Shown here: piece after piece, positions 1 to 53,718 of the stretch
Numbering within the stretch: position 1 is the stretch's first letter
Layout: every line of letters begins with the position of its first letter
Assembly (NCBI GenBank): GCA_001516125.1
Contig: LOEX01000118.1
Location: 1-53,718, forward strand
Direction of reading: 5' to 3'
Length of the DNA stretch: 53,718 nt
Origin: Sphingomonadales bacterium BRH_c42
GTDB lineage: Bacteria > Pseudomonadota > Alphaproteobacteria > Sphingomonadales > Sphingomonadaceae
The notes under the pieces: generated by a model
Database searches by the model: none
What the model was told of the DNA's origin: nothing
Seen by the model: only the letters and a program-made list of their open reading frames with translations
Translations under genes and position numbers: made by a program

Positions 1-1
1 G

Positions 2-343
2 CCCGCCGCCGGTGAGCTTCCGCTGGCCGATGGTCACGGTCTGGAAGGCCCGGCCCCGCCCGAGGCCAGCGGGCTGACGCGCGAGCAGCGCCGCTTTTTC
101 CGTTATGACCGCAACCGGGACCTTTCGATCTCTCGCAACGAAATGCTCTCCACCCGCAGCGAGGGCTTCCGCAAGCTCGACGTCGATGGCAACAACCTGC
201 TCACCTTCGAGGAGTGGGCCGTGACCACGGTCGAGAGGTTCGAAGGGTCCGATGCCGATGGCAACGGAAAGCTGACGGCGAAGGAGTTTGCCGCCACCGC
301 GCCGAAACCGCTGAAAACGGGCGGGGCCGCCTGTCGCTGTTAG
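2..343 (+). CDS. EF-hand domain protein (5' end outside window)
   Basis: C-terminal 113 residues of a protein whose start lies upstream of the window. Three EF-hand calcium-binding loops can be read in a row: [26 protein letters not shown] and [13 protein letters not shown], each with acidic residues at loop positions 1, 3 and 12 or nearby. The fragment ends in a Cys-rich tail (GGAACRC). The family is calcium-binding; secretion or a lipid anchor cannot be judged without the N-terminus. Its TAG stop (341-343) overlaps the TAA stop (340-342) of the convergent trmFO gene, so no terminator fits between them. Calcium-sensor or periplasmic calcium-buffer roles are both possible. Confidence 0.85.
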
Positions 344-1707
344 GGAATCGCTCCAAGCCATTGACCGAGATCGGCCTTGGCCCGCGAAGTATAGGCTTCC
401 TTGCGGGCTTTCTTCTTCACGTCATGAAGCGGCGGGAACAGCCCGAAATTGACATTCATGGGCTGGAAGGTCTCGGCCACGGCATCGCCGGTGATGTGGC
501 CCAGCAGCGCGCCCAGCGCAGTTGTGCGCGGGGGCGGTGCCCACGCGCGCCCCGCCAGTTCGCTAGCCGCCATCATACCTGCCAGCAGGCCGACAGCTGC
601 GCTTTCGACATAACCCTCGCACCCCGTAACCTGTCCGGCAAAGCGGATATGCGGAGAACTGCGGAGCCGTAGCTGAGCATCGAGCACCAGCGGCGAATTG
701 AGGAAGGTATTGCGGTGCAGGCCGCCCAACCGGGCGAATTCGGCACCCTCCAGCCCGGGTATGGTGCGGAAAAGTTCGACCTGCGCGCCGTGCTTGAGCT
801 TGGTCTGGAAACCGACCATGTTCCACAGCGTGCCCAGCTTGTTGTCCTGCCGCAGCTGAACCACGGCATAGGGCCAGCGGCCCTGCGGATATTCGGGCGT
901 GCAATCGCGCGGATTATCGAGCCCGACCGGCTTCATCGGCCCGAAACGCAAGGTATCGACCCCGCGCGCCGCCATCACTTCGATCGGCATGCAGCCGTCG
1001 AAATAGGGGGTGTCTTGCTCCCACTCGCGAAATTCGGTCTTTTCACCGTCGAGCAGCCCCTGGTGAAAGGCGAGATATTGCTCCCGGTTCATCGGGCAGT
1101 TGATGTAATCGCCACCTTCGTTCGATGCTTCGGTCTTCTTGTCCCAGCGGCTCTGGATCCAGCAGATGTCCATATCGATGCTGTCGCGGTGCACGATCGG
1201 CGCGATCGCATCGAAGAAGGCGAGCCGTTCCTGCCCGGTTGCGGTCACGATGCTCTCGGCCAGAGCCTGCGCGGTCAGCGGGCCGGTGGCCACGATCGTC
1301 ATCCCCGCGCCGGGCAGACGGTCGATCCGCTCGCGCACGATCGTGACCCTGGGGTGCTGCTCGAGCGCGGCCTGCACTTCGGCGGAAAAAGCATCGCGGT
1401 CCACTGCCATGGCCGATCCCGCCGGCACGCGCGCACCTTCGCCAGCACGCATGATCAGCGAATCGAGCTGGCGCATCTCGTGATGCAGCAGGCCGACCGC
1501 ATTCTTCTCGTCATCATCCGAGCGGAAGCTGTTGGAGCAGACCAGTTCGGCCAGGCCATCGCTCTGGTGGGCAGGGGTCATGCTGCCCGATCCGCGCATC
1601 TCGGAAAGGCATACCGAAAAGCCGCGCTGCGCAAGCTGCCAGGCGGCTTCACATCCGGCCAGTCCGCCGCCGATCACATGGACATCATATGCAGGGGATT
1701 GTTTCAT
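340..1707 (-). CDS. trmFO: TrmFO, folate-dependent tRNA (uracil-54-C5)-methyltransferase
   Basis: 455-residue FAD enzyme that makes ribothymidine (m5U54) in the tRNA T-loop using methylenetetrahydrofolate and FADH2. Seen: an N-terminal dinucleotide-binding fold [11 protein letters not shown] (residues 11-21), the family signature around Cys57 ([10 protein letters not shown]), Cys204 (YINCPMN) and Cys239 ([11 protein letters not shown]). The family uses a pair of conserved Cys for catalysis. The frame is open 35 codons further upstream, but ATG 1707 is chosen because it has an AGGTGG Shine-Dalgarno 9 nt ahead and the family N-terminus begins there. Divergent from the YhhN-family gene at 1779. 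Confidence 0.96.
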
Positions 1708-1778
1708 CTGGAACCCACCTAGTGCTTGCCCGCCTGTTTCTTCAAGTCCACATGTCGCATCAAACAGGGAGAGCGCAG

Positions 1779-2444
1779 ATGCCCAGACGTGCATTGGTGG
1801 AAAACAGGCCATGGCTGTTGGCTGCCATCACAGCGGCATTGGCATTCTATTTCCTGCGAGAAAATTCGCTCGCCGGACTGCAGCCGATCGGCGGGACATG
1901 GTTGATCCTGCTCAAGGGGGCAGCAGTCGGCAGCCTGGCGCTTTATGCCCTGCGCCGCTGCCGTGCGCATGATGCGTGGATTCTGGCCGCTGCGTTGGCA
2001 CTATCGGCACTGGGCGATATGGCTATCGAATTGTGGTTCGAGGCGGGCGGAGCGTTGTTCTTCGCATCGCATCTGGCGGCACTGTCGCTCTATCTGCGCA
2101 ACCTCAGGCCGCACCCGACTTCCAGCCAGAAGGCGCTGGGGGTCGCGTTGCTGATCGCCACTCCGCTTGCCTGCTGGCAGATAAGCGGCAGCGGGCAGGT
2201 CGGGCTGTACGGACTGGCGCTGGGCGGGATGGCCGCCGCCGCGTGGATGAGCCGTTTCCCGCGTTATCGCGTGGGCACAGGCGCGGTCCTGTTCGTGTTT
2301 TCGGACTTGCTCCTCTTCGCCGGTTCAGGTCCGCTCCAAGCCGGCGTGGTCCCCGATTTACTGGTCTGGCCGCTATACTTTTCGGGGCAGTTCCTGATCG
2401 CGACCGGTGTAATCCAGACGCTGCGGCGCGATCATCAGGCCTGA
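1779..2444 (+). CDS. YhhN/lysoplasmalogenase-family membrane protein
   Basis: 221-residue integral membrane protein with about seven to eight hydrophobic segments. The family signature is present as an acidic residue in a membrane helix ([11 protein letters not shown]), then [14 protein letters not shown] and [13 protein letters not shown], ending [13 protein letters not shown]. The family includes eukaryotic TMEM86 lysoplasmalogenases, which cleave the vinyl-ether bond of lysoplasmalogens; the bacterial substrate is not settled. ATG 1779 is preferred over ATG 1752 because AGGGAG lies just upstream. The end overlaps the convergent DUF952 gene by 10 bp. Confidence 0.82.
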
Positions 2445-2803
2445 TCGGGCAGGAGAACCGAACCATCCTCCCGCCGCTGCACGTGGCCATGCATAATGAC
2501 AGCTGTGAGCGGCATCGGGCCATAGATGTGGGGGAACAGGGCGCCGCCGCGCGCCGGTTCCCACCGCACGTCTGACCCCAATGCCGCCAGATCGATCCGC
2601 GCCAGGTAAAGATTCTCCTGACCGGTAAAATGCTTATCCAGCGTGCCGCGCAGCTGTTCATCAGTGGAAAGGTGAATGAAGCCATCGGCAAGATCGACAG
2701 GCGCGCCATGGAAGACCTGCTGTGTCAGCAACTCCTCCATTTGCGCCTCAGTCAGCACTTTCCATGCGTGGGATGGCCATGCGTGGGATGGTTTCCTGCT
2801 CAC
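2435..2803 (-). CDS. DUF952 family protein
   Basis: 122-residue small soluble protein of the DUF952 family, function unknown. The family hallmarks ADGFIHLSTDEQL, LARIDLAALG and RWEPARGGALFPHIYGPMPL are intact. It starts at GTG 2803 in a GTGA overlap with the gyrA stop, so it is probably translationally coupled to gyrA. The N-terminus contains a literal duplication (PSHAWPSHAWK) caused by an exact 15-bp tandem repeat at 2762-2791. A start after the duplication would remove it, but no start codon is available before Met22. Confidence 0.85.
   Translation of the reverse strand: MSRKPSHAWPSHAWKVLTEAQMEELLTQQVFHGAPVDLADGFIHLSTDEQLRGTLDKHFTGQENLYLARIDLAALGSDVRWEPARGGALFPHIYGPMPLTAVIMHGHVQRREDGSVLLPDQA
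2762..2791. repeat. Exact 15-bp tandem duplication in the DUF952 gene
   Basis: Two adjacent perfect copies of CCATGCGTGGGATGG, at 2762-2776 and 2777-2791. In the minus-strand frame they encode SHAWP twice, so length change by one unit stays in frame. It looks like a recent slippage or short tandem duplication. Confidence 0.9.
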
Positions 2804-5535
2804 ACCTCGCTCGAAGGTGAGGCATCAGGCTCGCCGTCGTCGGTTTCGATATCGGCGCCTGTGTCTTCACCTTCGTCCGCCAGCCGCACCGCACTGACGA
2901 TCTGCTCACCCTCGGCCACGTCGAACAGCTTCACCCCTGCGCTGCCGCGCCCTATCACCCGCAGGCTGTCCAGCCCGATGCGGATCAGCTTGGCCTGGTC
3001 GGTCACCAGCATCAGCTGATCGGCAGGGGTCGCGGTGAAGCTGGCAACCACGGGGCCGTTACGGCCGATGTTATCGATATTGACGATGCCCTGGCCGCCG
3101 CGCCCGGTGCGCCGGTATTCATAGGCTGAGCTGAGCTTGCCATAGCCATTGGCGCAGACGGTGAGGATGAACTGCTCGCGCTCCTGCAATTCGGCAAAGC
3201 GCTCGGCGCTCATCGCCGGTTCGCCTTCCTTCTCGGCTTTCCAGGGGGCGAACCGGACATAATCCTCGCGCTCCTCGCCGCTCGTGCCGACGCGGTGGAG
3301 GATCGAAAGCGAAACCACCTCGTCGTCGTCGCGCAGCTTCATCGCGCGCACTCCGGTGGACGTGCGGCTCTGGAATTCGCGCACGTCGTCTGCCGCAAAA
3401 CGAATTGCCTTGCCCTGGCGACTGGCGAGCAGAACGTCGTCGTTTTCATCGAGCAGCGCGACCCCGATCAGGCGATCATCCGAACCTTCTTCAAAGCGCA
3501 TGGCGAGTTTGCCGTTCGACGGGATATTGGCGAATGCATCCATCGAATTTCGCCGCGCGCTGCCCTTGGCCGTCGCAAACACCACGGTGAGCGCGCTCCA
3601 GGTTGCCTCGTCCTCGGGCAGAGGCAGCACGGCGGCAATGGTCTCACCATCGTCAAGCGCGGGAAGCAGGTTGACGATCGGGCGACCGCGCGTGTTCGGC
3701 CCGCCTTCGGGCAGCCTCCACACCTTGAGCCGATAGACTTTGCCCGCGGTGGAGAAGAACAGCACCGGATTGTGCGTCGAGGTGACGAACATCGCGCTGA
3801 CCGCGTCCTCATCCTTGGTCGACATGCCCGCGCGGCCCTTGCCCCCGCGATGTTGCGCGCGGAATGTCGAGAGCGGGGTGCGCTTGATGTAACCGTCCAG
3901 TGTGACGGTGACGACCATGTCGTCGCGCTCAATCAGGTCCTCGTCCTCGATCCCGTCCCATGCGGGCGCAATTTCGGAGAGGCGCGGCGTGGCATAAGTC
4001 TCGCGAACCTCGCGCAGCTCGCCGCGCATCACCTCGTAGAGCCGGACCCTATCAGCCAGAATCGCCAGATATTCTGCGATGGCATCGGCAAGTTGCTTCA
4101 GCTCGTCGCCGATTTCGTCTCGGCCCAGCGCGGTGAGGCGGTGGAGGCGCAGGTCGAGGATCGCCTTCACCTGACGTTCGCTCAGCCGATAGGTGCCGCC
4201 CGATTGCTCGGCATTGGGTTCGATCGCTTCGACCAACCGGATGTATTGCGCTATCTCGCCGATCGGCCATTCGCGCGTCAGCAACCGTTCGCGCGCCTGC
4301 GCCGGGTTGGAGGCGCTGCGGATCATCGCCACCACCTCGTCAAGGTTGGAGACGGCCACCACCAGACCGAGCAAGATATGCGCTCGTTCGCGTGCCTTGT
4401 TCAGTTCGAACTTGGTGCGGCGGGTGATGACCTCTTCACGGAAGGTGATGAAGCTCTGGATGATATCGCGCAGGCCCAGTGTTTCGGGCCGCCCGCCGCG
4501 TATCGCCAGCATATTGGCGGGGAAGCTCGACTGTGCGGGCGTGTGCCTCCAGATCTGGTTCAGCACGACTTCGGGCGTTGCATCGCGCTTGAGGTCGATG
4601 ACCACGCGCATTCCTTCGCGCGAGCTTTCATCGCGGATGTCCGAAACGCCCTCGATCCGCTTTTCCTTGGCGGCCTCGGCGATCTTCTCGACAAGGCCCG
4701 ATTTACCGACCTGATATGGGATCGAGGTGAGCACTATCGAGGTGCGTTCCCCCCGGCCTTCCTCGATTTCGTGACGGCAACGCATCATGATCGAGCCGCG
4801 CCCGGTGGTATAGGCGGACTTCGCGCCGTGCTGGCCGAGGATCAGCGGTGCCGTGGGAAAATCGGGACCGGGGATAAACTGGAACAGTTCTTCCGAAGTG
4901 ATCGCTGGATTGTCCAGGTAGGCGAAGCAGCCGTCGATGACCTCGCCCAGGTTGTGCGGCGGGATATTGGTCGCCATGCCCACCGCGATGCCGCCCGCGC
5001 CATTGACCAGCAGATTGGGAAAACGGGCGGGGAGCACGGTGGGCTCGCGGCGCGAACCGTCGTAATTGTCGGCGAAATCGACCGTATCCTTCTCGAGATC
5101 GTCGAGCAGGAAGTTGGCGACACGCGCCAGCCGCGCCTCGGTATAACGCATCGACGCTGGTGGGTCGGGGTCCATCGATCCGAAGTTGCCCTGGCCATCG
5201 ATCAGCGGGACGCGCATCGACCAATCCTGCGTCATGCGCGCCAAAGCGTCGTAAATCGCCGAATCGCCGTGCGGGTGATAGTTACCCATCACGTCGCCGA
5301 CGATCTTGGCGCTCTTGCGGTACGGGCGACCGGCGACGAAACCACCTTCCTGGCAGGCGTACAGAATCCGCCGATGCACCGGCTTGAGGCCGTCACGCAC
5401 ATCGGGCAGGGCGCGGCTCACGATCACGCTCATCGCGTAATCGAGATAGCTCGTCTTCATCTCGTCGACGATGTCGACGCGTTCGAATGTTCCCAATGGG
5501 AAGGGCGGGTTCATGGTATCGGTATCGTCGGTCAA
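2800..5535 (-). CDS. gyrA: DNA gyrase subunit A
   Basis: Type II topoisomerase subunit that cuts and religates DNA and, with GyrB, introduces negative supercoils. 911 residues, normal length. Seen: N-terminal [36 protein letters not shown], quinolone-site helix [12 protein letters not shown] with Ser92 and Asp96 in the drug-sensitive state, catalytic Tyr131 ([10 protein letters not shown]), and the GyrA box [10 protein letters not shown] that marks gyrase rather than topoisomerase IV. The C-terminal beta-pinwheel ends in an acidic tail. The longest frame starts at TTG 5535; ATG 5514 (7 codons later) is the alternative and neither has a clear Shine-Dalgarno. Confidence 0.98.
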
Positions 5536-5836
5536 AACGGGGCCGTTCTTGCGCTTGTAACAACAGGATTGGAGTTGCTGCCAATGTAGGGCCTGAGCGG
5601 CAATTGCGCCACCGAGCCGTGCAAATGATGGCGGCGCAGGGGCGCTTTATCCACACATAGCCGCAACTCGCTCAGGGCACGAGGTGGCGGCGTCCTGAAC
5701 CCGGTGTTCAATGGGCATTCAGCGGAGCGGCTACACTAGCAATTGCAAATGTTGGCAAGCCGGTTCATTGGACCCGGCGGAAAATTTGAACCGGCATACC
5801 CCGGGCGGGGCCGGAACCTGTTTCAGGAGATCAGAA
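5536..5836. other. Divergent intergenic region gyrA / TPR-like gene with an inverted repeat
   Basis: 301 bp without a gene, carrying the promoters of two divergent units. No confident -35/-10 pair can be named. It holds a perfect 8-bp inverted repeat, GCCGGTTC (5759-5766) and GAACCGGC (5788-5795), separated by 21 nt and lying about 40-80 nt before the start at 5837, followed by a GC-rich CCCCGGGCGGGG. These could be an operator or a leader hairpin. Confidence 0.5.
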
Positions 5837-7198
5837 ATGCTTTTTCCTTCTTTCAACCAGAAGCTTGGCAGCAAGGTTGGATCAAATCTTGCGATTGCGA
5901 TCGCACTCGCGGCGGGGACGGTGCTGGCTACCGCAGGATTCGCCGAACCTGCATTCGCTCAAAAGAAGAAGGACAAGAAGGAAGAAGAGGCAAGGCCGCA
6001 ATATTCGAAGGAATTCGTCGCCGCCTACCAGCCGATAGAGCAGGGATTGAATGCGCCCGCACCCGATTTTGCGGCACTCAAGGCAATGATTCCCAGCATA
6101 ACTGGCCTGGCCCAGTCGCAGGACGAAAAGATGGCTGCGGGCAATGTCGTTTACAACATTGGCGCAAAGTCAAACGATCAGGCGCTGCAACTGCAGGGCA
6201 TGAAGCTGATGATTGCCAGCGGCAAAGTCGCGCCCGCGCAGGCCGGCCAGTACAATTTCATCGCGTATCAGCTTTCGACCATTGCCGAGCAGCATGCCGA
6301 GGCACGCACCTATTTGCAGGCGGCGATGGATGCAAATTACAGCACTGCCAATGTCTCGTCGGATCAGCTGCGCGTGAACATGGCGGAAAGCTTTTTTGCC
6401 GAGAACCGCTTTGCCGAGGGGCTCGACTATCTTGGGCGCGGGATTGCACAGCGCAAGGCAGGGGGGCTTGCGGTCGACGAGCAATGGTATCGCCGCGGCC
6501 TGACTGTCGCATATAACAACGAAGTCGTGCCGCAGGTCTATGACTATGTGGCCATGTGGATCGTCGACTATCCGAGTGCCACGAACTGGCGCGATGCGAT
6601 CAATATCGCGCGCAATCTCAACACGTTCGATGTCGGTGAAATTCTGGATCTGCTGCGCCTTTCCTACAAGGTCGGCGCAATGACCGAAAAAGTCGAGTTC
6701 ATCGAATATATCGAGTCGGCCGATGCCCGGCGCCTGCCCAAGGAAGTCGAAACAGTGATCCAGCACGGTTATGCCAAGGGCCGGATCAGCAAGGATGATA
6801 TTTTCGTGGCGGATTCGCTGCGTGTGGCAACCGGCCGTCTGGCCGCCGACCGTGCGGACTTGCCCGCGCTGGAGCGTGATGCCCGGGCAGCCAATGTCGG
6901 CCTGCGTACTGTTGTCGCTGCGGGTGATACCTTCCTCAACTATGGCGAGATGGCAAAGGCGGAGGAGTTCTATGCCAAGTCGCTGGGGATTCCCGGAGTT
7001 GACACGCAGTTGGTGCTGACCCGTTTGGGCATCACCCAGGTGCACCAGGGCAAGTACGAGGAGGCCATGGCCACTTTTGCCAAGGTGCAGGGCAAACGCC
7101 AGCCAATCGCCAAGCTGTGGTCGGCCTATGCCAAGGGCGAGGCCGCCAAGGCGGCACCAGCCGCTGCTCCAGTGGTGATGGCGCCCGCCCCTAGCTGA
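5837..7198 (+). CDS. Secreted helical-repeat (TPR-like) protein, function unknown
   Basis: 453 residues. The N-terminus has a basic region, a hydrophobic core (LAIAIALAAGTVLATAGFA) and AFAQ, a clear Sec signal peptide cleaved near residue 36, followed by a highly charged KKKDKKEEE linker. The rest is alpha-helical with degenerate TPR-like units (EQHAEARTYLQAAMDANY, EMAKAEEFYAKSLGIPG, QGKYEEAMATFAKVQG) and an Ala/Pro-rich tail. The start is ATG 5837 with AGGAGA 8 nt upstream; the frame is open further but that part is not protein-like. It is probably a periplasmic scaffold. Its stop overlaps the convergent carbonic anhydrase gene by 8 bp. Confidence 0.8.
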   Translation: MLFPSFNQKLGSKVGSNLAIAIALAAGTVLATAGFAEPAFAQKKKDKKEEEARPQYSKEFVAAYQPIEQGLNAPAPDFAALKAMIPSITGLAQSQDEKMAAGNVVYNIGAKSNDQALQLQGMKLMIASGKVAPAQAGQYNFIAYQLSTIAEQHAEARTYLQAAMDANYSTANVSSDQLRVNMAESFFAENRFAEGLDYLGRGIAQRKAGGLAVDEQWYRRGLTVAYNNEVVPQVYDYVAMWIVDYPSATNWRDAINIARNLNTFDVGEILDLLRLSYKVGAMTEKVEFIEYIESADARRLPKEVETVIQHGYAKGRISKDDIFVADSLRVATGRLAADRADLPALERDARAANVGLRTVVAAGDTFLNYGEMAKAEEFYAKSLGIPGVDTQLVLTRLGITQVHQGKYEEAMATFAKVQGKRQPIAKLWSAYAKGEAAKAAPAAAPVVMAPAPS

Positions 7199-7829
7199 TG
7201 GCTGAGAACTTTCCGCTCTGCTCATCGAGCAGGTAGAGCCTGCCGTCGGCGATCGAGAAATGGCATCCACGCAGCGTCAGTTCGCCTGATGCCTCCTTTT
7301 CGCTGACGCAGGGGAAGGTCCGCAGGTTTGCGAGGCTGAGTGTGACCGCAGCGTGCTCCATTGCCCGCTCGGCAGTGTCGCCGTGTGTGCCGAGCGTGCG
7401 CGCAATCGGATCGCGGATCGCGTCGAGCATGCCGATCCAGCTTGCCACAAAGCCGCCTTCTCCCGGCGGTGCGCCGTGCAGGTCCTGCGTCAATGCGGCC
7501 CGGCAGCCGCCGCACATGCCGTGTCCCATCACCACCACTTCGCTGACCTTGAGGAACTGCACCGCAAATTCGAGCGCCGCCGAGACGCCATGCTGGCCCG
7601 GAGATAGCTCGAACGGGGGGACGAGCGCCGCAACATTGCGCACCATGAAGATTTCGCCGGGGCCCACGTCGAAGATCTGGGTCGGATCGACGCGGCTGTC
7701 GGAACAGGCGATGACCATCACTTGCGGCGCCTGTCCTGCCTTCAGCTGCTCCCAGCGGCGGTGCTGTGTTCGCCAGTCACCCCGGCGAAACCGGCGATAG
7801 CCTTCGATCAACTGGTCGAATCTGTGCAT
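7191..7829 (-). CDS. Beta-class carbonic anhydrase
   Basis: 212-residue zinc enzyme interconverting CO2 and bicarbonate. The zinc ligands of the beta class are all visible: Cys42 and the Asp44-Arg46 dyad in ACSDSRVDP, then His103 and Cys106 in GHGMCGGC. Length is typical. ATG 7829 (MHRFDQLIEGYRRFR) is the family start; the open frame upstream is not conserved-looking. It is a single gene, divergent from lipA. Confidence 0.95.
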   Translation of the reverse strand: MHRFDQLIEGYRRFRRGDWRTQHRRWEQLKAGQAPQVMVIACSDSRVDPTQIFDVGPGEIFMVRNVAALVPPFELSPGQHGVSAALEFAVQFLKVSEVVVMGHGMCGGCRAALTQDLHGAPPGEGGFVASWIGMLDAIRDPIARTLGTHGDTAERAMEHAAVTLSLANLRTFPCVSEKEASGELTLRGCHFSIADGRLYLLDEQSGKFSAIS

Positions 7830-7915
7830 GGGTTTCTGCTGCCGTGAATCCGTGCCGGTGGCAAGCGATTGGGAAATGCGTTCCCCTGCTTGCCTGCCGC
7901 GCACCTCGAGCCTAG

Positions 7916-8857
7916 ATGGGCCGCATGAACGATCTTTCCAGCACGCCCGAGGCGCGCCCTCAGCGCCAACGCAAGCCCGACTGGATCAGGGTGCGCGCAC
8001 CGGTTGGCGAGGCTTACAACGCAACGCGCAAACTGATGCGCGACCTCAAGCTGAATACCGTGTGCGAAGAGGCGGCCTGCCCCAATATCGGCGAGTGCTG
8101 GACCAAGAAACACGCCACGGTGATGATCCTGGGTGATGTCTGCACCCGCGCCTGCGCATTTTGCAACGTCAAGACGGGCATGCCGCGCGCCGTCGACCCG
8201 ATGGAGCCCGAGAACGTGGCCATCGCCGCCGCGCAGATGGGGCTGGAACACATCGTCATCACCAGCGTTGACCGCGATGATCTTCCCGATGGCGGGGCGG
8301 GACAGTTCGTCAAGGTGATCGAGGCGCTGCGCCGTACGACCCCTGCTACCACGATCGAGATCCTGACACCCGATTTCAGGGGCAAGATGCGCGAAGCTGT
8401 CGAGGCGATTTGTATCGCTGGACCAGATGTTTACAACCATAATCTCGAAACAGTGCCAAGACTCTATCCGACCATCCGCCCCGGTGCGCGCTATTATGCC
8501 TCGCTGCGGCTGCTGGAGGAAGTCAAGCGCCACGATCCGCTGATCTTCACCAAGTCGGGCATTATGCTGGGGCTGGGCGAGCAGCGGCTCGAGGTGCATC
8601 AGGTGATGGACGATATGCGCACCGCGGATGTCGATTTCATCACCATGGGGCAATATCTCCAGCCAACGCCCAGGCACGCAAATGTCGAGGAATTCGTCAC
8701 GCCTGCGGCGTTCGGCGCCTATGGCTCGATCGCGCGGGCCAAGGGCTTCCTGCAGGTAGCATCGAGCCCGCTGACCCGTTCAAGCTATCATGCGGGTGAG
8801 GATTTTGCGCAGATGCGCGCGGCCCGCGCGGAAAAGCTGGCAAAGCAAAGGGCCTGA
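7916..8857 (+). CDS. lipA: Lipoyl synthase
   Basis: 313-residue radical-SAM enzyme that inserts two sulfurs into octanoyl groups on E2 and GcvH lipoyl domains. Both clusters can be read: auxiliary cluster Cys50, Cys55, Cys61 ([13 protein letters not shown]) and radical-SAM cluster Cys76, Cys80, Cys83 (CTRACAFC). The C-terminal RSSYHA motif, whose Ser ligates the auxiliary cluster, is present. The start may be ATG 7916 or ATG 7925. The stop overlaps the next start (TGATG), so the pair is coupled. Its product is needed by the E2 subunit encoded at 32.8-34.0 kb. Confidence 0.97.
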
Positions 8858-9318
8858 TGCCCGGCATACACGAAATCCGCCGGCTGCCATACAGCCGCGA
8901 GCAGATGTTCGACCTGGTCGCCGATGTTGGCCACTATGCCCGATTTTTGCCGTGGGTCGTGGCGACGAGGGTGAAATCCGACAGCGACGATTTGATGGTG
9001 GCTGACATGATCGTCGGCTTCAAGTCGCTGCGCGAGAAGTTCACCTCACGCGTGCACAAACATCGCCCCGAATGGATCGAGGTCCACTATGTCGATGGGC
9101 CGATGCGCGATCTCGACAACCGCTGGACATTTCGCGCGTTGCCTGATGGCGGTTGCGAGATCGAATTCCTGGTCGAATTCACCTTCAGGAACAGGGTGTT
9201 CGAGGCAATGGCGGGGCAATATTTCGACCGCGCCTTCCACCGTATGGTCGCGGCCTTCGAAGCGCGAGCGGACGCGCTTTACGGCAACAGCAGCTCAAGT
9301 GCGCATAGCGTCGCCTGA
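8857..9318 (+). CDS. COQ10/RatA-like START-domain protein (ubiquinone-binding)
   Basis: 153-residue single START/polyketide-cyclase fold, with the family opening EIRRLPYSREQMFDLVADVGHYARFLPWV and the C-terminal helix FDRAFHRMVAAFEARA. The homologues are mitochondrial COQ10, which binds ubiquinone and supports respiration, and E. coli RatA/PasT. In alphaproteobacteria the lipA-adjacent copy is generally treated as the COQ10 type, which I infer here. It is co-translated with lipA through a TGATG overlap. Its last 40 bp overlap the convergent cinA-like gene. Confidence 0.88.
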   Translation: MPGIHEIRRLPYSREQMFDLVADVGHYARFLPWVVATRVKSDSDDLMVADMIVGFKSLREKFTSRVHKHRPEWIEVHYVDGPMRDLDNRWTFRALPDGGCEIEFLVEFTFRNRVFEAMAGQYFDRAFHRMVAAFEARADALYGNSSSSAHSVA

Positions 9319-9782
9319 CGGCGCACATCGGCCCGGTTCATGTCGGCAAACAACCTGAGCTCGCCTTCGGGTTCCCCCTCACCGTCGCGATAGGCGCGGG
9401 CGAAAACCACGGTCCCGACCGGCTTCTGCGCGGTTCCGCCATCGGGCCCTGCGACACCGCTGATCGCCACCGCCACATCGGCATTGCTGCGCTGGATCGC
9501 TCCATTCGCCATAGCCCAAACGCAGGCTATGGAAACCGCCCCGAACGTCTCGATTATGTCGCTGGCGACGCCCAGCATTTCCATCTTGGCCTCGTTGGAA
9601 TAGGTAACCCAGCCCCGATCAAGCACGGCGGAAGATCCCGGTATCTCGGTCAGGGCAGCAGCGACCAGCCCGCCGGTGCAGCTTTCCGCCAGAGCGACCT
9701 TGCGCCCGGCGGCTGCGTTGGCCTCGACCACGCGGCGCGCCAGAGCGGCGACATCATCGGGAAATATAGTAGGTACGTCCAT
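9279..9782 (-). CDS. CinA C-terminal-domain protein (PncC-type nicotinamide-nucleotide amidase)
   Basis: 167 residues corresponding only to the CinA C-terminal domain: ALAESCTGGLVAAALTEIPGSSAVLDRGWVTYSNEAK and AISGVAGPDGGTAQKPVGTV are diagnostic. Such proteins deamidate nicotinamide mononucleotide to nicotinate mononucleotide, recycling the NMN released by NAD-dependent DNA ligase. ATG 9782 overlaps the ispDF stop (TAATG), which implies translational coupling. The 3' end runs 40 bp into the oppositely oriented COQ10-like gene. Confidence 0.9.
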   Translation of the reverse strand: MDVPTIFPDDVAALARRVVEANAAAGRKVALAESCTGGLVAAALTEIPGSSAVLDRGWVTYSNEAKMEMLGVASDIIETFGAVSIACVWAMANGAIQRSNADVAVAISGVAGPDGGTAQKPVGTVVFARAYRDGEGEPEGELRLFADMNRADVRRQATLCALELLLP

Positions 9783-10942
9783 TATTGTATTCCAATGGCT
9801 TGCAGGCAGACAATCGCCTGTGCCGCGATTCCTTCGCCGCGCCCCGTAAACCCCAGCCGCTCGCTCGTGGTCGCCTTGACGCTGACCTGCGTTTGAGCCA
9901 GCCCGAGCAGCTCTGCCAGTCTTTTGCGCATCGCGTCCCGGTATGGGCCGATCCGCGGCGCTTCGCAAATCAGCGTGAGGTCGATATTGCCGATGGCATA
10001 GCCTGCCGCAGCGACGAGTTCGGCTGCATGGGTAAGGAACAGGTGCGATGGCGCGCCTTGCCATTGCGGATCGCTGGGCGGGAAGTGGCTGCCGATATCG
10101 CCCGCGGCAATCGCGCCGAGCAATGCATCGACCAGTGCGTGGATCGCCACATCGGCGTCGCTATGGCCCGAAAGCCCGAATTCGTGCGGAATATTGATCC
10201 CGCAGAGCCACAATTCGCACCCCTTTTCGAGGCGGTGCACGTCGAATCCCTGCCCGAAGCGGATGGTAGGGGCCATTGGCTGAAAATCCTCCGCAAAAGT
10301 CACTTTCGCCAGCCTTTCATCGCCGGCGACCAGCGTCGCACTGCCGCCCCACGCCAGCAGCACTTGAGCATCGTCGCCAGCATCGGGCTCGCCCTGCCAC
10401 TCGCGATGCGCCGCAAGGATTGCGGCAAAGCGGAACGCCTGCGGGGTCTGGACCCGGCGCAGCTGTGCACGATCGGCCGGGCCTGCCATCAGATTGCCGT
10501 CACCCGCATGCGCAATGCTGTCAACCAGCGGCAGCACCGGAATTGCGCCCTCATGCCGATCGAGAGCGCCTAGCAGGCGGTCGATCACTGCCTCAGGCAA
10601 GTTGGGACGCGCCGCGTCGTGGATGAGGACATGATCGGGATTGCCGCTTGCCAGCGTCTCGAGTCCATTGCGGACCGATTGCTGCCTGCTCGCGCCGCCG
10701 GTGACCAGCCTGATACCTTCGAGGCCGGCAAGCACCTCACGCGCGATTTCTTCGCCGCCATCGGGTATCACCACGACCAACGGTTGTGCACCAGCACGCA
10801 GCAGTGCCTCTGCCGAATGCCGGACCAGCGGCTTGCCGCGCCATGGCGCGAATTGCTTGGGTACGCCCTGACCCGCACGCAGGCCCTTGCCAGCCGCGAC
10901 GATGATGGCAGCAAAAGAGGGAAGGGGGGCGGAGCGGGTCAC
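9782..10942 (-). CDS. ispDF: Bifunctional IspD/IspF (MEP isoprenoid pathway)
   Basis: 386-residue fusion typical of alphaproteobacteria. Residues 1 to about 225 are IspD, the CTP-dependent cytidylyltransferase, with nucleotide loop AAIIVAAGKGLRAGQGVPKQ. Residues from about 230 are IspF, the cyclodiphosphate synthase, with zinc-site FGQGFDVHRL and SGHSDADVAIHALVDALLGA, and SVKATTSERLGFTGRGEGI. Steps 3 and 5 of the pathway to IPP/DMAPP are thus in one chain. The start is GTG 10942. It is divergent from dusB. Confidence 0.97.
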   Translation of the reverse strand: MTRSAPLPSFAAIIVAAGKGLRAGQGVPKQFAPWRGKPLVRHSAEALLRAGAQPLVVVIPDGGEEIAREVLAGLEGIRLVTGGASRQQSVRNGLETLASGNPDHVLIHDAARPNLPEAVIDRLLGALDRHEGAIPVLPLVDSIAHAGDGNLMAGPADRAQLRRVQTPQAFRFAAILAAHREWQGEPDAGDDAQVLLAWGGSATLVAGDERLAKVTFAEDFQPMAPTIRFGQGFDVHRLEKGCELWLCGINIPHEFGLSGHSDADVAIHALVDALLGAIAAGDIGSHFPPSDPQWQGAPSHLFLTHAAELVAAAGYAIGNIDLTLICEAPRIGPYRDAMRKRLAELLGLAQTQVSVKATTSERLGFTGRGEGIAAQAIVCLQAIGIQ

Positions 10943-11021
10943 AGCGCGCAGCGCTTAGGGACTGGACGCGTGCAGCGCAATCCACTAAGCGCTGCCCAAA
11001 ATTTAGGCACGTTAGCGAAAA

Positions 11022-12038
11022 ATGAGCATCACTCCCCCACCTCCAACGCTCAAGCCCATCGATATCGGCCCCATCCGGGTCGATGTGCCGGTGGTGCTCG
11101 CGCCCATGACGGGGGTAACCGATCTGCCGTTCCGCCGCCTTGTGCGGCGCTATGGCTCAGGCCTCAACGTCACCGAAATGATCGCCAGCCAGGCGGCAAT
11201 CCGTGACACGCGCCAAAGTATCCAGAAGGCCGCGTGGGATGCGATCGAGGAGCCGGTATCGATGCAACTGGTCGGCTGCGACCCTGAAAGCATGGGGGAG
11301 GCAGCACGACTCAACCAGGATCGCGGTGCGGCGATCATCGATATCAATTTCGGCTGCCCGGTGCGCAAGGTCACCAACGGCATGGCGGGCAGCGCGCTGA
11401 TGCGCGAGGTCCCGCTCGCGACAAGGTTGATGGAAGCCACCGTCAAGGCGGTGAGCGTGCCAGTCACGGTCAAGATGCGCATGGGCTGGGACCATGCCAG
11501 CATGAATGCCCCCGAACTTGCGCGTATCGCCCAGGACCTTGGGGTGAAGATGATCACCGTGCATGGCCGCACGCGCAACCAGATGTACAGCGGCAGCGCC
11601 GATTGGAGTTTTGTCCGCAAGGTGAAAGAGGCGGTGTCGATCCCGGTCATCGTCAATGGTGACATCTGCGGGATTGCGGATGCGGCGCTCGCACTCGAAC
11701 AATCGGGCGCCGACGGGGTAATGATCGGGCGAGGCGCCTATGGCAAGCCATGGCTGCTGGGTCAGGTCATGCATTGGTGGCAGACGGGCGAAAGCCTGCC
11801 TGCCCCGGCATTGCAGGAGCAGTTTGACACCCTGATTGAGCATTACCGCGCCATGCAGGAGCTGTATGGCCGCGATGTCGGGACCAAGGTCGCGCGCAAG
11901 CATCTGGGCTGGTACACCAAGGGGCTGCATGGCTCGGCGGAATTTCGCAACAAGGTCAATTTCATCGATGACCCCGAGCACGTCGTTGACGAGGTCGAGC
12001 GCTTTTATGAACCATTTTTGAGGACTTGTGCGGCATGA
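11022..12038 (+). CDS. dusB: tRNA-dihydrouridine synthase DusB/NifR3
   Basis: 338-residue FMN enzyme reducing uridines in the tRNA D-loop. TIM-barrel signatures [17 protein letters not shown], catalytic Cys112 in [30 protein letters not shown] and VIVNGDI are present. It lies directly before ntrB, the classical nifR3-ntrBC order of alphaproteobacteria, with the dusB stop inside an ATGA overlap with ntrB. It therefore likely sets transcription of the Ntr genes. Confidence 0.97.
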
Positions 12039-13126
12039 TAATTGCCCCGGCCATTCTTGACCAGGCTCCTTGCCCAGATGCGCAGATCAGCGGGTTGATT
12101 TTCGGCTTGCTGCTGATCGATCCCGATGGCCTTGTTGCGCAAGTCAACCAAGCGACCGAGGATCTGCTGGGGCGCAGCGCCAAGCATCTATTGGGCCAGC
12201 ATGCCGGAGCGGCGCTTCACGTACAGGACCCCAGGGTGCTTGCCCATCTTGACGAGCGCGGCGAAGCGTTGGTTGCCCGTGACATCGCATTGATCCTGGG
12301 TGACGGCGAAAAGCGGGTGAATCTCACGATTTCGCCGCTTTCAAATTTTCCGGGCTGGCGTGTCCTGACCCTGTCGGAACTGGGTCGCAATGATGCCGAA
12401 CCGGGCGACGCGGGCGAACTGTCGGGCCTTGGCGCGCCGTCGATCCTGGCGCACGAGATCAAGAATCCGCTGGCGGCGATCCGCGGCGCCGGGCAGCTTG
12501 TCGAACGAAAGCTCGATCCGCAGGATCGCTCGCTTGCGCGGATGATCGTCGACGAGGTCGACCGGATCGCCCGCCTGATCGACCGGATGCAGCAATTGGG
12601 CAGCAGCGTCATCGGGCCGACTGCACCGTGCAACCTGCACGAAGCAATCCGCTCCGCGATTGCCACGGTTCGCGCGGCCGATCGCGGCACTGTGGAGGTG
12701 GTGGAGGAGTTCGATCCGTCGCTGCCGCCGGTCCTTGCCAACCAGGACGCGCTGCAACAGGTGCTGATCAACCTGATCTCGAACGCGCGCGATGCGGCAA
12801 GTTCGGCCTCCGACCCGCGTGTGACGGTGAAGACCCGCTTTGTCAGCGGGATGATGCTCAGCGCCATCCGGCTTGGCGCCAGGGTCAGGCTGCCGATCGA
12901 GATCGCCGTCATCGACAATGGGCCCGGGATCGATCCGGCGTTGCGTGACCATGTGTTCGAACCCTTCGTCACCTCGAAGAAATCGGGGCAGGGGTTGGGC
13001 CTTGCCCTGGTGCGCAAACTGGTACGCGACATGGCCGGCCGCATCAGTCACGATCGTGACGAGAAGGCCGGATTGACGCAGTTTCGCATTCATCTCCCGC
13101 TGGCGAGGGAAGGGGCAGCACGATGA
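12035..13126 (+). CDS. ntrB: NtrB, nitrogen-regulation sensor histidine kinase
   Basis: 363-residue cytosolic kinase/phosphatase that receives PII-type nitrogen signals and controls NtrC. A PAS-like domain (about residues 15-125) precedes the phospho-acceptor His140 ([20 protein letters not shown]). The ATPase core shows an N-box [11 protein letters not shown]1 [11 protein letters not shown]-box FEPFVTSK and G2 GQGLGLALV. There is no transmembrane segment. ATG 12035 lies in the ATGA overlap with dusB and is chosen over GTG 12026; the stop lies in an ATGA overlap with ntrC. Confidence 0.96.
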
Positions 13127-14541
13127 GTGGGAAGATCTTGCTGGTGGAGGACGATCAGGCGATCGCAACAGTGATTACCGCCGCGCTGGAGGACGAAGGC
13201 ATGCTGGTCCACAGGTGTGACAGCATCGCCGCGCGCGACCGGCTGCTGGCGGGACAGCGGTTCGATACCATGCTGACGGATGTCATGCTGGCTGATGGCG
13301 ACGGGATCGCCACACTCGCGGCGGTCCGCACGATCGATCCTAACATGCCGGTGATTGTGCTGTCGGCGCAAAATACGCTCGATACCGCAGTGCGGGCGAG
13401 TGAGACGCAGGCGTTCGAGTATTTTCCCAAGCCCTTCGATCTTGAAGAACTGGTGCGCGCCACCCGGCAGGCGGCGGGCAGGCGGAGCGAGGATCGAGGC
13501 GACGCACCCGAGGCCGACGAGCATGCCGGGTTGCCGATGGTCGGCCGGAGTCAGGCTATGCAGGGCGTCTATCGCATGATTGCGCGCGTCCTGCGCAACG
13601 ATCTGACCGTGCTGGTTACGGGCGAATCGGGCACCGGCAAGGAACTGGTCGCCGAAGCGATCCATCAACTTGGCGCGCGCAAATCGGGGCCGTTCGTTGC
13701 GGTCAATGCTGCGGCGATCCCGTCGGAGCTGATCGAGAGCGAGTTGTTCGGCCATGAAAAGGGCGCCTTCACGGGCGCGATCAACCAGGCGATCGGCAAG
13801 TTTGAGCAGGCCAATGGCGGAACTCTGTTCCTCGACGAGATCGGCGACATGCCTGCCGAAGCGCAGACCCGTCTGCTGCGCGCGCTGCAATCGGGCACCA
13901 TACGCCGGGTCGGCGGCAGGCAGGAAATATCGGTCAACGCCCGGATCATCGCTGCCACCAACCGCAACCTGGCACCGATGATAGCCGCCGGGACATTCCG
14001 CGAGGACTTGTTCTATCGCCTAAACGTAGTGCCCATCGAGTTGCCGCCGCTGCGTCAACGCAGGGAGGATATCGGGGTGTTGGCCCAGCACTTCCTGGTC
14101 AAGGCAGCAGAGGACGGGCTATCCCGCCATGCCATTACCTCCGATGCCGTTCGTGCGCTGGAACAGAGAAGCTGGCCTGGCAATGTGCGCGAATTGCGCA
14201 ACGTCATCTATCGTCTCGCGCTCATGGCGCGTGACGACACGATCGACGCGGCCAGCGTCCGCGATATTCTGGGCGATTCCGATTCAGTCGGCAAGCCGGG
14301 CAAGGCAGATGGCTTTCGGGCGGCGTTGGACCAATGGCTGGCATTGACCCCGGTACAGAAGGGCGCGCTCTACCGGAATGCGCTTGCTGCTTTCGAGAAG
14401 CCCTTGTTCGAGCATGCGCTGGCGCAGACGAGCGGAAACCAGCTGCGTGCGGCGCATGTGCTGGGGATCAATCGCAATACCTTGCGCAAGCGGATCGTCG
14501 AACTGGGGATCGATCCAGACCGCTTCGGCCATGCGATTTGA
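13123..14541 (+). CDS. ntrC: NtrC, sigma-54-dependent response regulator
   Basis: 472 residues. Receiver domain with acidic pocket VEDD and phospho-acceptor Asp53 (LTDVML); AAA+ domain with Walker A GESGTGKE (167-174), the intact sigma-54 loop GAFTGA (214-219), Walker B TLFLDEIGDM and arginine finger FREDLFYRLNV; C-terminal Fis-type helix-turn-helix (NQLRAAHVLGINRNTLRKRI). It should activate sigma-54 promoters for nitrogen assimilation. It overlaps ntrB by ATGA. About 60 nt separate it from ntrY. Confidence 0.97.
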   Translation: MSGKILLVEDDQAIATVITAALEDEGMLVHRCDSIAARDRLLAGQRFDTMLTDVMLADGDGIATLAAVRTIDPNMPVIVLSAQNTLDTAVRASETQAFEYFPKPFDLEELVRATRQAAGRRSEDRGDAPEADEHAGLPMVGRSQAMQGVYRMIARVLRNDLTVLVTGESGTGKELVAEAIHQLGARKSGPFVAVNAAAIPSELIESELFGHEKGAFTGAINQAIGKFEQANGGTLFLDEIGDMPAEAQTRLLRALQSGTIRRVGGRQEISVNARIIAATNRNLAPMIAAGTFREDLFYRLNVVPIELPPLRQRREDIGVLAQHFLVKAAEDGLSRHAITSDAVRALEQRSWPGNVRELRNVIYRLALMARDDTIDAASVRDILGDSDSVGKPGKADGFRAALDQWLALTPVQKGALYRNALAAFEKPLFEHALAQTSGNQLRAAHVLGINRNTLRKRIVELGIDPDRFGHAI

Positions 14542-14570
14542 TCGAGAGCTCAAACAAATGACTTGCACCT

Positions 14571-14590
14571 TTGCAACACTACTGTTGTAA
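14571..14590. promoter_or_regulatory. 20-bp near-perfect palindrome before ntrY (possible operator)
   Basis: TTGCAACACTACTGTTGTAA: half-sites TTGCAACA and the complement of TGTTGTAA differ at one position and are separated by CTAC. It ends 10 nt before the chosen ntrY start, in the only gap (59 nt) within the ntr cluster. There is no T-run, so a terminator is unlikely. It could be an operator for NtrX or NtrC autoregulation; this is inference. Confidence 0.4.
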
Positions 14591-14600
14591 ACGAGCAACG

Positions 14601-16814
14601 ATGGTTTCGCAGGCTGCCACCAACCAGATCAAGTCCCCCAGGTGGCGGCGGAAGTTTGTCGTCGCGTCGCGCCGGGCCAACGTGTTCCGCTGGCTCGAAA
14701 TCATCAGTGCGGTGGCGCTACTCGCGGCGATCTGGAGTACCTGGTTCACTTTCACCAACGCCCCGCCCGACGGGCAGTTCCTGCCATCGGCGCAGGTGGC
14801 GGCGTTGCTGATCAGCACGCTGATCCCGGCAATGACACTGCTGGTGCTTATGGGGCGCCGCCTGGCGCTCAAGCGGGCAGCGGGCAGCACTGCGCGGCTG
14901 CATGTGAGGTTGGTGTTCTTTTTTTCGGTGATTGCGGCCGTTCCCACACTGTTGGTTGCGGGTTTCGCAGCGCTCCTGTTCCAGCTGGGGGTCGATTTCT
15001 GGTTCTCCGACAATTCGCGCGGATTGATGGAAAATGCCCGCGAGCTGGCCGAAGGCTATTACGCGGAAAACCAGCTCAATGTTGCCGACGAGACAATCGC
15101 CATGGCCGGTGACATGCGCTTCTACCTTGAACGGGGGGCGCTGACCGACGAGGGTTTTGCCGAGTTCTACGCCTATCAGGCCCAGGCCCGTGACCTGACC
15201 GAATCCGCAATCTTCCAGCAGTTGGCCGATGGTTCGCTGCGCACGGCAGCGATCTTTGATCTGATGGCCGAAAACCAGCCGCTTGAATTCGGGGCGATGG
15301 CGCTTCCCAGGCTTTCATCGGGCGATCCGGTGGTGGTTGAGGGTAACCCGCAGCGCATTGCCGCGGTTGCCCCGATCGACCGGAACAGCGGCATATACCT
15401 TTACAACGCCCGCAGTTCGGAGGCCGGATCGTTCAGTTACTGGGAGCGCGCGCAGTCGATCTATAAAACCTACCAATCGCTGACCCTTCGTGCGCGGGCG
15501 CTGCAATTGCGGTTCAACCTTGCGCTGGTCGCGGTCAGCCTGGCGCTGGTCGGATTGGCGGTGTGGTTCGCGCTGCGCTTTGCCGACCGGCAGGTTGAGC
15601 CTTTAACCGATCTGGTCGCCGCCGCTCGCGAAGTCGGGGCGGGCAACTTCACCCTGCGTGTAAAGGGGCGCAAGGGCGGTGATGAAATCGGGCTGCTCAA
15701 TCGCGCCTTCAACCGCATGACTGCGCAGCTGGAAAAGCAGACCGATGCGCTGGTGAATGCCAATCGGCAAATCGACGACCGGCGGGCCTTCATGGAGGCG
15801 GTGCTCGAATCGGTTACGGCAGGCGTCATTTCAGTCGGCGGAAACGGCCGCGTCCAGCTGATGAACAGCTCGGCGCAGAGACTTCTCACAGGCCGCGAGG
15901 ATGGGCCGGGAGTCGGCATCGAGCTGTCGGCAGTGGCGCCGGAAATCCATCGCCTGATCCAGGCGGGGCTCAAGAGCGGCGTAGTGACGCAGGCCAAGGG
16001 AGACGACTTGCTGACGCTCGCGGTCAGGATAGCGCCCGAGCGGGGCGGGCATGTCATCACTTTCGAGGACATCACGCGCCAGCTTCTCGATCAGCGCCAG
16101 GCCGCGTGGTCGGATGTCGCGCGCCGGATTGCGCACGAGATCAAGAACCCACTCACCCCCATCCAGCTTGCGACCGAGCGGCTCAAGCGGCGCTATCGCA
16201 AGCAGATCGAAAGCGATGGCGAACTGTTTGACGAACTGACCCTCACCATCGTCCGGCAAGTTGGCGACCTGCGCAAGATGGTGGACGAATTCTCTTCGTT
16301 CGCCCGTCTGCCCAAGCCCAACTTCCGCATGGAAGACGCACTCGATCTGGTCCGCCAGTCGTTGTTCCTGCAGGAGGTTGCGCATCCGAAGATCGATTTC
16401 GTGCTCGATGCCGACACATCGCTTGATTTCGCCCTGTCCTGCGATCGGCACCAGTTGGGTCAGGCAATGACCAATGTGCTCAAGAATGCGGTCGAGGCGG
16501 TCGAGGCGCGCGCGAAATCGGCAGAGCCCGACTATCGCGGCCGGATCGCGGTGGGCATGACGATCGATGAGGAGATGCTGACAATCGTGGTCGAAGACAA
16601 CGGCATCGGTCTGCCACAAGACCGCGAGCGGATTCTCGAACCCTATGTCACCACGCGCGAAAAGGGCACGGGCCTGGGGCTGGCGATCGTCAACAAGATT
16701 GTCGATGAACATGGCGGCGAGATTTCATTCTCAGCCGGAACGAGCGGAGGAACGCGCGTCGTTCTCAAGTTTGCGCGCGATCCGCTCGTTGCAATAAGGG
16801 AAGCAGCAGACTGA
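14601..16814 (+). CDS. ntrY: NtrY, membrane sensor histidine kinase
   Basis: 737 residues. Two N-terminal hydrophobic helices (about 30-55 and 65-85), a third helix (VRLVFFFSVIAAVPTLLVAGFAALLF), an extracytoplasmic sensor segment, another helix (FNLALVAVSLALVGLAVWFALRF), then HAMP, PAS, and a kinase core with HEIKNPLTPIQLATERLKRRY, DNGIGLP and GTGLGLAIVNKI. It is the partner of NtrX; in other alphaproteobacteria NtrYX is tied to nitrogen, redox and envelope control. ATG 14601 is chosen; an earlier start at 14571 would begin inside the palindrome. Its stop overlaps ntrX by one base (TGATG). Confidence 0.95.
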   Translation: MVSQAATNQIKSPRWRRKFVVASRRANVFRWLEIISAVALLAAIWSTWFTFTNAPPDGQFLPSAQVAALLISTLIPAMTLLVLMGRRLALKRAAGSTARLHVRLVFFFSVIAAVPTLLVAGFAALLFQLGVDFWFSDNSRGLMENARELAEGYYAENQLNVADETIAMAGDMRFYLERGALTDEGFAEFYAYQAQARDLTESAIFQQLADGSLRTAAIFDLMAENQPLEFGAMALPRLSSGDPVVVEGNPQRIAAVAPIDRNSGIYLYNARSSEAGSFSYWERAQSIYKTYQSLTLRARALQLRFNLALVAVSLALVGLAVWFALRFADRQVEPLTDLVAAAREVGAGNFTLRVKGRKGGDEIGLLNRAFNRMTAQLEKQTDALVNANRQIDDRRAFMEAVLESVTAGVISVGGNGRVQLMNSSAQRLLTGREDGPGVGIELSAVAPEIHRLIQAGLKSGVVTQAKGDDLLTLAVRIAPERGGHVITFEDITRQLLDQRQAAWSDVARRIAHEIKNPLTPIQLATERLKRRYRKQIESDGELFDELTLTIVRQVGDLRKMVDEFSSFARLPKPNFRMEDALDLVRQSLFLQEVAHPKIDFVLDADTSLDFALSCDRHQLGQAMTNVLKNAVEAVEARAKSAEPDYRGRIAVGMTIDEEMLTIVVEDNGIGLPQDRERILEPYVTTREKGTGLGLAIVNKIVDEHGGEISFSAGTSGGTRVVLKFARDPLVAIREAAD

Positions 16815-18202
16815 TGGCGCTCGATATTCTCATTGTCGATGACGAACGCGATATACGCGAGCTTGTGGCCGGCGTGCTGAGCGATGAAGGTTACGATTGC
16901 CGGACTGCGGGCGACAGCAGGACTGCGCTGACCATGATCGACGAACGCAGGCCCAGCCTGGTCCTGCTCGACGTCTGGCTGCACGGCAGCGAGATGGACG
17001 GCCTCGAAGTGCTCGACGCGATCAAGTCGCGCGAGCCGCAGCTTCCGGTGATCATATTTTCGGGGCACGGCAATATCGACACTGCGGTTTCGGCGGTCAG
17101 CCGCGGCGCTATGGATTTCATCGAAAAACCGTTCGAGGCGGAGCGTCTGCTACTGCTGGTGGACAGAGCTACCGAAACCGAGCGACTGAGGCGCGAAATC
17201 TCGCGCCTGCGCGAAGGATTCAGCCGCGGCGAGGAGTTCACCGGCAACTCGGGCCAGATCAACGCGGTGCGGGCCACGCTCAAGCGTGTTGCGGCAACGG
17301 GCAGCAGGGTGCTGATTTCCGGCCCGGCCGGGTCAGGCAAGGAAGTTGCTGCGCGGTTGCTGCACAGCTGGAGCCAGCGGGCAAACAACGCCTTCGTCAT
17401 CGTCAATTCGGCGCGCATCACGCCCGAGCGCTTCGAGCAGGAGCTGTTCGGCGAGGAGATCGACGGCAAGCTGGTGCGTCCCGGCTTGCTCGAGCTTGCC
17501 GATGGAGGCACGCTCTACCTCGACGAGGTGTCGGACATGCCGCTTTCGACGCAGGCGCGGATCCTGCGCGTGCTGACGGAACAGAGCTTCGTGCGGGTAG
17601 GGGGCACGCGCCAGATCGGGGTGGATGTGCGGGTGGTTTCGTCCAGCTCGCGCGATCTGGCCGCCGAAATGTCCGAACGACGCTTTCGTGAGGATCTGTT
17701 CTATCGCCTCAACGTGGTGCCGGTCTGCGTTCCCTCGCTGGCAGAGAGGCGAGAGGACATTCCGGCATTGGCCGAACATTTCTTCACCCGCTATTCCGCT
17801 GAACAGGGGATAGCGCCGCCCGTCCTTACCAAAGACGCGATCGCGGCCTTGCAGGCCTACGACTGGCCCGGCAATGTCCGCCAGCTGCGAAATGTGGTCG
17901 AGCGCACGATCATCATGACGCCGCGCGAACGCCTCACCGTCGTCGAAACCGATATGCTGCCGGCAGACCTGTTCGGGAATTCGCAGCTCGAAAACGGCCA
18001 GGGTTACTCGGCAATGATGGGCGCACCGCTGCGCGAGGCCCGCGAGAACTTCGAACGCGAATATCTGGCAGTCCAGATTCGCCGCTTTTCCGGGAATATT
18101 TCGAAGACGGCCGCGTTCATCGGAATGGAAAGGTCTGCGCTACATCGTAAGCTCAAGCTGTTGGGGATGACCGACAAGGCCGAGGGCCAGCCCGACGAAT
18201 GA
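16814..18202 (+). CDS. ntrX: NtrX, NtrC-family response regulator without the GAFTGA loop
   Basis: 462 residues: receiver with Asp53 (LLDVWL), AAA+ domain with Walker A GPAGSGKE (170-177), Walker B TLYLDEVSDM, arginine finger FREDLFYRLNV, and a C-terminal Fis-type helix-turn-helix (GNISKTAAFIGMERSALHRKL). Where NtrC at 13.1 kb has ELFGHEKGAFTGA, NtrX reads ELFGEEIDGKLVRPG, about five residues shorter and lacking GAFTGA. The loop that contacts sigma-54 is thus absent, and it probably acts as a sigma-70-type activator or repressor. The ATG overlaps the ntrY stop. Confidence 0.95.
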   Translation: MALDILIVDDERDIRELVAGVLSDEGYDCRTAGDSRTALTMIDERRPSLVLLDVWLHGSEMDGLEVLDAIKSREPQLPVIIFSGHGNIDTAVSAVSRGAMDFIEKPFEAERLLLLVDRATETERLRREISRLREGFSRGEEFTGNSGQINAVRATLKRVAATGSRVLISGPAGSGKEVAARLLHSWSQRANNAFVIVNSARITPERFEQELFGEEIDGKLVRPGLLELADGGTLYLDEVSDMPLSTQARILRVLTEQSFVRVGGTRQIGVDVRVVSSSSRDLAAEMSERRFREDLFYRLNVVPVCVPSLAERREDIPALAEHFFTRYSAEQGIAPPVLTKDAIAALQAYDWPGNVRQLRNVVERTIIMTPRERLTVVETDMLPADLFGNSQLENGQGYSAMMGAPLREARENFEREYLAVQIRRFSGNISKTAAFIGMERSALHRKLKLLGMTDKAEGQPDE

Positions 18203-18362
18203 GCGAAATTTGATCGAACTTTCATCGGGCGCGCGTCAATTCGATGATTGCACGCCCCGCTGAATTGCCTAAAAGTGCAAGGATCGGACGGCTCGGGCCG
18301 ATGGACAGGACCGGGCCAGATCGCGGACCGCAAGGGCGGCCGCCAAGAACAGGAGACAAGAC

Positions 18363-18914
18363 ATGTCAGACGGGCAGACCCTTTCCGCACGCCCACGTCC
18401 CAAGAAGGACAGCAAGAAGGTTGAAAGTGCCGCCGTTGACCGACCGGTCAACCTCCAGGACGCTTTTCTGAACCTGCTGCGCAAGCACAAGACCCCGGTG
18501 ACGATCTTTCTCGTCAAGGGAGTCAAGTTGCAGGGCATTGTCACATGGTTTGACAACTTCTCGATCCTGCTGCGCCGGGACGGACAATCGCAACTGGTGT
18601 ACAAACATGCGATCTCCACCATCATGCCGGGCCAACCGCTCGACGCCGGGCAGTTCACGAGTCAGGCAGGCAATCGCAAGCTTCGGCTGCTGCAGGACGT
18701 GTTTCTCAGCCGGGTTTGCGATGCGCAGGTGCAAGTCACCATGTTCCTGGTCAATGGCGTGATGTTGCAGGGCCGGATCGCTGCATTCGACCTCTTTTGC
18801 ACTCTTCTCGAACGCGACGGCTTTGTTCAGCTCGCCTACAAGCACGCCGTATCGACCATCCAGCCGGCGGCGCATGTCGATCTCAGCGACGGTCTTGAAG
18901 GCGAAGACGACTGA
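18363..18914 (+). CDS. hfq: Hfq with two fused Sm domains
   Basis: RNA chaperone mediating sRNA-mRNA pairing. 183 residues, over twice the usual single-domain length. A basic N-terminal tail (1-29) is followed by Sm domain 1 (30-89), a Gln/Gly linker, Sm domain 2 (108-168) and a short acidic tail. Both copies keep the Sm1 Gln-Asp (Q32-D33, Q111-D112) and the Sm2 motif YKHA[IV]STI (Y80-K81-H82; Y159-K160-H161). Copy 1 keeps a basic rim (RKHK, 40-43). Copy 2 has CDAQ (119-122) there and Met134 where E. coli has Lys31. If it forms the normal ring, three chains would make six Sm units. Start ATG 18363 with AGGAGA upstream. Confidence 0.96.
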
Positions 18915-20230
18915 GCTTTACCGGCGAGCCACGCGAGGAAGTCGCCCGCGGCGCGCGGGCGCTGGTGTTGTGCCCGGAGATCAAGGGCCAACGCCACGAT
19001 CTCGACGGGAAGGGCAGGCTGGACGAGGCGTGTGGACTGGCGCTGGCGATTGGACTTCAGATCGTCGAAGCAAGTTTGCTGCCAGTCCGCTCCGTTCGTG
19101 CCAACACCCTGTTCGGCAGCGGCCAGGTTGAGCGCATTGCCGCCGATTGTGAGCTGCATTCGGCCGAACTGGTCGTCGTCGATGGCGCGCTGAGCGCAAT
19201 CCAGCAGCGCAACCTCGAAGAAAAGCTGGGGCGTAAGGTAATCGACCGCACCGGGCTGATTCTCGAGATCTTCGGCGAACGCGCGGCCACCGCGGAGGGG
19301 CGGCTTCAGGTCGAACTGGCGCATCTCGACTATCAACAAAGCCGCCTGGTGCGAAGCTGGACCCACCTCGAGCGCCAGCGCGGCGGCTTCGGCTTTCTCG
19401 GCGGCCCTGGCGAGACGCAGATCGAGGCCGACCGGCGGATGATCCGCCAGCGCATGGGCCGGTTGCGGCGCGAGCTGGAGCAGGTGCGCAAGACCCGCAA
19501 GCTGCATCGCGGCAGGCGCGAAAAGGCGCCTTGGCCGGTGATCGCATTGGTCGGTTATACCAACGCCGGCAAATCGTCGCTGTTCAACCGGCTCACCGGA
19601 TCGGATGTAATGGCGGAAGATCTGCTCTTCGCCACGCTCGACCCGACGATGCGTGCGATCGGTCTGCCCGGGATAGAAAAGGCGATCCTTTCGGATACGG
19701 TCGGCTTCATCTCGGACCTGCCGACGCAGCTGGTTGCAGCCTTTCGGGCGACGCTGGAAGAGGTCACTTCGGCCGACCTCATCCTTCACGTTCGCGACAT
19801 GGCCAATGCCGCGCACAGTGCGCAGAAAAAACAGGTCATGGCGGTGCTCGCTGATCTCGGCATTGTCGATCTGCAATCCGGTGAAAGCTCAATCCCGATC
19901 CTTGAAGTCTGGAACAAGATCGACCTGCTTGCGCCCGAAGAAGCGCAGGAGCTTGACCGGGTCTGCCGCGAGCGAGAGGACGCTGTGGCAATCTCAGCGG
20001 TGACAGGGGAGGGGATTGAACCCCTGCTCGATCGCGTGTCGCAAATGTTGACCGGTGAGGCGCGCGAATTTGAGCTGCTGCTGCCAGCCAGTGACGGCAG
20101 GCGGATTGCCTGGCTGCATGCGCACGGCGAAGTGATATCCGACGAGGAGTCCACTGGCACGGGGGAGGCATTGCGCAAGCTGGTGGTACGGCTCAATCCC
20201 AAGGAATTCGGGCAGTTCCGCTCGCTATAG
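18911..20230 (+). CDS. hflX: HflX ribosome-associated GTPase; probable CTG start
   Basis: Ribosome-splitting GTPase of the HflX family. N-terminal domain ([25 protein letters not shown]), glycine-rich [21 protein letters not shown], then G1 [10 protein letters not shown]3 DTVGF and G4 NKID. The first ATG/GTG/TTG in frame is GTG 18965, which would begin inside beta-strand 1 (RALVLCPEI). The in-frame stop is at 18896-18898, and between them only CTG 18911 can serve. It forms CTGA with the hfq stop and has GAAGG 9 nt upstream. I annotate CTG; GTG 18965 (421 residues) is the conservative alternative. Confidence 0.9.
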
Positions 20231-20235
20231 AGCCG

Positions 20236-21000
20236 TCAGGTGCGTTCCCGGCCTTTGACCTGCTGCCAAAGCTCCTCCTGCTCATCGAGCGTTAGTTCGG
20301 AAAATTGCGGCCCGGCCAATTGCTCCATGGCCTTGAATCGTGTTTCAAACTTGTGGTTCGCCGCGCGCAGGGCTTCTTCGGCATTGATGCCATAAGCGCG
20401 AACCAGATTGACCGCGGCAAACAGCAGGTCGCCCGCTTCCTCTTTGCGCTCGTTCTCTGAACTCGCCTCGGCAAGCTCTTTCAATTCCTCATAAATTTTT
20501 GCCAGCGGCCCTAAAATATCGGGCCAGTCGAACCCGGTGCGGGCGGCGCGTTTTTGCAGTTTCTGTGCACGGAGCAAGGCCGGCAAGGCCGCGGCAACTC
20601 CGTCAATGGCGCTGAGGGCGCCTTTGTCCACGCGCTCTTGCGCCTTTATAGCTTCCCAATGTTCGTCGCGGGGCACTGTTCTGGTCGATTCGTTACCGAA
20701 GATATGCGGGTGCCGCGCGACCAGCTTGTCCGCGATTGAGCGGGCGATGTCGTCCAAGTTGAACAGACCATCTTCTTCGGCAATGCGTGCCTGGAACACC
20801 ACCTGAAACAGAAGATCGCCGAGTTCATCCTTGATCTCGTTCGGATCGCCACGTTCAACCGCATCGGCAACTTCATAAGCTTCTTCGATCGTATGCGGGA
20901 CGATAGTGGCAGATGTTTGCGCAAGGTCCCATTCGCATCCGCGTTGCGGATCGCGCAGTGTGGCCATGATCGCGAGAAGGCGGGATATTTGATCGACCAC
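20236..21000 (-). CDS. mazG: MazG nucleoside triphosphate pyrophosphohydrolase
   Basis: 254 residues with tandem MazG folds: the first shows TIEEAYEVADAVERGDPNEIKDELGDLLFQ, whose ExxE...ExxD pattern binds magnesium, and the second shows EELKELAEA...KEEAGDLLFAAVN. It hydrolyses NTPs to NMPs, removing aberrant nucleotides and influencing (p)ppGpp. GTG 21000 gives a family-like start (VDQISRLLAIMATLRDP); TTG 21015 lies 5 codons upstream without a Shine-Dalgarno. It converges on hflX with only 5 bp between the stops. Confidence 0.95.
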   Translation of the reverse strand: MVDQISRLLAIMATLRDPQRGCEWDLAQTSATIVPHTIEEAYEVADAVERGDPNEIKDELGDLLFQVVFQARIAEEDGLFNLDDIARSIADKLVARHPHIFGNESTRTVPRDEHWEAIKAQERVDKGALSAIDGVAAALPALLRAQKLQKRAARTGFDWPDILGPLAKIYEELKELAEASSENERKEEAGDLLFAAVNLVRAYGINAEEALRAANHKFETRFKAMEQLAGPQFSELTLDEQEELWQQVKGRERT

Positions 21001-21070
21001 ACGACACCCAGGCAAGATTGATAATATATATTATGTTAAATTAAAGAGGGAGGCGCTGCGATCAAGCCAG

Positions 21071-21244
21071 TCAGGCGCCCCGCATCGTACCGAACAGGAA
21101 AAAGACCCCCATGAATATCGCCATCCACACAAACGCCATGCGTAGCGCCTTGCTCCAGTTCAATCGATGTGAAGCAAGTGCGCCGCCGACAAGGATGAGC
21201 CATCCAGTCAGCGCCACGATCTGCACGGTATCGACCTCGTTCAC
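21071..21244 (-). CDS. 57-residue two-helix membrane protein, function unknown
   Basis: Short frame from GTG 21244 to TGA 21071. The protein begins MNEVDTVQIVALTGWLILVG and contains two transmembrane helices (about residues 8-25 and 37-53, the second MAFVWMAIFMGVFFLFG), joined by a basic loop ASHRLNWSKALR, so the loop is probably cytoplasmic. The GTG overlaps the stop of the MBL-hydrolase gene (GTGA), the same coupling used throughout this string. Overlap, hydrophobic design and the lack of any other feature here argue for a real gene. I do not recognise a function. Confidence 0.75.
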   Translation of the reverse strand: MNEVDTVQIVALTGWLILVGGALASHRLNWSKALRMAFVWMAIFMGVFFLFGTMRGA

Positions 21245-22008
21245 GCGATCAGTTCCATCCCGTCATATCCCACAAGCACATGCGCCGGTGTTTCCGACTC
21301 AATTGCGGCATAATCCATGCTCTTGTCGAGATGGCTGAGCACAAGTTTCTTTGCCTGGCACCGCTCCGCAAGATCCAGGGCCATCGCAAGATTGGCATGC
21401 GTGGGATGCGGCTCGCGCCTGAGGCAATCGGAAACGAGAATATCCACCCCACTAAACAACCGGATCATGTCATCCGTAATCGCACTATAATCAGTTGCAT
21501 AGGCAATACACCTGCCATCAGCCTCGAAACGGAAGCCGGTCGTTTCGCCAGGGCCATGCGGCATCTGGCACCAACTTACGGCGAAACCGGCAAACAGCCG
21601 CAGCCGGTCGAGCGACTCTATCATGGCGATCGTGGGATAGCCGTGCTGGCCGGAAAACACATAACCGAAGCGCTGGCGAAGTCTGTGGACGGTCTCGCTC
21701 GATGCGAATCCCGGTATTGGCCCGCCGCGGCCATAGCGCAGCACCCGTAGATCATCGATCCCGTGGCAGTGATCGGCGTGATCGTGCGTCCAGAACACGC
21801 CGTCGATCCGGTCAATGTTGTTATCGAGCAACTGCTGCCTGAGATCGGTCGAGGTGTCGACCAGCAGGCGGCCGCCATCATCGCTCTCGACCAGGATGGA
21901 AACACGGCTGCGGCGGTTTCTGGGTTCGGCGGGATCGCAGTCGCCCCAGTCATTGCCGATGCGCGGAACCCCGGTCGAGGTGCCGGAACCTAATACGACC
22001 AGCTTCAA
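21241..22008 (-). CDS. MBL-fold metallo-hydrolase (phosphoribosyl cyclic phosphodiesterase-like)
   Basis: 255-residue metallo-beta-lactamase-fold enzyme. Opening LVVLGSGTSTGVPRIG and the metal site THDHADHCHGIDDLR are visible, followed by SDCLR and a late His (LSHLDKS). The shape resembles PhnP/lipoyl-transferase-associated phosphodiesterases that act on cyclic phosphate esters; the true substrate is unknown. ATGA overlap with tatD upstream and GTGA overlap with the small membrane gene downstream. Confidence 0.88.
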   Translation of the reverse strand: MKLVVLGSGTSTGVPRIGNDWGDCDPAEPRNRRSRVSILVESDDGGRLLVDTSTDLRQQLLDNNIDRIDGVFWTHDHADHCHGIDDLRVLRYGRGGPIPGFASSETVHRLRQRFGYVFSGQHGYPTIAMIESLDRLRLFAGFAVSWCQMPHGPGETTGFRFEADGRCIAYATDYSAITDDMIRLFSGVDILVSDCLRREPHPTHANLAMALDLAERCQAKKLVLSHLDKSMDYAAIESETPAHVLVGYDGMELIA

Positions 22009-22781
22009 GACACGGCCTTGCTGAACAACCGGAAAAAATTTGCCGTCGTATTGTCGGCAAGCCTGTCCAATGGTTCGCCGCGCAAATCAGCAAGGAATCC
22101 TGCCGTGTCAGCGACGAATGCCGGCTCACACGGCCTGCCGCGATGCGGGACCGGGGCCAGAAACGGGCTATCGGTTTCGACCAGCAAGCGATCCTTGGGA
22201 ATTACTCTTGCGATTTCCTGTAGTTCCGCTGCATTCTTGAACGTGACTATGCCGGAAATCGAGATCGAAAGGCCCAGCTGCAACACACGCTCAGCGAAAG
22301 CGGCAGAGGCGGTGAAGCAATGGATCAATGCCGGGAAAACCCCTTTATCCATCTCATCCGAGAGAATGGCGAGTGTGTCATCCTCGGCATCGCGGGTATG
22401 CACGATCAAGGGCAAGCCGGTTTCGCGCGCGACGCCGATATGCACACGGAAAAGATCGCGCTGAACGCCGCGATCCGATTTATCGTAGTAATAATCGAGC
22501 CCCGTCTCGCCGATCCCGATCACTCGCGGATGCGACGATGCCGTGAGCAGCGCTTCCGCGCCCAGATCCGCATGAGCATCGGCCTCGTGCGGATGAATGC
22601 CCACACTGGCCCAGACGTCAGCCTCGCGCTCCGCAGTTGCGATGACCTGCGCCCATTCCGACTGGCGAGTTGAGATATTGAGGAAGTGCCCCACCCCGGC
22701 CTCGCGCGCCCGTGCCAACACTCCGGCCTGATCCTCGACCAGCCCCTTGTACTCGAGATGGCAGTGGCTATCGACCAGCAT
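22005..22781 (-). CDS. tatD: TatD-family metal-dependent deoxyribonuclease
   Basis: 258-residue amidohydrolase-fold nuclease. Metal ligands DSHCHLE near the N-terminus, GIGETGLDYYYDKS, PLIVHTRDAEDDT, ALIHCFTASAAFAE and LLVETDSPFLAP are all present. Family members act as 3'-5' exonucleases in DNA repair. ATG 22781 overlaps the metG stop (TGATG); an upstream GTG 22784 is possible. The metG-tatD-MBL order is common in alphaproteobacteria. Confidence 0.94.
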   Translation of the reverse strand: MLVDSHCHLEYKGLVEDQAGVLARAREAGVGHFLNISTRQSEWAQVIATAEREADVWASVGIHPHEADAHADLGAEALLTASSHPRVIGIGETGLDYYYDKSDRGVQRDLFRVHIGVARETGLPLIVHTRDAEDDTLAILSDEMDKGVFPALIHCFTASAAFAERVLQLGLSISISGIVTFKNAAELQEIARVIPKDRLLVETDSPFLAPVPHRGRPCEPAFVADTAGFLADLRGEPLDRLADNTTANFFRLFSKAVS

Positions 22782-24355
22782 CACGCGGCGGCCTCCTCCT
22801 CGGGCAATTCAAGGCGCGGGAATACGCCGACCGGCTGAGATACAGAAAAGCCGCTCTCGACCAGGCGGTGAAGCCAGTCGTCGTCATTCAGCGCCGTAAA
22901 GTTGCGCGCATCCGCACCGACTCCAATCTGATCGAGCAGCTTGTCCGCAGATGACGGAACAACGGGCCGAACCGCGATGCTGAGCGCGCGAACGCAGCGG
23001 AACAGCGTCATCAACACAGCCTCCATCCTTGCGGGATCGGTTTTGCGAAGCGACCACGGGGCTTGTTCATCGACGTACTGATTGCAGGCATGGACAGCGC
23101 GCATCCAGGCATCGAGCCCTATACTGAAATTGAGTGCCTCGAACTCGCGCGGCAGCAGGTTGCAGCAGGCATCGTTGACCACGCCCTCAAGCCCAATATC
23201 CTCGTCAGCAGGTGAATAATCGCTGTTGAGCTTCCCACCGATATTTTTGAAAATCATCGACAATGTCCGCTGCGCCAGGTTGCCGAAGCTGTTCGCCAGT
23301 TCGGCATTGGTGCGCGTCACGATCGCTTCGGGCGAATAGCTGCCATCCTGCCCGAAGGCGATTTCGCGCATGAAGAAATAGCGCAGGTTATCGACCCCGA
23401 ACCGCTCGGCAAGTTCCATCGGGTCAACGACATTGCCCGCGCTCTTGCTCATCTTCTCCCCGCCGCGCGCCAGCAGAAATCCATGTCCGAAAACCTGTTT
23501 GGGCAGCGGCAGACCCGCGCTCATCAGGAAGGCAGGCCAAAATACCGTATGGAACCGAACGATATCCTTGCCGATCATGTGGATGTCGGCGGGCCAGAAT
23601 TTCTGGAATTGCTCGCCTTGCGCATCGGGAAATCCGACGCCGGTCATATAGGTCGTCAGCGCGTCGACCCAGACATACATGACATGCCCGTCCGAGCCCG
23701 GCACCGGCACGCCCCAGTCGAAGCTGGTGCGCGAGACGCTGAGATCTTTGAGCCCGCCCTCGACGAAGCGCATCACTTCGTTGCGGCGGCTTTCAGGGCG
23801 GATGAAATCGGGATTGTCGCGGTAGTGCGCGAGCAACCGCTCCTGATAGTTCGACAGGCGGAAGAACCAGGTTTCCTCCGCCGTCCATTCGACGGGCGTT
23901 CCCTGCGGCGAGAGTTTTTCGCCTCCTTCGCCTTCAGACAATTCGCTTTCGTCGTAGAATGCCTCGTCGCGGACCGAATACCAGCCCTCGTAACGGTCAA
24001 GATAGAGATCGCCCGCCGCCTCCATCCGTTTCCACAACTCAATGCTTGCCGCGTGATGGCGCGGCTCGGTGGTGCGTACGAATGCATCGCACGAGATGTT
24101 GAGCCTGGCGCACATCTCACGGAAATAGCCTGACATCTCGTTGGCAAGATCGATGGTTTCCCGCCCGGCCTTGCGCGCGGTCTGGTCCATCTTGAGCCCG
24201 TGCTCGTCGGTGCCGGTGACGAAAAAGACCTCGCGGCCGCGCGCGCGCTGGAACCGCGCCATGACATCGGTGGCTATCCCTTCATAGGCGTGGCCGATAT
24301 GCGGGCGTCCATTGGGATAGTTGATCGCAGTGGTGATATAGAATGGCTCAGGCAT
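22781..24355 (-). CDS. metG: Methionyl-tRNA synthetase (zinc-knuckle-free type)
   Basis: 524-residue class I synthetase charging initiator and elongator tRNA-Met. HIGH at residues 19-22 and KMSKS (GGEKMSKSAGNVVDP) are intact. The connective region between YDESELSEG and PQGTPVEWTAEETWFFRLS has no cysteine knuckle, as in the short MetG form. The C-terminal dimerisation domain of the E. coli enzyme is absent. ATG 24355 (MPEPFYITTAINYPNG) is the conserved start and overlaps the holB stop by 8 bp. Confidence 0.97.
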   Translation of the reverse strand: MPEPFYITTAINYPNGRPHIGHAYEGIATDVMARFQRARGREVFFVTGTDEHGLKMDQTARKAGRETIDLANEMSGYFREMCARLNISCDAFVRTTEPRHHAASIELWKRMEAAGDLYLDRYEGWYSVRDEAFYDESELSEGEGGEKLSPQGTPVEWTAEETWFFRLSNYQERLLAHYRDNPDFIRPESRRNEVMRFVEGGLKDLSVSRTSFDWGVPVPGSDGHVMYVWVDALTTYMTGVGFPDAQGEQFQKFWPADIHMIGKDIVRFHTVFWPAFLMSAGLPLPKQVFGHGFLLARGGEKMSKSAGNVVDPMELAERFGVDNLRYFFMREIAFGQDGSYSPEAIVTRTNAELANSFGNLAQRTLSMIFKNIGGKLNSDYSPADEDIGLEGVVNDACCNLLPREFEALNFSIGLDAWMRAVHACNQYVDEQAPWSLRKTDPARMEAVLMTLFRCVRALSIAVRPVVPSSADKLLDQIGVGADARNFTALNDDDWLHRLVESGFSVSQPVGVFPRLELPEEEAAA

Positions 24356-25310
24356 CGGCGCGTTCGCTAGCTGCCGCGGCGCGTGCAAGCAAGCTTCCGA
24401 TTTCCATGACCAGCAGGCCGACATCGAAATTGTAGGTGGAGGCTTGCCCGGCAAGTTCCACCAGCGCCGCGTGCGCGTCGATCAGCTGCGGGCTGCGGTC
24501 CGGACTGCATCGCTCCGCCTGCTGCGCCGCAATTGCCCGGGCAAGATCGAGTGCAGCCTGGATTCGGGCGCGGTCCGGCCTTGCCCCGATCGCCGCGACA
24601 AGCTGCCCCCTCAACTTGAACGCCGGGTCCCCCTGTTCGGCAATCTCGCGCATCAAGGCGGCAACGGGTGCCAGATTCTGTTCGATGAACCCCATCGCAG
24701 CACCGAATGAACCGCCGGCAGCGCTGATAGCGGCTTCGCTTGCCCGAAGATCGGCATCGGGTGCGTACTGGCGCAGCATTTGCGCAATCTGGTTGTCGCT
24801 CAGCTCGGCAAAGCGCAGCATCCGGCAGCGCGAGCGGATCGTTGGCAGCAGACGCTGGGGCCGGTGCGCCACCAGCAGGAAGTATGTGCCCTGCGGCGGT
24901 TCCTCAAGGCTCTTGAGCAGCGCGTTCGAGGCCGATTTTTCCAGATCGTCAGCCGGATCGATAATGACCGCGCGGCGCGAACCCAGCGTTGGCCTGGTGA
25001 ACAGGCGTTGTTGCATCGCCCTGATCTGTGCCACCGAAATGCCGCGCTTGATCTCGTACGCCTTGCCCTCCTGCCGCTTGGCCTCCTCCTTTTCGTCCTT
25101 GGGCAAATGCGTAAGGACAAGGATATCCGGATGGTCCACCGCGGGCTGCTGAATTCCGTCCTCTGCCACCAGCGCGCGCGCGGCGGCCAGCGCGAATTCG
25201 CGCTTGCCCAGGCCCGCCTTGCCCGCCAACAGCCAGGCATGGTGCATCCGCGCACCGCCCATGGCCTCGTGCCATTCCCGCCGCGGCTCGGCATGATTGG
25301 GCCATTCCAT
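24348..25310 (-). CDS. holB: DNA polymerase III delta-prime subunit
   Basis: 320-residue AAA+ clamp-loader subunit. P-loop-like LLAGKAGLGKREFA, sensor and SRC motif (LLPTIRSRCRMLRF), and DPADDLEKSASNALLKSLEEPPQGTYFLL are diagnostic. It is placed directly after tmk (2 bp gap) and before metG, the common tmk-holB-metG-tatD replication/translation operon. Confidence 0.94.
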   Translation of the reverse strand: MEWPNHAEPRREWHEAMGGARMHHAWLLAGKAGLGKREFALAAARALVAEDGIQQPAVDHPDILVLTHLPKDEKEEAKRQEGKAYEIKRGISVAQIRAMQQRLFTRPTLGSRRAVIIDPADDLEKSASNALLKSLEEPPQGTYFLLVAHRPQRLLPTIRSRCRMLRFAELSDNQIAQMLRQYAPDADLRASEAAISAAGGSFGAAMGFIEQNLAPVAALMREIAEQGDPAFKLRGQLVAAIGARPDRARIQAALDLARAIAAQQAERCSPDRSPQLIDAHAALVELAGQASTYNFDVGLLVMEIGSLLARAAAASERADA

Positions 25311-25312
25311 CG

Positions 25313-25945
25313 CTACCGCTCCAGCAGCGGCGCGATGGCGCGCCAGATGCGTTGATGGATGTCTTGCGGGTCGCCATTGCCATCGATCACGGCGAAGCCT
25401 TCTGGGTCAGCTTCGGCAATCCGGCGAAATGCCTGCGCGACGTCGCGATGATATTCCGCCTGGCGTCCGCCAATTGCATCGGTCCCGTCACCATCGCGCC
25501 CGGCAATGCGCGCGGCGGTTGTCCGTTCATCAACCTCGATCAGCAGCGTCAGATCGGGCCGCAGACCACCGCTGCCAATCTCGTGCAGGGCAACGATTGC
25601 CCGCTCGCCCAGCCCTCCTGCTACGCCCTGATAGGCTCTGCTCGAATCGACAAAGCGGTCGCAGATGATCCAGCGCCCGGCTTCGAGCGCAGGGCGGATG
25701 CGGCGCGCGACATGGTCGGCCCTGGCGGCGGCAAACAGCAGCGCCTCGGCCTCGGCACCCCAACCTTCACCAGGCGGGTGGAGAAGCAGCGCCCTGATCG
25801 CCTCCGCGCCCGGAGTTCCGCCCGGTTCGCGCGTGAGTTCAACCGTAATGCCGCGCTGGGTCAAGGCATCCGCCAAAAGCCGGGACTGGGTGGATTTACC
25901 CGTCCCCTCCCCCCCTTCGAGCGCGATGAAGCGTCCGCGCGTCAT
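25313..25945 (-). CDS. tmk: Thymidylate kinase
   Basis: 210-residue kinase making dTDP from dTMP. P-loop EGGEGTGKST (10-19), DR(F/Y) motif CDRFVDSSRAYQG and LID region GRDGDGTDAIGGR are present. The length is typical. ATG 25945 lies in an ATGA overlap with dacA upstream; the stop is 2 bp from holB. Confidence 0.97.
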   Translation of the reverse strand: MTRGRFIALEGGEGTGKSTQSRLLADALTQRGITVELTREPGGTPGAEAIRALLLHPPGEGWGAEAEALLFAAARADHVARRIRPALEAGRWIICDRFVDSSRAYQGVAGGLGERAIVALHEIGSGGLRPDLTLLIEVDERTTAARIAGRDGDGTDAIGGRQAEYHRDVAQAFRRIAEADPEGFAVIDGNGDPQDIHQRIWRAIAPLLER

Positions 25946-27102
25946 GTGAACAGACCCATGACTGCGTTGACAATGCGATAGAATACGCCCGCCTTGCCAA
26001 CGTCATGTGCCGCCAGCAGCGAAATGCGCCCGGGCGGCATGCCTGCGACCACGATTTCGAGTTCGGCCAGCTTGTCGCCCGCAGCAAAGGGCGCGCGTAT
26101 GGGGCCCTCGTAATGGAGCCTCAACACGACTTGGGGATTGGTTCCTTTCGGCACCGTCGCGACTATCGGCCCGCGAGCGACCAGGTCGACCGATCGTGCA
26201 GTGCCGCCCTGAACCCTTGCCGCAGCGATGCTTTTGCCCTTGGCCAGCAGCAGGCGCTGCTCGAATGCGCCGAAGCCCCATTCGATCATTGCACGCGCGG
26301 CCTTGTCACGATCGCGGTGATGTTCGGCCCCGGCCACAACTACGGCCAGCCGTCTGCCGCCCCGTTCGGCCGAGCCGAGAAAGCCGTAGCCTGCCTGATT
26401 GGTGAACCCGGTCTTGATTCCGTCAGCCCCGGCAACGTGCCCAATCAGCGGATCGTGATTGCGCTGCGTAATCCCGCCATAAGTCAGGGCCGGTCTGCCT
26501 ATATAGCGGCGATATAACGCCGAATGACGCTCGATCATGGCCTGTGCCAGCGCGACCAGATCGCGCGCGGAGACAAAGGTGCGCCCTTCGTCGGGCCAGC
26601 CGTTGGGCGTGCCGAAATGCGAGTTGACCATTCCGATGGCGCGGGCATTGGCATTCATCAGCGCCGTCCAGTTCTCTACCGATCCTGCCGCGCCTTCGGC
26701 CAGAACGATCGACCCGTCATTGGCCGAAACCGTCGCAATCCCGCGCAGCAACTGATCCACGCTCACCCGCGCATCCTGTTCGAGGAACATGGTCGAGCCC
26801 TTGCGCCGCCACTCGGCAAAGCTCTCGGGTCGATATGCCATCACCTGCTGTGGTTTGAGCTTGCCCGCGTCGATCATCTCGAAAGCGGTATAGAGCGTCA
26901 TCACCTTGGTGATCGAGGCAGGGATGAAGCGCCTGTCTGCATTGCGTGCGTAAAGCACCTGCCCCGATGACAGGTCCATCAGCAGCACGATCGGGACAGA
27001 ATCGGACTCAGGCGGAAAGGTTGGCACACCGCGTGCACCTGCCGGACCGGCCAGGCAGGTCAACAACGCCAGCAATGTCAGGAAATGTGCGCTGATACGC
27101 AA
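25942..27102 (-). CDS. D-alanyl-D-alanine carboxypeptidase (PBP5/6 class)
   Basis: 386-residue low-molecular-weight penicillin-binding protein. Sec signal peptide in the first 23 residues (LLALLTCLAGPAGA). Active-site motifs: Ser63-x-x-Lys66 (PASITKVMT), SAN (126-128) and KTG (230-232). A C-terminal beta-sandwich domain is followed by an amphipathic end (GVFYRIVNAVMGLFT) that should lie on the inner membrane. It trims the D-Ala of muropeptides. The start is TTG 27102. It leads the tmk-holB-metG string. Confidence 0.95.
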   Translation of the reverse strand: MRISAHFLTLLALLTCLAGPAGARGVPTFPPESDSVPIVLLMDLSSGQVLYARNADRRFIPASITKVMTLYTAFEMIDAGKLKPQQVMAYRPESFAEWRRKGSTMFLEQDARVSVDQLLRGIATVSANDGSIVLAEGAAGSVENWTALMNANARAIGMVNSHFGTPNGWPDEGRTFVSARDLVALAQAMIERHSALYRRYIGRPALTYGGITQRNHDPLIGHVAGADGIKTGFTNQAGYGFLGSAERGGRRLAVVVAGAEHHRDRDKAARAMIEWGFGAFEQRLLLAKGKSIAAARVQGGTARSVDLVARGPIVATVPKGTNPQVVLRLHYEGPIRAPFAAGDKLAELEIVVAGMPPGRISLLAAHDVGKAGVFYRIVNAVMGLFT

Positions 27103-27194
27103 AACCGGCTCCCACGAAATAACGACCGGCTATAACCCCGGCGCAGCAACATGGCGAGCGCCGCGCTCTGCTTTCCACGCCAAATGCGGCAGGA

Positions 27195-28235
27195 TCACCG
27201 GGAAATCTCGTCGGCCAGCAAACCCACGCTCATCGCGTAATAATTCGAGCAATTATAGGCGAGGATCGCGCGGTAGTTCGACGTGAGCAGCCACGCAGCG
27301 GTGCCAGGGCCATCGGGCTGGAACAGTGCGGCCAAGGCATCGGGCGCGAGATAGTCCTGCGGCTGCACACCAAGCGCGCGCCATTCGGTCACGGTTTTCC
27401 ACTGGCTGTGCCGGTCATGCACGCGCGGGCAGGTCGGAGCATTGAGCTCAGTCTTGACCGCGCCCCAGTCAAACCCGGCGGGCACCGAAGCGCGAACGCC
27501 CCAGGGTTGTCCTCGCCGCCAGCCGGCATCGCGGAAATAATTGGCGATCGATGCGAAGGTATCGGCCTGGTTGGTGAAGATGTCAGCGCGCCCGTCGCCA
27601 TCGCCGTCGGCGGCAAGGCGCAGGTAAACGCTGGGCAGGAATTGGGGATTGCCGAATGCCCCTGCCCAACTGCCAACCAGTGTCGATCGTGAATAGCCCT
27701 TGTCGGCAACCTTGAGCAGACTCACGAACTCATCCGCGAACAGTTCGCGCCTGCGCCCTTCCCAGGCAAGCGTTGCCAGCGCCTGCGAAAGATCGAACGT
27801 GCCTTTGATCTGACCATAGCCGGTTTCATGCCCGTAGATTGCAACAATGATCTTGCCTGGCACGCCGTATTGCTGCTCGATCCGGAATAGGGTCTGGAGA
27901 TTGCTGCGATAGACGCCGCGCCCGCCGTTGATGCGCGCGGCATCGACGTGCCGGTCGAGATAGGCGCCCAGCCGCGGGTATCCGCTGTTGGTGGGCGTGC
28001 CGGGCTGCGCGCGGTCAAGCCGGATCACCCTGTCATTGGGGGTGAGCCCCGAAGTCATGCGGGAGATTGTCGCCTCGCTCACTCCTTCGCCCCGTGCGCG
28101 GGCGATCAGCAGCTGGACGTAGGCGTCAAAACCAACCGCTCCTTGCGTCTCAGCCGCAATCTGCGGCTGTTGAGCGGAAGCAAACGTGGCCGACAGCAGC
28201 AGAACGGTGGCAATTGACACGGTGCGCAAGCTCAT
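27195..28235 (-). CDS. Lytic murein transglycosylase, MltB family
   Basis: 346-residue peptidoglycan-cleaving enzyme with a cleavable signal peptide (ends FASAQ, about residue 22). Unlike E. coli MltB, no lipobox is present. Catalytic Glu137 lies in IYGHETGYGQ; GSWAGAFGNPQFLPS and DGDGRADIFTNQADTFASIANYF are typical of the SLT_2 fold. It is 92 bp upstream of dacA in the same direction, so envelope remodelling genes are grouped. Confidence 0.93.
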   Translation of the reverse strand: MSLRTVSIATVLLLSATFASAQQPQIAAETQGAVGFDAYVQLLIARARGEGVSEATISRMTSGLTPNDRVIRLDRAQPGTPTNSGYPRLGAYLDRHVDAARINGGRGVYRSNLQTLFRIEQQYGVPGKIIVAIYGHETGYGQIKGTFDLSQALATLAWEGRRRELFADEFVSLLKVADKGYSRSTLVGSWAGAFGNPQFLPSVYLRLAADGDGDGRADIFTNQADTFASIANYFRDAGWRRGQPWGVRASVPAGFDWGAVKTELNAPTCPRVHDRHSQWKTVTEWRALGVQPQDYLAPDALAALFQPDGPGTAAWLLTSNYRAILAYNCSNYYAMSVGLLADEISR

Positions 28236-28322
28236 GCCTGCTTTCTGTCATATCCAGCCTTAACCCGAAACAACAATTGCCTCGTGACAGCCGCCCCGCC
28301 CGGCGCTAGCAGGCCGCGAAGT

Positions 28323-28412
28323 GGACAGGTGGCCGAGTGGTTTAAGGCAGCGGTCTTGAAAACCGCCGTGGGTGCAAGCCCACCGTGGGTTCGAATCCCA
28401 CCCTGTCCGCCA
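28323..28412 (+). tRNA. tRNA-Ser (anticodon UGA), CCA encoded
   Basis: 90 nt including CCA. The acceptor stem GGACAGG pairs with CCTGTCC, the discriminator is G, and the CCA is encoded. The anticodon stem GCGGT/ACCGC closes loop CTTGAAA with anticodon TGA at 28357-28359. The long variable arm (GTGGGTGCAAGCCCAC) marks a class II serine tRNA. The T-arm is GTGGGTTCGAATCCCAC. It reads UCA and wobble-related serine codons. Confidence 0.97.
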
Positions 28413-28544
28413 GCAGTGTCCACCGTAAGGTGGGCGATGATGGTGGACTGCGGCGAGGCTGAAGAGCCCATGGTTCGGAGTCGAAGCCGCGCAGCGGCGC
28501 AGACGTATGGAGCGAAGCGGAATACAATCCCACCCTGTCCGCCA
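28394..28544 (+). repeat. tRNA-Ser 3'-end direct repeat with structured spacer
   Basis: The last 19 nt of the tRNA, AATCCCACCCTGTCCGCCA (28394-28412), recur exactly at 28526-28544, a 132-bp period. The 113-nt spacer holds a stem GTCCACC/GGTGGAC (28418-28424 with 28442-28448) and a hairpin GCCGC-GCA-GCGGC (28486-28498). GGTGGG (28429-28434) could also pair with CCCACC in the second copy (28529-28534). The second copy lacks a tRNA body. It lies just before the convergent antiporter gene, which ends at 28573. Confidence 0.85.
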
Positions 28545-28572
28545 TTCCCCGATGCAATGCTCGCCGCGCACG

Positions 28573-30435
28573 CTATTTCCCGCCACGTCCAAGGATCTCG
28601 TCGATCTGTTCGCGCAGTTTGGGGTCCCATTCGGCACGCAGCTCGCGGACCTTGGCTATGAGCGGCTCGTTCTCATGCGCAGGCACGTCGATCTGGTAGA
28701 GGTCGGCCAGCGCGCGCATCGAAGAGCGGTCCATCGCCTCGAACGCATCGACCATCGCGTGGGCTGACTGGGGATCATGCCCAAGCGCCTCGAGCGCGGA
28801 GCGGCCGATGCGTAGCGAGGAGTCATAAGTCTCGCGGATAACGTCGCGGCACCCCAGCGCCCACAGTTTGTAAACATGATCGCGGTCGATCGCGCGCGCG
28901 GTGATGTGCACCTGCGGATAGGTTCGGGCCACATACCCGACCAGCCTGTCGATCTGCTCCTTCCCGTCGAGCGCGATCACCAGCAGCCGTGCGTGGGCGA
29001 TTCCTGCGCTTTCGAGCAGGTCAGGCCGCGTGGCATCGCCAAAATAGGTCCGTATGCCGAATTTCTTGAGGTTTTCGAGGTGGCGCGAATCGTGATCGAT
29101 CACCGTCGCCTTGTGGCCCGCCGCATCGAGTATGCGATCGACGATCCCGCCTACGCGTCCTCGCCCGGCGATGATAATCGGATTCTTTTCCTCGATAGCA
29201 TCGGGCGACGCTTCTTCGCCGCTGCAATAGGCCGCCGCGATCAGCCGATCATAAACGATGAACAGCAGCGGCGTGACAAGCATCGAAAGCGCCACGACCA
29301 GCAGCAGCAGATCGGCCAGCGGCTCGTCAAAAACGAAGCTGGAGGTGGCAAACGCGATGAGGACGAAGGCGAATTCGCCCGCCTGCGCCAGGCTAAGAAC
29401 GAACAGCCACCCCGCCTGCCGCCTGACCCCTGCCAGCCGCGCAATCAGCGCCAGCACGGCGATTTTGGCAACGATCACCAGCGCGGTCCACAGCAGGACC
29501 TCGCCGATCTGCTCAAAGGCAAGCGCGAAATTCACCCCCGCCCCCACGGTGATGAAGAACAGGCCGAGCAGCAGACCCTTAAACGGTTCGATATCGGATT
29601 CGAGTTCGTGGCGATACTCGCTGTTGGCCAGCACCACGCCCGCAAGGAAGGTGCCCAGCGCCGGGGAAAGCCCGACGAGCGACATCAAGAGCGCGATACC
29701 GATCACGAACATCAACGCGGTGCCGGTGAACAGTTCGCGCAGTTGTGCGGCGGCGATGAAGCGGAAGATCGGGCGGGTGAGCGTGTTGCCGATGAAGGCG
29801 ACGAGGGCCACCGCCGCCACGGTGACGATTCCGGCGAGCCACGCGGGCATGTCGCCGGTGAGCGTCCAGGCAGCGCCATGCGCGCCTTCGCCGATTGCGC
29901 GACCCGCTTGCTCCGCCAGCTGAGGCACCGCCAGCAATGGCAGGATCGCCAGGATCGGGATTACCGCCACATCCTGCACCAACAGCACGGCAAAGCTTGC
30001 CTCGCCGCCTTCGCTCCTCAAAAGCCCCTTCTCGCGCAGGGTCTGGATGATGATCGCGGTCGAGGACAGCGCCAGCACCATGCCGATGCCGATCGCGGTG
30101 CGCCAATCATTCCCGTAGGCGAGTGCAATCGCGCCGATCACCAACGTGGTCAGCACCACCTGGCCGCCGCCCATGCCGATCAGCCGTCTGCGCATATCCC
30201 ACAAGCGTTTCGGTTCGAGTTCGAGGCCGACCAGAAACAGCATCATCACCACGCCGAATTCGGCGAAGACCTGAAGCTGCCCGACATCGACCTTGAGCGT
30301 ACCCAGCAGCGGGCTGATCGCCATTCCGGCGAGAAGATAGCCGAGCACCGACCCCAGCCCGAAGCGCGTCGCCAGCGGCACCGCCACCAGCCCGGCGACC
30401 AGGATCAGGAAGGCGAGGAGCAGAAAATCGGTCAT
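28573..30435 (-). CDS. CPA2-family cation:proton antiporter with RCK/TrkA-N domain (Kef/YbaL-like)
   Basis: 620 residues. About twelve transmembrane helices (1-390), with the CPA2 signatures FLVGLELEPKRLWDMRR, ALSSTAIIIQTLREKG and FLAGVVLANSEYRHELESDIEPFKGLLLGLFFITVG. They are followed by a TrkA-N nucleotide-binding domain (IIIAGRGRVGGIVDRIL, about 415-540) and a charged C-terminal tail. The family exports K+ (or Na+) in exchange for H+; glutathione gating as in KefB/KefC cannot be judged from sequence alone. It is followed by tRNA-Ser in convergent orientation. Confidence 0.92.
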   Translation of the reverse strand: MTDFLLLAFLILVAGLVAVPLATRFGLGSVLGYLLAGMAISPLLGTLKVDVGQLQVFAEFGVVMMLFLVGLELEPKRLWDMRRRLIGMGGGQVVLTTLVIGAIALAYGNDWRTAIGIGMVLALSSTAIIIQTLREKGLLRSEGGEASFAVLLVQDVAVIPILAILPLLAVPQLAEQAGRAIGEGAHGAAWTLTGDMPAWLAGIVTVAAVALVAFIGNTLTRPIFRFIAAAQLRELFTGTALMFVIGIALLMSLVGLSPALGTFLAGVVLANSEYRHELESDIEPFKGLLLGLFFITVGAGVNFALAFEQIGEVLLWTALVIVAKIAVLALIARLAGVRRQAGWLFVLSLAQAGEFAFVLIAFATSSFVFDEPLADLLLLVVALSMLVTPLLFIVYDRLIAAAYCSGEEASPDAIEEKNPIIIAGRGRVGGIVDRILDAAGHKATVIDHDSRHLENLKKFGIRTYFGDATRPDLLESAGIAHARLLVIALDGKEQIDRLVGYVARTYPQVHITARAIDRDHVYKLWALGCRDVIRETYDSSLRIGRSALEALGHDPQSAHAMVDAFEAMDRSSMRALADLYQIDVPAHENEPLIAKVRELRAEWDPKLREQIDEILGRGGK

Positions 30436-30456
30436 TGCGCCTCCCCCCCTATGCGC

Positions 30457-31866
30457 TCAGATGTGCAGCGCCCGCCCGTAAGCGCCCAGCACGCTTTCGT
30501 GCATCATTTCGGACAGCGTGGGATGCGGGAACACCGTCTGCATCAGTTCCGCTTCGGTGGTTTCGAGCTGCTTGCCCACGGTATAGCCCTGGATCAGTTC
30601 GGTCACTTCGGCGCCGATCATGTGCGCGCCGAGCAGTTCGCCGGTCTTCGCATCGAACACGGTCTTCACGAAACCTTCCGCCTCGCCCAGCGCAATCGCC
30701 TTGCCATTGCCGATGAAGGGGAAGTTGCCGACCTTGACCGCGTAACCAGCCTCCTTCGCCTTGGCCTCGGTCATGCCGACGCTGGCGATCTGCGGGTGGC
30801 AATAGGTGCAGCCGGGGATGTTATTGCGGTCGAGCGGGTGCGGATGCACATCCTTGTTGCCCAGCTCCTGAGCGATCGCTTCGGCGGCGGTAACGCCCTC
30901 ATGGCTTGCCTTGTGCGCCAGCCACGGCCCCGGCGTGCAATCGCCAATCGCCCACAGGCCCTTCGATTTCGTGCGGCCATAAGGATCGATCTGGATGAAG
31001 CCGCGGTCCATTTCCGCCAGCTTTTCGAGGCCGATATTTTCGGTATTGGGCACGATCCCGATGGCGACAATTGCATGGGTGAACTCCTGCTCGCTGACCT
31101 TGCCCGCCTTGTCCTTGATTTTCGCCTTCACGCCGCTGACGCTGGCCTTGAGGTCTTCCACCCCCGCGCCGGTCATCACCGTCATGCCCTGCTTGGTGAG
31201 CGATTTTTCAAGGAAGGCGGAAACGTCGGCATCCTCGACCGGCACCACCCGGTCGAGCATTTCGACCACGGTAACCTCGGCGCCCAGATCGTTGTAGAAA
31301 CTGGCGAATTCGATCCCGATTGCGCCCGATCCGATCACCAGCAGCTTTTTGGGCATTTCCGGCGGGGTCATTGCGGTGCGGTAGGTCCACACGCGTTTCC
31401 CGTCTGCGGGCGCGAAAGGCAGATCGCGGGCGCGGGCTCCAGTGGCAACGATAACATGCTTCGCGGTAAGCTGTTCCACACCCTTGTCCGATTTCACGGT
31501 CAGCGAAGTGGGGCCGGTCAGCGTCCCCTCGCCCATGTGGACGGTGATCTTGTTCTTCTTCATCAGGTGCGTGACGCCCTGATTGAGCTGCTTGGCGACA
31601 CCGCGGCTGCGCTTCACAATTGCCTCAAGATCGGCCTCTATCCCACTGGCAACAAGGCCATAATCCTTGGCATGCTGCATGTAGTGGAATATCTCTGCCG
31701 AACGCAGCAGCGCCTTGGTGGGGATACAGCCCCAGTTGAGGCATATCCCGCCGAGGTTTTCACGCTCGACGATTGCCGTCTTGAGGCCAAGCTGCGCACA
31801 GCGAATGGCGGCAACGTATCCGCCGGGTCCGGAGCCGAGAACGATGACGTCATAACTTGCTGACAT
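30457..31866 (-). CDS. lpdA: Dihydrolipoyl dehydrogenase (E3)
   Basis: 469-residue flavoprotein that reoxidises dihydrolipoyl groups of 2-oxoacid dehydrogenase complexes. FAD motif VLGSGPGGYVAA (9-20), redox disulfide Cys42/Cys47 in GGICLNWGCIPTKALL, NAD motif VIGSGAIGIEFASF, and catalytic His-Glu in FPHPTLSEMMHES near the C-terminus. It lies downstream of the E2 gene at 32.8-34.0 kb on the same strand, with a thioesterase and the DUF559 cassette between. It is probably the E3 of the pyruvate complex. Confidence 0.96.
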   Translation of the reverse strand: MSASYDVIVLGSGPGGYVAAIRCAQLGLKTAIVERENLGGICLNWGCIPTKALLRSAEIFHYMQHAKDYGLVASGIEADLEAIVKRSRGVAKQLNQGVTHLMKKNKITVHMGEGTLTGPTSLTVKSDKGVEQLTAKHVIVATGARARDLPFAPADGKRVWTYRTAMTPPEMPKKLLVIGSGAIGIEFASFYNDLGAEVTVVEMLDRVVPVEDADVSAFLEKSLTKQGMTVMTGAGVEDLKASVSGVKAKIKDKAGKVSEQEFTHAIVAIGIVPNTENIGLEKLAEMDRGFIQIDPYGRTKSKGLWAIGDCTPGPWLAHKASHEGVTAAEAIAQELGNKDVHPHPLDRNNIPGCTYCHPQIASVGMTEAKAKEAGYAVKVGNFPFIGNGKAIALGEAEGFVKTVFDAKTGELLGAHMIGAEVTELIQGYTVGKQLETTEAELMQTVFPHPTLSEMMHESVLGAYGRALHI

Positions 31867-31904
31867 TACTCAATTACCTCTTTCGAAGTCTTACAGGATA
31901 GTGT

Positions 31905-32294
31905 TCAAAGCCCCTCTCCCCTTGTGGGAGAGGGGTTGGGGAGAGGGGTTTCGAGCGTAGCGAGAACCGCCGCGGCCACTCCGTCCGTGTTGCCGAGAAT
32001 ATCGTTGTTCCAGAAGCGAAGAACGCGAAAACCCTGTGATTTCAGCCAAGCATCACGCCTTTCGTCACGCTCGCATTCCGCGTGCTGCGAGCCATCGGCT
32101 TCGACGATCAGGCGCGTCTGGAAACACACGAAATCGACAATATAGTCACCAATCTGCTCCTGCCGCTTGAACTTCGCGCCGTTCATTCGTCCGCCGCGCA
32201 GTATCGACCAAAGTCTCCGTTCCGCTTCGGTCGGTTCGCGCCGCATCTGCTTCGCCAGCACGATCAGGTCGCGCTTGCCCCCTCTCCTTCCCAC
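31905..32294 (-). CDS. DUF559 domain protein (Vsr/PD-(D/E)XK-like nuclease fold)
   Basis: About 129 residues. The DUF559 core is complete: MRREPTEAERRLWSILRGGRM, KFKRQEQIGDYIVDFVC, RLIVEADGSQHAE and RDAWLKSQGFRVLRFWNNDIL, with D (IVDF) and E-x-D (VEAD) in nuclease-like positions. The function is unproven. The start is uncertain: GTG 32294 is annotated and ATG 32246 is an alternative. The last residues, PLPNPSPTRGEGL, are encoded by a repeat copy. The gene sits between two identical 38-bp repeats and interrupts the E2-lpdA group, which suggests insertion as a cassette. Confidence 0.82.
   Translation of the reverse strand: MGRRGGKRDLIVLAKQMRREPTEAERRLWSILRGGRMNGAKFKRQEQIGDYIVDFVCFQTRLIVEADGSQHAECERDERRDAWLKSQGFRVLRFWNNDILGNTDGVAAAVLATLETPLPNPSPTRGEGL
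31911..31948. repeat. 38-bp palindromic interspersed repeat, copy 1
   Basis: Begins CCCCTCTCCCCTTGTGGGAG and ends GGGGAGAGGGG, so the outer arms are inverted. It is identical in sequence and direction to 32346-32383. It overlaps the 3' end of the DUF559 frame and encodes PNPSPTRGEG. Confidence 0.92.
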
Positions 32295-32345
32295 CGCTTC
32301 GCGGCGGGCCCCTTCCTCTCCCGCGAGGGGAGAGGAGTTCCCAGG

Positions 32346-32383
32346 CCCCTCTCCCCTTGTGGGAGAGGGGTTGGGGAGAGGGG
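32346..32383. repeat. 38-bp palindromic interspersed repeat, copy 2
   Basis: Perfect direct copy of 31911-31948, upstream of the DUF559 gene and beside the 3' end of the thioesterase gene. A related palindrome, CCTCTCCCGCGAGGGGAGAG, lies adjacent at about 32315-32335. Confidence 0.92.
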
Positions 32384-32394
32384 GCTGCGACCTT

Positions 32395-32775
32395 TCAACC
32401 ACGTGCAACCCCAGACACAGCACGCGGCCGGTCATTTTCATCGAGCAGCACGAACTTGAAGGTACCCTGCGCCACTTTGGTCTCGTCCTCGCTATTGCGG
32501 GTGCGGGCGATGGCCTCGGCGGCAATGGTGAGCGAGGTGTTCCCGGTTGCGGCAATGTCGCAATAGACCGAAAGCTCATCCCCTACCGCCATCGCGCCGG
32601 GGAAAGTGAAATCACCGGCCGAGACGACCACGGCCTTGCCCTTCCCCATGCGGCTCGCCAGCGATCCTGCGCCGAGTGCCATCTGACTCATCAACCAGCC
32701 GCCGAAAATCCCGCCATAGGGGTTTAGGTCTGTCGGCATGGCCGTGACGCGGATTGTGAGTTCGCCTTTCGGCAT
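32395..32775 (-). CDS. Hotdog-fold acyl-CoA thioesterase (YciA-like)
   Basis: 126 residues with the hotdog signature GGIFGGWLMSQMALGAGSLASR, then VVVSAGDFTFPGAMAVGDELSVYCDI and TGNTSLTIAAEAIAR. It resembles YciA-type hydrolases of acyl-CoA thioesters; substrate range is unknown. ATG 32775 lies 4 bp after the E2 stop, so it should be co-transcribed with the E2 gene. The C-terminus runs close to repeat copy 2. Confidence 0.87.
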   Translation of the reverse strand: MPKGELTIRVTAMPTDLNPYGGIFGGWLMSQMALGAGSLASRMGKGKAVVVSAGDFTFPGAMAVGDELSVYCDIAATGNTSLTIAAEAIARTRNSEDETKVAQGTFKFVLLDENDRPRAVSGVARG

Positions 32776-32779
32776 AAAA

Positions 32780-34048
32780 CTAAACCACCAGCCCCATCGG
32801 GTTTTCGCATAGCTGCTGGAACGCCTGCATCAGCTGCGCGCCGTCTGCCCCGTCAATGGCGCGGTGATCGAAGCTGCCGGTCACGCTCATCACCGTGGCA
32901 ATTGCCAGCGCGCCGTCGACCACAAACGGGCGCTGCTCGCCCGCGCCGACCGCCAGGATCATGCCCTGCGGCGGGTTGATCACCGCGTCGAACTGCTTGG
33001 TGCCGAACATGCCGAGGTTGGAAAGCGAAGCGGTGCCGCCCTGGTATTCGTGCGGTTGCAGCTTGCCGTCGCGCGCCTTGCCCGCCAGTTCCTTCATCTC
33101 GGTGCTGATCTGCGCCAGCCCCTTGCGCCCGGCATCGGTGATGATCGGCGTGATCAGGCCCGAAGGCGCGGCGACCGCGACCGAGATATCCTGCCGCGTG
33201 TACTGGTGCAGCACATCGCCCTGGAAACTGACATTGCATTTGGGCACACGCGCCAGCGCGCGGGCCAGCGCCTTGATCAGCAGATCGTTGACCGAAAGCT
33301 TCACGCCATCGGGTTCTAGCGAGGCATTGAGCTGGCTGCGCAGCTTGAGCAGCGCATCGAGCCGAACATCTACGGTCAGGTAGATATGCGGCACGGTCTG
33401 CTTGGCCTCGGTCAGGCGGCGGGCAATGACCTTGCGGACATTGTTGAGCTTCTGCTCCTCGTAAGGCGCACCGCCGTCTGCGGGCGCAATCGAGGGCGCT
33501 GCTGCCGGTGCTTCGACCGGCTCTGCACGAGCGGTAGTTGTTGCAGGTGCGCCCGCAACGTCGGCCTTGACGATCCGGCCACCCGGCCCGGTGCCCTTGA
33601 TCGCGGCGAGATCGATGCTCTTCTGCTCGGCGATACGCTTGGCCAGCGGCGAAGCGATTACGCGGTCGCCGCCCGCCGCCTTGGGCTGCGGCGTGGCTGC
33701 GGGCTTTGCGGAAGGCGCAGATGCTTCGGCAGGCTCAGCCTGAGCGGGCTTGGATGAAGATGCCGTAGCAGGCGCAGGCGCTGCCTTTGAAGGCGCTGCA
33801 TCCTCGTCCTCGCCTGCCAGAGTCGCGATCACCGTGCCGACTTTCACCCCCTCGGTTCCCTCGGCAATGTCGATCGAGACGATCGTACCTTCGTCCACCG
33901 CCTCGAACTCCATCGTCGCCTTGTCGGTCTCGATCTCGGCCATCACGTCCCCGGAAGAAACGCTGTCCCCCACCTTGACCAGCCAGCGCGCCAGCGTGCC
34001 TTCCTCCATCGTGGGCGAGAGAGCCGGCATCTTGATTGCGATTGCCAT
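32780..34048 (-). CDS. pdhC: Dihydrolipoamide acetyltransferase, pyruvate dehydrogenase E2
   Basis: 422 residues. Lipoyl domain (1-80, lipoylated Lys43 in [11 protein letters not shown]), Ala/Pro-rich linker, E3-binding domain (about 128-164, [30 protein letters not shown]), second linker, and a catalytic domain ending with HRAIDGADG (His about 395). One lipoyl domain and the opening [13 protein letters not shown] indicate the PDH type. The linkers contain peptides AQAEPAEA (101-108) and ARAEPVEA (172-179) matching an interspersed DNA repeat. ATG 34048 is the family start; the upstream open frame is not conserved-looking. Confidence 0.95.
33511..33534. repeat. Diverged copy of the CTTCGAC-type repeat inside the E2 gene
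   Basis: 24 bp beginning CTTCGACCGGCTCTG and ending GAGCGG, matching about 20 of 24 positions of the element at 36907-36930 (in complement). In the E2 frame it encodes ARAEPVEA in the linker between the E3-binding and catalytic domains. Confidence 0.65.
33724..33747. repeat. Near-perfect copy of the CTTCGAC-type repeat inside the E2 gene
   Basis: 24 bp beginning CTTCGGCAGGCTCAG and ending CCTGAGCGG. It differs at one base from the complement of 36907-36930. It encodes AQAEPAEA in the linker between the lipoyl and E3-binding domains. Confidence 0.85.
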
Positions 34049-34166
34049 TGCGGTATCGATTCCTCTTGCATTACCTTGGGGAAATTCTCTGGCGAATTCG
34101 CGGGCTGAGGGCAAGGTTCTTGCGAAGAATACGATTTCAGCGGATATGCGTGTCGCTGGAGGCTCC

Positions 34167-34613
34167 ATGCGCGCATTCGTGGTGGTAATGGACGAGACGG
34201 AAGAGGCAGGCGCGGCCCTGCGCTACGCCTCGCGTCGCGCGGCGCTGGTCAATGGCGAGGTTCACCTTCTGGCGCTGGTGCCGCAGCAGAACATCAGTGC
34301 ATTCGGCGCAGTGCAGGCAACGCTCGAGCAGGAGGCGCATGAACGGGCCGAAATGCTGGCGCATGGCGCGGCCGGCAACATCTTCAGCGAAAGCGGGATC
34401 ATGCCCACCATTTCGGTGCGCATCGGCAATGGCCAGAAAGTCGTAACCGAATTTCTGGGGGAACACGGCGAGACCGCAGCCCTGGTGTTGGGCGCGGCAG
34501 CAGGCGGGCACCCCGGCCCTCTGGTCGCGCACTTCTCCGCGCATGCCGGATCGCTACCCTGCCCGCTCTACATCATCCCGGCCAATTATGACGAGAACCA
34601 CAGGTTGGGCTGA
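34167..34613 (+). CDS. Universal stress protein (UspA) family
   Basis: 148 residues, single Usp-like alpha/beta fold: [39 protein letters not shown] at the N-terminus and a late [33 protein letters not shown], which resembles the ATP-binding G-2x-G-9x-G(S) region with variation. Stress-linked small regulator; binding of ATP is uncertain. ATG 34167 has GGAGG upstream; ATG 34146 is 7 codons earlier. Divergent from the E2 gene, and its stop directly abuts the convergent rnr stop. Confidence 0.82.
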
Positions 34614-36899
34614 TTATCGGCGCTTGCCCTGATGGCGGATATTGGCCGGGCGACCGCGTTGGCCTTGCGCGGCTTTGGGTCTACGGCGCTCAACCGGTCG
34701 GCCGCCGCGCGGCTCGATTGATCCGCCGCCGCCATCGGGCAGTTCGAACTTCAGCGCACCGGTGAGCGGGTTGGCCTCTGCCAGCCGCAGCTTCAGTCGC
34801 TCGCCCGGCGCATAGCGGGTGCCGCTATCTTCACCGATCAGCGCCTGCGCTGCTTCTTCGTACCGAAACCGCTCGCGCCCCAGCGTCGAAACCGGAACCA
34901 GTCCGTCGCCGCCCAGCCCCATGATCGTGGCGAAAAAGCCGAAGCTCTGCACCCCGGTGATGCGCGTGTCGAAAATCTCGCCGACCCGGTGCGAGAGCCA
35001 TGCCGCGACATAGCGATCGATCGTCTCGCGCTCGGCCTCCATGGCGCGGCGCTCGGCCTGGCTGATGGCGTCGCTGACCTGTTGCAGGCTGGCCCTGTCC
35101 CGATCCGACAGGCCCGTGGTTGGTGCGATGGCCCCCTTAGGCTTGGGCTGTTCCAGCTTGTAGGCATCGACCAGCGCGCGGTGAACCAGCAGATCGGCAT
35201 AGCGCCGGATGGGCGAGGTGAAATGCGCATATGAACCCAGCGCCAACCCGAAATGGCCTGCGTTGGCGGGGCCGTAATAGGCCTGCATCTGGCTGCGCAG
35301 CACCGCCTCCATCACCTGCATCTTCTCGGCCTCGTCGCTCACGTCCTTGAGCGTGCGGTTGAACAGCCCCGGCGTGATCACCTGCCCCAGCGCCAGCGTG
35401 CGCCCGAAGGTCTTGAGGTAATCGCGCAGCGCGATCAACTTCTCGCGCGCGGGCGGCTCGTGGATGCGATAGACCACCGGTGCGGTCTTCGCCTCAAGCG
35501 CCATGGCGGCGGCGACATTTGCGGCGATCATGAAATCTTCGACCACACGGTGCGCATCGAGCCGCTCGCGGATCGCGATTTCCGCGATGCGGCCCTGCTC
35601 GTCGAGCATGACCCGGCGTTCCGGAAGCTCGAGATCGAGCGGATCGCGAGCATGACGTGCCTTTTCCAGCGCGCGCCAGCAGGCCCACAGATGTCGCAGA
35701 TGTTCGGGCGCGGAGCCATCATCGATCGCCGCTTGCGCATCCTCATAGGCGATGTTCTGCGCAATCCGCACGATCGCGCGGGTGAAGCGGAACTTCGTCA
35801 CCTTGCCCTGCGGCGAAATATGCATGTGGCAGGCCATTGCCGCGCGGTCCTCACCCGCCTTGAGCGAGCACACGTCAGCGCTCAGCACCTCGGGCAGCAT
35901 CGGCACCACCCGGTCGGGGAAATAGACCGAATTGCCGCGCTTGCGCGCCTCGCGGTCGAGCTGGCCACCCCCCGAACCGTCTGGAGGCCGGACGTAGAAG
36001 GAAACATCGGCAATCGCGACCACCGCGTTGAAGCCGCCCTCACCGTCAGGCTCGGCCCAGATCGCATCGTCATGGTCGCGCGCGTCCGCCGGGTCGATCG
36101 CGACGATCGGCAGGTGGCGCAAATCCTCGCGCGCTTCCGGATGCAGCGGCAGCGCCGCCGCAACCCGGGCTTCGCCCAGCGTTTCTTCGCTGAAGACATG
36201 CGGGATGCCGTGTTTGGCGATGGCGATCAGACTGAAGCTTTTGGGCGCGAGCGGATCGCCGATTACCTCGACCACCTTCACCCCGGCGCGTTCCGAGCGC
36301 CCCGCCCTTTCGGCGATCACGAGTTGCCCCTGCTCGGCCCCGCCGAGATCGGAAACGGGCGCGGAATTGCGGATGCGCTTGTCCACCGGCGCGAGCCATG
36401 GCTTGCCGCTGCCATCGATCTCGATCACGCCCATCAGACCCTCGGTTCGCGCGGGCAGCTTTTTCATCGGATGCGCGATCAGGCCGTGCGCGGTTTCCTC
36501 GGTGCGGGCCAGCACACGGTCGCCGCGCTTCAGCGCAGGCAGACGCTGGCCACCTTTGGGCTTTCGTTCCTTGAGCGTCAGGCGCGGGGGCGCCGCGGCA
36601 CTTTCCGCATCCCAGTTGTCGGGAATGCCGATTGGCTCGCCGTCCTCGATATCGACAACGCGCAGCACGGTAACCTTGGGCACCCCGCCCATGCGGTGAT
36701 AGGCGGTTCGCCTGCCATCGATCAGCCCCTCGTCAGCCATGTCCTTGAGCAGCTTCTTGAGCGCGATCTTCTCTTGCCCCTTGAGGCCGAATGCCTTGGC
36801 GATCTCGCGCTTGCCCGCAGGCACGTCGGAGGACTGGATGAAGTCGATCACTTGGCTAGCGGTCGGCATGCACCGGGGGCGATTGGGTTTGCTTTTCAT
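34614..36899 (-). CDS. rnr: Ribonuclease R
   Basis: 761-residue processive 3'-5' exoribonuclease. N-terminal winged-helix region, cold-shock domains, the RNB catalytic core with DPADARDHDDAIWAE (metal-binding aspartates), SVYFPDRVVPMLPEVLSADVCSLK and HFTSPIRRYADLLVHRAL, then a C-terminal S1 domain and a basic tail. It degrades structured RNA and helps rRNA and tmRNA quality control. The start is ATG 36899 or 36869; the frame upstream reads through an interspersed repeat and is not protein-like. Confidence 0.95.
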   Translation of the reverse strand: MKSKPNRPRCMPTASQVIDFIQSSDVPAGKREIAKAFGLKGQEKIALKKLLKDMADEGLIDGRRTAYHRMGGVPKVTVLRVVDIEDGEPIGIPDNWDAESAAAPPRLTLKERKPKGGQRLPALKRGDRVLARTEETAHGLIAHPMKKLPARTEGLMGVIEIDGSGKPWLAPVDKRIRNSAPVSDLGGAEQGQLVIAERAGRSERAGVKVVEVIGDPLAPKSFSLIAIAKHGIPHVFSEETLGEARVAAALPLHPEAREDLRHLPIVAIDPADARDHDDAIWAEPDGEGGFNAVVAIADVSFYVRPPDGSGGGQLDREARKRGNSVYFPDRVVPMLPEVLSADVCSLKAGEDRAAMACHMHISPQGKVTKFRFTRAIVRIAQNIAYEDAQAAIDDGSAPEHLRHLWACWRALEKARHARDPLDLELPERRVMLDEQGRIAEIAIRERLDAHRVVEDFMIAANVAAAMALEAKTAPVVYRIHEPPAREKLIALRDYLKTFGRTLALGQVITPGLFNRTLKDVSDEAEKMQVMEAVLRSQMQAYYGPANAGHFGLALGSYAHFTSPIRRYADLLVHRALVDAYKLEQPKPKGAIAPTTGLSDRDRASLQQVSDAISQAERRAMEAERETIDRYVAAWLSHRVGEIFDTRITGVQSFGFFATIMGLGGDGLVPVSTLGRERFRYEEAAQALIGEDSGTRYAPGERLKLRLAEANPLTGALKFELPDGGGGSIEPRGGRPVERRRPKAAQGQRGRPANIRHQGKRR

Positions 36900-36906
36900 A
36901 TGAAAT

Positions 36907-36997
36907 CCGCTCAGGCTGAGCCTGTCGAAGCCCTGCACTTGTCTTGTCTGGGGAGCTTGAAGGAAAGACGGCCCTTCGACAAGCTCAGGGCGAGCGG
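36907..36997. repeat. Inverted pair of CTTCGAC-type interspersed repeats
   Basis: Two 24-bp elements in inverted orientation: 36907-36930 (starts CCGCTCAGGCTGAGC, ends TGTCGAAG) and 36974-36997 (starts CTTCGACAAGCTCAG, ends CGAGCGG). They agree at about 20 of 24 positions and can fold into a long hairpin. They lie in the 114-bp gap between the M28 peptidase stop and the rnr start, which otherwise holds no gene. It is a REP/BIME-like arrangement, and may slow transcripts or protect 3' ends. Confidence 0.85.
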
Positions 36998-37013
36998 AAT
37001 GTGGGTATCAGGC

Positions 37014-38366
37014 CTATTCCTTTGCCACCGGCTCGAACGCCCCGGCGGGCACCGCGCTCGCCACGGGGCTACACTGGCCATCGGCGGCGCAGGCCGAAAT
37101 TCCGAATATCCAGTCATCGCCGCGCACACCGGGCAATTCGAGCGTCATGTGAGGCTGATCCGCCGCAACGCGCGCCATCGGCCCTTCGGACCAATAGGGC
37201 TGATCGGTGCGGCGGTGCCACACCAGATAGCCGTCTGCCCCCGCCACTTCGTCCCAGGAAAGAGTTGTCGAGGCCGAAACCGCCGCCTCCATCCGGGGCG
37301 CAGGAGGCATCGGCGCCCCGGCCAGTGCATCGAGGGCGCGGACATTGAGCTGCGTCACTTTGGCAAGATAGGCGAAGTCCATCTCGTCTGGCGTGTCGCC
37401 ATAGGTCACGCCGTCTTCGACGCGCAAGTCCTGGTGCTGGTGCTCGTAATCCTCGACCGAAACCGAGAAGCGCACCGCTGGATAACCCTTCTCGAGGAAA
37501 GGCACCTGGTCGCCGCCGCGCCCCATGCGGTCGGCGCGCCAGATCTGCCGCACGTCGAGGCCCTCGCTATCCCCGTCGGCGAGGATATCGATCCAGCGAG
37601 AGAGATTGCGCCCGGGAGAATCGTTCTCCCCGCCGTTGCGGCGCTGCTGTGCGCGCAAGGCATCGGTGAGGTCGGCGCGCGGCCCTTCAGAAAAGACGCG
37701 CACCGTCTTGTCGTCACAATAACCGTCGGACCCGCACGATCCGCCGACGATATCGTTGTTGAGCACCGCCTTGACGGTAAAGCCCTGTTGCCCAGCCCAG
37801 TCCGCTAGCAGCCGCCCACCGTAAAGCCCCTGCTCCTCGCCCGAAAGCAGCGCATAGATGATCGTCGAGGCATATTTGTGCGCCGACAGAACCCGCGCAG
37901 CTTCGATCACCAGCACGGTGCCCGAACCATCGTCGTTGGCGCCGGGCGCATCGCTCTTCCAGTCGAGTGGATCGCTGACCCGGCTGTCGATATGCCCCTG
38001 TACGATCACCACCTCGTTCGGGCGCTCGGTGCCGCGCTGGATGGCCACCGCATTGCGCAGCCGCGTGGGCTGCGGGATGCGCGCGCCCTCCACCATGCGT
38101 TCGGGCAGCACGACTTCGAGGCAGCCGCCGCATTGCTGCGAAATCCTGCGGAACTCCGCCGCGCCCCAATCGACCGCCGCGCCAATCCCGCGCGCCGGAT
38201 TGTCCTGTTCGGACAGCGTGTGGCGTGTGCCAAACCCGACCAGCGTATCGATATCGGCGCGCAGTCGGGCCTCGGAAACATTGTCGGCGGGTCGGGACTG
38301 CGCAGCAAGGGGCGATACGAACGAGACAGATGAGACAAGCGCGGCGCAAATGATGAGGTTTTTCAT
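37014..38366 (-). CDS. Secreted M28-family zinc aminopeptidase
   Basis: 450 residues. Signal peptide with AAQ end at about residue 23. The dizinc M28 pattern is visible: His125 (VQGHIDSR), Asp145 (GANDDGSGT), Glu177/Glu178 (LLSGEEQGL), then NNDIVGG and a late His (EDYEHQHQD). A C-terminal fibronectin III-like domain (TTLSWDEVAGADGYLVWHRR) follows. It probably digests peptides in the periplasm or outside. It lies 31 bp downstream of proS on the same strand; the pairing looks positional rather than functional. Confidence 0.92.
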   Translation of the reverse strand: MKNLIICAALVSSVSFVSPLAAQSRPADNVSEARLRADIDTLVGFGTRHTLSEQDNPARGIGAAVDWGAAEFRRISQQCGGCLEVVLPERMVEGARIPQPTRLRNAVAIQRGTERPNEVVIVQGHIDSRVSDPLDWKSDAPGANDDGSGTVLVIEAARVLSAHKYASTIIYALLSGEEQGLYGGRLLADWAGQQGFTVKAVLNNDIVGGSCGSDGYCDDKTVRVFSEGPRADLTDALRAQQRRNGGENDSPGRNLSRWIDILADGDSEGLDVRQIWRADRMGRGGDQVPFLEKGYPAVRFSVSVEDYEHQHQDLRVEDGVTYGDTPDEMDFAYLAKVTQLNVRALDALAGAPMPPAPRMEAAVSASTTLSWDEVAGADGYLVWHRRTDQPYWSEGPMARVAADQPHMTLELPGVRGDDWIFGISACAADGQCSPVASAVPAGAFEPVAKE

Positions 38367-38397
38367 CCGCCCATGTTGGCGCGAATGTGCGGCCGAC

Positions 38398-39939
38398 TCA
38401 ATAGGCCCTGGCAATCAGGATCCGTTCGAGCGCGGGCTTGCCGGTGAAAATGCAGTTCCCATCCGCCGGAGCGACATCGCGCGGAACGTTGCGGATGGTG
38501 AGCTTGAGCGCCTTGAGCGCCTCGACGACACCGTCAAGCTCTTCGCCGGAAGGCTTGCACCACTGCACTTCGAGCCAGCCGGGACGCGGCGCATCCGAAG
38601 TGTAATACGCGGTAACCGCATCCATGCTCGTGACGCCGCGCGTGATATTGGCATCGCGGCGCGCGCGCGCCTCGTCATGGAGGCCGCTCTGAATTTCCTC
38701 GAGCAGCGCCCCGATCGCGCCAGTACAATCTGCCGGTGAAAGCACGGTGAAATCGGGCTTGGCATTGTCGTTCCACAGCTGGTCACGCCGCAGCAGGCTG
38801 ACCACGCCATTGTCCATATCGCGCCCGCCGATCTCGATGATAACCGGCACGCCCTTGCGCACCCAGTCCCAGCGCTTGGCCGCAGCTTTGCCGTGGCTGG
38901 TGTCGAGCAAGACGCGGATTTTCTCGCCCAGCGCCGTTTGCGCCGCAATCCCGACGCGCAGGGTTTCGCAATAGTCGAGCAGCGCCGCGTCCTCCTCGCC
39001 GCCGCGCAGCATCGGCAGGATCACCACTTGCTGCGGCGCGATCGCCGGGGGCACGCGCAGGCCATCGTCATCGCCGTGCGTCATGATGACGCCGCCGATC
39101 AGGCGCGTCGATACGCCCCAGCTGGTGGTGTGGCAAAACTGCTGGGTTCCCTCGCGGTCCTGAAACTGGATTCCGGCTGCCTGCGCAAAATTGGTGCCCA
39201 GGTAATGCGACGTTCCGGCTTGCAGCGCCTTGCCGTCCTGCATCATCGCCTCGATCGACCAGGTTTCGACCGCGCCGGGGAAACGCTCGTTCTCGGGCTT
39301 TTCACCGGTAATCACGGGGATCGCCAGGTCCTCTTCGGCGCAGGCGCGATACATTTCGAGCGCGCGCTGCGTTTCCGTGCGCGCGTCATCGGCATCCTCG
39401 TGCGCGGTATGGCCTTCCTGCCACAGGAATTCGCTGGTGCGCAGGAACATCCGCGTGCGCATTTCCCAGCGCACCACATTGGCCCACTGGTTGGTGAGCA
39501 GCGGCAGGTCGCGCCAGCTCTGTATCCAGCGCGCCATGGCATCGCCGATGATCGTTTCCGAAGTCGGGCGGACAACCAGCGGCTCTTCCAGCCTGGCCTC
39601 GGGATCGGGGATCAGCCCGCCCTTGCCGTCGGCGATCAGCCGGTGGTGGGTGACGACCGCCATTTCCTTGGCAAAGCCGTCGACATGCGCGGCTTCGCGT
39701 TCGAAATTTTTCAGCGGGATGAAAATCGGGAAATAACAGTTCTGGACGCCCGCCGCCTTGATCCGGTCGTCCATCAACCGCTGGATGCGTTCCCAGATGC
39801 CATAGCCCCACGGCTTGATCACCATGCAGCCGCGCACGCCCGACTCCTCGGCCATGTCTGCGGCGGAGATCACTTCCTGATACCATTGCGCGAAATCCTC
39901 CTCGCGCTTGATGTTCAGAGCGTGGCGAATCTGTGACAC
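38398..39939 (-). CDS. proS: Prolyl-tRNA synthetase, archaeal/eukaryotic-type
   Basis: 513-residue class II synthetase. The opening IKREEDFAQWYQEVISAADMAEESGVRGCMVIKPWGYGIWERIQ and motif 2/3 regions (RPTSETIIGDAMARWIQSWRDLP, RTRMFLRTSEFLWQEGHTAHED) match the short ProS form shared with archaea and eukaryotes, and lack the inserted editing domain of the classical bacterial enzyme. The C-terminal extension carries NCIFTGKPALERILIARAY. It starts at GTG 39939. Many Sphingomonadales have this type, which fits the taxonomic guess. Confidence 0.93.
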   Translation of the reverse strand: MSQIRHALNIKREEDFAQWYQEVISAADMAEESGVRGCMVIKPWGYGIWERIQRLMDDRIKAAGVQNCYFPIFIPLKNFEREAAHVDGFAKEMAVVTHHRLIADGKGGLIPDPEARLEEPLVVRPTSETIIGDAMARWIQSWRDLPLLTNQWANVVRWEMRTRMFLRTSEFLWQEGHTAHEDADDARTETQRALEMYRACAEEDLAIPVITGEKPENERFPGAVETWSIEAMMQDGKALQAGTSHYLGTNFAQAAGIQFQDREGTQQFCHTTSWGVSTRLIGGVIMTHGDDDGLRVPPAIAPQQVVILPMLRGGEEDAALLDYCETLRVGIAAQTALGEKIRVLLDTSHGKAAAKRWDWVRKGVPVIIEIGGRDMDNGVVSLLRRDQLWNDNAKPDFTVLSPADCTGAIGALLEEIQSGLHDEARARRDANITRGVTSMDAVTAYYTSDAPRPGWLEVQWCKPSGEELDGVVEALKALKLTIRNVPRDVAPADGNCIFTGKPALERILIARAY

Positions 39940-40000
39940 GGGATTTTCCTGCTTGGGTGGTGGCGTCGTACTTGGCCGCCTGGTGCGTGCGCCTGTCGCG

Positions 40001-40555
40001 CTAATTGCCGAGTTCGTCCAGCTTCTTTTGCATCTCGGCCATCTGCTTGCGCAGGGCCGCGATTTCGTCGCTCGATGCGCCTTCGCCCCTTTCGCTGCGC
40101 TTGGTCGAACCGGGCAGGAAGGCTTCGGTTGCCGCGCGCATCATCGCCATGTTGGTTTCGTGAATCTTCGCGATCGGGCTGTTGGCGATGCCTTTCTCGA
40201 ATGCCTCGCGGATCTTGCCCTGGTTTTCGCGGAAATTGGTCATCGCCGCCTCCAGATAGGAAGGCATCATCGCCTGCATCGAATTGCCATACATACCGAT
40301 CAACTGGCGCAGGAAGCTGACCGGCAGCATCTGCTCGCCCTGCGCCTCCTCATCCATGATGATCTGCGTCAGGATCGAATGCGTGATGTCTTCGCCGCTC
40401 TTGGCATCGAGCACCTGAAATTCGACATTCTCGCGGACCATCCGGGCCAGATCCTCCAGCGTGATATAGCTCGACGTGCTGGTATTGTAGAGGCGGCGGT
40501 TGGCATATTTCTTGACGATGACGGGGCCGTCGCCATTCGCATTGTGCTTGGCCAT
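40001..40555 (-). CDS. phaR: PhaR, polyhydroxyalkanoate synthesis repressor
   Basis: 184 residues. The N-terminal DNA-binding region VIVKKYANRRLYNTSTSSYITLEDLARMVRENVEFQVLDAKSGEDIT is the PhaR signature, followed by an ILTQIIMDEEAQGEQMLPVSFLRQLIGMYG helical region and a C-terminal coiled coil (EIAALRKQMAEMQKKLDEL). Family members bind PHB granules and repress phasin genes, which implies that the host makes PHA. ATG 40555 is the family start. It is 32 bp after the alr stop. Confidence 0.94.
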   Translation of the reverse strand: MAKHNANGDGPVIVKKYANRRLYNTSTSSYITLEDLARMVRENVEFQVLDAKSGEDITHSILTQIIMDEEAQGEQMLPVSFLRQLIGMYGNSMQAMMPSYLEAAMTNFRENQGKIREAFEKGIANSPIAKIHETNMAMMRAATEAFLPGSTKRSERGEGASSDEIAALRKQMAEMQKKLDELGN

Positions 40556-40587
40556 GGGTTCAATCCTGATCCGGTTTCGCCCTGCCC

Positions 40588-41664
40588 TTAGCACCCGCAA
40601 TATGTGCGGTGCAACAAGGCATCAGCCTGTTTCAGCCGGGATCCGAGCACAGTCAGCAATTCATATTGCGATAGAGCGCTTTGCCGCGCAGCATCGGGCA
40701 GCGCGTAGGGCAGTGAAAGCCAGTCACCTTCATGCAGCTGCGGCGCCGACGTGAGATCGATCACCACCATGTCCATCGAAACCTTGCCCAGCAGCCGCAG
40801 CCGCGTATCGCCGTGGAGCAGATAGCCGCCCTGCCCCCATGACCGCAGAAAACCGTCGGCATAGCCGATCGAGACGACCCCGGCGCGCAGCGGCACATCG
40901 GCGGTGAACGTGGCGTTGTAACCCACGCTTTGCCCCGGCTCGAGATTGCGAATTTGGATAATCGCCGCCTCTGGCCAGGCAACCTGCCTGATGGCCGATG
41001 CGAGTTCGCCGCGCGGCACCCCGCCGTAAAGCGCCAGCCCCGGCCGGGTGAGGTCGAACGCATAATCGCTTCCCAGCGCAATGCCCGCGCTGTTGGCGAG
41101 ACTTGCACTGCAGCGCGGGACAAGCGGCAAAAGCGTGCGGAATGTCGCCAGCTGGCGCGCGTTCATCTCCGAATCCTCGTCGGCGCAGGCAAGGTGCGAC
41201 ATCAGCGTGTTCACCTCCAGCCTGCCGATCAGCGGATCGCCGATTTCGCCAGGGGCAAGGCCCAGCCGGTTGATCCCGGTATCGATCATCAGATCGCACG
41301 CCCCTCCCCCGGCATCGAGCCAGCGCCGCGCCTGTGCCAGCGAGTTGATGACCGGCACCGCTCCGCACGCTTTGGCATAGGCGGCATCCGCCCCAGTCAA
41401 CGGGCCATGCAGCACTGAAATCTGTCCGGGCGGAACGTGCCGCGCCACCGCCGCGACTTCGCTCCAATGCGCAACAAAGAAGCGCTCCGCACCGGCACCC
41501 CGCAAGGCAGGCAGGCAGGCATCAACGCCCAGGCCATAGCAATCGGCCTTGACCGCGGCACCGGCACTGGCGCGGCCCGACAGGCGATCGAGCGCGCGCC
41601 AGTTGCCCGCCAGCGCATCGCGGTCGATCTTCAGCCGCAATGTGGGTGGAGGCAGGTCAGACAT
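40588..41664 (-). CDS. alr: Alanine racemase
   Basis: 358-residue PLP enzyme giving D-alanine for peptidoglycan. PLP-lysine Lys39 in AAVKADCYGLG and the catalytic Tyr of SVGYNATF are present; LTRPGLALYGG and LLGKVSMDMVVIDLT also match the family. The Tyr-preceding region of the Lys motif reads ADCYG instead of the commoner ANAYG. ATG 41664 overlaps the transporter stop by 8 bp, so it is likely co-translated. It ends in an unusual CGC tail. Confidence 0.94.
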   Translation of the reverse strand: MSDLPPPTLRLKIDRDALAGNWRALDRLSGRASAGAAVKADCYGLGVDACLPALRGAGAERFFVAHWSEVAAVARHVPPGQISVLHGPLTGADAAYAKACGAVPVINSLAQARRWLDAGGGACDLMIDTGINRLGLAPGEIGDPLIGRLEVNTLMSHLACADEDSEMNARQLATFRTLLPLVPRCSASLANSAGIALGSDYAFDLTRPGLALYGGVPRGELASAIRQVAWPEAAIIQIRNLEPGQSVGYNATFTADVPLRAGVVSIGYADGFLRSWGQGGYLLHGDTRLRLLGKVSMDMVVIDLTSAPQLHEGDWLSLPYALPDAARQSALSQYELLTVLGSRLKQADALLHRTYCGC

Positions 41665-43036
41665 CGTCGGCAAAATCGCGCGGCGGGCCAGCGGGAATGC
41701 CCCACCATGCGACCACCAGAGCCATCAGCACCACTCCCCAAGTGTACCACAGGCCCGAATAGGGATCGCCGGTCTGGGCGATTATGGCGGTTGCGATCAG
41801 CGGCAGGAAGCCGCCGAAATAGCCCGTGCCGATATGGTAGGGGATCGACATCGAGCTATAGCGGATGCGCGGCGGGAACATTTCCGACAGCAGCGCCGCC
41901 ACCGGGCCGTAAGTGGCGCCCGACAATGCCGAAAGGGTCAGGAGAGCGCCAAAGACAATGGCGATTGCGCGGGCGTCGGGCACGATCTTTTCGCCCTCAG
42001 CGACGGCCTGCAAGGCCGGCTCCATTGCCCAGCCCATTGCCCAGAAGCACGGGAACAGCAGGACCAGCGTGACGGCATATCCCCACACGATCGGCTTCTT
42101 GCGCCCGATCCGGTCGGACAGCGCGCCCGACATCACGAAGAAGCTCATCCCGGTCAGGGCGGCCAGCCCGACGATCACCTGCGCGGCAGTCTCGTTCATC
42201 CGCATCGGTCCGGTAAGAAACGTCAGGCCAGAGAACATCGCGGTGTACCAGATCACGGTCAGCCCTGCGGCAATTCCGAACAGCGCAATGAATATGCGCT
42301 TCTTGTTGCCGGGATAGGTGAAGCTTTCGATGAAAGGATTGCCGGCAATCTCGCCTTCCTCCTTCATCGCCTGGAACACCGGACTTTCAGCCAGCTTGAA
42401 GCGCATCCACAGCGATATCGCCAGCAGCAGCAGCGACAGCAGGAAGGGCACCCGCCAGCCCCAATCGTTCCACAAGGCTTCGCTCATCATTGCCTTGCAG
42501 CCGAGCACCACCGCCAGGCTGAGCACGAAGCCGCCAACCACACTCGCCTGGATAAAACCGGTGAAGTAGCCGCGCTTGCCCGGCGGGCTGTGTTCGGACA
42601 CATAGATCGCCGCGCCGCCATATTCGCCGCCCAGCGCCAGCCCCTGCATGATGCGCAGCAGGATGATGATCGCGGGCGCGGCCAGCCCGATCGCCTCGAC
42701 CGAAGGCACAAGTCCGACTCCGGCGGTGGCTATGCCCATCAGCGTCACGGTGACCAGAAAGGTGTACTTGCGGCCCAGCCTGTCGCCGATATAGCCGAAC
42801 AGGATCGCGCCCAGCGGCCGGAAGCCAAAGCCGACGGCAAATCCGGCCCATACGGTCAGCTGGCGGACCAGTTCGTTATCCGAAGGAACGAAGGTCGTCC
42901 CGATGATGCTGGCCAGCGTCCCGTAGATGAAGAAATCATACCACTCAAAGATCGTACCCGCGGAACTGGCCGCGATCACCAGCCGGATATCCTTCGCGCT
43001 GGGTTCCTTGACGGCTGGCTGTGCGACCTCGTTCAT
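41657..43036 (-). CDS. MFS transporter, metabolite:H+ symporter (MHS) type
   Basis: 459 residues and twelve membrane helices. The signature FEWYDFFIYGTLA, the loop 2-3 motif GYIGDRLGRKYT, RIMQGLALGGEYGGAAIYVSEH and its second-half repeat GALSDRIGRKKP mark the MHS branch that carries dicarboxylates, ketoglutarate, proline-betaine or shikimate. The substrate cannot be told. ATG 43036 begins a family-like N-terminus; the upstream open part overlaps the next gene and is not used. Confidence 0.93.
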   Translation of the reverse strand: MNEVAQPAVKEPSAKDIRLVIAASSAGTIFEWYDFFIYGTLASIIGTTFVPSDNELVRQLTVWAGFAVGFGFRPLGAILFGYIGDRLGRKYTFLVTVTLMGIATAGVGLVPSVEAIGLAAPAIIILLRIMQGLALGGEYGGAAIYVSEHSPPGKRGYFTGFIQASVVGGFVLSLAVVLGCKAMMSEALWNDWGWRVPFLLSLLLLAISLWMRFKLAESPVFQAMKEEGEIAGNPFIESFTYPGNKKRIFIALFGIAAGLTVIWYTAMFSGLTFLTGPMRMNETAAQVIVGLAALTGMSFFVMSGALSDRIGRKKPIVWGYAVTLVLLFPCFWAMGWAMEPALQAVAEGEKIVPDARAIAIVFGALLTLSALSGATYGPVAALLSEMFPPRIRYSSMSIPYHIGTGYFGGFLPLIATAIIAQTGDPYSGLWYTWGVVLMALVVAWWGIPAGPPRDFADDV

Positions 43037-43068
43037 GATGCGGCATTCCCTCCCTTGGTGGCGAAGCT

Positions 43069-43509
43069 CTAGCCACTGCCCCCCGGCTTGGAAAGAACCG
43101 TCATTGCAGCCTTCCACGGCAGCAACAGCGCTTCGTGGCGTGACGTCAGCGCCAGGGCTGGTTCGAGCACGCCGAGGCCGGGCCAATCGGGAAGATCACC
43201 CCCGCCGCCCAGCCAGCATTCGATTCGGGCAGATGCGCCGGCAACATCTTCGACCGACCGCCCGATTGCCGATCGTGCGAACAGGGCGGCAGAGGCTTGA
43301 CCGACCGCGCAGGCCGCGACGCGCATTCCCAGCCTTGCGATCCTCCCGTCCCCGTCCAGTTCAAGGCCAAGTTCGATTGTGCTGCCGCACGTCCGCGAGC
43401 GTTCCTGCGCACGCCGGGGCAAGTCGTGAACGAGCGGATATGCAGCAAGCCCCGTCGCCAGAGCGAGCAGTTCGGGCGAATAAAGCCTGCCAGCGGGGCC
43501 GGCGGTCAT
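43069..43509 (-). CDS. NifU/IscU-like iron-sulfur scaffold-family protein
   Basis: 146 residues resembling the IscU/NifU N-terminal fold: early YSPELLALATGLAAYPL, then TCGSTIELGLELDGDGRIARLGMRVAACAVGQASAALFARSAIG. Cys41 and Cys67 correspond to the first two scaffold cysteines. The third position, normally His-Cys, reads His-Glu (SRHEALLLPW). True cluster assembly is therefore doubtful. ATG 43509 lies in an ATGA overlap with cvpA. Confidence 0.78.
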   Translation of the reverse strand: MTAGPAGRLYSPELLALATGLAAYPLVHDLPRRAQERSRTCGSTIELGLELDGDGRIARLGMRVAACAVGQASAALFARSAIGRSVEDVAGASARIECWLGGGGDLPDWPGLGVLEPALALTSRHEALLLPWKAAMTVLSKPGGSG

Positions 43510-44027
43510 TCTTTCACTTTGCCCTCACCGGCCAGTCTGGAGCGCCTCTCGGCAATGATTGCGACCAGATCGCGCGAAAAGGCATCGACAAAGGGATAAG
43601 TGCGCGCGGTGGTGATCCACACAGGGCGCCCTTCGAGTTCCCATGCCCGGTCATACCCGAGAGCCATGACCGAAAACGCCAGCGTGACGATCAACGCGCC
43701 CTTGATCATGCCGAATCCAAAGCCAAGGACACGGTCGATCGGCCCCACGATCGAATTGCGCGAAGCCTGACCCACATTGTTCGCAATCACCTTCATCGCG
43801 GCATAGGGGATCAGCAGAAGCAGCGAGAAGGCGAGGATCGACGTGGCCGGTTCGGTGTCGAGATAGACCGACAATGCCTCGGTCAACGGGCGATGCAGGT
43901 AATAGATCGCGAAGGCTGCCAGGACCCACGAGGCCAGTGAGAGCACTTCCTGCACCAACCCGCGCAGAAAGCCGCCGATGGCGGCGACGCCAACCACCGC
44001 GAAAACGATAATGTCGAACATGTTCAT
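43506..44027 (-). CDS. CvpA-family inner-membrane protein
   Basis: 173 residues and four membrane helices (IIVFAVVGVAAIGGFLRGL, EVLSLASWVLAAFAIYYL, ILAFSLLLLIPYAAMKVIAN, IDRVLGFGFGMIKGALIVTLAFSVMAL) followed by a cytoplasmic tail. The FLRGLVQEVLSLASWV and GPIDRVLGFGFGMIKG motifs are family hallmarks. E. coli CvpA is needed for colicin V production and bile tolerance; the general role is unclear. It lies 11 bp after radA and overlaps the NifU-like gene. Confidence 0.92.
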   Translation of the reverse strand: MNMFDIIVFAVVGVAAIGGFLRGLVQEVLSLASWVLAAFAIYYLHRPLTEALSVYLDTEPATSILAFSLLLLIPYAAMKVIANNVGQASRNSIVGPIDRVLGFGFGMIKGALIVTLAFSVMALGYDRAWELEGRPVWITTARTYPFVDAFSRDLVAIIAERRSRLAGEGKVKE

Positions 44028-44038
44028 CCCGGCGCAAA

Positions 44039-45406
44039 TTATGCGTTCGCCACTATCCGGTCAACGAGGTTCATCAACCGGGTAAGTCCCTGATACTGCA
44101 AGCCATGCGGGCCTGCGCGTTTTTCCGAAGGTCCATATCCGTCGACAAAGCCCAGCTTGGCCGATTCCTTCAGGCGCAGGTCGAGGTGCGCCACCTGCCT
44201 GATCTCACCCGCCAGCGAGACCTCGCCAAACCACACGCTTCCATTCGGCAACGGCCGGTCCGCCAGCGCCGAAACCAGCGCGGCGGCGACAGCCAGATCC
44301 GCCGCCGGATCGGAGAGGCGGTATCCCCCGGCAATGTTGAGATAGACTTCGGCAGAACTGAAGTTGAGCCCACAGCGCGATTCCAGCACCGCCAGCAGCA
44401 TCGCCAGCCGGCTGCTGTCCCAGCCGACCACCGCGCGGCGCGGTGTGGCGCCGGATTGAAGCCGCACGATCAGTGCCTGGATTTCCACCAGCACAGGCCG
44501 CGTCCCCTCCAGCGCGGGGAAGACAGCGCTCCCCGCCAACGGCTCGTCACGGCCGGACAGGAACAGGGTCGAAGGGTTGGCGATTTCGACCAGCCCTTCG
44601 CCCTGCATTGCGAACACCCCGATTTCGTCCACGGCGCCAAACCGGTTCTTGAGTGCCCGAAGGATGCGATATTGATGGCTGCGCTCGCCCTCGAAACTCA
44701 TCACTACATCGACCATGTGTTCGAGCACGCGCGGCCCGGCGATGGTGCCATCCTTCGTCACATGGCCCACCAGCACCAGAACGACCCCGTTTTCCTTGGC
44801 ATAGCGGATCAGTTCCAGGGCGCAGCCGCGCACCTGGCTGACCGTGCCGGGCGCGCCTTCGATAGTGTCCGAATACATGGTCTGGATCGAATCGATCACC
44901 AGCATCGTGGGCGCATCCATCGAACCCAGCGTCGTCAGGATGTCGCGGACCGAAGTTTCGGAGGCAAGGCTGATCGGTGCATCCGAAAGGCCCAGCCGCG
45001 CCGCGCGCAGGCGCACCTGGCCTGCCGCTTCCTCGCCGCTGATATAGACCACGTTTGCGCCCATGCGGGCGATGGCCGCAGCCGATTGCAGTAGCAGGGT
45101 CGATTTGCCGATCCCCGGATCGCCGCCCATCAGGATGGCCGAACCCGGCACCAGCCCGCCGCCCAGCGCGCGGTCGAACTCGGCAAGCCCCGTGCTGCGT
45201 CTTTGCGGCAATTGGGTCGGCGCGTTGAGCGGCGCGAACCCGACCTTACGCCCACCGCTCGACAGGTCATGCCGGAGCGAAAATACCGTTGCAGGCGCGT
45301 CTTCGGCGAGGCTGTTCCATTCGCTGCAATCGGGGCATTGCCCCTGCCAGCGATGCGAAACACCGCCGCAAGCCTGGCATACATAGCGCTTTTTCGTCTT
45401 GGCCAT
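44039..45406 (-). CDS. radA: RadA/Sms DNA repair ATPase
   Basis: 455-residue RecA-like helicase that migrates recombination branches. N-terminal zinc finger Cys10/Cys13/Cys24/Cys27, Walker A GGDPGIGKST (94-103), the RadA-specific KNRFG (LKNRFGAVDEIGVF), and a C-terminal Lon-protease-like domain (AGGYRLSDPAADLAVAAALVSALADRPLP). ATG 45406. radA-cvpA is a common alphaproteobacterial pair. It is divergent from the patatin-like gene with 70 bp between. Confidence 0.97.
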   Translation of the reverse strand: MAKTKKRYVCQACGGVSHRWQGQCPDCSEWNSLAEDAPATVFSLRHDLSSGGRKVGFAPLNAPTQLPQRRSTGLAEFDRALGGGLVPGSAILMGGDPGIGKSTLLLQSAAAIARMGANVVYISGEEAAGQVRLRAARLGLSDAPISLASETSVRDILTTLGSMDAPTMLVIDSIQTMYSDTIEGAPGTVSQVRGCALELIRYAKENGVVLVLVGHVTKDGTIAGPRVLEHMVDVVMSFEGERSHQYRILRALKNRFGAVDEIGVFAMQGEGLVEIANPSTLFLSGRDEPLAGSAVFPALEGTRPVLVEIQALIVRLQSGATPRRAVVGWDSSRLAMLLAVLESRCGLNFSSAEVYLNIAGGYRLSDPAADLAVAAALVSALADRPLPNGSVWFGEVSLAGEIRQVAHLDLRLKESAKLGFVDGYGPSEKRAGPHGLQYQGLTRLMNLVDRIVANA

Positions 45407-45476
45407 GCGCCAGCGATATAGGGAACATAAAAAGAACGCAATTGCCTTATGCGAAATTACCCGCCATCACCACGCC

Positions 45477-47792
45477 ATGCGCCAGAAGGAACTCAGAATT
45501 GCCCTGGTTTGCTATGGCGGGGTCAGCCTTGCGGTTTACATGCACGGTGTCACGAAAGAGATCTGGCACCTGACGCGCGCCAGCCGGGCATCGCACGCCG
45601 ACGAGCCGGGCGAAGGTAGCAGCGAGGGCGTTTATCGCGCGTTGATCGATCAGATTGCCGAAATCCAGGGGCTGCATCTGCGGGTGCTTCCCGATATCCT
45701 TTCAGGGGCGAGCGCGGGCGGCATCAATGCCGTGTTTCTGGCCCAGGCGATCCATTCGGGCCAGTCTCTCGATCCCTTGACCGACTTGTGGCTGAATAAT
45801 GCCGATGTCGAACGGCTGGTCGATCCCGACGCGCGCCCGCTCTGGCGCTTTGCCAAGTTCTGGGCCCAACCCTTCGTCGAATGGCTGCTGCGGCGCCCTG
45901 GCAGCGCGATCAGCGAGAGTGTTTCGCCTGAGGCGCGCAAGGAAGTGCGGCACAAGCTCTCGCGTTTCATCCGCGGCAGGTGGTTTCAGCCGCCGTTTTC
46001 CGGTTTGGGGTTTTCAGGCCTGTTGTGCGGGGGCTTTGTCGCGATGCGCGAAGGCAAACAGGATGCGCCGCTTCTGCCGGCGGGCCATCCGATCGACCTG
46101 ATGGTAACCGCCACCGATTTTCGCGGCCACATGGAATTGCTCCGGCTCAATAGCCCGAAACTGGTCGAGGAGAGCGAGCATCGCATCGCGATCGGCTTTT
46201 GCTCCACCACGCCCAAGACGGCGGGGCTGGATCTGGCCAATCCACTCGAGCTGACCTTCGCCGCACGCGCCACGGCCAGCTTTCCCGGGGCTTTTCCGCC
46301 GCTGCGGCTGACCGAAATCGATGATCTGGCCAAGGCCCTGAAGCTGGACTGGCCCACGCGCGAGTCATTCCTTGAGCGGGTCATGCCGGTCCATGTGCGC
46401 AACGGCGAAAGCGAAAACGTTTCGTTGATCGATGGCTCGGTCCTGGTGAACAAGCCCTTCGCCGGTGCGATCGATGCGCTTTCCTCGCGCCCCGCCCAGC
46501 GCGAGGTTGACCGCCGTTTCGTCTATATCGATCCGCGGCCCGATCGCGTCGGGGCGGTGAAGGAAAACATCGCCCGCCCGGTCGGGTTCTTCGAAGCGAT
46601 GCTGGGTTCGATTTCGATCATTCCGCGAGAGCAGCCGATCCGCGACAATCTGCGGGCGCTCGATGACCAATCGCGCGAAGCCGAACGGCTGCGCCGCATC
46701 ATCGAAGGGTTGCGCCCGGAGGTGGACCGAGCGGTGGAAAAGCTGTTCGGCAGGACATTCTTTCTCGATCGCCCCAATCCGCGCCGCCTTAAAGCCTGGC
46801 GGAACAAGGCACAGCAGGCGGCAGCGGAACAGGCCGGATATGCCTTCCATTCCTATGCACAGGCCAAGTTTTCCGGGATTGTCGAACGGATCGCAAGGCT
46901 TGCCCTGCGCGCCGCGCCTGAGCTGAATTTGCCCGACGGCCAGCCGATCGAGGCAGCCTTGCGGGCAGAACTCTCGCATCGCGGGCTCGATACATTGGCC
47001 GCGCAGGGCGGCGGCGCGAGCGCGGAGGCGATTGCGTTCTTTCGCGCGCACGATCTCGGTTTCCGCATTCGTCGCCTGCGGCTGTTGCTGCGGCGGCTTA
47101 CGCGTGAATGGCAGGTCGATCCGGAGATTTCTGGCGATGCCCTCGATCTCGGGCGGGGTAAGATGTACGAAATCCTCGCGCTTTATCATGCCTGTGGCCG
47201 TCTTGAAAATCTGGGCGATGAATTTCGCGAGCACGCGCGCGGCGTTCTCGAAAATCCGGGTGGGTTGCTCGATTATCTGGAGCAGCGCCGCCACCTGACC
47301 GAAATCGATGCGAGCGCGGAAGGGCTGCTTGCCGATGCTCTGGAGGCCATGCCGCGCAACTTGCGCAAACGGATGCTGCTGACTTACCTGGGTTTCCCCT
47401 TTTACGATGTTTCGACCCTGCCCTTGATGCCCGATGAAGGCATGAACGAATTTGACCCGGTCAAGGTCGATCGCATTTCTCCCAACGATGCCCAGTCGAT
47501 CCGCGCTGGGGGATCGCACGCCACATTGCGCGGCACCGAGCTGTTCAATTTCGGTGCATTCTTCAGCCGCGCCTATCGCGAGAACGATTATCTGTGGGGC
47601 AGGCTCCACGGTGCCGAGCGGATGGTGGACCTTGTCTGTTCGACGCTCGATCATGATATCGAACCCGCACGATGCATGCGGTTCAAGCGCGAGGCGTTCC
47701 TCGCGATTCTGGATGAAGAGGGCGGCAGGGGAAGAATCGGCCGCGCGCTGATCGAACAGGTGCGCGCAGAGGTGCTGGAGCGTCTGGAGTGA
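45477..47792 (+). CDS. Patatin-like phospholipase protein (DUF3376 type)
   Basis: 771 residues. The patatin domain is at the N-terminus: IALVCYGGVSLAVYMHGV oxyanion-type region, nucleophile Ser79 in GASAGGINAV (GxSxG) and Asp of LIDGSVLVNKPF. A long C-terminal part is charged and mainly helical, without a clear signal peptide or membrane helix. It is expected to be a cytosolic or membrane-associated acyl hydrolase on phospholipids. ATG 45477 is chosen because the family begins there; an earlier frame-start at 45399 is not conserved-looking. It ends 6 bp before the dnaJ stop. Confidence 0.87.
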   Translation: MRQKELRIALVCYGGVSLAVYMHGVTKEIWHLTRASRASHADEPGEGSSEGVYRALIDQIAEIQGLHLRVLPDILSGASAGGINAVFLAQAIHSGQSLDPLTDLWLNNADVERLVDPDARPLWRFAKFWAQPFVEWLLRRPGSAISESVSPEARKEVRHKLSRFIRGRWFQPPFSGLGFSGLLCGGFVAMREGKQDAPLLPAGHPIDLMVTATDFRGHMELLRLNSPKLVEESEHRIAIGFCSTTPKTAGLDLANPLELTFAARATASFPGAFPPLRLTEIDDLAKALKLDWPTRESFLERVMPVHVRNGESENVSLIDGSVLVNKPFAGAIDALSSRPAQREVDRRFVYIDPRPDRVGAVKENIARPVGFFEAMLGSISIIPREQPIRDNLRALDDQSREAERLRRIIEGLRPEVDRAVEKLFGRTFFLDRPNPRRLKAWRNKAQQAAAEQAGYAFHSYAQAKFSGIVERIARLALRAAPELNLPDGQPIEAALRAELSHRGLDTLAAQGGGASAEAIAFFRAHDLGFRIRRLRLLLRRLTREWQVDPEISGDALDLGRGKMYEILALYHACGRLENLGDEFREHARGVLENPGGLLDYLEQRRHLTEIDASAEGLLADALEAMPRNLRKRMLLTYLGFPFYDVSTLPLMPDEGMNEFDPVKVDRISPNDAQSIRAGGSHATLRGTELFNFGAFFSRAYRENDYLWGRLHGAERMVDLVCSTLDHDIEPARCMRFKREAFLAILDEEGGRGRIGRALIEQVRAEVLERLE

Positions 47793-47798
47793 GCGGGA

Positions 47799-48920
47799 TC
47801 AGGTGCCGAATGCGTCTTTCAGCTTGTCGAAGAAACCCTTGCTCTGCGGACATTCGTCGCCGGTTTCGGTCTCGCGGAAAGATTCGAGGATCTCGCGCTG
47901 CTTGCGGCTGAGACGGGTCGGAGTCTCGACCAGAACCTCGGCGACAAGATCGCCGCGCCCACGCCCTTGCAGCACCGGCATTCCAGCCCCGCGAACGCGC
48001 AACTGGCTGCCTGACTGAATTCCGGCCGGAATGTCGAGCCGGTTGACGCCTCCATCAAGATCGGGAACCTCGACAAAGCCGCCAAGCGCGGCGGTTGTGA
48101 AGCTGACCGGCACCCGCATCGCCAGGCTGGTCCCTTCACGCTGATAGAGCGCGTGCGGGCGGACGTGGACGAAGATGTAGAGATCGCCCGCAGGTGCACC
48201 GCGCGGACCCGCCTCCCCCTTGCCCGCAAGCCGGATGCGCGTGCCGGAATCGACACCTTGGGGAATTTCGACCTCCAGCTTTCTGGGGCGGTCGACCACC
48301 CCTTCGCCGCGGCATTCCTTGCATGGATTTTCGATCACCGCGCCGCGGCCGTGGCAGGTCGGGCATGGCCGTTCGACCACGAAGAAGCCCTGCTTGGCGC
48401 GCACCTGGCCATGGCCCTTGCACAACTGGCATTCGCGCTCCTGCGTGCCAGGGGTTGCGCCGGAGCCGTCGCAGCTATCGCAGACCTGCGAAACTTCAAT
48501 CTCGATTTCTACCTTGTGGCCGTGAAACGCCTGCTCGAGCGTGATTTCCAGGTCATAACGCAGGTCGGCGCCGCGCCTTGGCTGTCTGCGACCGCCTGCG
48601 GCGCCAAAGGCACTGCCGAAAATCGTCTCGAAAATATCGCCAATGTCGCCAAAGTCGGAACCGCGTGCATGACCATTGCCAAACCCGCCGTTCTGGAAGG
48701 CGGCATGGCCGAAACGATCATAGGCGGCGCGCTTCTGCGGATCCTTGAGGCAATCGTAGGCCTGGCTGATCGCCTTGAACTTGGCCTCGTTGTCCTTGCA
48801 CCCCTGATTGCGATCGGGGTGGTATTTCATCGCCAGCTTGCGATAGGCAGCCTTGATCGCGCCGTCATCGGCGTCGCGCGAAACCTCAAGAAGTTCGTAA
48901 AAGTCGCTTTCGGACGACAT
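47799..48920 (-). CDS. dnaJ: DnaJ co-chaperone (Hsp40)
   Basis: 373-residue type I Hsp40. J domain with HPD (34-36), Gly/Phe-rich segment (FQNGGFGNGHARGSDFGD), four zinc motifs (CDSCDGSG, CQLCKGHG, CPTCHGRG, CKECRGEG) and the C-terminal substrate-binding domain. It stimulates DnaK ATPase and delivers unfolded clients. ATG 48920 (MSSESDFYELLEVSRDA) is chosen over TTG 48923. It lies 57 bp downstream of dnaK, with a palindromic repeat in the gap. Confidence 0.98.
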   Translation of the reverse strand: MSSESDFYELLEVSRDADDGAIKAAYRKLAMKYHPDRNQGCKDNEAKFKAISQAYDCLKDPQKRAAYDRFGHAAFQNGGFGNGHARGSDFGDIGDIFETIFGSAFGAAGGRRQPRRGADLRYDLEITLEQAFHGHKVEIEIEVSQVCDSCDGSGATPGTQERECQLCKGHGQVRAKQGFFVVERPCPTCHGRGAVIENPCKECRGEGVVDRPRKLEVEIPQGVDSGTRIRLAGKGEAGPRGAPAGDLYIFVHVRPHALYQREGTSLAMRVPVSFTTAALGGFVEVPDLDGGVNRLDIPAGIQSGSQLRVRGAGMPVLQGRGRGDLVAEVLVETPTRLSRKQREILESFRETETGDECPQSKGFFDKLKDAFGT

Positions 48921-48927
48921 CAATCAG

Positions 48928-48968
48928 CCCTCTCCCCGGCCCCTCCCCCGTCAGGGGGAGAGGGAGGG
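48928..48968. repeat. Palindromic C/G-rich repeat between dnaK and dnaJ
   Basis: A CCCTCTCCCC-type element related in composition to the repeats at 31.9 and 32.3 kb. Its core is a perfect 7-bp stem CTCCCCC-GTCA-GGGGGAG (48943-48960). There is no T-run, so it is not an intrinsic terminator. In the dnaK-dnaJ transcript it would form a hairpin that may protect the upstream dnaK part from 3' exonucleases. Confidence 0.7.
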
Positions 48969-48977
48969 TCCATTCCT

Positions 48978-50903
48978 TCAGCCCTTGTTGTCTTCGTCCA
49001 CTTCGGAAAATTCCGCATCGACGACATCGTCGCCATCGGCGGCCTGCGCATCATCGCCACCCGCGGCAGAGGATGCCGCCGAGGCCTGCTCTTTTTCGTA
49101 GATCTGCTGACCCATCTTCATCGCGGTTTCGGTCAGCGCCTGCGTCTTGGCATTGATGGCATCGACGTCGTCGCCTGCGAGCGCGGTCTTGGCTTCGGCC
49201 AGTGCCGCCTCGACCGCCGATTTGGTGTCGGCATCGATCTTGTCGCCATGCTCCTCAAGCTGCTTTTCCGTCGCGTGGACCAGACTGTCGGCCTGGTTGC
49301 GAGCCTCGGCGGCGGCGCGGCGCTTCTTGTCTTCGTCGGCGAAATTCTCGGCATCCTTCACCATCTGATCGATGTCGGCATCCGAAAGCCCGCCGGAAGC
49401 CTGGATCTTGATCTGCTGTTCCTTGCCGGTGCCCTTGTCCTTGGCGGTAACGTGGACGATGCCGTTTGCGTCGATATCGAACGTCACCTCGATCTGCGGC
49501 ACGCCGCGCGGCGCAGGCGGAATGCCGAGCAGGTCGAACTGGCCCAGCAGCTTGTTGTCCGCCGCCATCTCGCGTTCGCCCTGGAACACGCGGATCGTCA
49601 CCGCGTTCTGGTTGTCCTCTGCGGTCGAATAGGTCTGCGCCTTCTTGGTCGGGATCGTGGTGTTGCGATCGATCATGCGGGTGAACACGCCGCCCAGCGT
49701 CTCGATGCCGAGCGAAAGCGGCGTCACGTCGAGCAGCAGCACGTCCTTGACGTCGCCCTGCAGCACGCCCGCCTGGATCGCCGCACCCATGGCGACGACT
49801 TCATCGGGATTGACGCCGGTGTGCGGCTTCTTGCCGAAGAATTCCTCGACCACTTCGCGGACCTTGGGCATGCGGGTCATCCCGCCGACCAGGACCACTT
49901 CGTCAATGGCGCCCTTGTCGAGCCCGGCGTCTGCCAGCGCCTTCTTGCAGGGATCGAGTGTGCGCTTGATCAGGCCGGCGACCAGCTGTTCGAGCTTGGC
50001 ACGGGTGATCGTTTCGACGAGGTGCAACGGGGTCGAGCTGCCACCTTCCATGCGCGCGGTGATGAAGGGCAGGTTGACCTCGGTCTGCTGCGAACTGGAA
50101 AGTTCGATCTTGGCCTTTTCCGCCGCTTCCTTGAGACGCTGGAGCGCAAGCTTGTCGCTGCGCAGGTCCATGTTCTCCTTCTTTTTGAACTCTTCGGCCA
50201 GATATTCGACAACCGCGCTGTCAAAGTCTTCGCCGCCCAGGAAAGTGTCGCCGTTGGTGCTCTTCACCTCGAACACGCCGTCACCGATTTCGAGCACCGA
50301 AATATCGAAAGTGCCGCCGCCAAGGTCATAGACGGCGATGGTCTTGCCCTCGGCCTTCTCGAGGCCATAGGCGAGCGCGGCCGCGGTCGGCTCGTTGATG
50401 ATCCGCAGCACTTCAAGGCCCGCAATCTGGCCGGCGTCCTTGGTCGCCTGGCGCTGCGCATCGTTGAAGTATGCCGGAACGGTGATCACCGCCTGGGTAA
50501 CGGTTTCACCCAGATAGCTTTCGGCGGTTTCCTTCATCTTCTGCAAGATGAAGGCGGAAACCTGGCTGGGCGAATAATCTTCGCCGCCCGCCTTGACCCA
50601 GGCATCGCCGTTCTTGCCCTTGGTAATCGCATAGGGGACCAGGCCCATGTCCTTCTTGGTCATGGGATCGTCAAAGCGGCGGCCGATCAGGCGCTTGATC
50701 GCGAACAGGGTGTTGTCGGGGTTGGTCACCGCCTGGCGCTTGGCCGGCTGGCCGATCAACCGCTCGCCATCCTTCGTGAAGGCCACGATCGACGGCGTGG
50801 TGCGCGCACCTTCCGAATTTTCGATAACTTTGGGCTTTCCCCCGTCCATCACGGCAACGCAGGAATTGGTCGTACCAAGGTCGATACCGATTACTTTCGC
50901 CAT
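48978..50903 (-). CDS. dnaK: DnaK chaperone (Hsp70)
   Basis: 641-residue ATP-dependent chaperone. Signatures [14 protein letters not shown] at the N-terminus, [16 protein letters not shown], and [15 protein letters not shown]; the hydrophobic linker [15 protein letters not shown] precedes the beta substrate-binding domain and helical lid; the acidic tail ends EVDEDNKG. The length is standard. It heads the dnaK-dnaJ unit, and a heat-shock-type promoter lies upstream. Confidence 0.99.
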
Positions 50904-51001
50904 TTTTCTTCCATCCGTCTTCTATAGTTGGACACCTGACTTTCGGATCTCCACGCGGGCAAAACCGGTCGTCGGCTCTAGAGAGTTACTGTGTTACACG
51001 G

Positions 51002-51032
51002 GCGATATAGGAGTGGATTCGCTTGGCACAAG
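51002..51032 (-). promoter_or_regulatory. Putative RpoH (sigma-32) promoter of dnaK
   Basis: On the minus strand CTTG (51032-51029) is followed after 17 nt by CCTATATCGC (51011-51002). This agrees with the alphaproteobacterial heat-shock pattern CTTG-N17-CYTATNT. The start would lie near 50995, giving a leader of about 90 nt before the dnaK ATG at 50903. It sits in the 179-bp divergent gap before the PCuAC gene. Confidence 0.55.
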
Positions 51033-51082
51033 GGACGCCGCGCGGTAGATTTCCACTGTGTAACGTCGGGGGAGAAAAGACG

Positions 51083-51565
51083 ATGAAGGCCAATCGGATA
51101 TGGGCAGCGGCCATTCTTGGAGCAACCTTGGCGTTACAGGCCTGCGGGGGCGGAGCCGATGAAGCTGCCCCGACGGACGTTGAAGGCGTGCCGGGTCTGA
51201 GCGTGAGCAATGGCAGGATGGTACTGGCACCGGTCGCGGGCAATCCCGCCGCCGTCTATTTCGATCTCGCCTATGAGGGCGACCGCGGCCTGACGATCCG
51301 CCGCGCCGATGTGGCCGGGGCGAAAAGCGCCATGCTGCACGATTATGGCGAGTATGAATTCAAGGTCCAGATGATGGAAGCACTGCCCATCGGCATCAAG
51401 AAAGGCGACAAGCTCTCGTTCGAACCGGGTAAAAGGCATGTGATGGCGTTCGATATTTCGCCCGATCTCAAGCCGGGCGGAACCACGGAGGTGACGCTGA
51501 CCGTGTCGGGCGGTGACAAATACACTTTCCCCGTGACGATCAAGGCAGCCGGGGATGAACGCTGA
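51083..51565 (+). CDS. PCuAC-type copper chaperone lipoprotein
   Basis: 160 residues. Lipoprotein signal peptide with lipobox LQAC (Cys21), then GGGADEAAP. The mature part resembles the PCuAC/DUF461 domain: GLSVSNGRMVLAP, NPAAVYFDLAYEG, and the copper-site stretch with MLHDYGEYEFKVQMMEALP and KRHVMAFDI. The family delivers Cu(I) to cytochrome oxidase CuA sites in the periplasm. ATG 51083 has GGGGGAG upstream. The stop is overlapped (CTGA) by the next gene. Confidence 0.85.
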   Translation: MKANRIWAAAILGATLALQACGGGADEAAPTDVEGVPGLSVSNGRMVLAPVAGNPAAVYFDLAYEGDRGLTIRRADVAGAKSAMLHDYGEYEFKVQMMEALPIGIKKGDKLSFEPGKRHVMAFDISPDLKPGGTTEVTLTVSGGDKYTFPVTIKAAGDER

Positions 51566-52080
51566 CGCGCGAGCAAACTGGCCCACAGCCGGCGTGCCCT
51601 GCAGGGGGTGAAAGATCGCTCACATCGGGCGAAATCGAGCTTGCCCGCGGCATATTCGGCGACGCGATCGAATATGCCCGTGTAAGCGTAAGGCGGCGCA
51701 AATGGTTCCCCTTCCAACCGCGAAAAATCACCATGGCCCCGATGGGGCACCTGCATTTCCATCCGCTTGGGAATAGTTACTGCGATGACTTCTCGCTGGC
51801 GGATATCCACCGGCAGGGCCACTTCATCCACGAACTTACGCATGTGTGGCAGGCTCATGCGCGCGGGCGCTGGTTCCTGATCCTCAATCGCATGCCCTGG
51901 GCGCGCTATGAATACGCTTTACGGCCCGGTTGGCCGCTGGCGCGCTACGGCATCGAGCAGCAGGCCGAAATCGTGCGTCATGCATTCCTGTTGCGCAACG
52001 GGGTGCAACTAACGGGAATCGCCGGTGCATCCGCCTATGATCCGCTGGTCGATTTTCCGGGCGCGACAAGTCGCACATAA
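51562..52080 (+). CDS. Vgr-related protein with HELTH metallopeptidase-like motif; probable CTG start
   Basis: About 172 residues. After RSLTSGEIELARGIFGDAI the protein has VRRRKWFPFQPRKITMAPMGHLHFHP and the zinc-type motif FIHELTHVWQ. Proteins of this kind are annotated as Vgr-related/DUF4157-like, function unknown. The first ATG in frame (51733) would remove the conserved-looking N-terminal 57 residues. The in-frame stop is at 51556-51558, and between them only CTG 51562 is a plausible start. It forms CTGA with the PCuAC stop, with GGGG 7 nt upstream. Confidence 0.72.
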   Translation: MTREQTGPQPACPAGGERSLTSGEIELARGIFGDAIEYARVSVRRRKWFPFQPRKITMAPMGHLHFHPLGNSYCDDFSLADIHRQGHFIHELTHVWQAHARGRWFLILNRMPWARYEYALRPGWPLARYGIEQQAEIVRHAFLLRNGVQLTGIAGASAYDPLVDFPGATSRT

Positions 52081-52095
52081 CCAGCGCCCGGCGCG

Positions 52096-52587
52096 TCATT
52101 CCTTGCGATAGGCCGTGTGGCAGGCATGGCAGGTCGCTGCCATCGCCATGAACGCTTTGGCGGTCTCCTCGCGATTACCCTCAGCCGCGATCCTTGCCAC
52201 TTCCGAAGCGGCCCGCTGATAGTCCGCCGCGCGTGCTTCAAAGCCCGCCCGGTCGCTCCAGACGGTATCGAGCGCGCGTGTTCCCTCGACATTGCTGCCT
52301 TCGGGGAACATCGTCGGCAGCACCTTGGCCCAGTTTGCCAGCATCCGGCCCCCGGCTTCCGCCCGCCTCAGATCCCCGCCCTCTTCGGTTGCCGCCTTGA
52401 TCTGGCCGACCGCCTGCGTCGAAAGGAAATATGCCGCGCGGCGTGCGGCGACAATCTCCTGCGCCTTCAATGTTACCTGGGCAGAGGCGGCATCGGCTGC
52501 CTGTCCTTCCTGCGCATAAGCGGCAAAAGCCGCCAGTGCCCCCAGGGCAATTCCGGCTGCTCCGAAAATAGCCAATCGTCCCGCCAC
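52096..52587 (-). CDS. Cytochrome c'
   Basis: 163 residues. Signal peptide AIFGAAGIALGALAAFAAYAQ, then a four-helix-bundle protein with a single C-terminal heme site CHACH (Cys153, Cys156, His157) followed by TAYRKE, the classical cytochrome c' arrangement. Such periplasmic hemes bind NO or CO and protect against nitrosative stress. GTG 52587 is chosen because GGAGG lies 5 nt upstream; GTG 52599 is 4 codons earlier. It converges with the Vgr-related gene. Confidence 0.93.
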   Translation of the reverse strand: MAGRLAIFGAAGIALGALAAFAAYAQEGQAADAASAQVTLKAQEIVAARRAAYFLSTQAVGQIKAATEEGGDLRRAEAGGRMLANWAKVLPTMFPEGSNVEGTRALDTVWSDRAGFEARAADYQRAASEVARIAAEGNREETAKAFMAMAATCHACHTAYRKE

Positions 52588-52711
52588 GGTGCCCTCCACT
52601 CAAGTGCCTATGCGGTTACTTGCCCAATGAAATGTTCGGGCAAAGCGGAGTTCGACGAACCACTCACCCATCGCGTCAGACGACGGCCTGCGGTTGCAGC
52701 GAAATCCAGGG

Positions 52712-53718
52712 TCAGGACCGCGAAGCCAGGAGGTTGGAAAGCGGGGGCAGATTGTCCTTGTCGAGCGTGCGTGAACGATCTGCCAGCGGGTATTTGAGCC
52801 CGGTCGCGCAGTTGAACAGCACGACGTCGTCATTTTCCTCGATCCACCCCTCGGCCAGCGCCTTGCGGTATGCGGCGAGCGTCGCCCCTCCTTCGGGGCA
52901 CAGCAAGAGGCCGTCCTGCGCCGCGCAATCGGCGGTGGCAGAGATTATCGCATCCTCGCCGACCGCGATTGCCTGGCCGCCGCTTTCGCGCACTGCGCGC
53001 AGGATCAGGAAATCGCCCACCGCGCGCGGCACGCGGATGCCCGCCGCGACGGTATGCGCATTCTCCCACCGCTCGGCGTGCTCGACCCCCTGCTCGAATG
53101 CGCGCACGATAGGGGCACAGCCGCTCGCCTGCACCGCGAACATCTTGGGCCGTTCGGGGCCGATCCAGCCCAGCTCCTCGAGCTCGGCGAATGCCTTCCA
53201 CATACCGATCAGCCCGGTGCCGCCGCCGGTGGGATAGAAGATCGCCTTGGGCAGCCGCCAGCCCAGCTGCGCGGCGAGCTCCAGCCCCATCGTCTTCTTG
53301 CCCTCGATGCGATAGGGTTCCTTGAGCGTCGAGAAATCGAACCACAAACCCTCAGCCGCGCCCTTGCCCACGATTGCGCCGCAATCGTCGATCAAGCCGT
53401 TGACGCGCCAGACCTGCGCGCCCTGCGCGGCAATTTCGCGCACGTTTACTTCGGGTGTATCGTCCGGGCAGAGCACAACCGTCTCGATCCCGGCGCGCGT
53501 GGCATAGGCGGCGAGCGCCGCGCCGGCATTGCCGTTGGTCGGCATAGCGATGCGGGTGACGCCCAGTTCCTTTGCCATTGCCACCGCCATAACCAGCCCG
53601 CGCGCCTTGAAGCTGCCGGTGGGCAGGCGGCCCTCGTCCTTGACGATCACGCGCGGCCCGCCGCTGCGCGGGACCGCGATCAGCGGCGTTTCGATTTCGC
53701 CCAGGCTGACGATGCTGG
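52712..53718 (-). CDS. thrC: Threonine synthase (5' end outside window)
   Basis: C-terminal 335 residues of a fold-type II PLP enzyme; the frame continues out of the window. The opening SIVSLGEIETPLI, PLP-lysine in LPTGSFKARGLVMAV, phosphate-binding TNGNAGAALAAYA, FYPTGGGTGLIGMWKAF and late LLLCPEGGATLAAYRKALAEGW fit threonine synthase of the short (group) type. It converts O-phosphohomoserine to threonine. Threonine deaminase and related enzymes share the fold; the length and the SLGE-ETPL start favour ThrC. Confidence 0.88.
   Translation of the reverse strand, partial: SIVSLGEIETPLIAVPRSGGPRVIVKDEGRLPTGSFKARGLVMAVAMAKELGVTRIAMPTNGNAGAALAAYATRAGIETVVLCPDDTPEVNVREIAAQGAQVWRVNGLIDDCGAIVGKGAAEGLWFDFSTLKEPYRIEGKKTMGLELAAQLGWRLPKAIFYPTGGGTGLIGMWKAFAELEELGWIGPERPKMFAVQASGCAPIVRAFEQGVEHAERWENAHTVAAGIRVPRAVGDFLILRAVRESGGQAIAVGEDAIISATADCAAQDGLLLCPEGGATLAAYRKALAEGWIEENDDVVLFNCATGLKYPLADRSRTLDKDNLPPLSNLLASRS

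Follow-up and report, generated by a model that had tools for sequence, protein, structure and literature searches.

The window analyzed here, a stretch of 53,718 nucleotides from Sphingomonadales bacterium BRH_c42, encodes a 183-residue Hfq (18363..18914, + strand) of a known type, in which two Sm domains are fused head to tail. Three such chains probably close one six-unit ring in which domains 1 and 2 alternate and, in the clade to which the window belongs (clade A), basic lateral rims lie on domain 1 only. The sequence comparisons that suggest this arrangement exposed a marked asymmetry between the rims of the two domains and, on the distal face, an exchange of lysines between positions 28 and 31 (E. 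coli numbering).

The original prediction of a 183-residue chain with two complete Sm domains was borne out: the frame is open, the Pfam Hfq model (PF17209) matches two stretches of the chain, and the NCBIfam tandem-Hfq model NF010691/PRK14091 scores it at 290.6 bits (cut-off 270), making it a member of that family. PF17209 and TIGR02383 likewise place it in the Hfq family, with an Sm domain above the curated cut-off; on the genome, the two places matched by Pfam Hfq scored 107 and 78.7 bits, both above the cut-off of 27. Of six other tandem proteins, five passed NF010691 and the fast-evolving L157 failed (144.4 bits); one single-domain Hfq scored 132.9 bits. Along the + strand, the gene encodes an N-terminal arm (residues 1-29, 18363..18449) with TLSARPRP at residues 6-13, Sm domain 1 (residues 30-89, 18450..18629), in which the lateral pocket residues are present, a 20-residue linker (residues 90-109, 18630..18689), Sm domain 2 (residues 110-168, 18690..18866), and an acidic C-terminal tail (residues 169-183, 18867..18911). 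The two domains are identical at 33 of 59 aligned positions. An assembly or frame artefact, or chance, was ruled out by the presence of the same two-domain frame in 164 other non-redundant proteins.

Annotation of the window's open reading frames placed an ntrX-type sigma-54 response regulator (16814..18202, +) upstream of the tandem hfq, where there is also an NtrY-type kinase. Downstream are an hflX-type GTPase (18965..20230, +), the relatives of which were the source of our species tree, and a MazG protein encoded on the opposite strand. Two of the fetched loci longer than 2.5 kb (L102 and L202) had no hflX.

Double-domain Hfq, originally described as noted in "a few" alphaproteobacteria, is the rule in the sampled family and no rarity. 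Matches were present in 388 of 397 family genomes, with E <1e-50 in 335 and weaker values in 53 (counted by hand). The overall interpretation offered originally stands for the fused Hfq and the non-basic second rim and falls for the rarity. Examination of 29 of the 53 weaker-match genomes uncovered five tandem proteins, all from genus g98, one sequence cut by a contig end (G443), and 23 single-domain proteins; E-values alone would miss tandem Hfqs as diverged as those of g98. At the class level, 319 of 385 genomes had a match, five of them at E <1e-60, all from this family and one being the window's own, and the next best was 3e-34. All 24 genomes from other families of the order, identified among 61 sampled relatives, were at the single-domain level, with a second, partial match in G037. 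Named relatives among the best 80 matches listed were Erythrobacter, Altererythrobacter, Qipengyuania, and allies. The searches were within the class and comprised the 61 relatives, 397 family genomes, and 385 class genomes. A separate single-domain Hfq as a partner was rejected: a profile search of the window's own genome (78% complete) found no Hfq besides the tandem protein, and a second Hfq match, as read by hand, occurred in only three of the 388 matching family genomes (G067, G368, and G392), such that a partner of this kind is rarely at hand.

For comparison of the domains, we used 165 non-redundant tandem Hfqs (169 minus identical proteins; 110 loci, a further 54 proteins from named genomes, and the window), of which 134 belong to clade A and 31 do not, alongside 29 single-domain relatives told apart by hflX only, four of which (L083, L088, L100, and L104) repeat another's Hfq. 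An earlier count set held 126 tandem and 32 single-domain proteins after five overlapping loci and seven identical sequences had been dropped; the 32 include a tandem Hfq cut at a contig end (L106) and a broken frame (L108). In the hflX tree, the window was placed in clade A, comprising 138 tips (support 0.97), and the 31 other tandem tips consisted of a 29-tip group and two further sequences. All 169 tandem sequences fell in one group that included none of the 29 singles, at a node with support of 0.33, and the tree was rooted with seven other-family sequences that did not group together. Independently of this tree, the states shared at positions 28, 31, and 63 suggest that tandem Hfq arose once. 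One single-domain Hfq (L092, from G077 of genus g39) has the tandem-like tail PINLAEID, as opposed to the LFE/LFD-type tails of most other singles, and is possibly close to the tandem lineage.

At the lateral rim, domain 1 of the window carries the basic motif RKHK (residues 40-43, E. coli positions 16-19; 18480..18491, +) and domain 2 has CDAQ (residues 119-122; 18717..18728, +), a rim without basic residues. These residues, as well as Met134, had been quoted in the original prediction and were all confirmed on translation; the basic patch of annealing-type Hfq (the arginine patch at positions 16, 17, and 19) was found in the first domain and not in the second. The lateral pocket of E. coli Hfq comprises N13, R16, R17, S38, and F39 (PMC5379935), and domain 2 of the window also does not have Asn13, with Ser116 in its place. 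Additionally, domain 2 has E150 at insertion position 46i (18810..18812, +), the counterpart of which in domain 1 is Arg71. Across the non-redundant tandem Hfqs, window included, positions 16 and 17 are both basic in 165 of 165 first domains and in 21 of 165 second domains, and the same pair is present in 29 of 29 single-domain relatives. In the earlier set, N13, basic residues at 16 and 17, and F39 occurred together in all 126 first domains, three of the 126 second domains, and all 32 singles. For positions 13, 16, 17, and 19, the difference in variability between second and first domains was matched by none of 20,000 random four-position sets (169 sequences). Weighted entropy shrank the alignment to an effective 16 sequences, mostly fast-evolving, and unweighted counts with and without those were therefore used.

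The state of the second rim divides by clade. The basic pair was in none of the 134 clade-A second domains, as against 134 of 134 first domains of the same clade, and was present in 21 of the 31 second domains outside it. Absence of the pair is thus a clade trait and no rule of tandem Hfq; conservation of basic rim residues in copy 2 of relatives, named originally as evidence against a lineage trait, was seen in part, in relatives outside clade A, and a universal loss of the second rim was rejected. Among the clade-A second domains, 131 of 134 have Glu at 46i, and two or more of positions 17, 19, and 46i are acidic in 124 of 134. Mean charge over six rim positions in clade A was +4.81 in first domains and -0.96 in second domains, only six of which had a net positive rim, and the second-domain mean outside clade A (n=31) was +2.90, with a value of zero or below in one protein. 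From these residues, the change in the second rim of clade A looks like a charge reversal rather than decay, and the idea of alternating rims holds, as a prediction, for the window's clade, in which acids of the second rim are conserved. When only tandem tips were used, parsimony reconstructed "not both basic" at the root of the second domains, with nine changes. Given this root state, a simple loss of the basic pair in clade A only is unproven, and outside clade A the pair may have been either retained or regained.

On the distal face, K52 to K55 of domain 1 (E. coli 28 to 31; 18516..18527, +) correspond to N131 to M134 of domain 2 (18753..18764, +), which is without a distal lysine. The missing Lys31 of copy 2 had been seen in the original prediction, and the extra Lys28 of copy 1 had been overlooked. 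Counting basic residues at positions 28 and 31 together, we found two in the first and none in the second domain of all 165 tandem proteins, and one in each of the 29 single-domain relatives. Position 28 is lysine in every first domain and Asn in the relatives, and position 31 of second domains is Met in 162 of 165 and basic in none; the fast-evolving L157-L161 of genus g98 have the asymmetry as well. In effect, a lysine appears to have shifted from position 31 of second domains to position 28 of first domains, with the ancestral total kept. Two neighbouring monomers form the purine site, and the backbone of Lys31 contacts the A-site base at its phosphate (PMC6422490); N28 takes part in the second A-site through a water molecule (review PMC10628458). 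If position 28 of one unit and position 31 of its neighbour jointly serve a triplet, there would be one lysine per triplet under alternation, against two in one homotypic ring and none in the other. The 28/31 pattern fits an alternating ring of this predicted geometry, of which the exchange of lysines gives a new hint. The 165 counts share ancestry, and the two states may represent two substitutions fixed once.

Proximal-face residues had been described as retained in both copies, which is largely the case: YKHA is kept in domain 2 of the window, and all 165 second domains retain K56, H57, Q52, T61, and Y/F55, but the face of copy 2 is not wholly unchanged, position 41 being Leu144 there versus Asn65 in copy 1. 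In a comparison of 161 sequences, with eight fast-evolving tandem sequences left out, positions 15, 28, 31, 37, 38, 41, 43, and 63 differed between the halves (85% or more in each half), and the difference at 28, 31, 38, 41, and 63 was present in both clade groups. Position 63 is Gln in 163 of 165 second domains (Gln167 in the window) and mostly Met in first and single domains; Gln63 is perhaps a change at the ring interface.

The segments that follow the two domains also differ, with a mean net charge across the 165 tandem proteins of -6.9 for the tail and +0.4 for the linker. A net charge of -3 or lower was recorded for the tail after domain 2 in 157 proteins and for the linker after domain 1 in three. 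In Caulobacter Hfq, the acidic tip touches the rim of the adjacent protomer (PMC6561178); an acidic tail retained only after domain 2 could hence guard first-domain rims one to one. Linker and second-rim charge gave raw Spearman correlations of -0.35 and -0.41, which were not significant by rank after correction for kinship, and independent contrasts on the hflX tree gave r of -0.18 (p 0.021) and -0.20 (p 0.009) in a set of 14 pairs tried. A bookkeeping of tails and rims as an evolutionary coupling, in which a basic second rim would go with an acidic linker, is unproven. The fast-evolving g98 proteins (L157-L161) have tails of only 4-5 residues and linkers of 13-15 residues.

We propose that three fused chains would form one ring of six Sm units, with first and second domains in turn and with all six units keeping the ring-closing and most of the proximal (U-binding) residues. 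The second rim being non-basic, as predicted, a ring closed by three chains would have basic rims on three of its six Sm units. In clade A, only first domains carry the basic lateral rim by which RNA annealing is accelerated, a process that increases with rim arginines (PMC6561178, PMC10628458). The single acidic C-terminal tail, coming after the neighbouring second domain, could dock at and guard each first-domain rim, and the neutral-to-acidic rim of the second domain should repel RNA, such that annealing would occur at three sites only. The distal lysine total would have been kept by the move from position 31 in domain 2 to position 28 in domain 1. More tentatively, such a protein might be a three-fold Hfq with divided labour, in which domain 1 anneals under the one-to-one guard of the chain's only acidic tail, the acidic rim of domain 2 is a fixed nucleic-acid mimic, and each A-R-N triplet receives one lysine only under alternation. 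There was no tandem Hfq among 35 PDB relatives, all of which are 63-114 residues long. The best PDB match of the tandem Hfq was 6gwk, which we take to be the Caulobacter Hfq entry.

Different arrangements of the same chain can be envisaged. Two linked rings, one of six first domains and the other of six second domains (12 Sm units), would be permitted by linkers that range from 13 to 24 residues, and the first-domain consensus is 83% identical to that of single-domain relatives (63% for second domains), with interface strands close to the single-domain sequence, making self-pairing and rings of first domains alone conceivable. This arrangement would, however, concentrate two basic residues at 28/31 per unit in one ring and leave none in the other, where only alternation would give the single-domain sum, and in clade A it would entail a ring of second domains without any basic lateral rim in which the other pockets were nonetheless kept. 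We consider it improbable, and the least probable of the alternatives.

The second domain could instead be a structural spacer, the surface of which drifts freely, with the rim change being functionless. The second-domain rim positions are indeed among the most variable, states outside clade A are mixed, and position 17 or 19 is acidic in just one of the eight tips of the fast branch. Conserved acids are not expected from free drift, however, and the directional pattern in clade A, both at 46i and in the clustering of acids at 17, 19, and 46i, disfavours this reading, which we regard as unlikely. A comparably small probability is assigned to the second rim having been remodelled not for repulsion of RNA but to bind a protein partner or the basic arm at the N-terminus of the protein itself. 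In Pseudomonas, Hfq N28 and R19 contact Crc in complexes (PMC9890229), and a T-L-S-x-R-P-like motif (loose pattern), with a mean net charge of +2.4 (range -5 to +6) from the motif to domain 1, lies ahead of domain 1 in 119 of the 134 proteins of clade A and in none of the 31 others. Yet position 17 or 19 is acidic in every tip of a six-tip branch of clade A that lacks the arm, and the acid rim thus need not depend on the arm. The alternating ring of three chains is the reading that we carry forward.

Neither the fusion nor the trimer idea is new, both being in a 2010 paper on Zymomonas mobilis, where ZMO0347 was described as having two Sm-like domains, as in proteins of six other Sphingomonadales species, hfq mutant phenotypes were reported, and it was asked whether only three proteins suffice for a ring (PMC2877685). 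ZMO0347 and the NF010691 proteins have, like the window's Hfq, two Sm domains in one chain, with a three-chain ring already raised, but the passages of the 2010 paper that were compared treat neither the rim nor differences between the domains (PMC2877685). A literature search of open-licence papers, covering titles and abstract openings, found none on differences between the two domains of tandem Hfq. What is new here is the comparative rim asymmetry and the 28/31 exchange; the fusion itself was already known.

Among other known systems, Caulobacter crescentus Hfq has a basic rim, proximal and distal sites, and a short acidic tail (PMC6561178), but its six identical units provide six rims and six tails, whereas the tandem Hfq has one basic rim and one tail per two domains. 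Hfqs of Gram-positive bacteria have a negative rim without an arginine patch (review PMC10628458), as in tandem domain 2, although all of their units are alike and in the tandem Hfq only alternate units would be patch-less. Non-identical neighbouring Sm units are also a feature of the eukaryotic Sm/Lsm hetero-rings, which have seven units (PMC2877685) from separate genes, in contrast to the one fused gene and putative six units of the tandem Hfq.

The invariant 28/31 exchange constitutes a sequence-level prediction of which domain adjoins which. The six-fold symmetry of an ordinary Hfq ring makes it hard to test what number of rim sites and of acidic tails the ring requires. In the tandem Hfq, evolution has joined two types of domain covalently in one chain, and basic rims and tails are both halved in number. 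The short-tailed tandem Hfqs of g98 provide a natural experiment on the role of the tail, and comparing clade A with related lineages, whose second rims are in many cases basic, would be a direct test of the rim-and-tail model of annealing.
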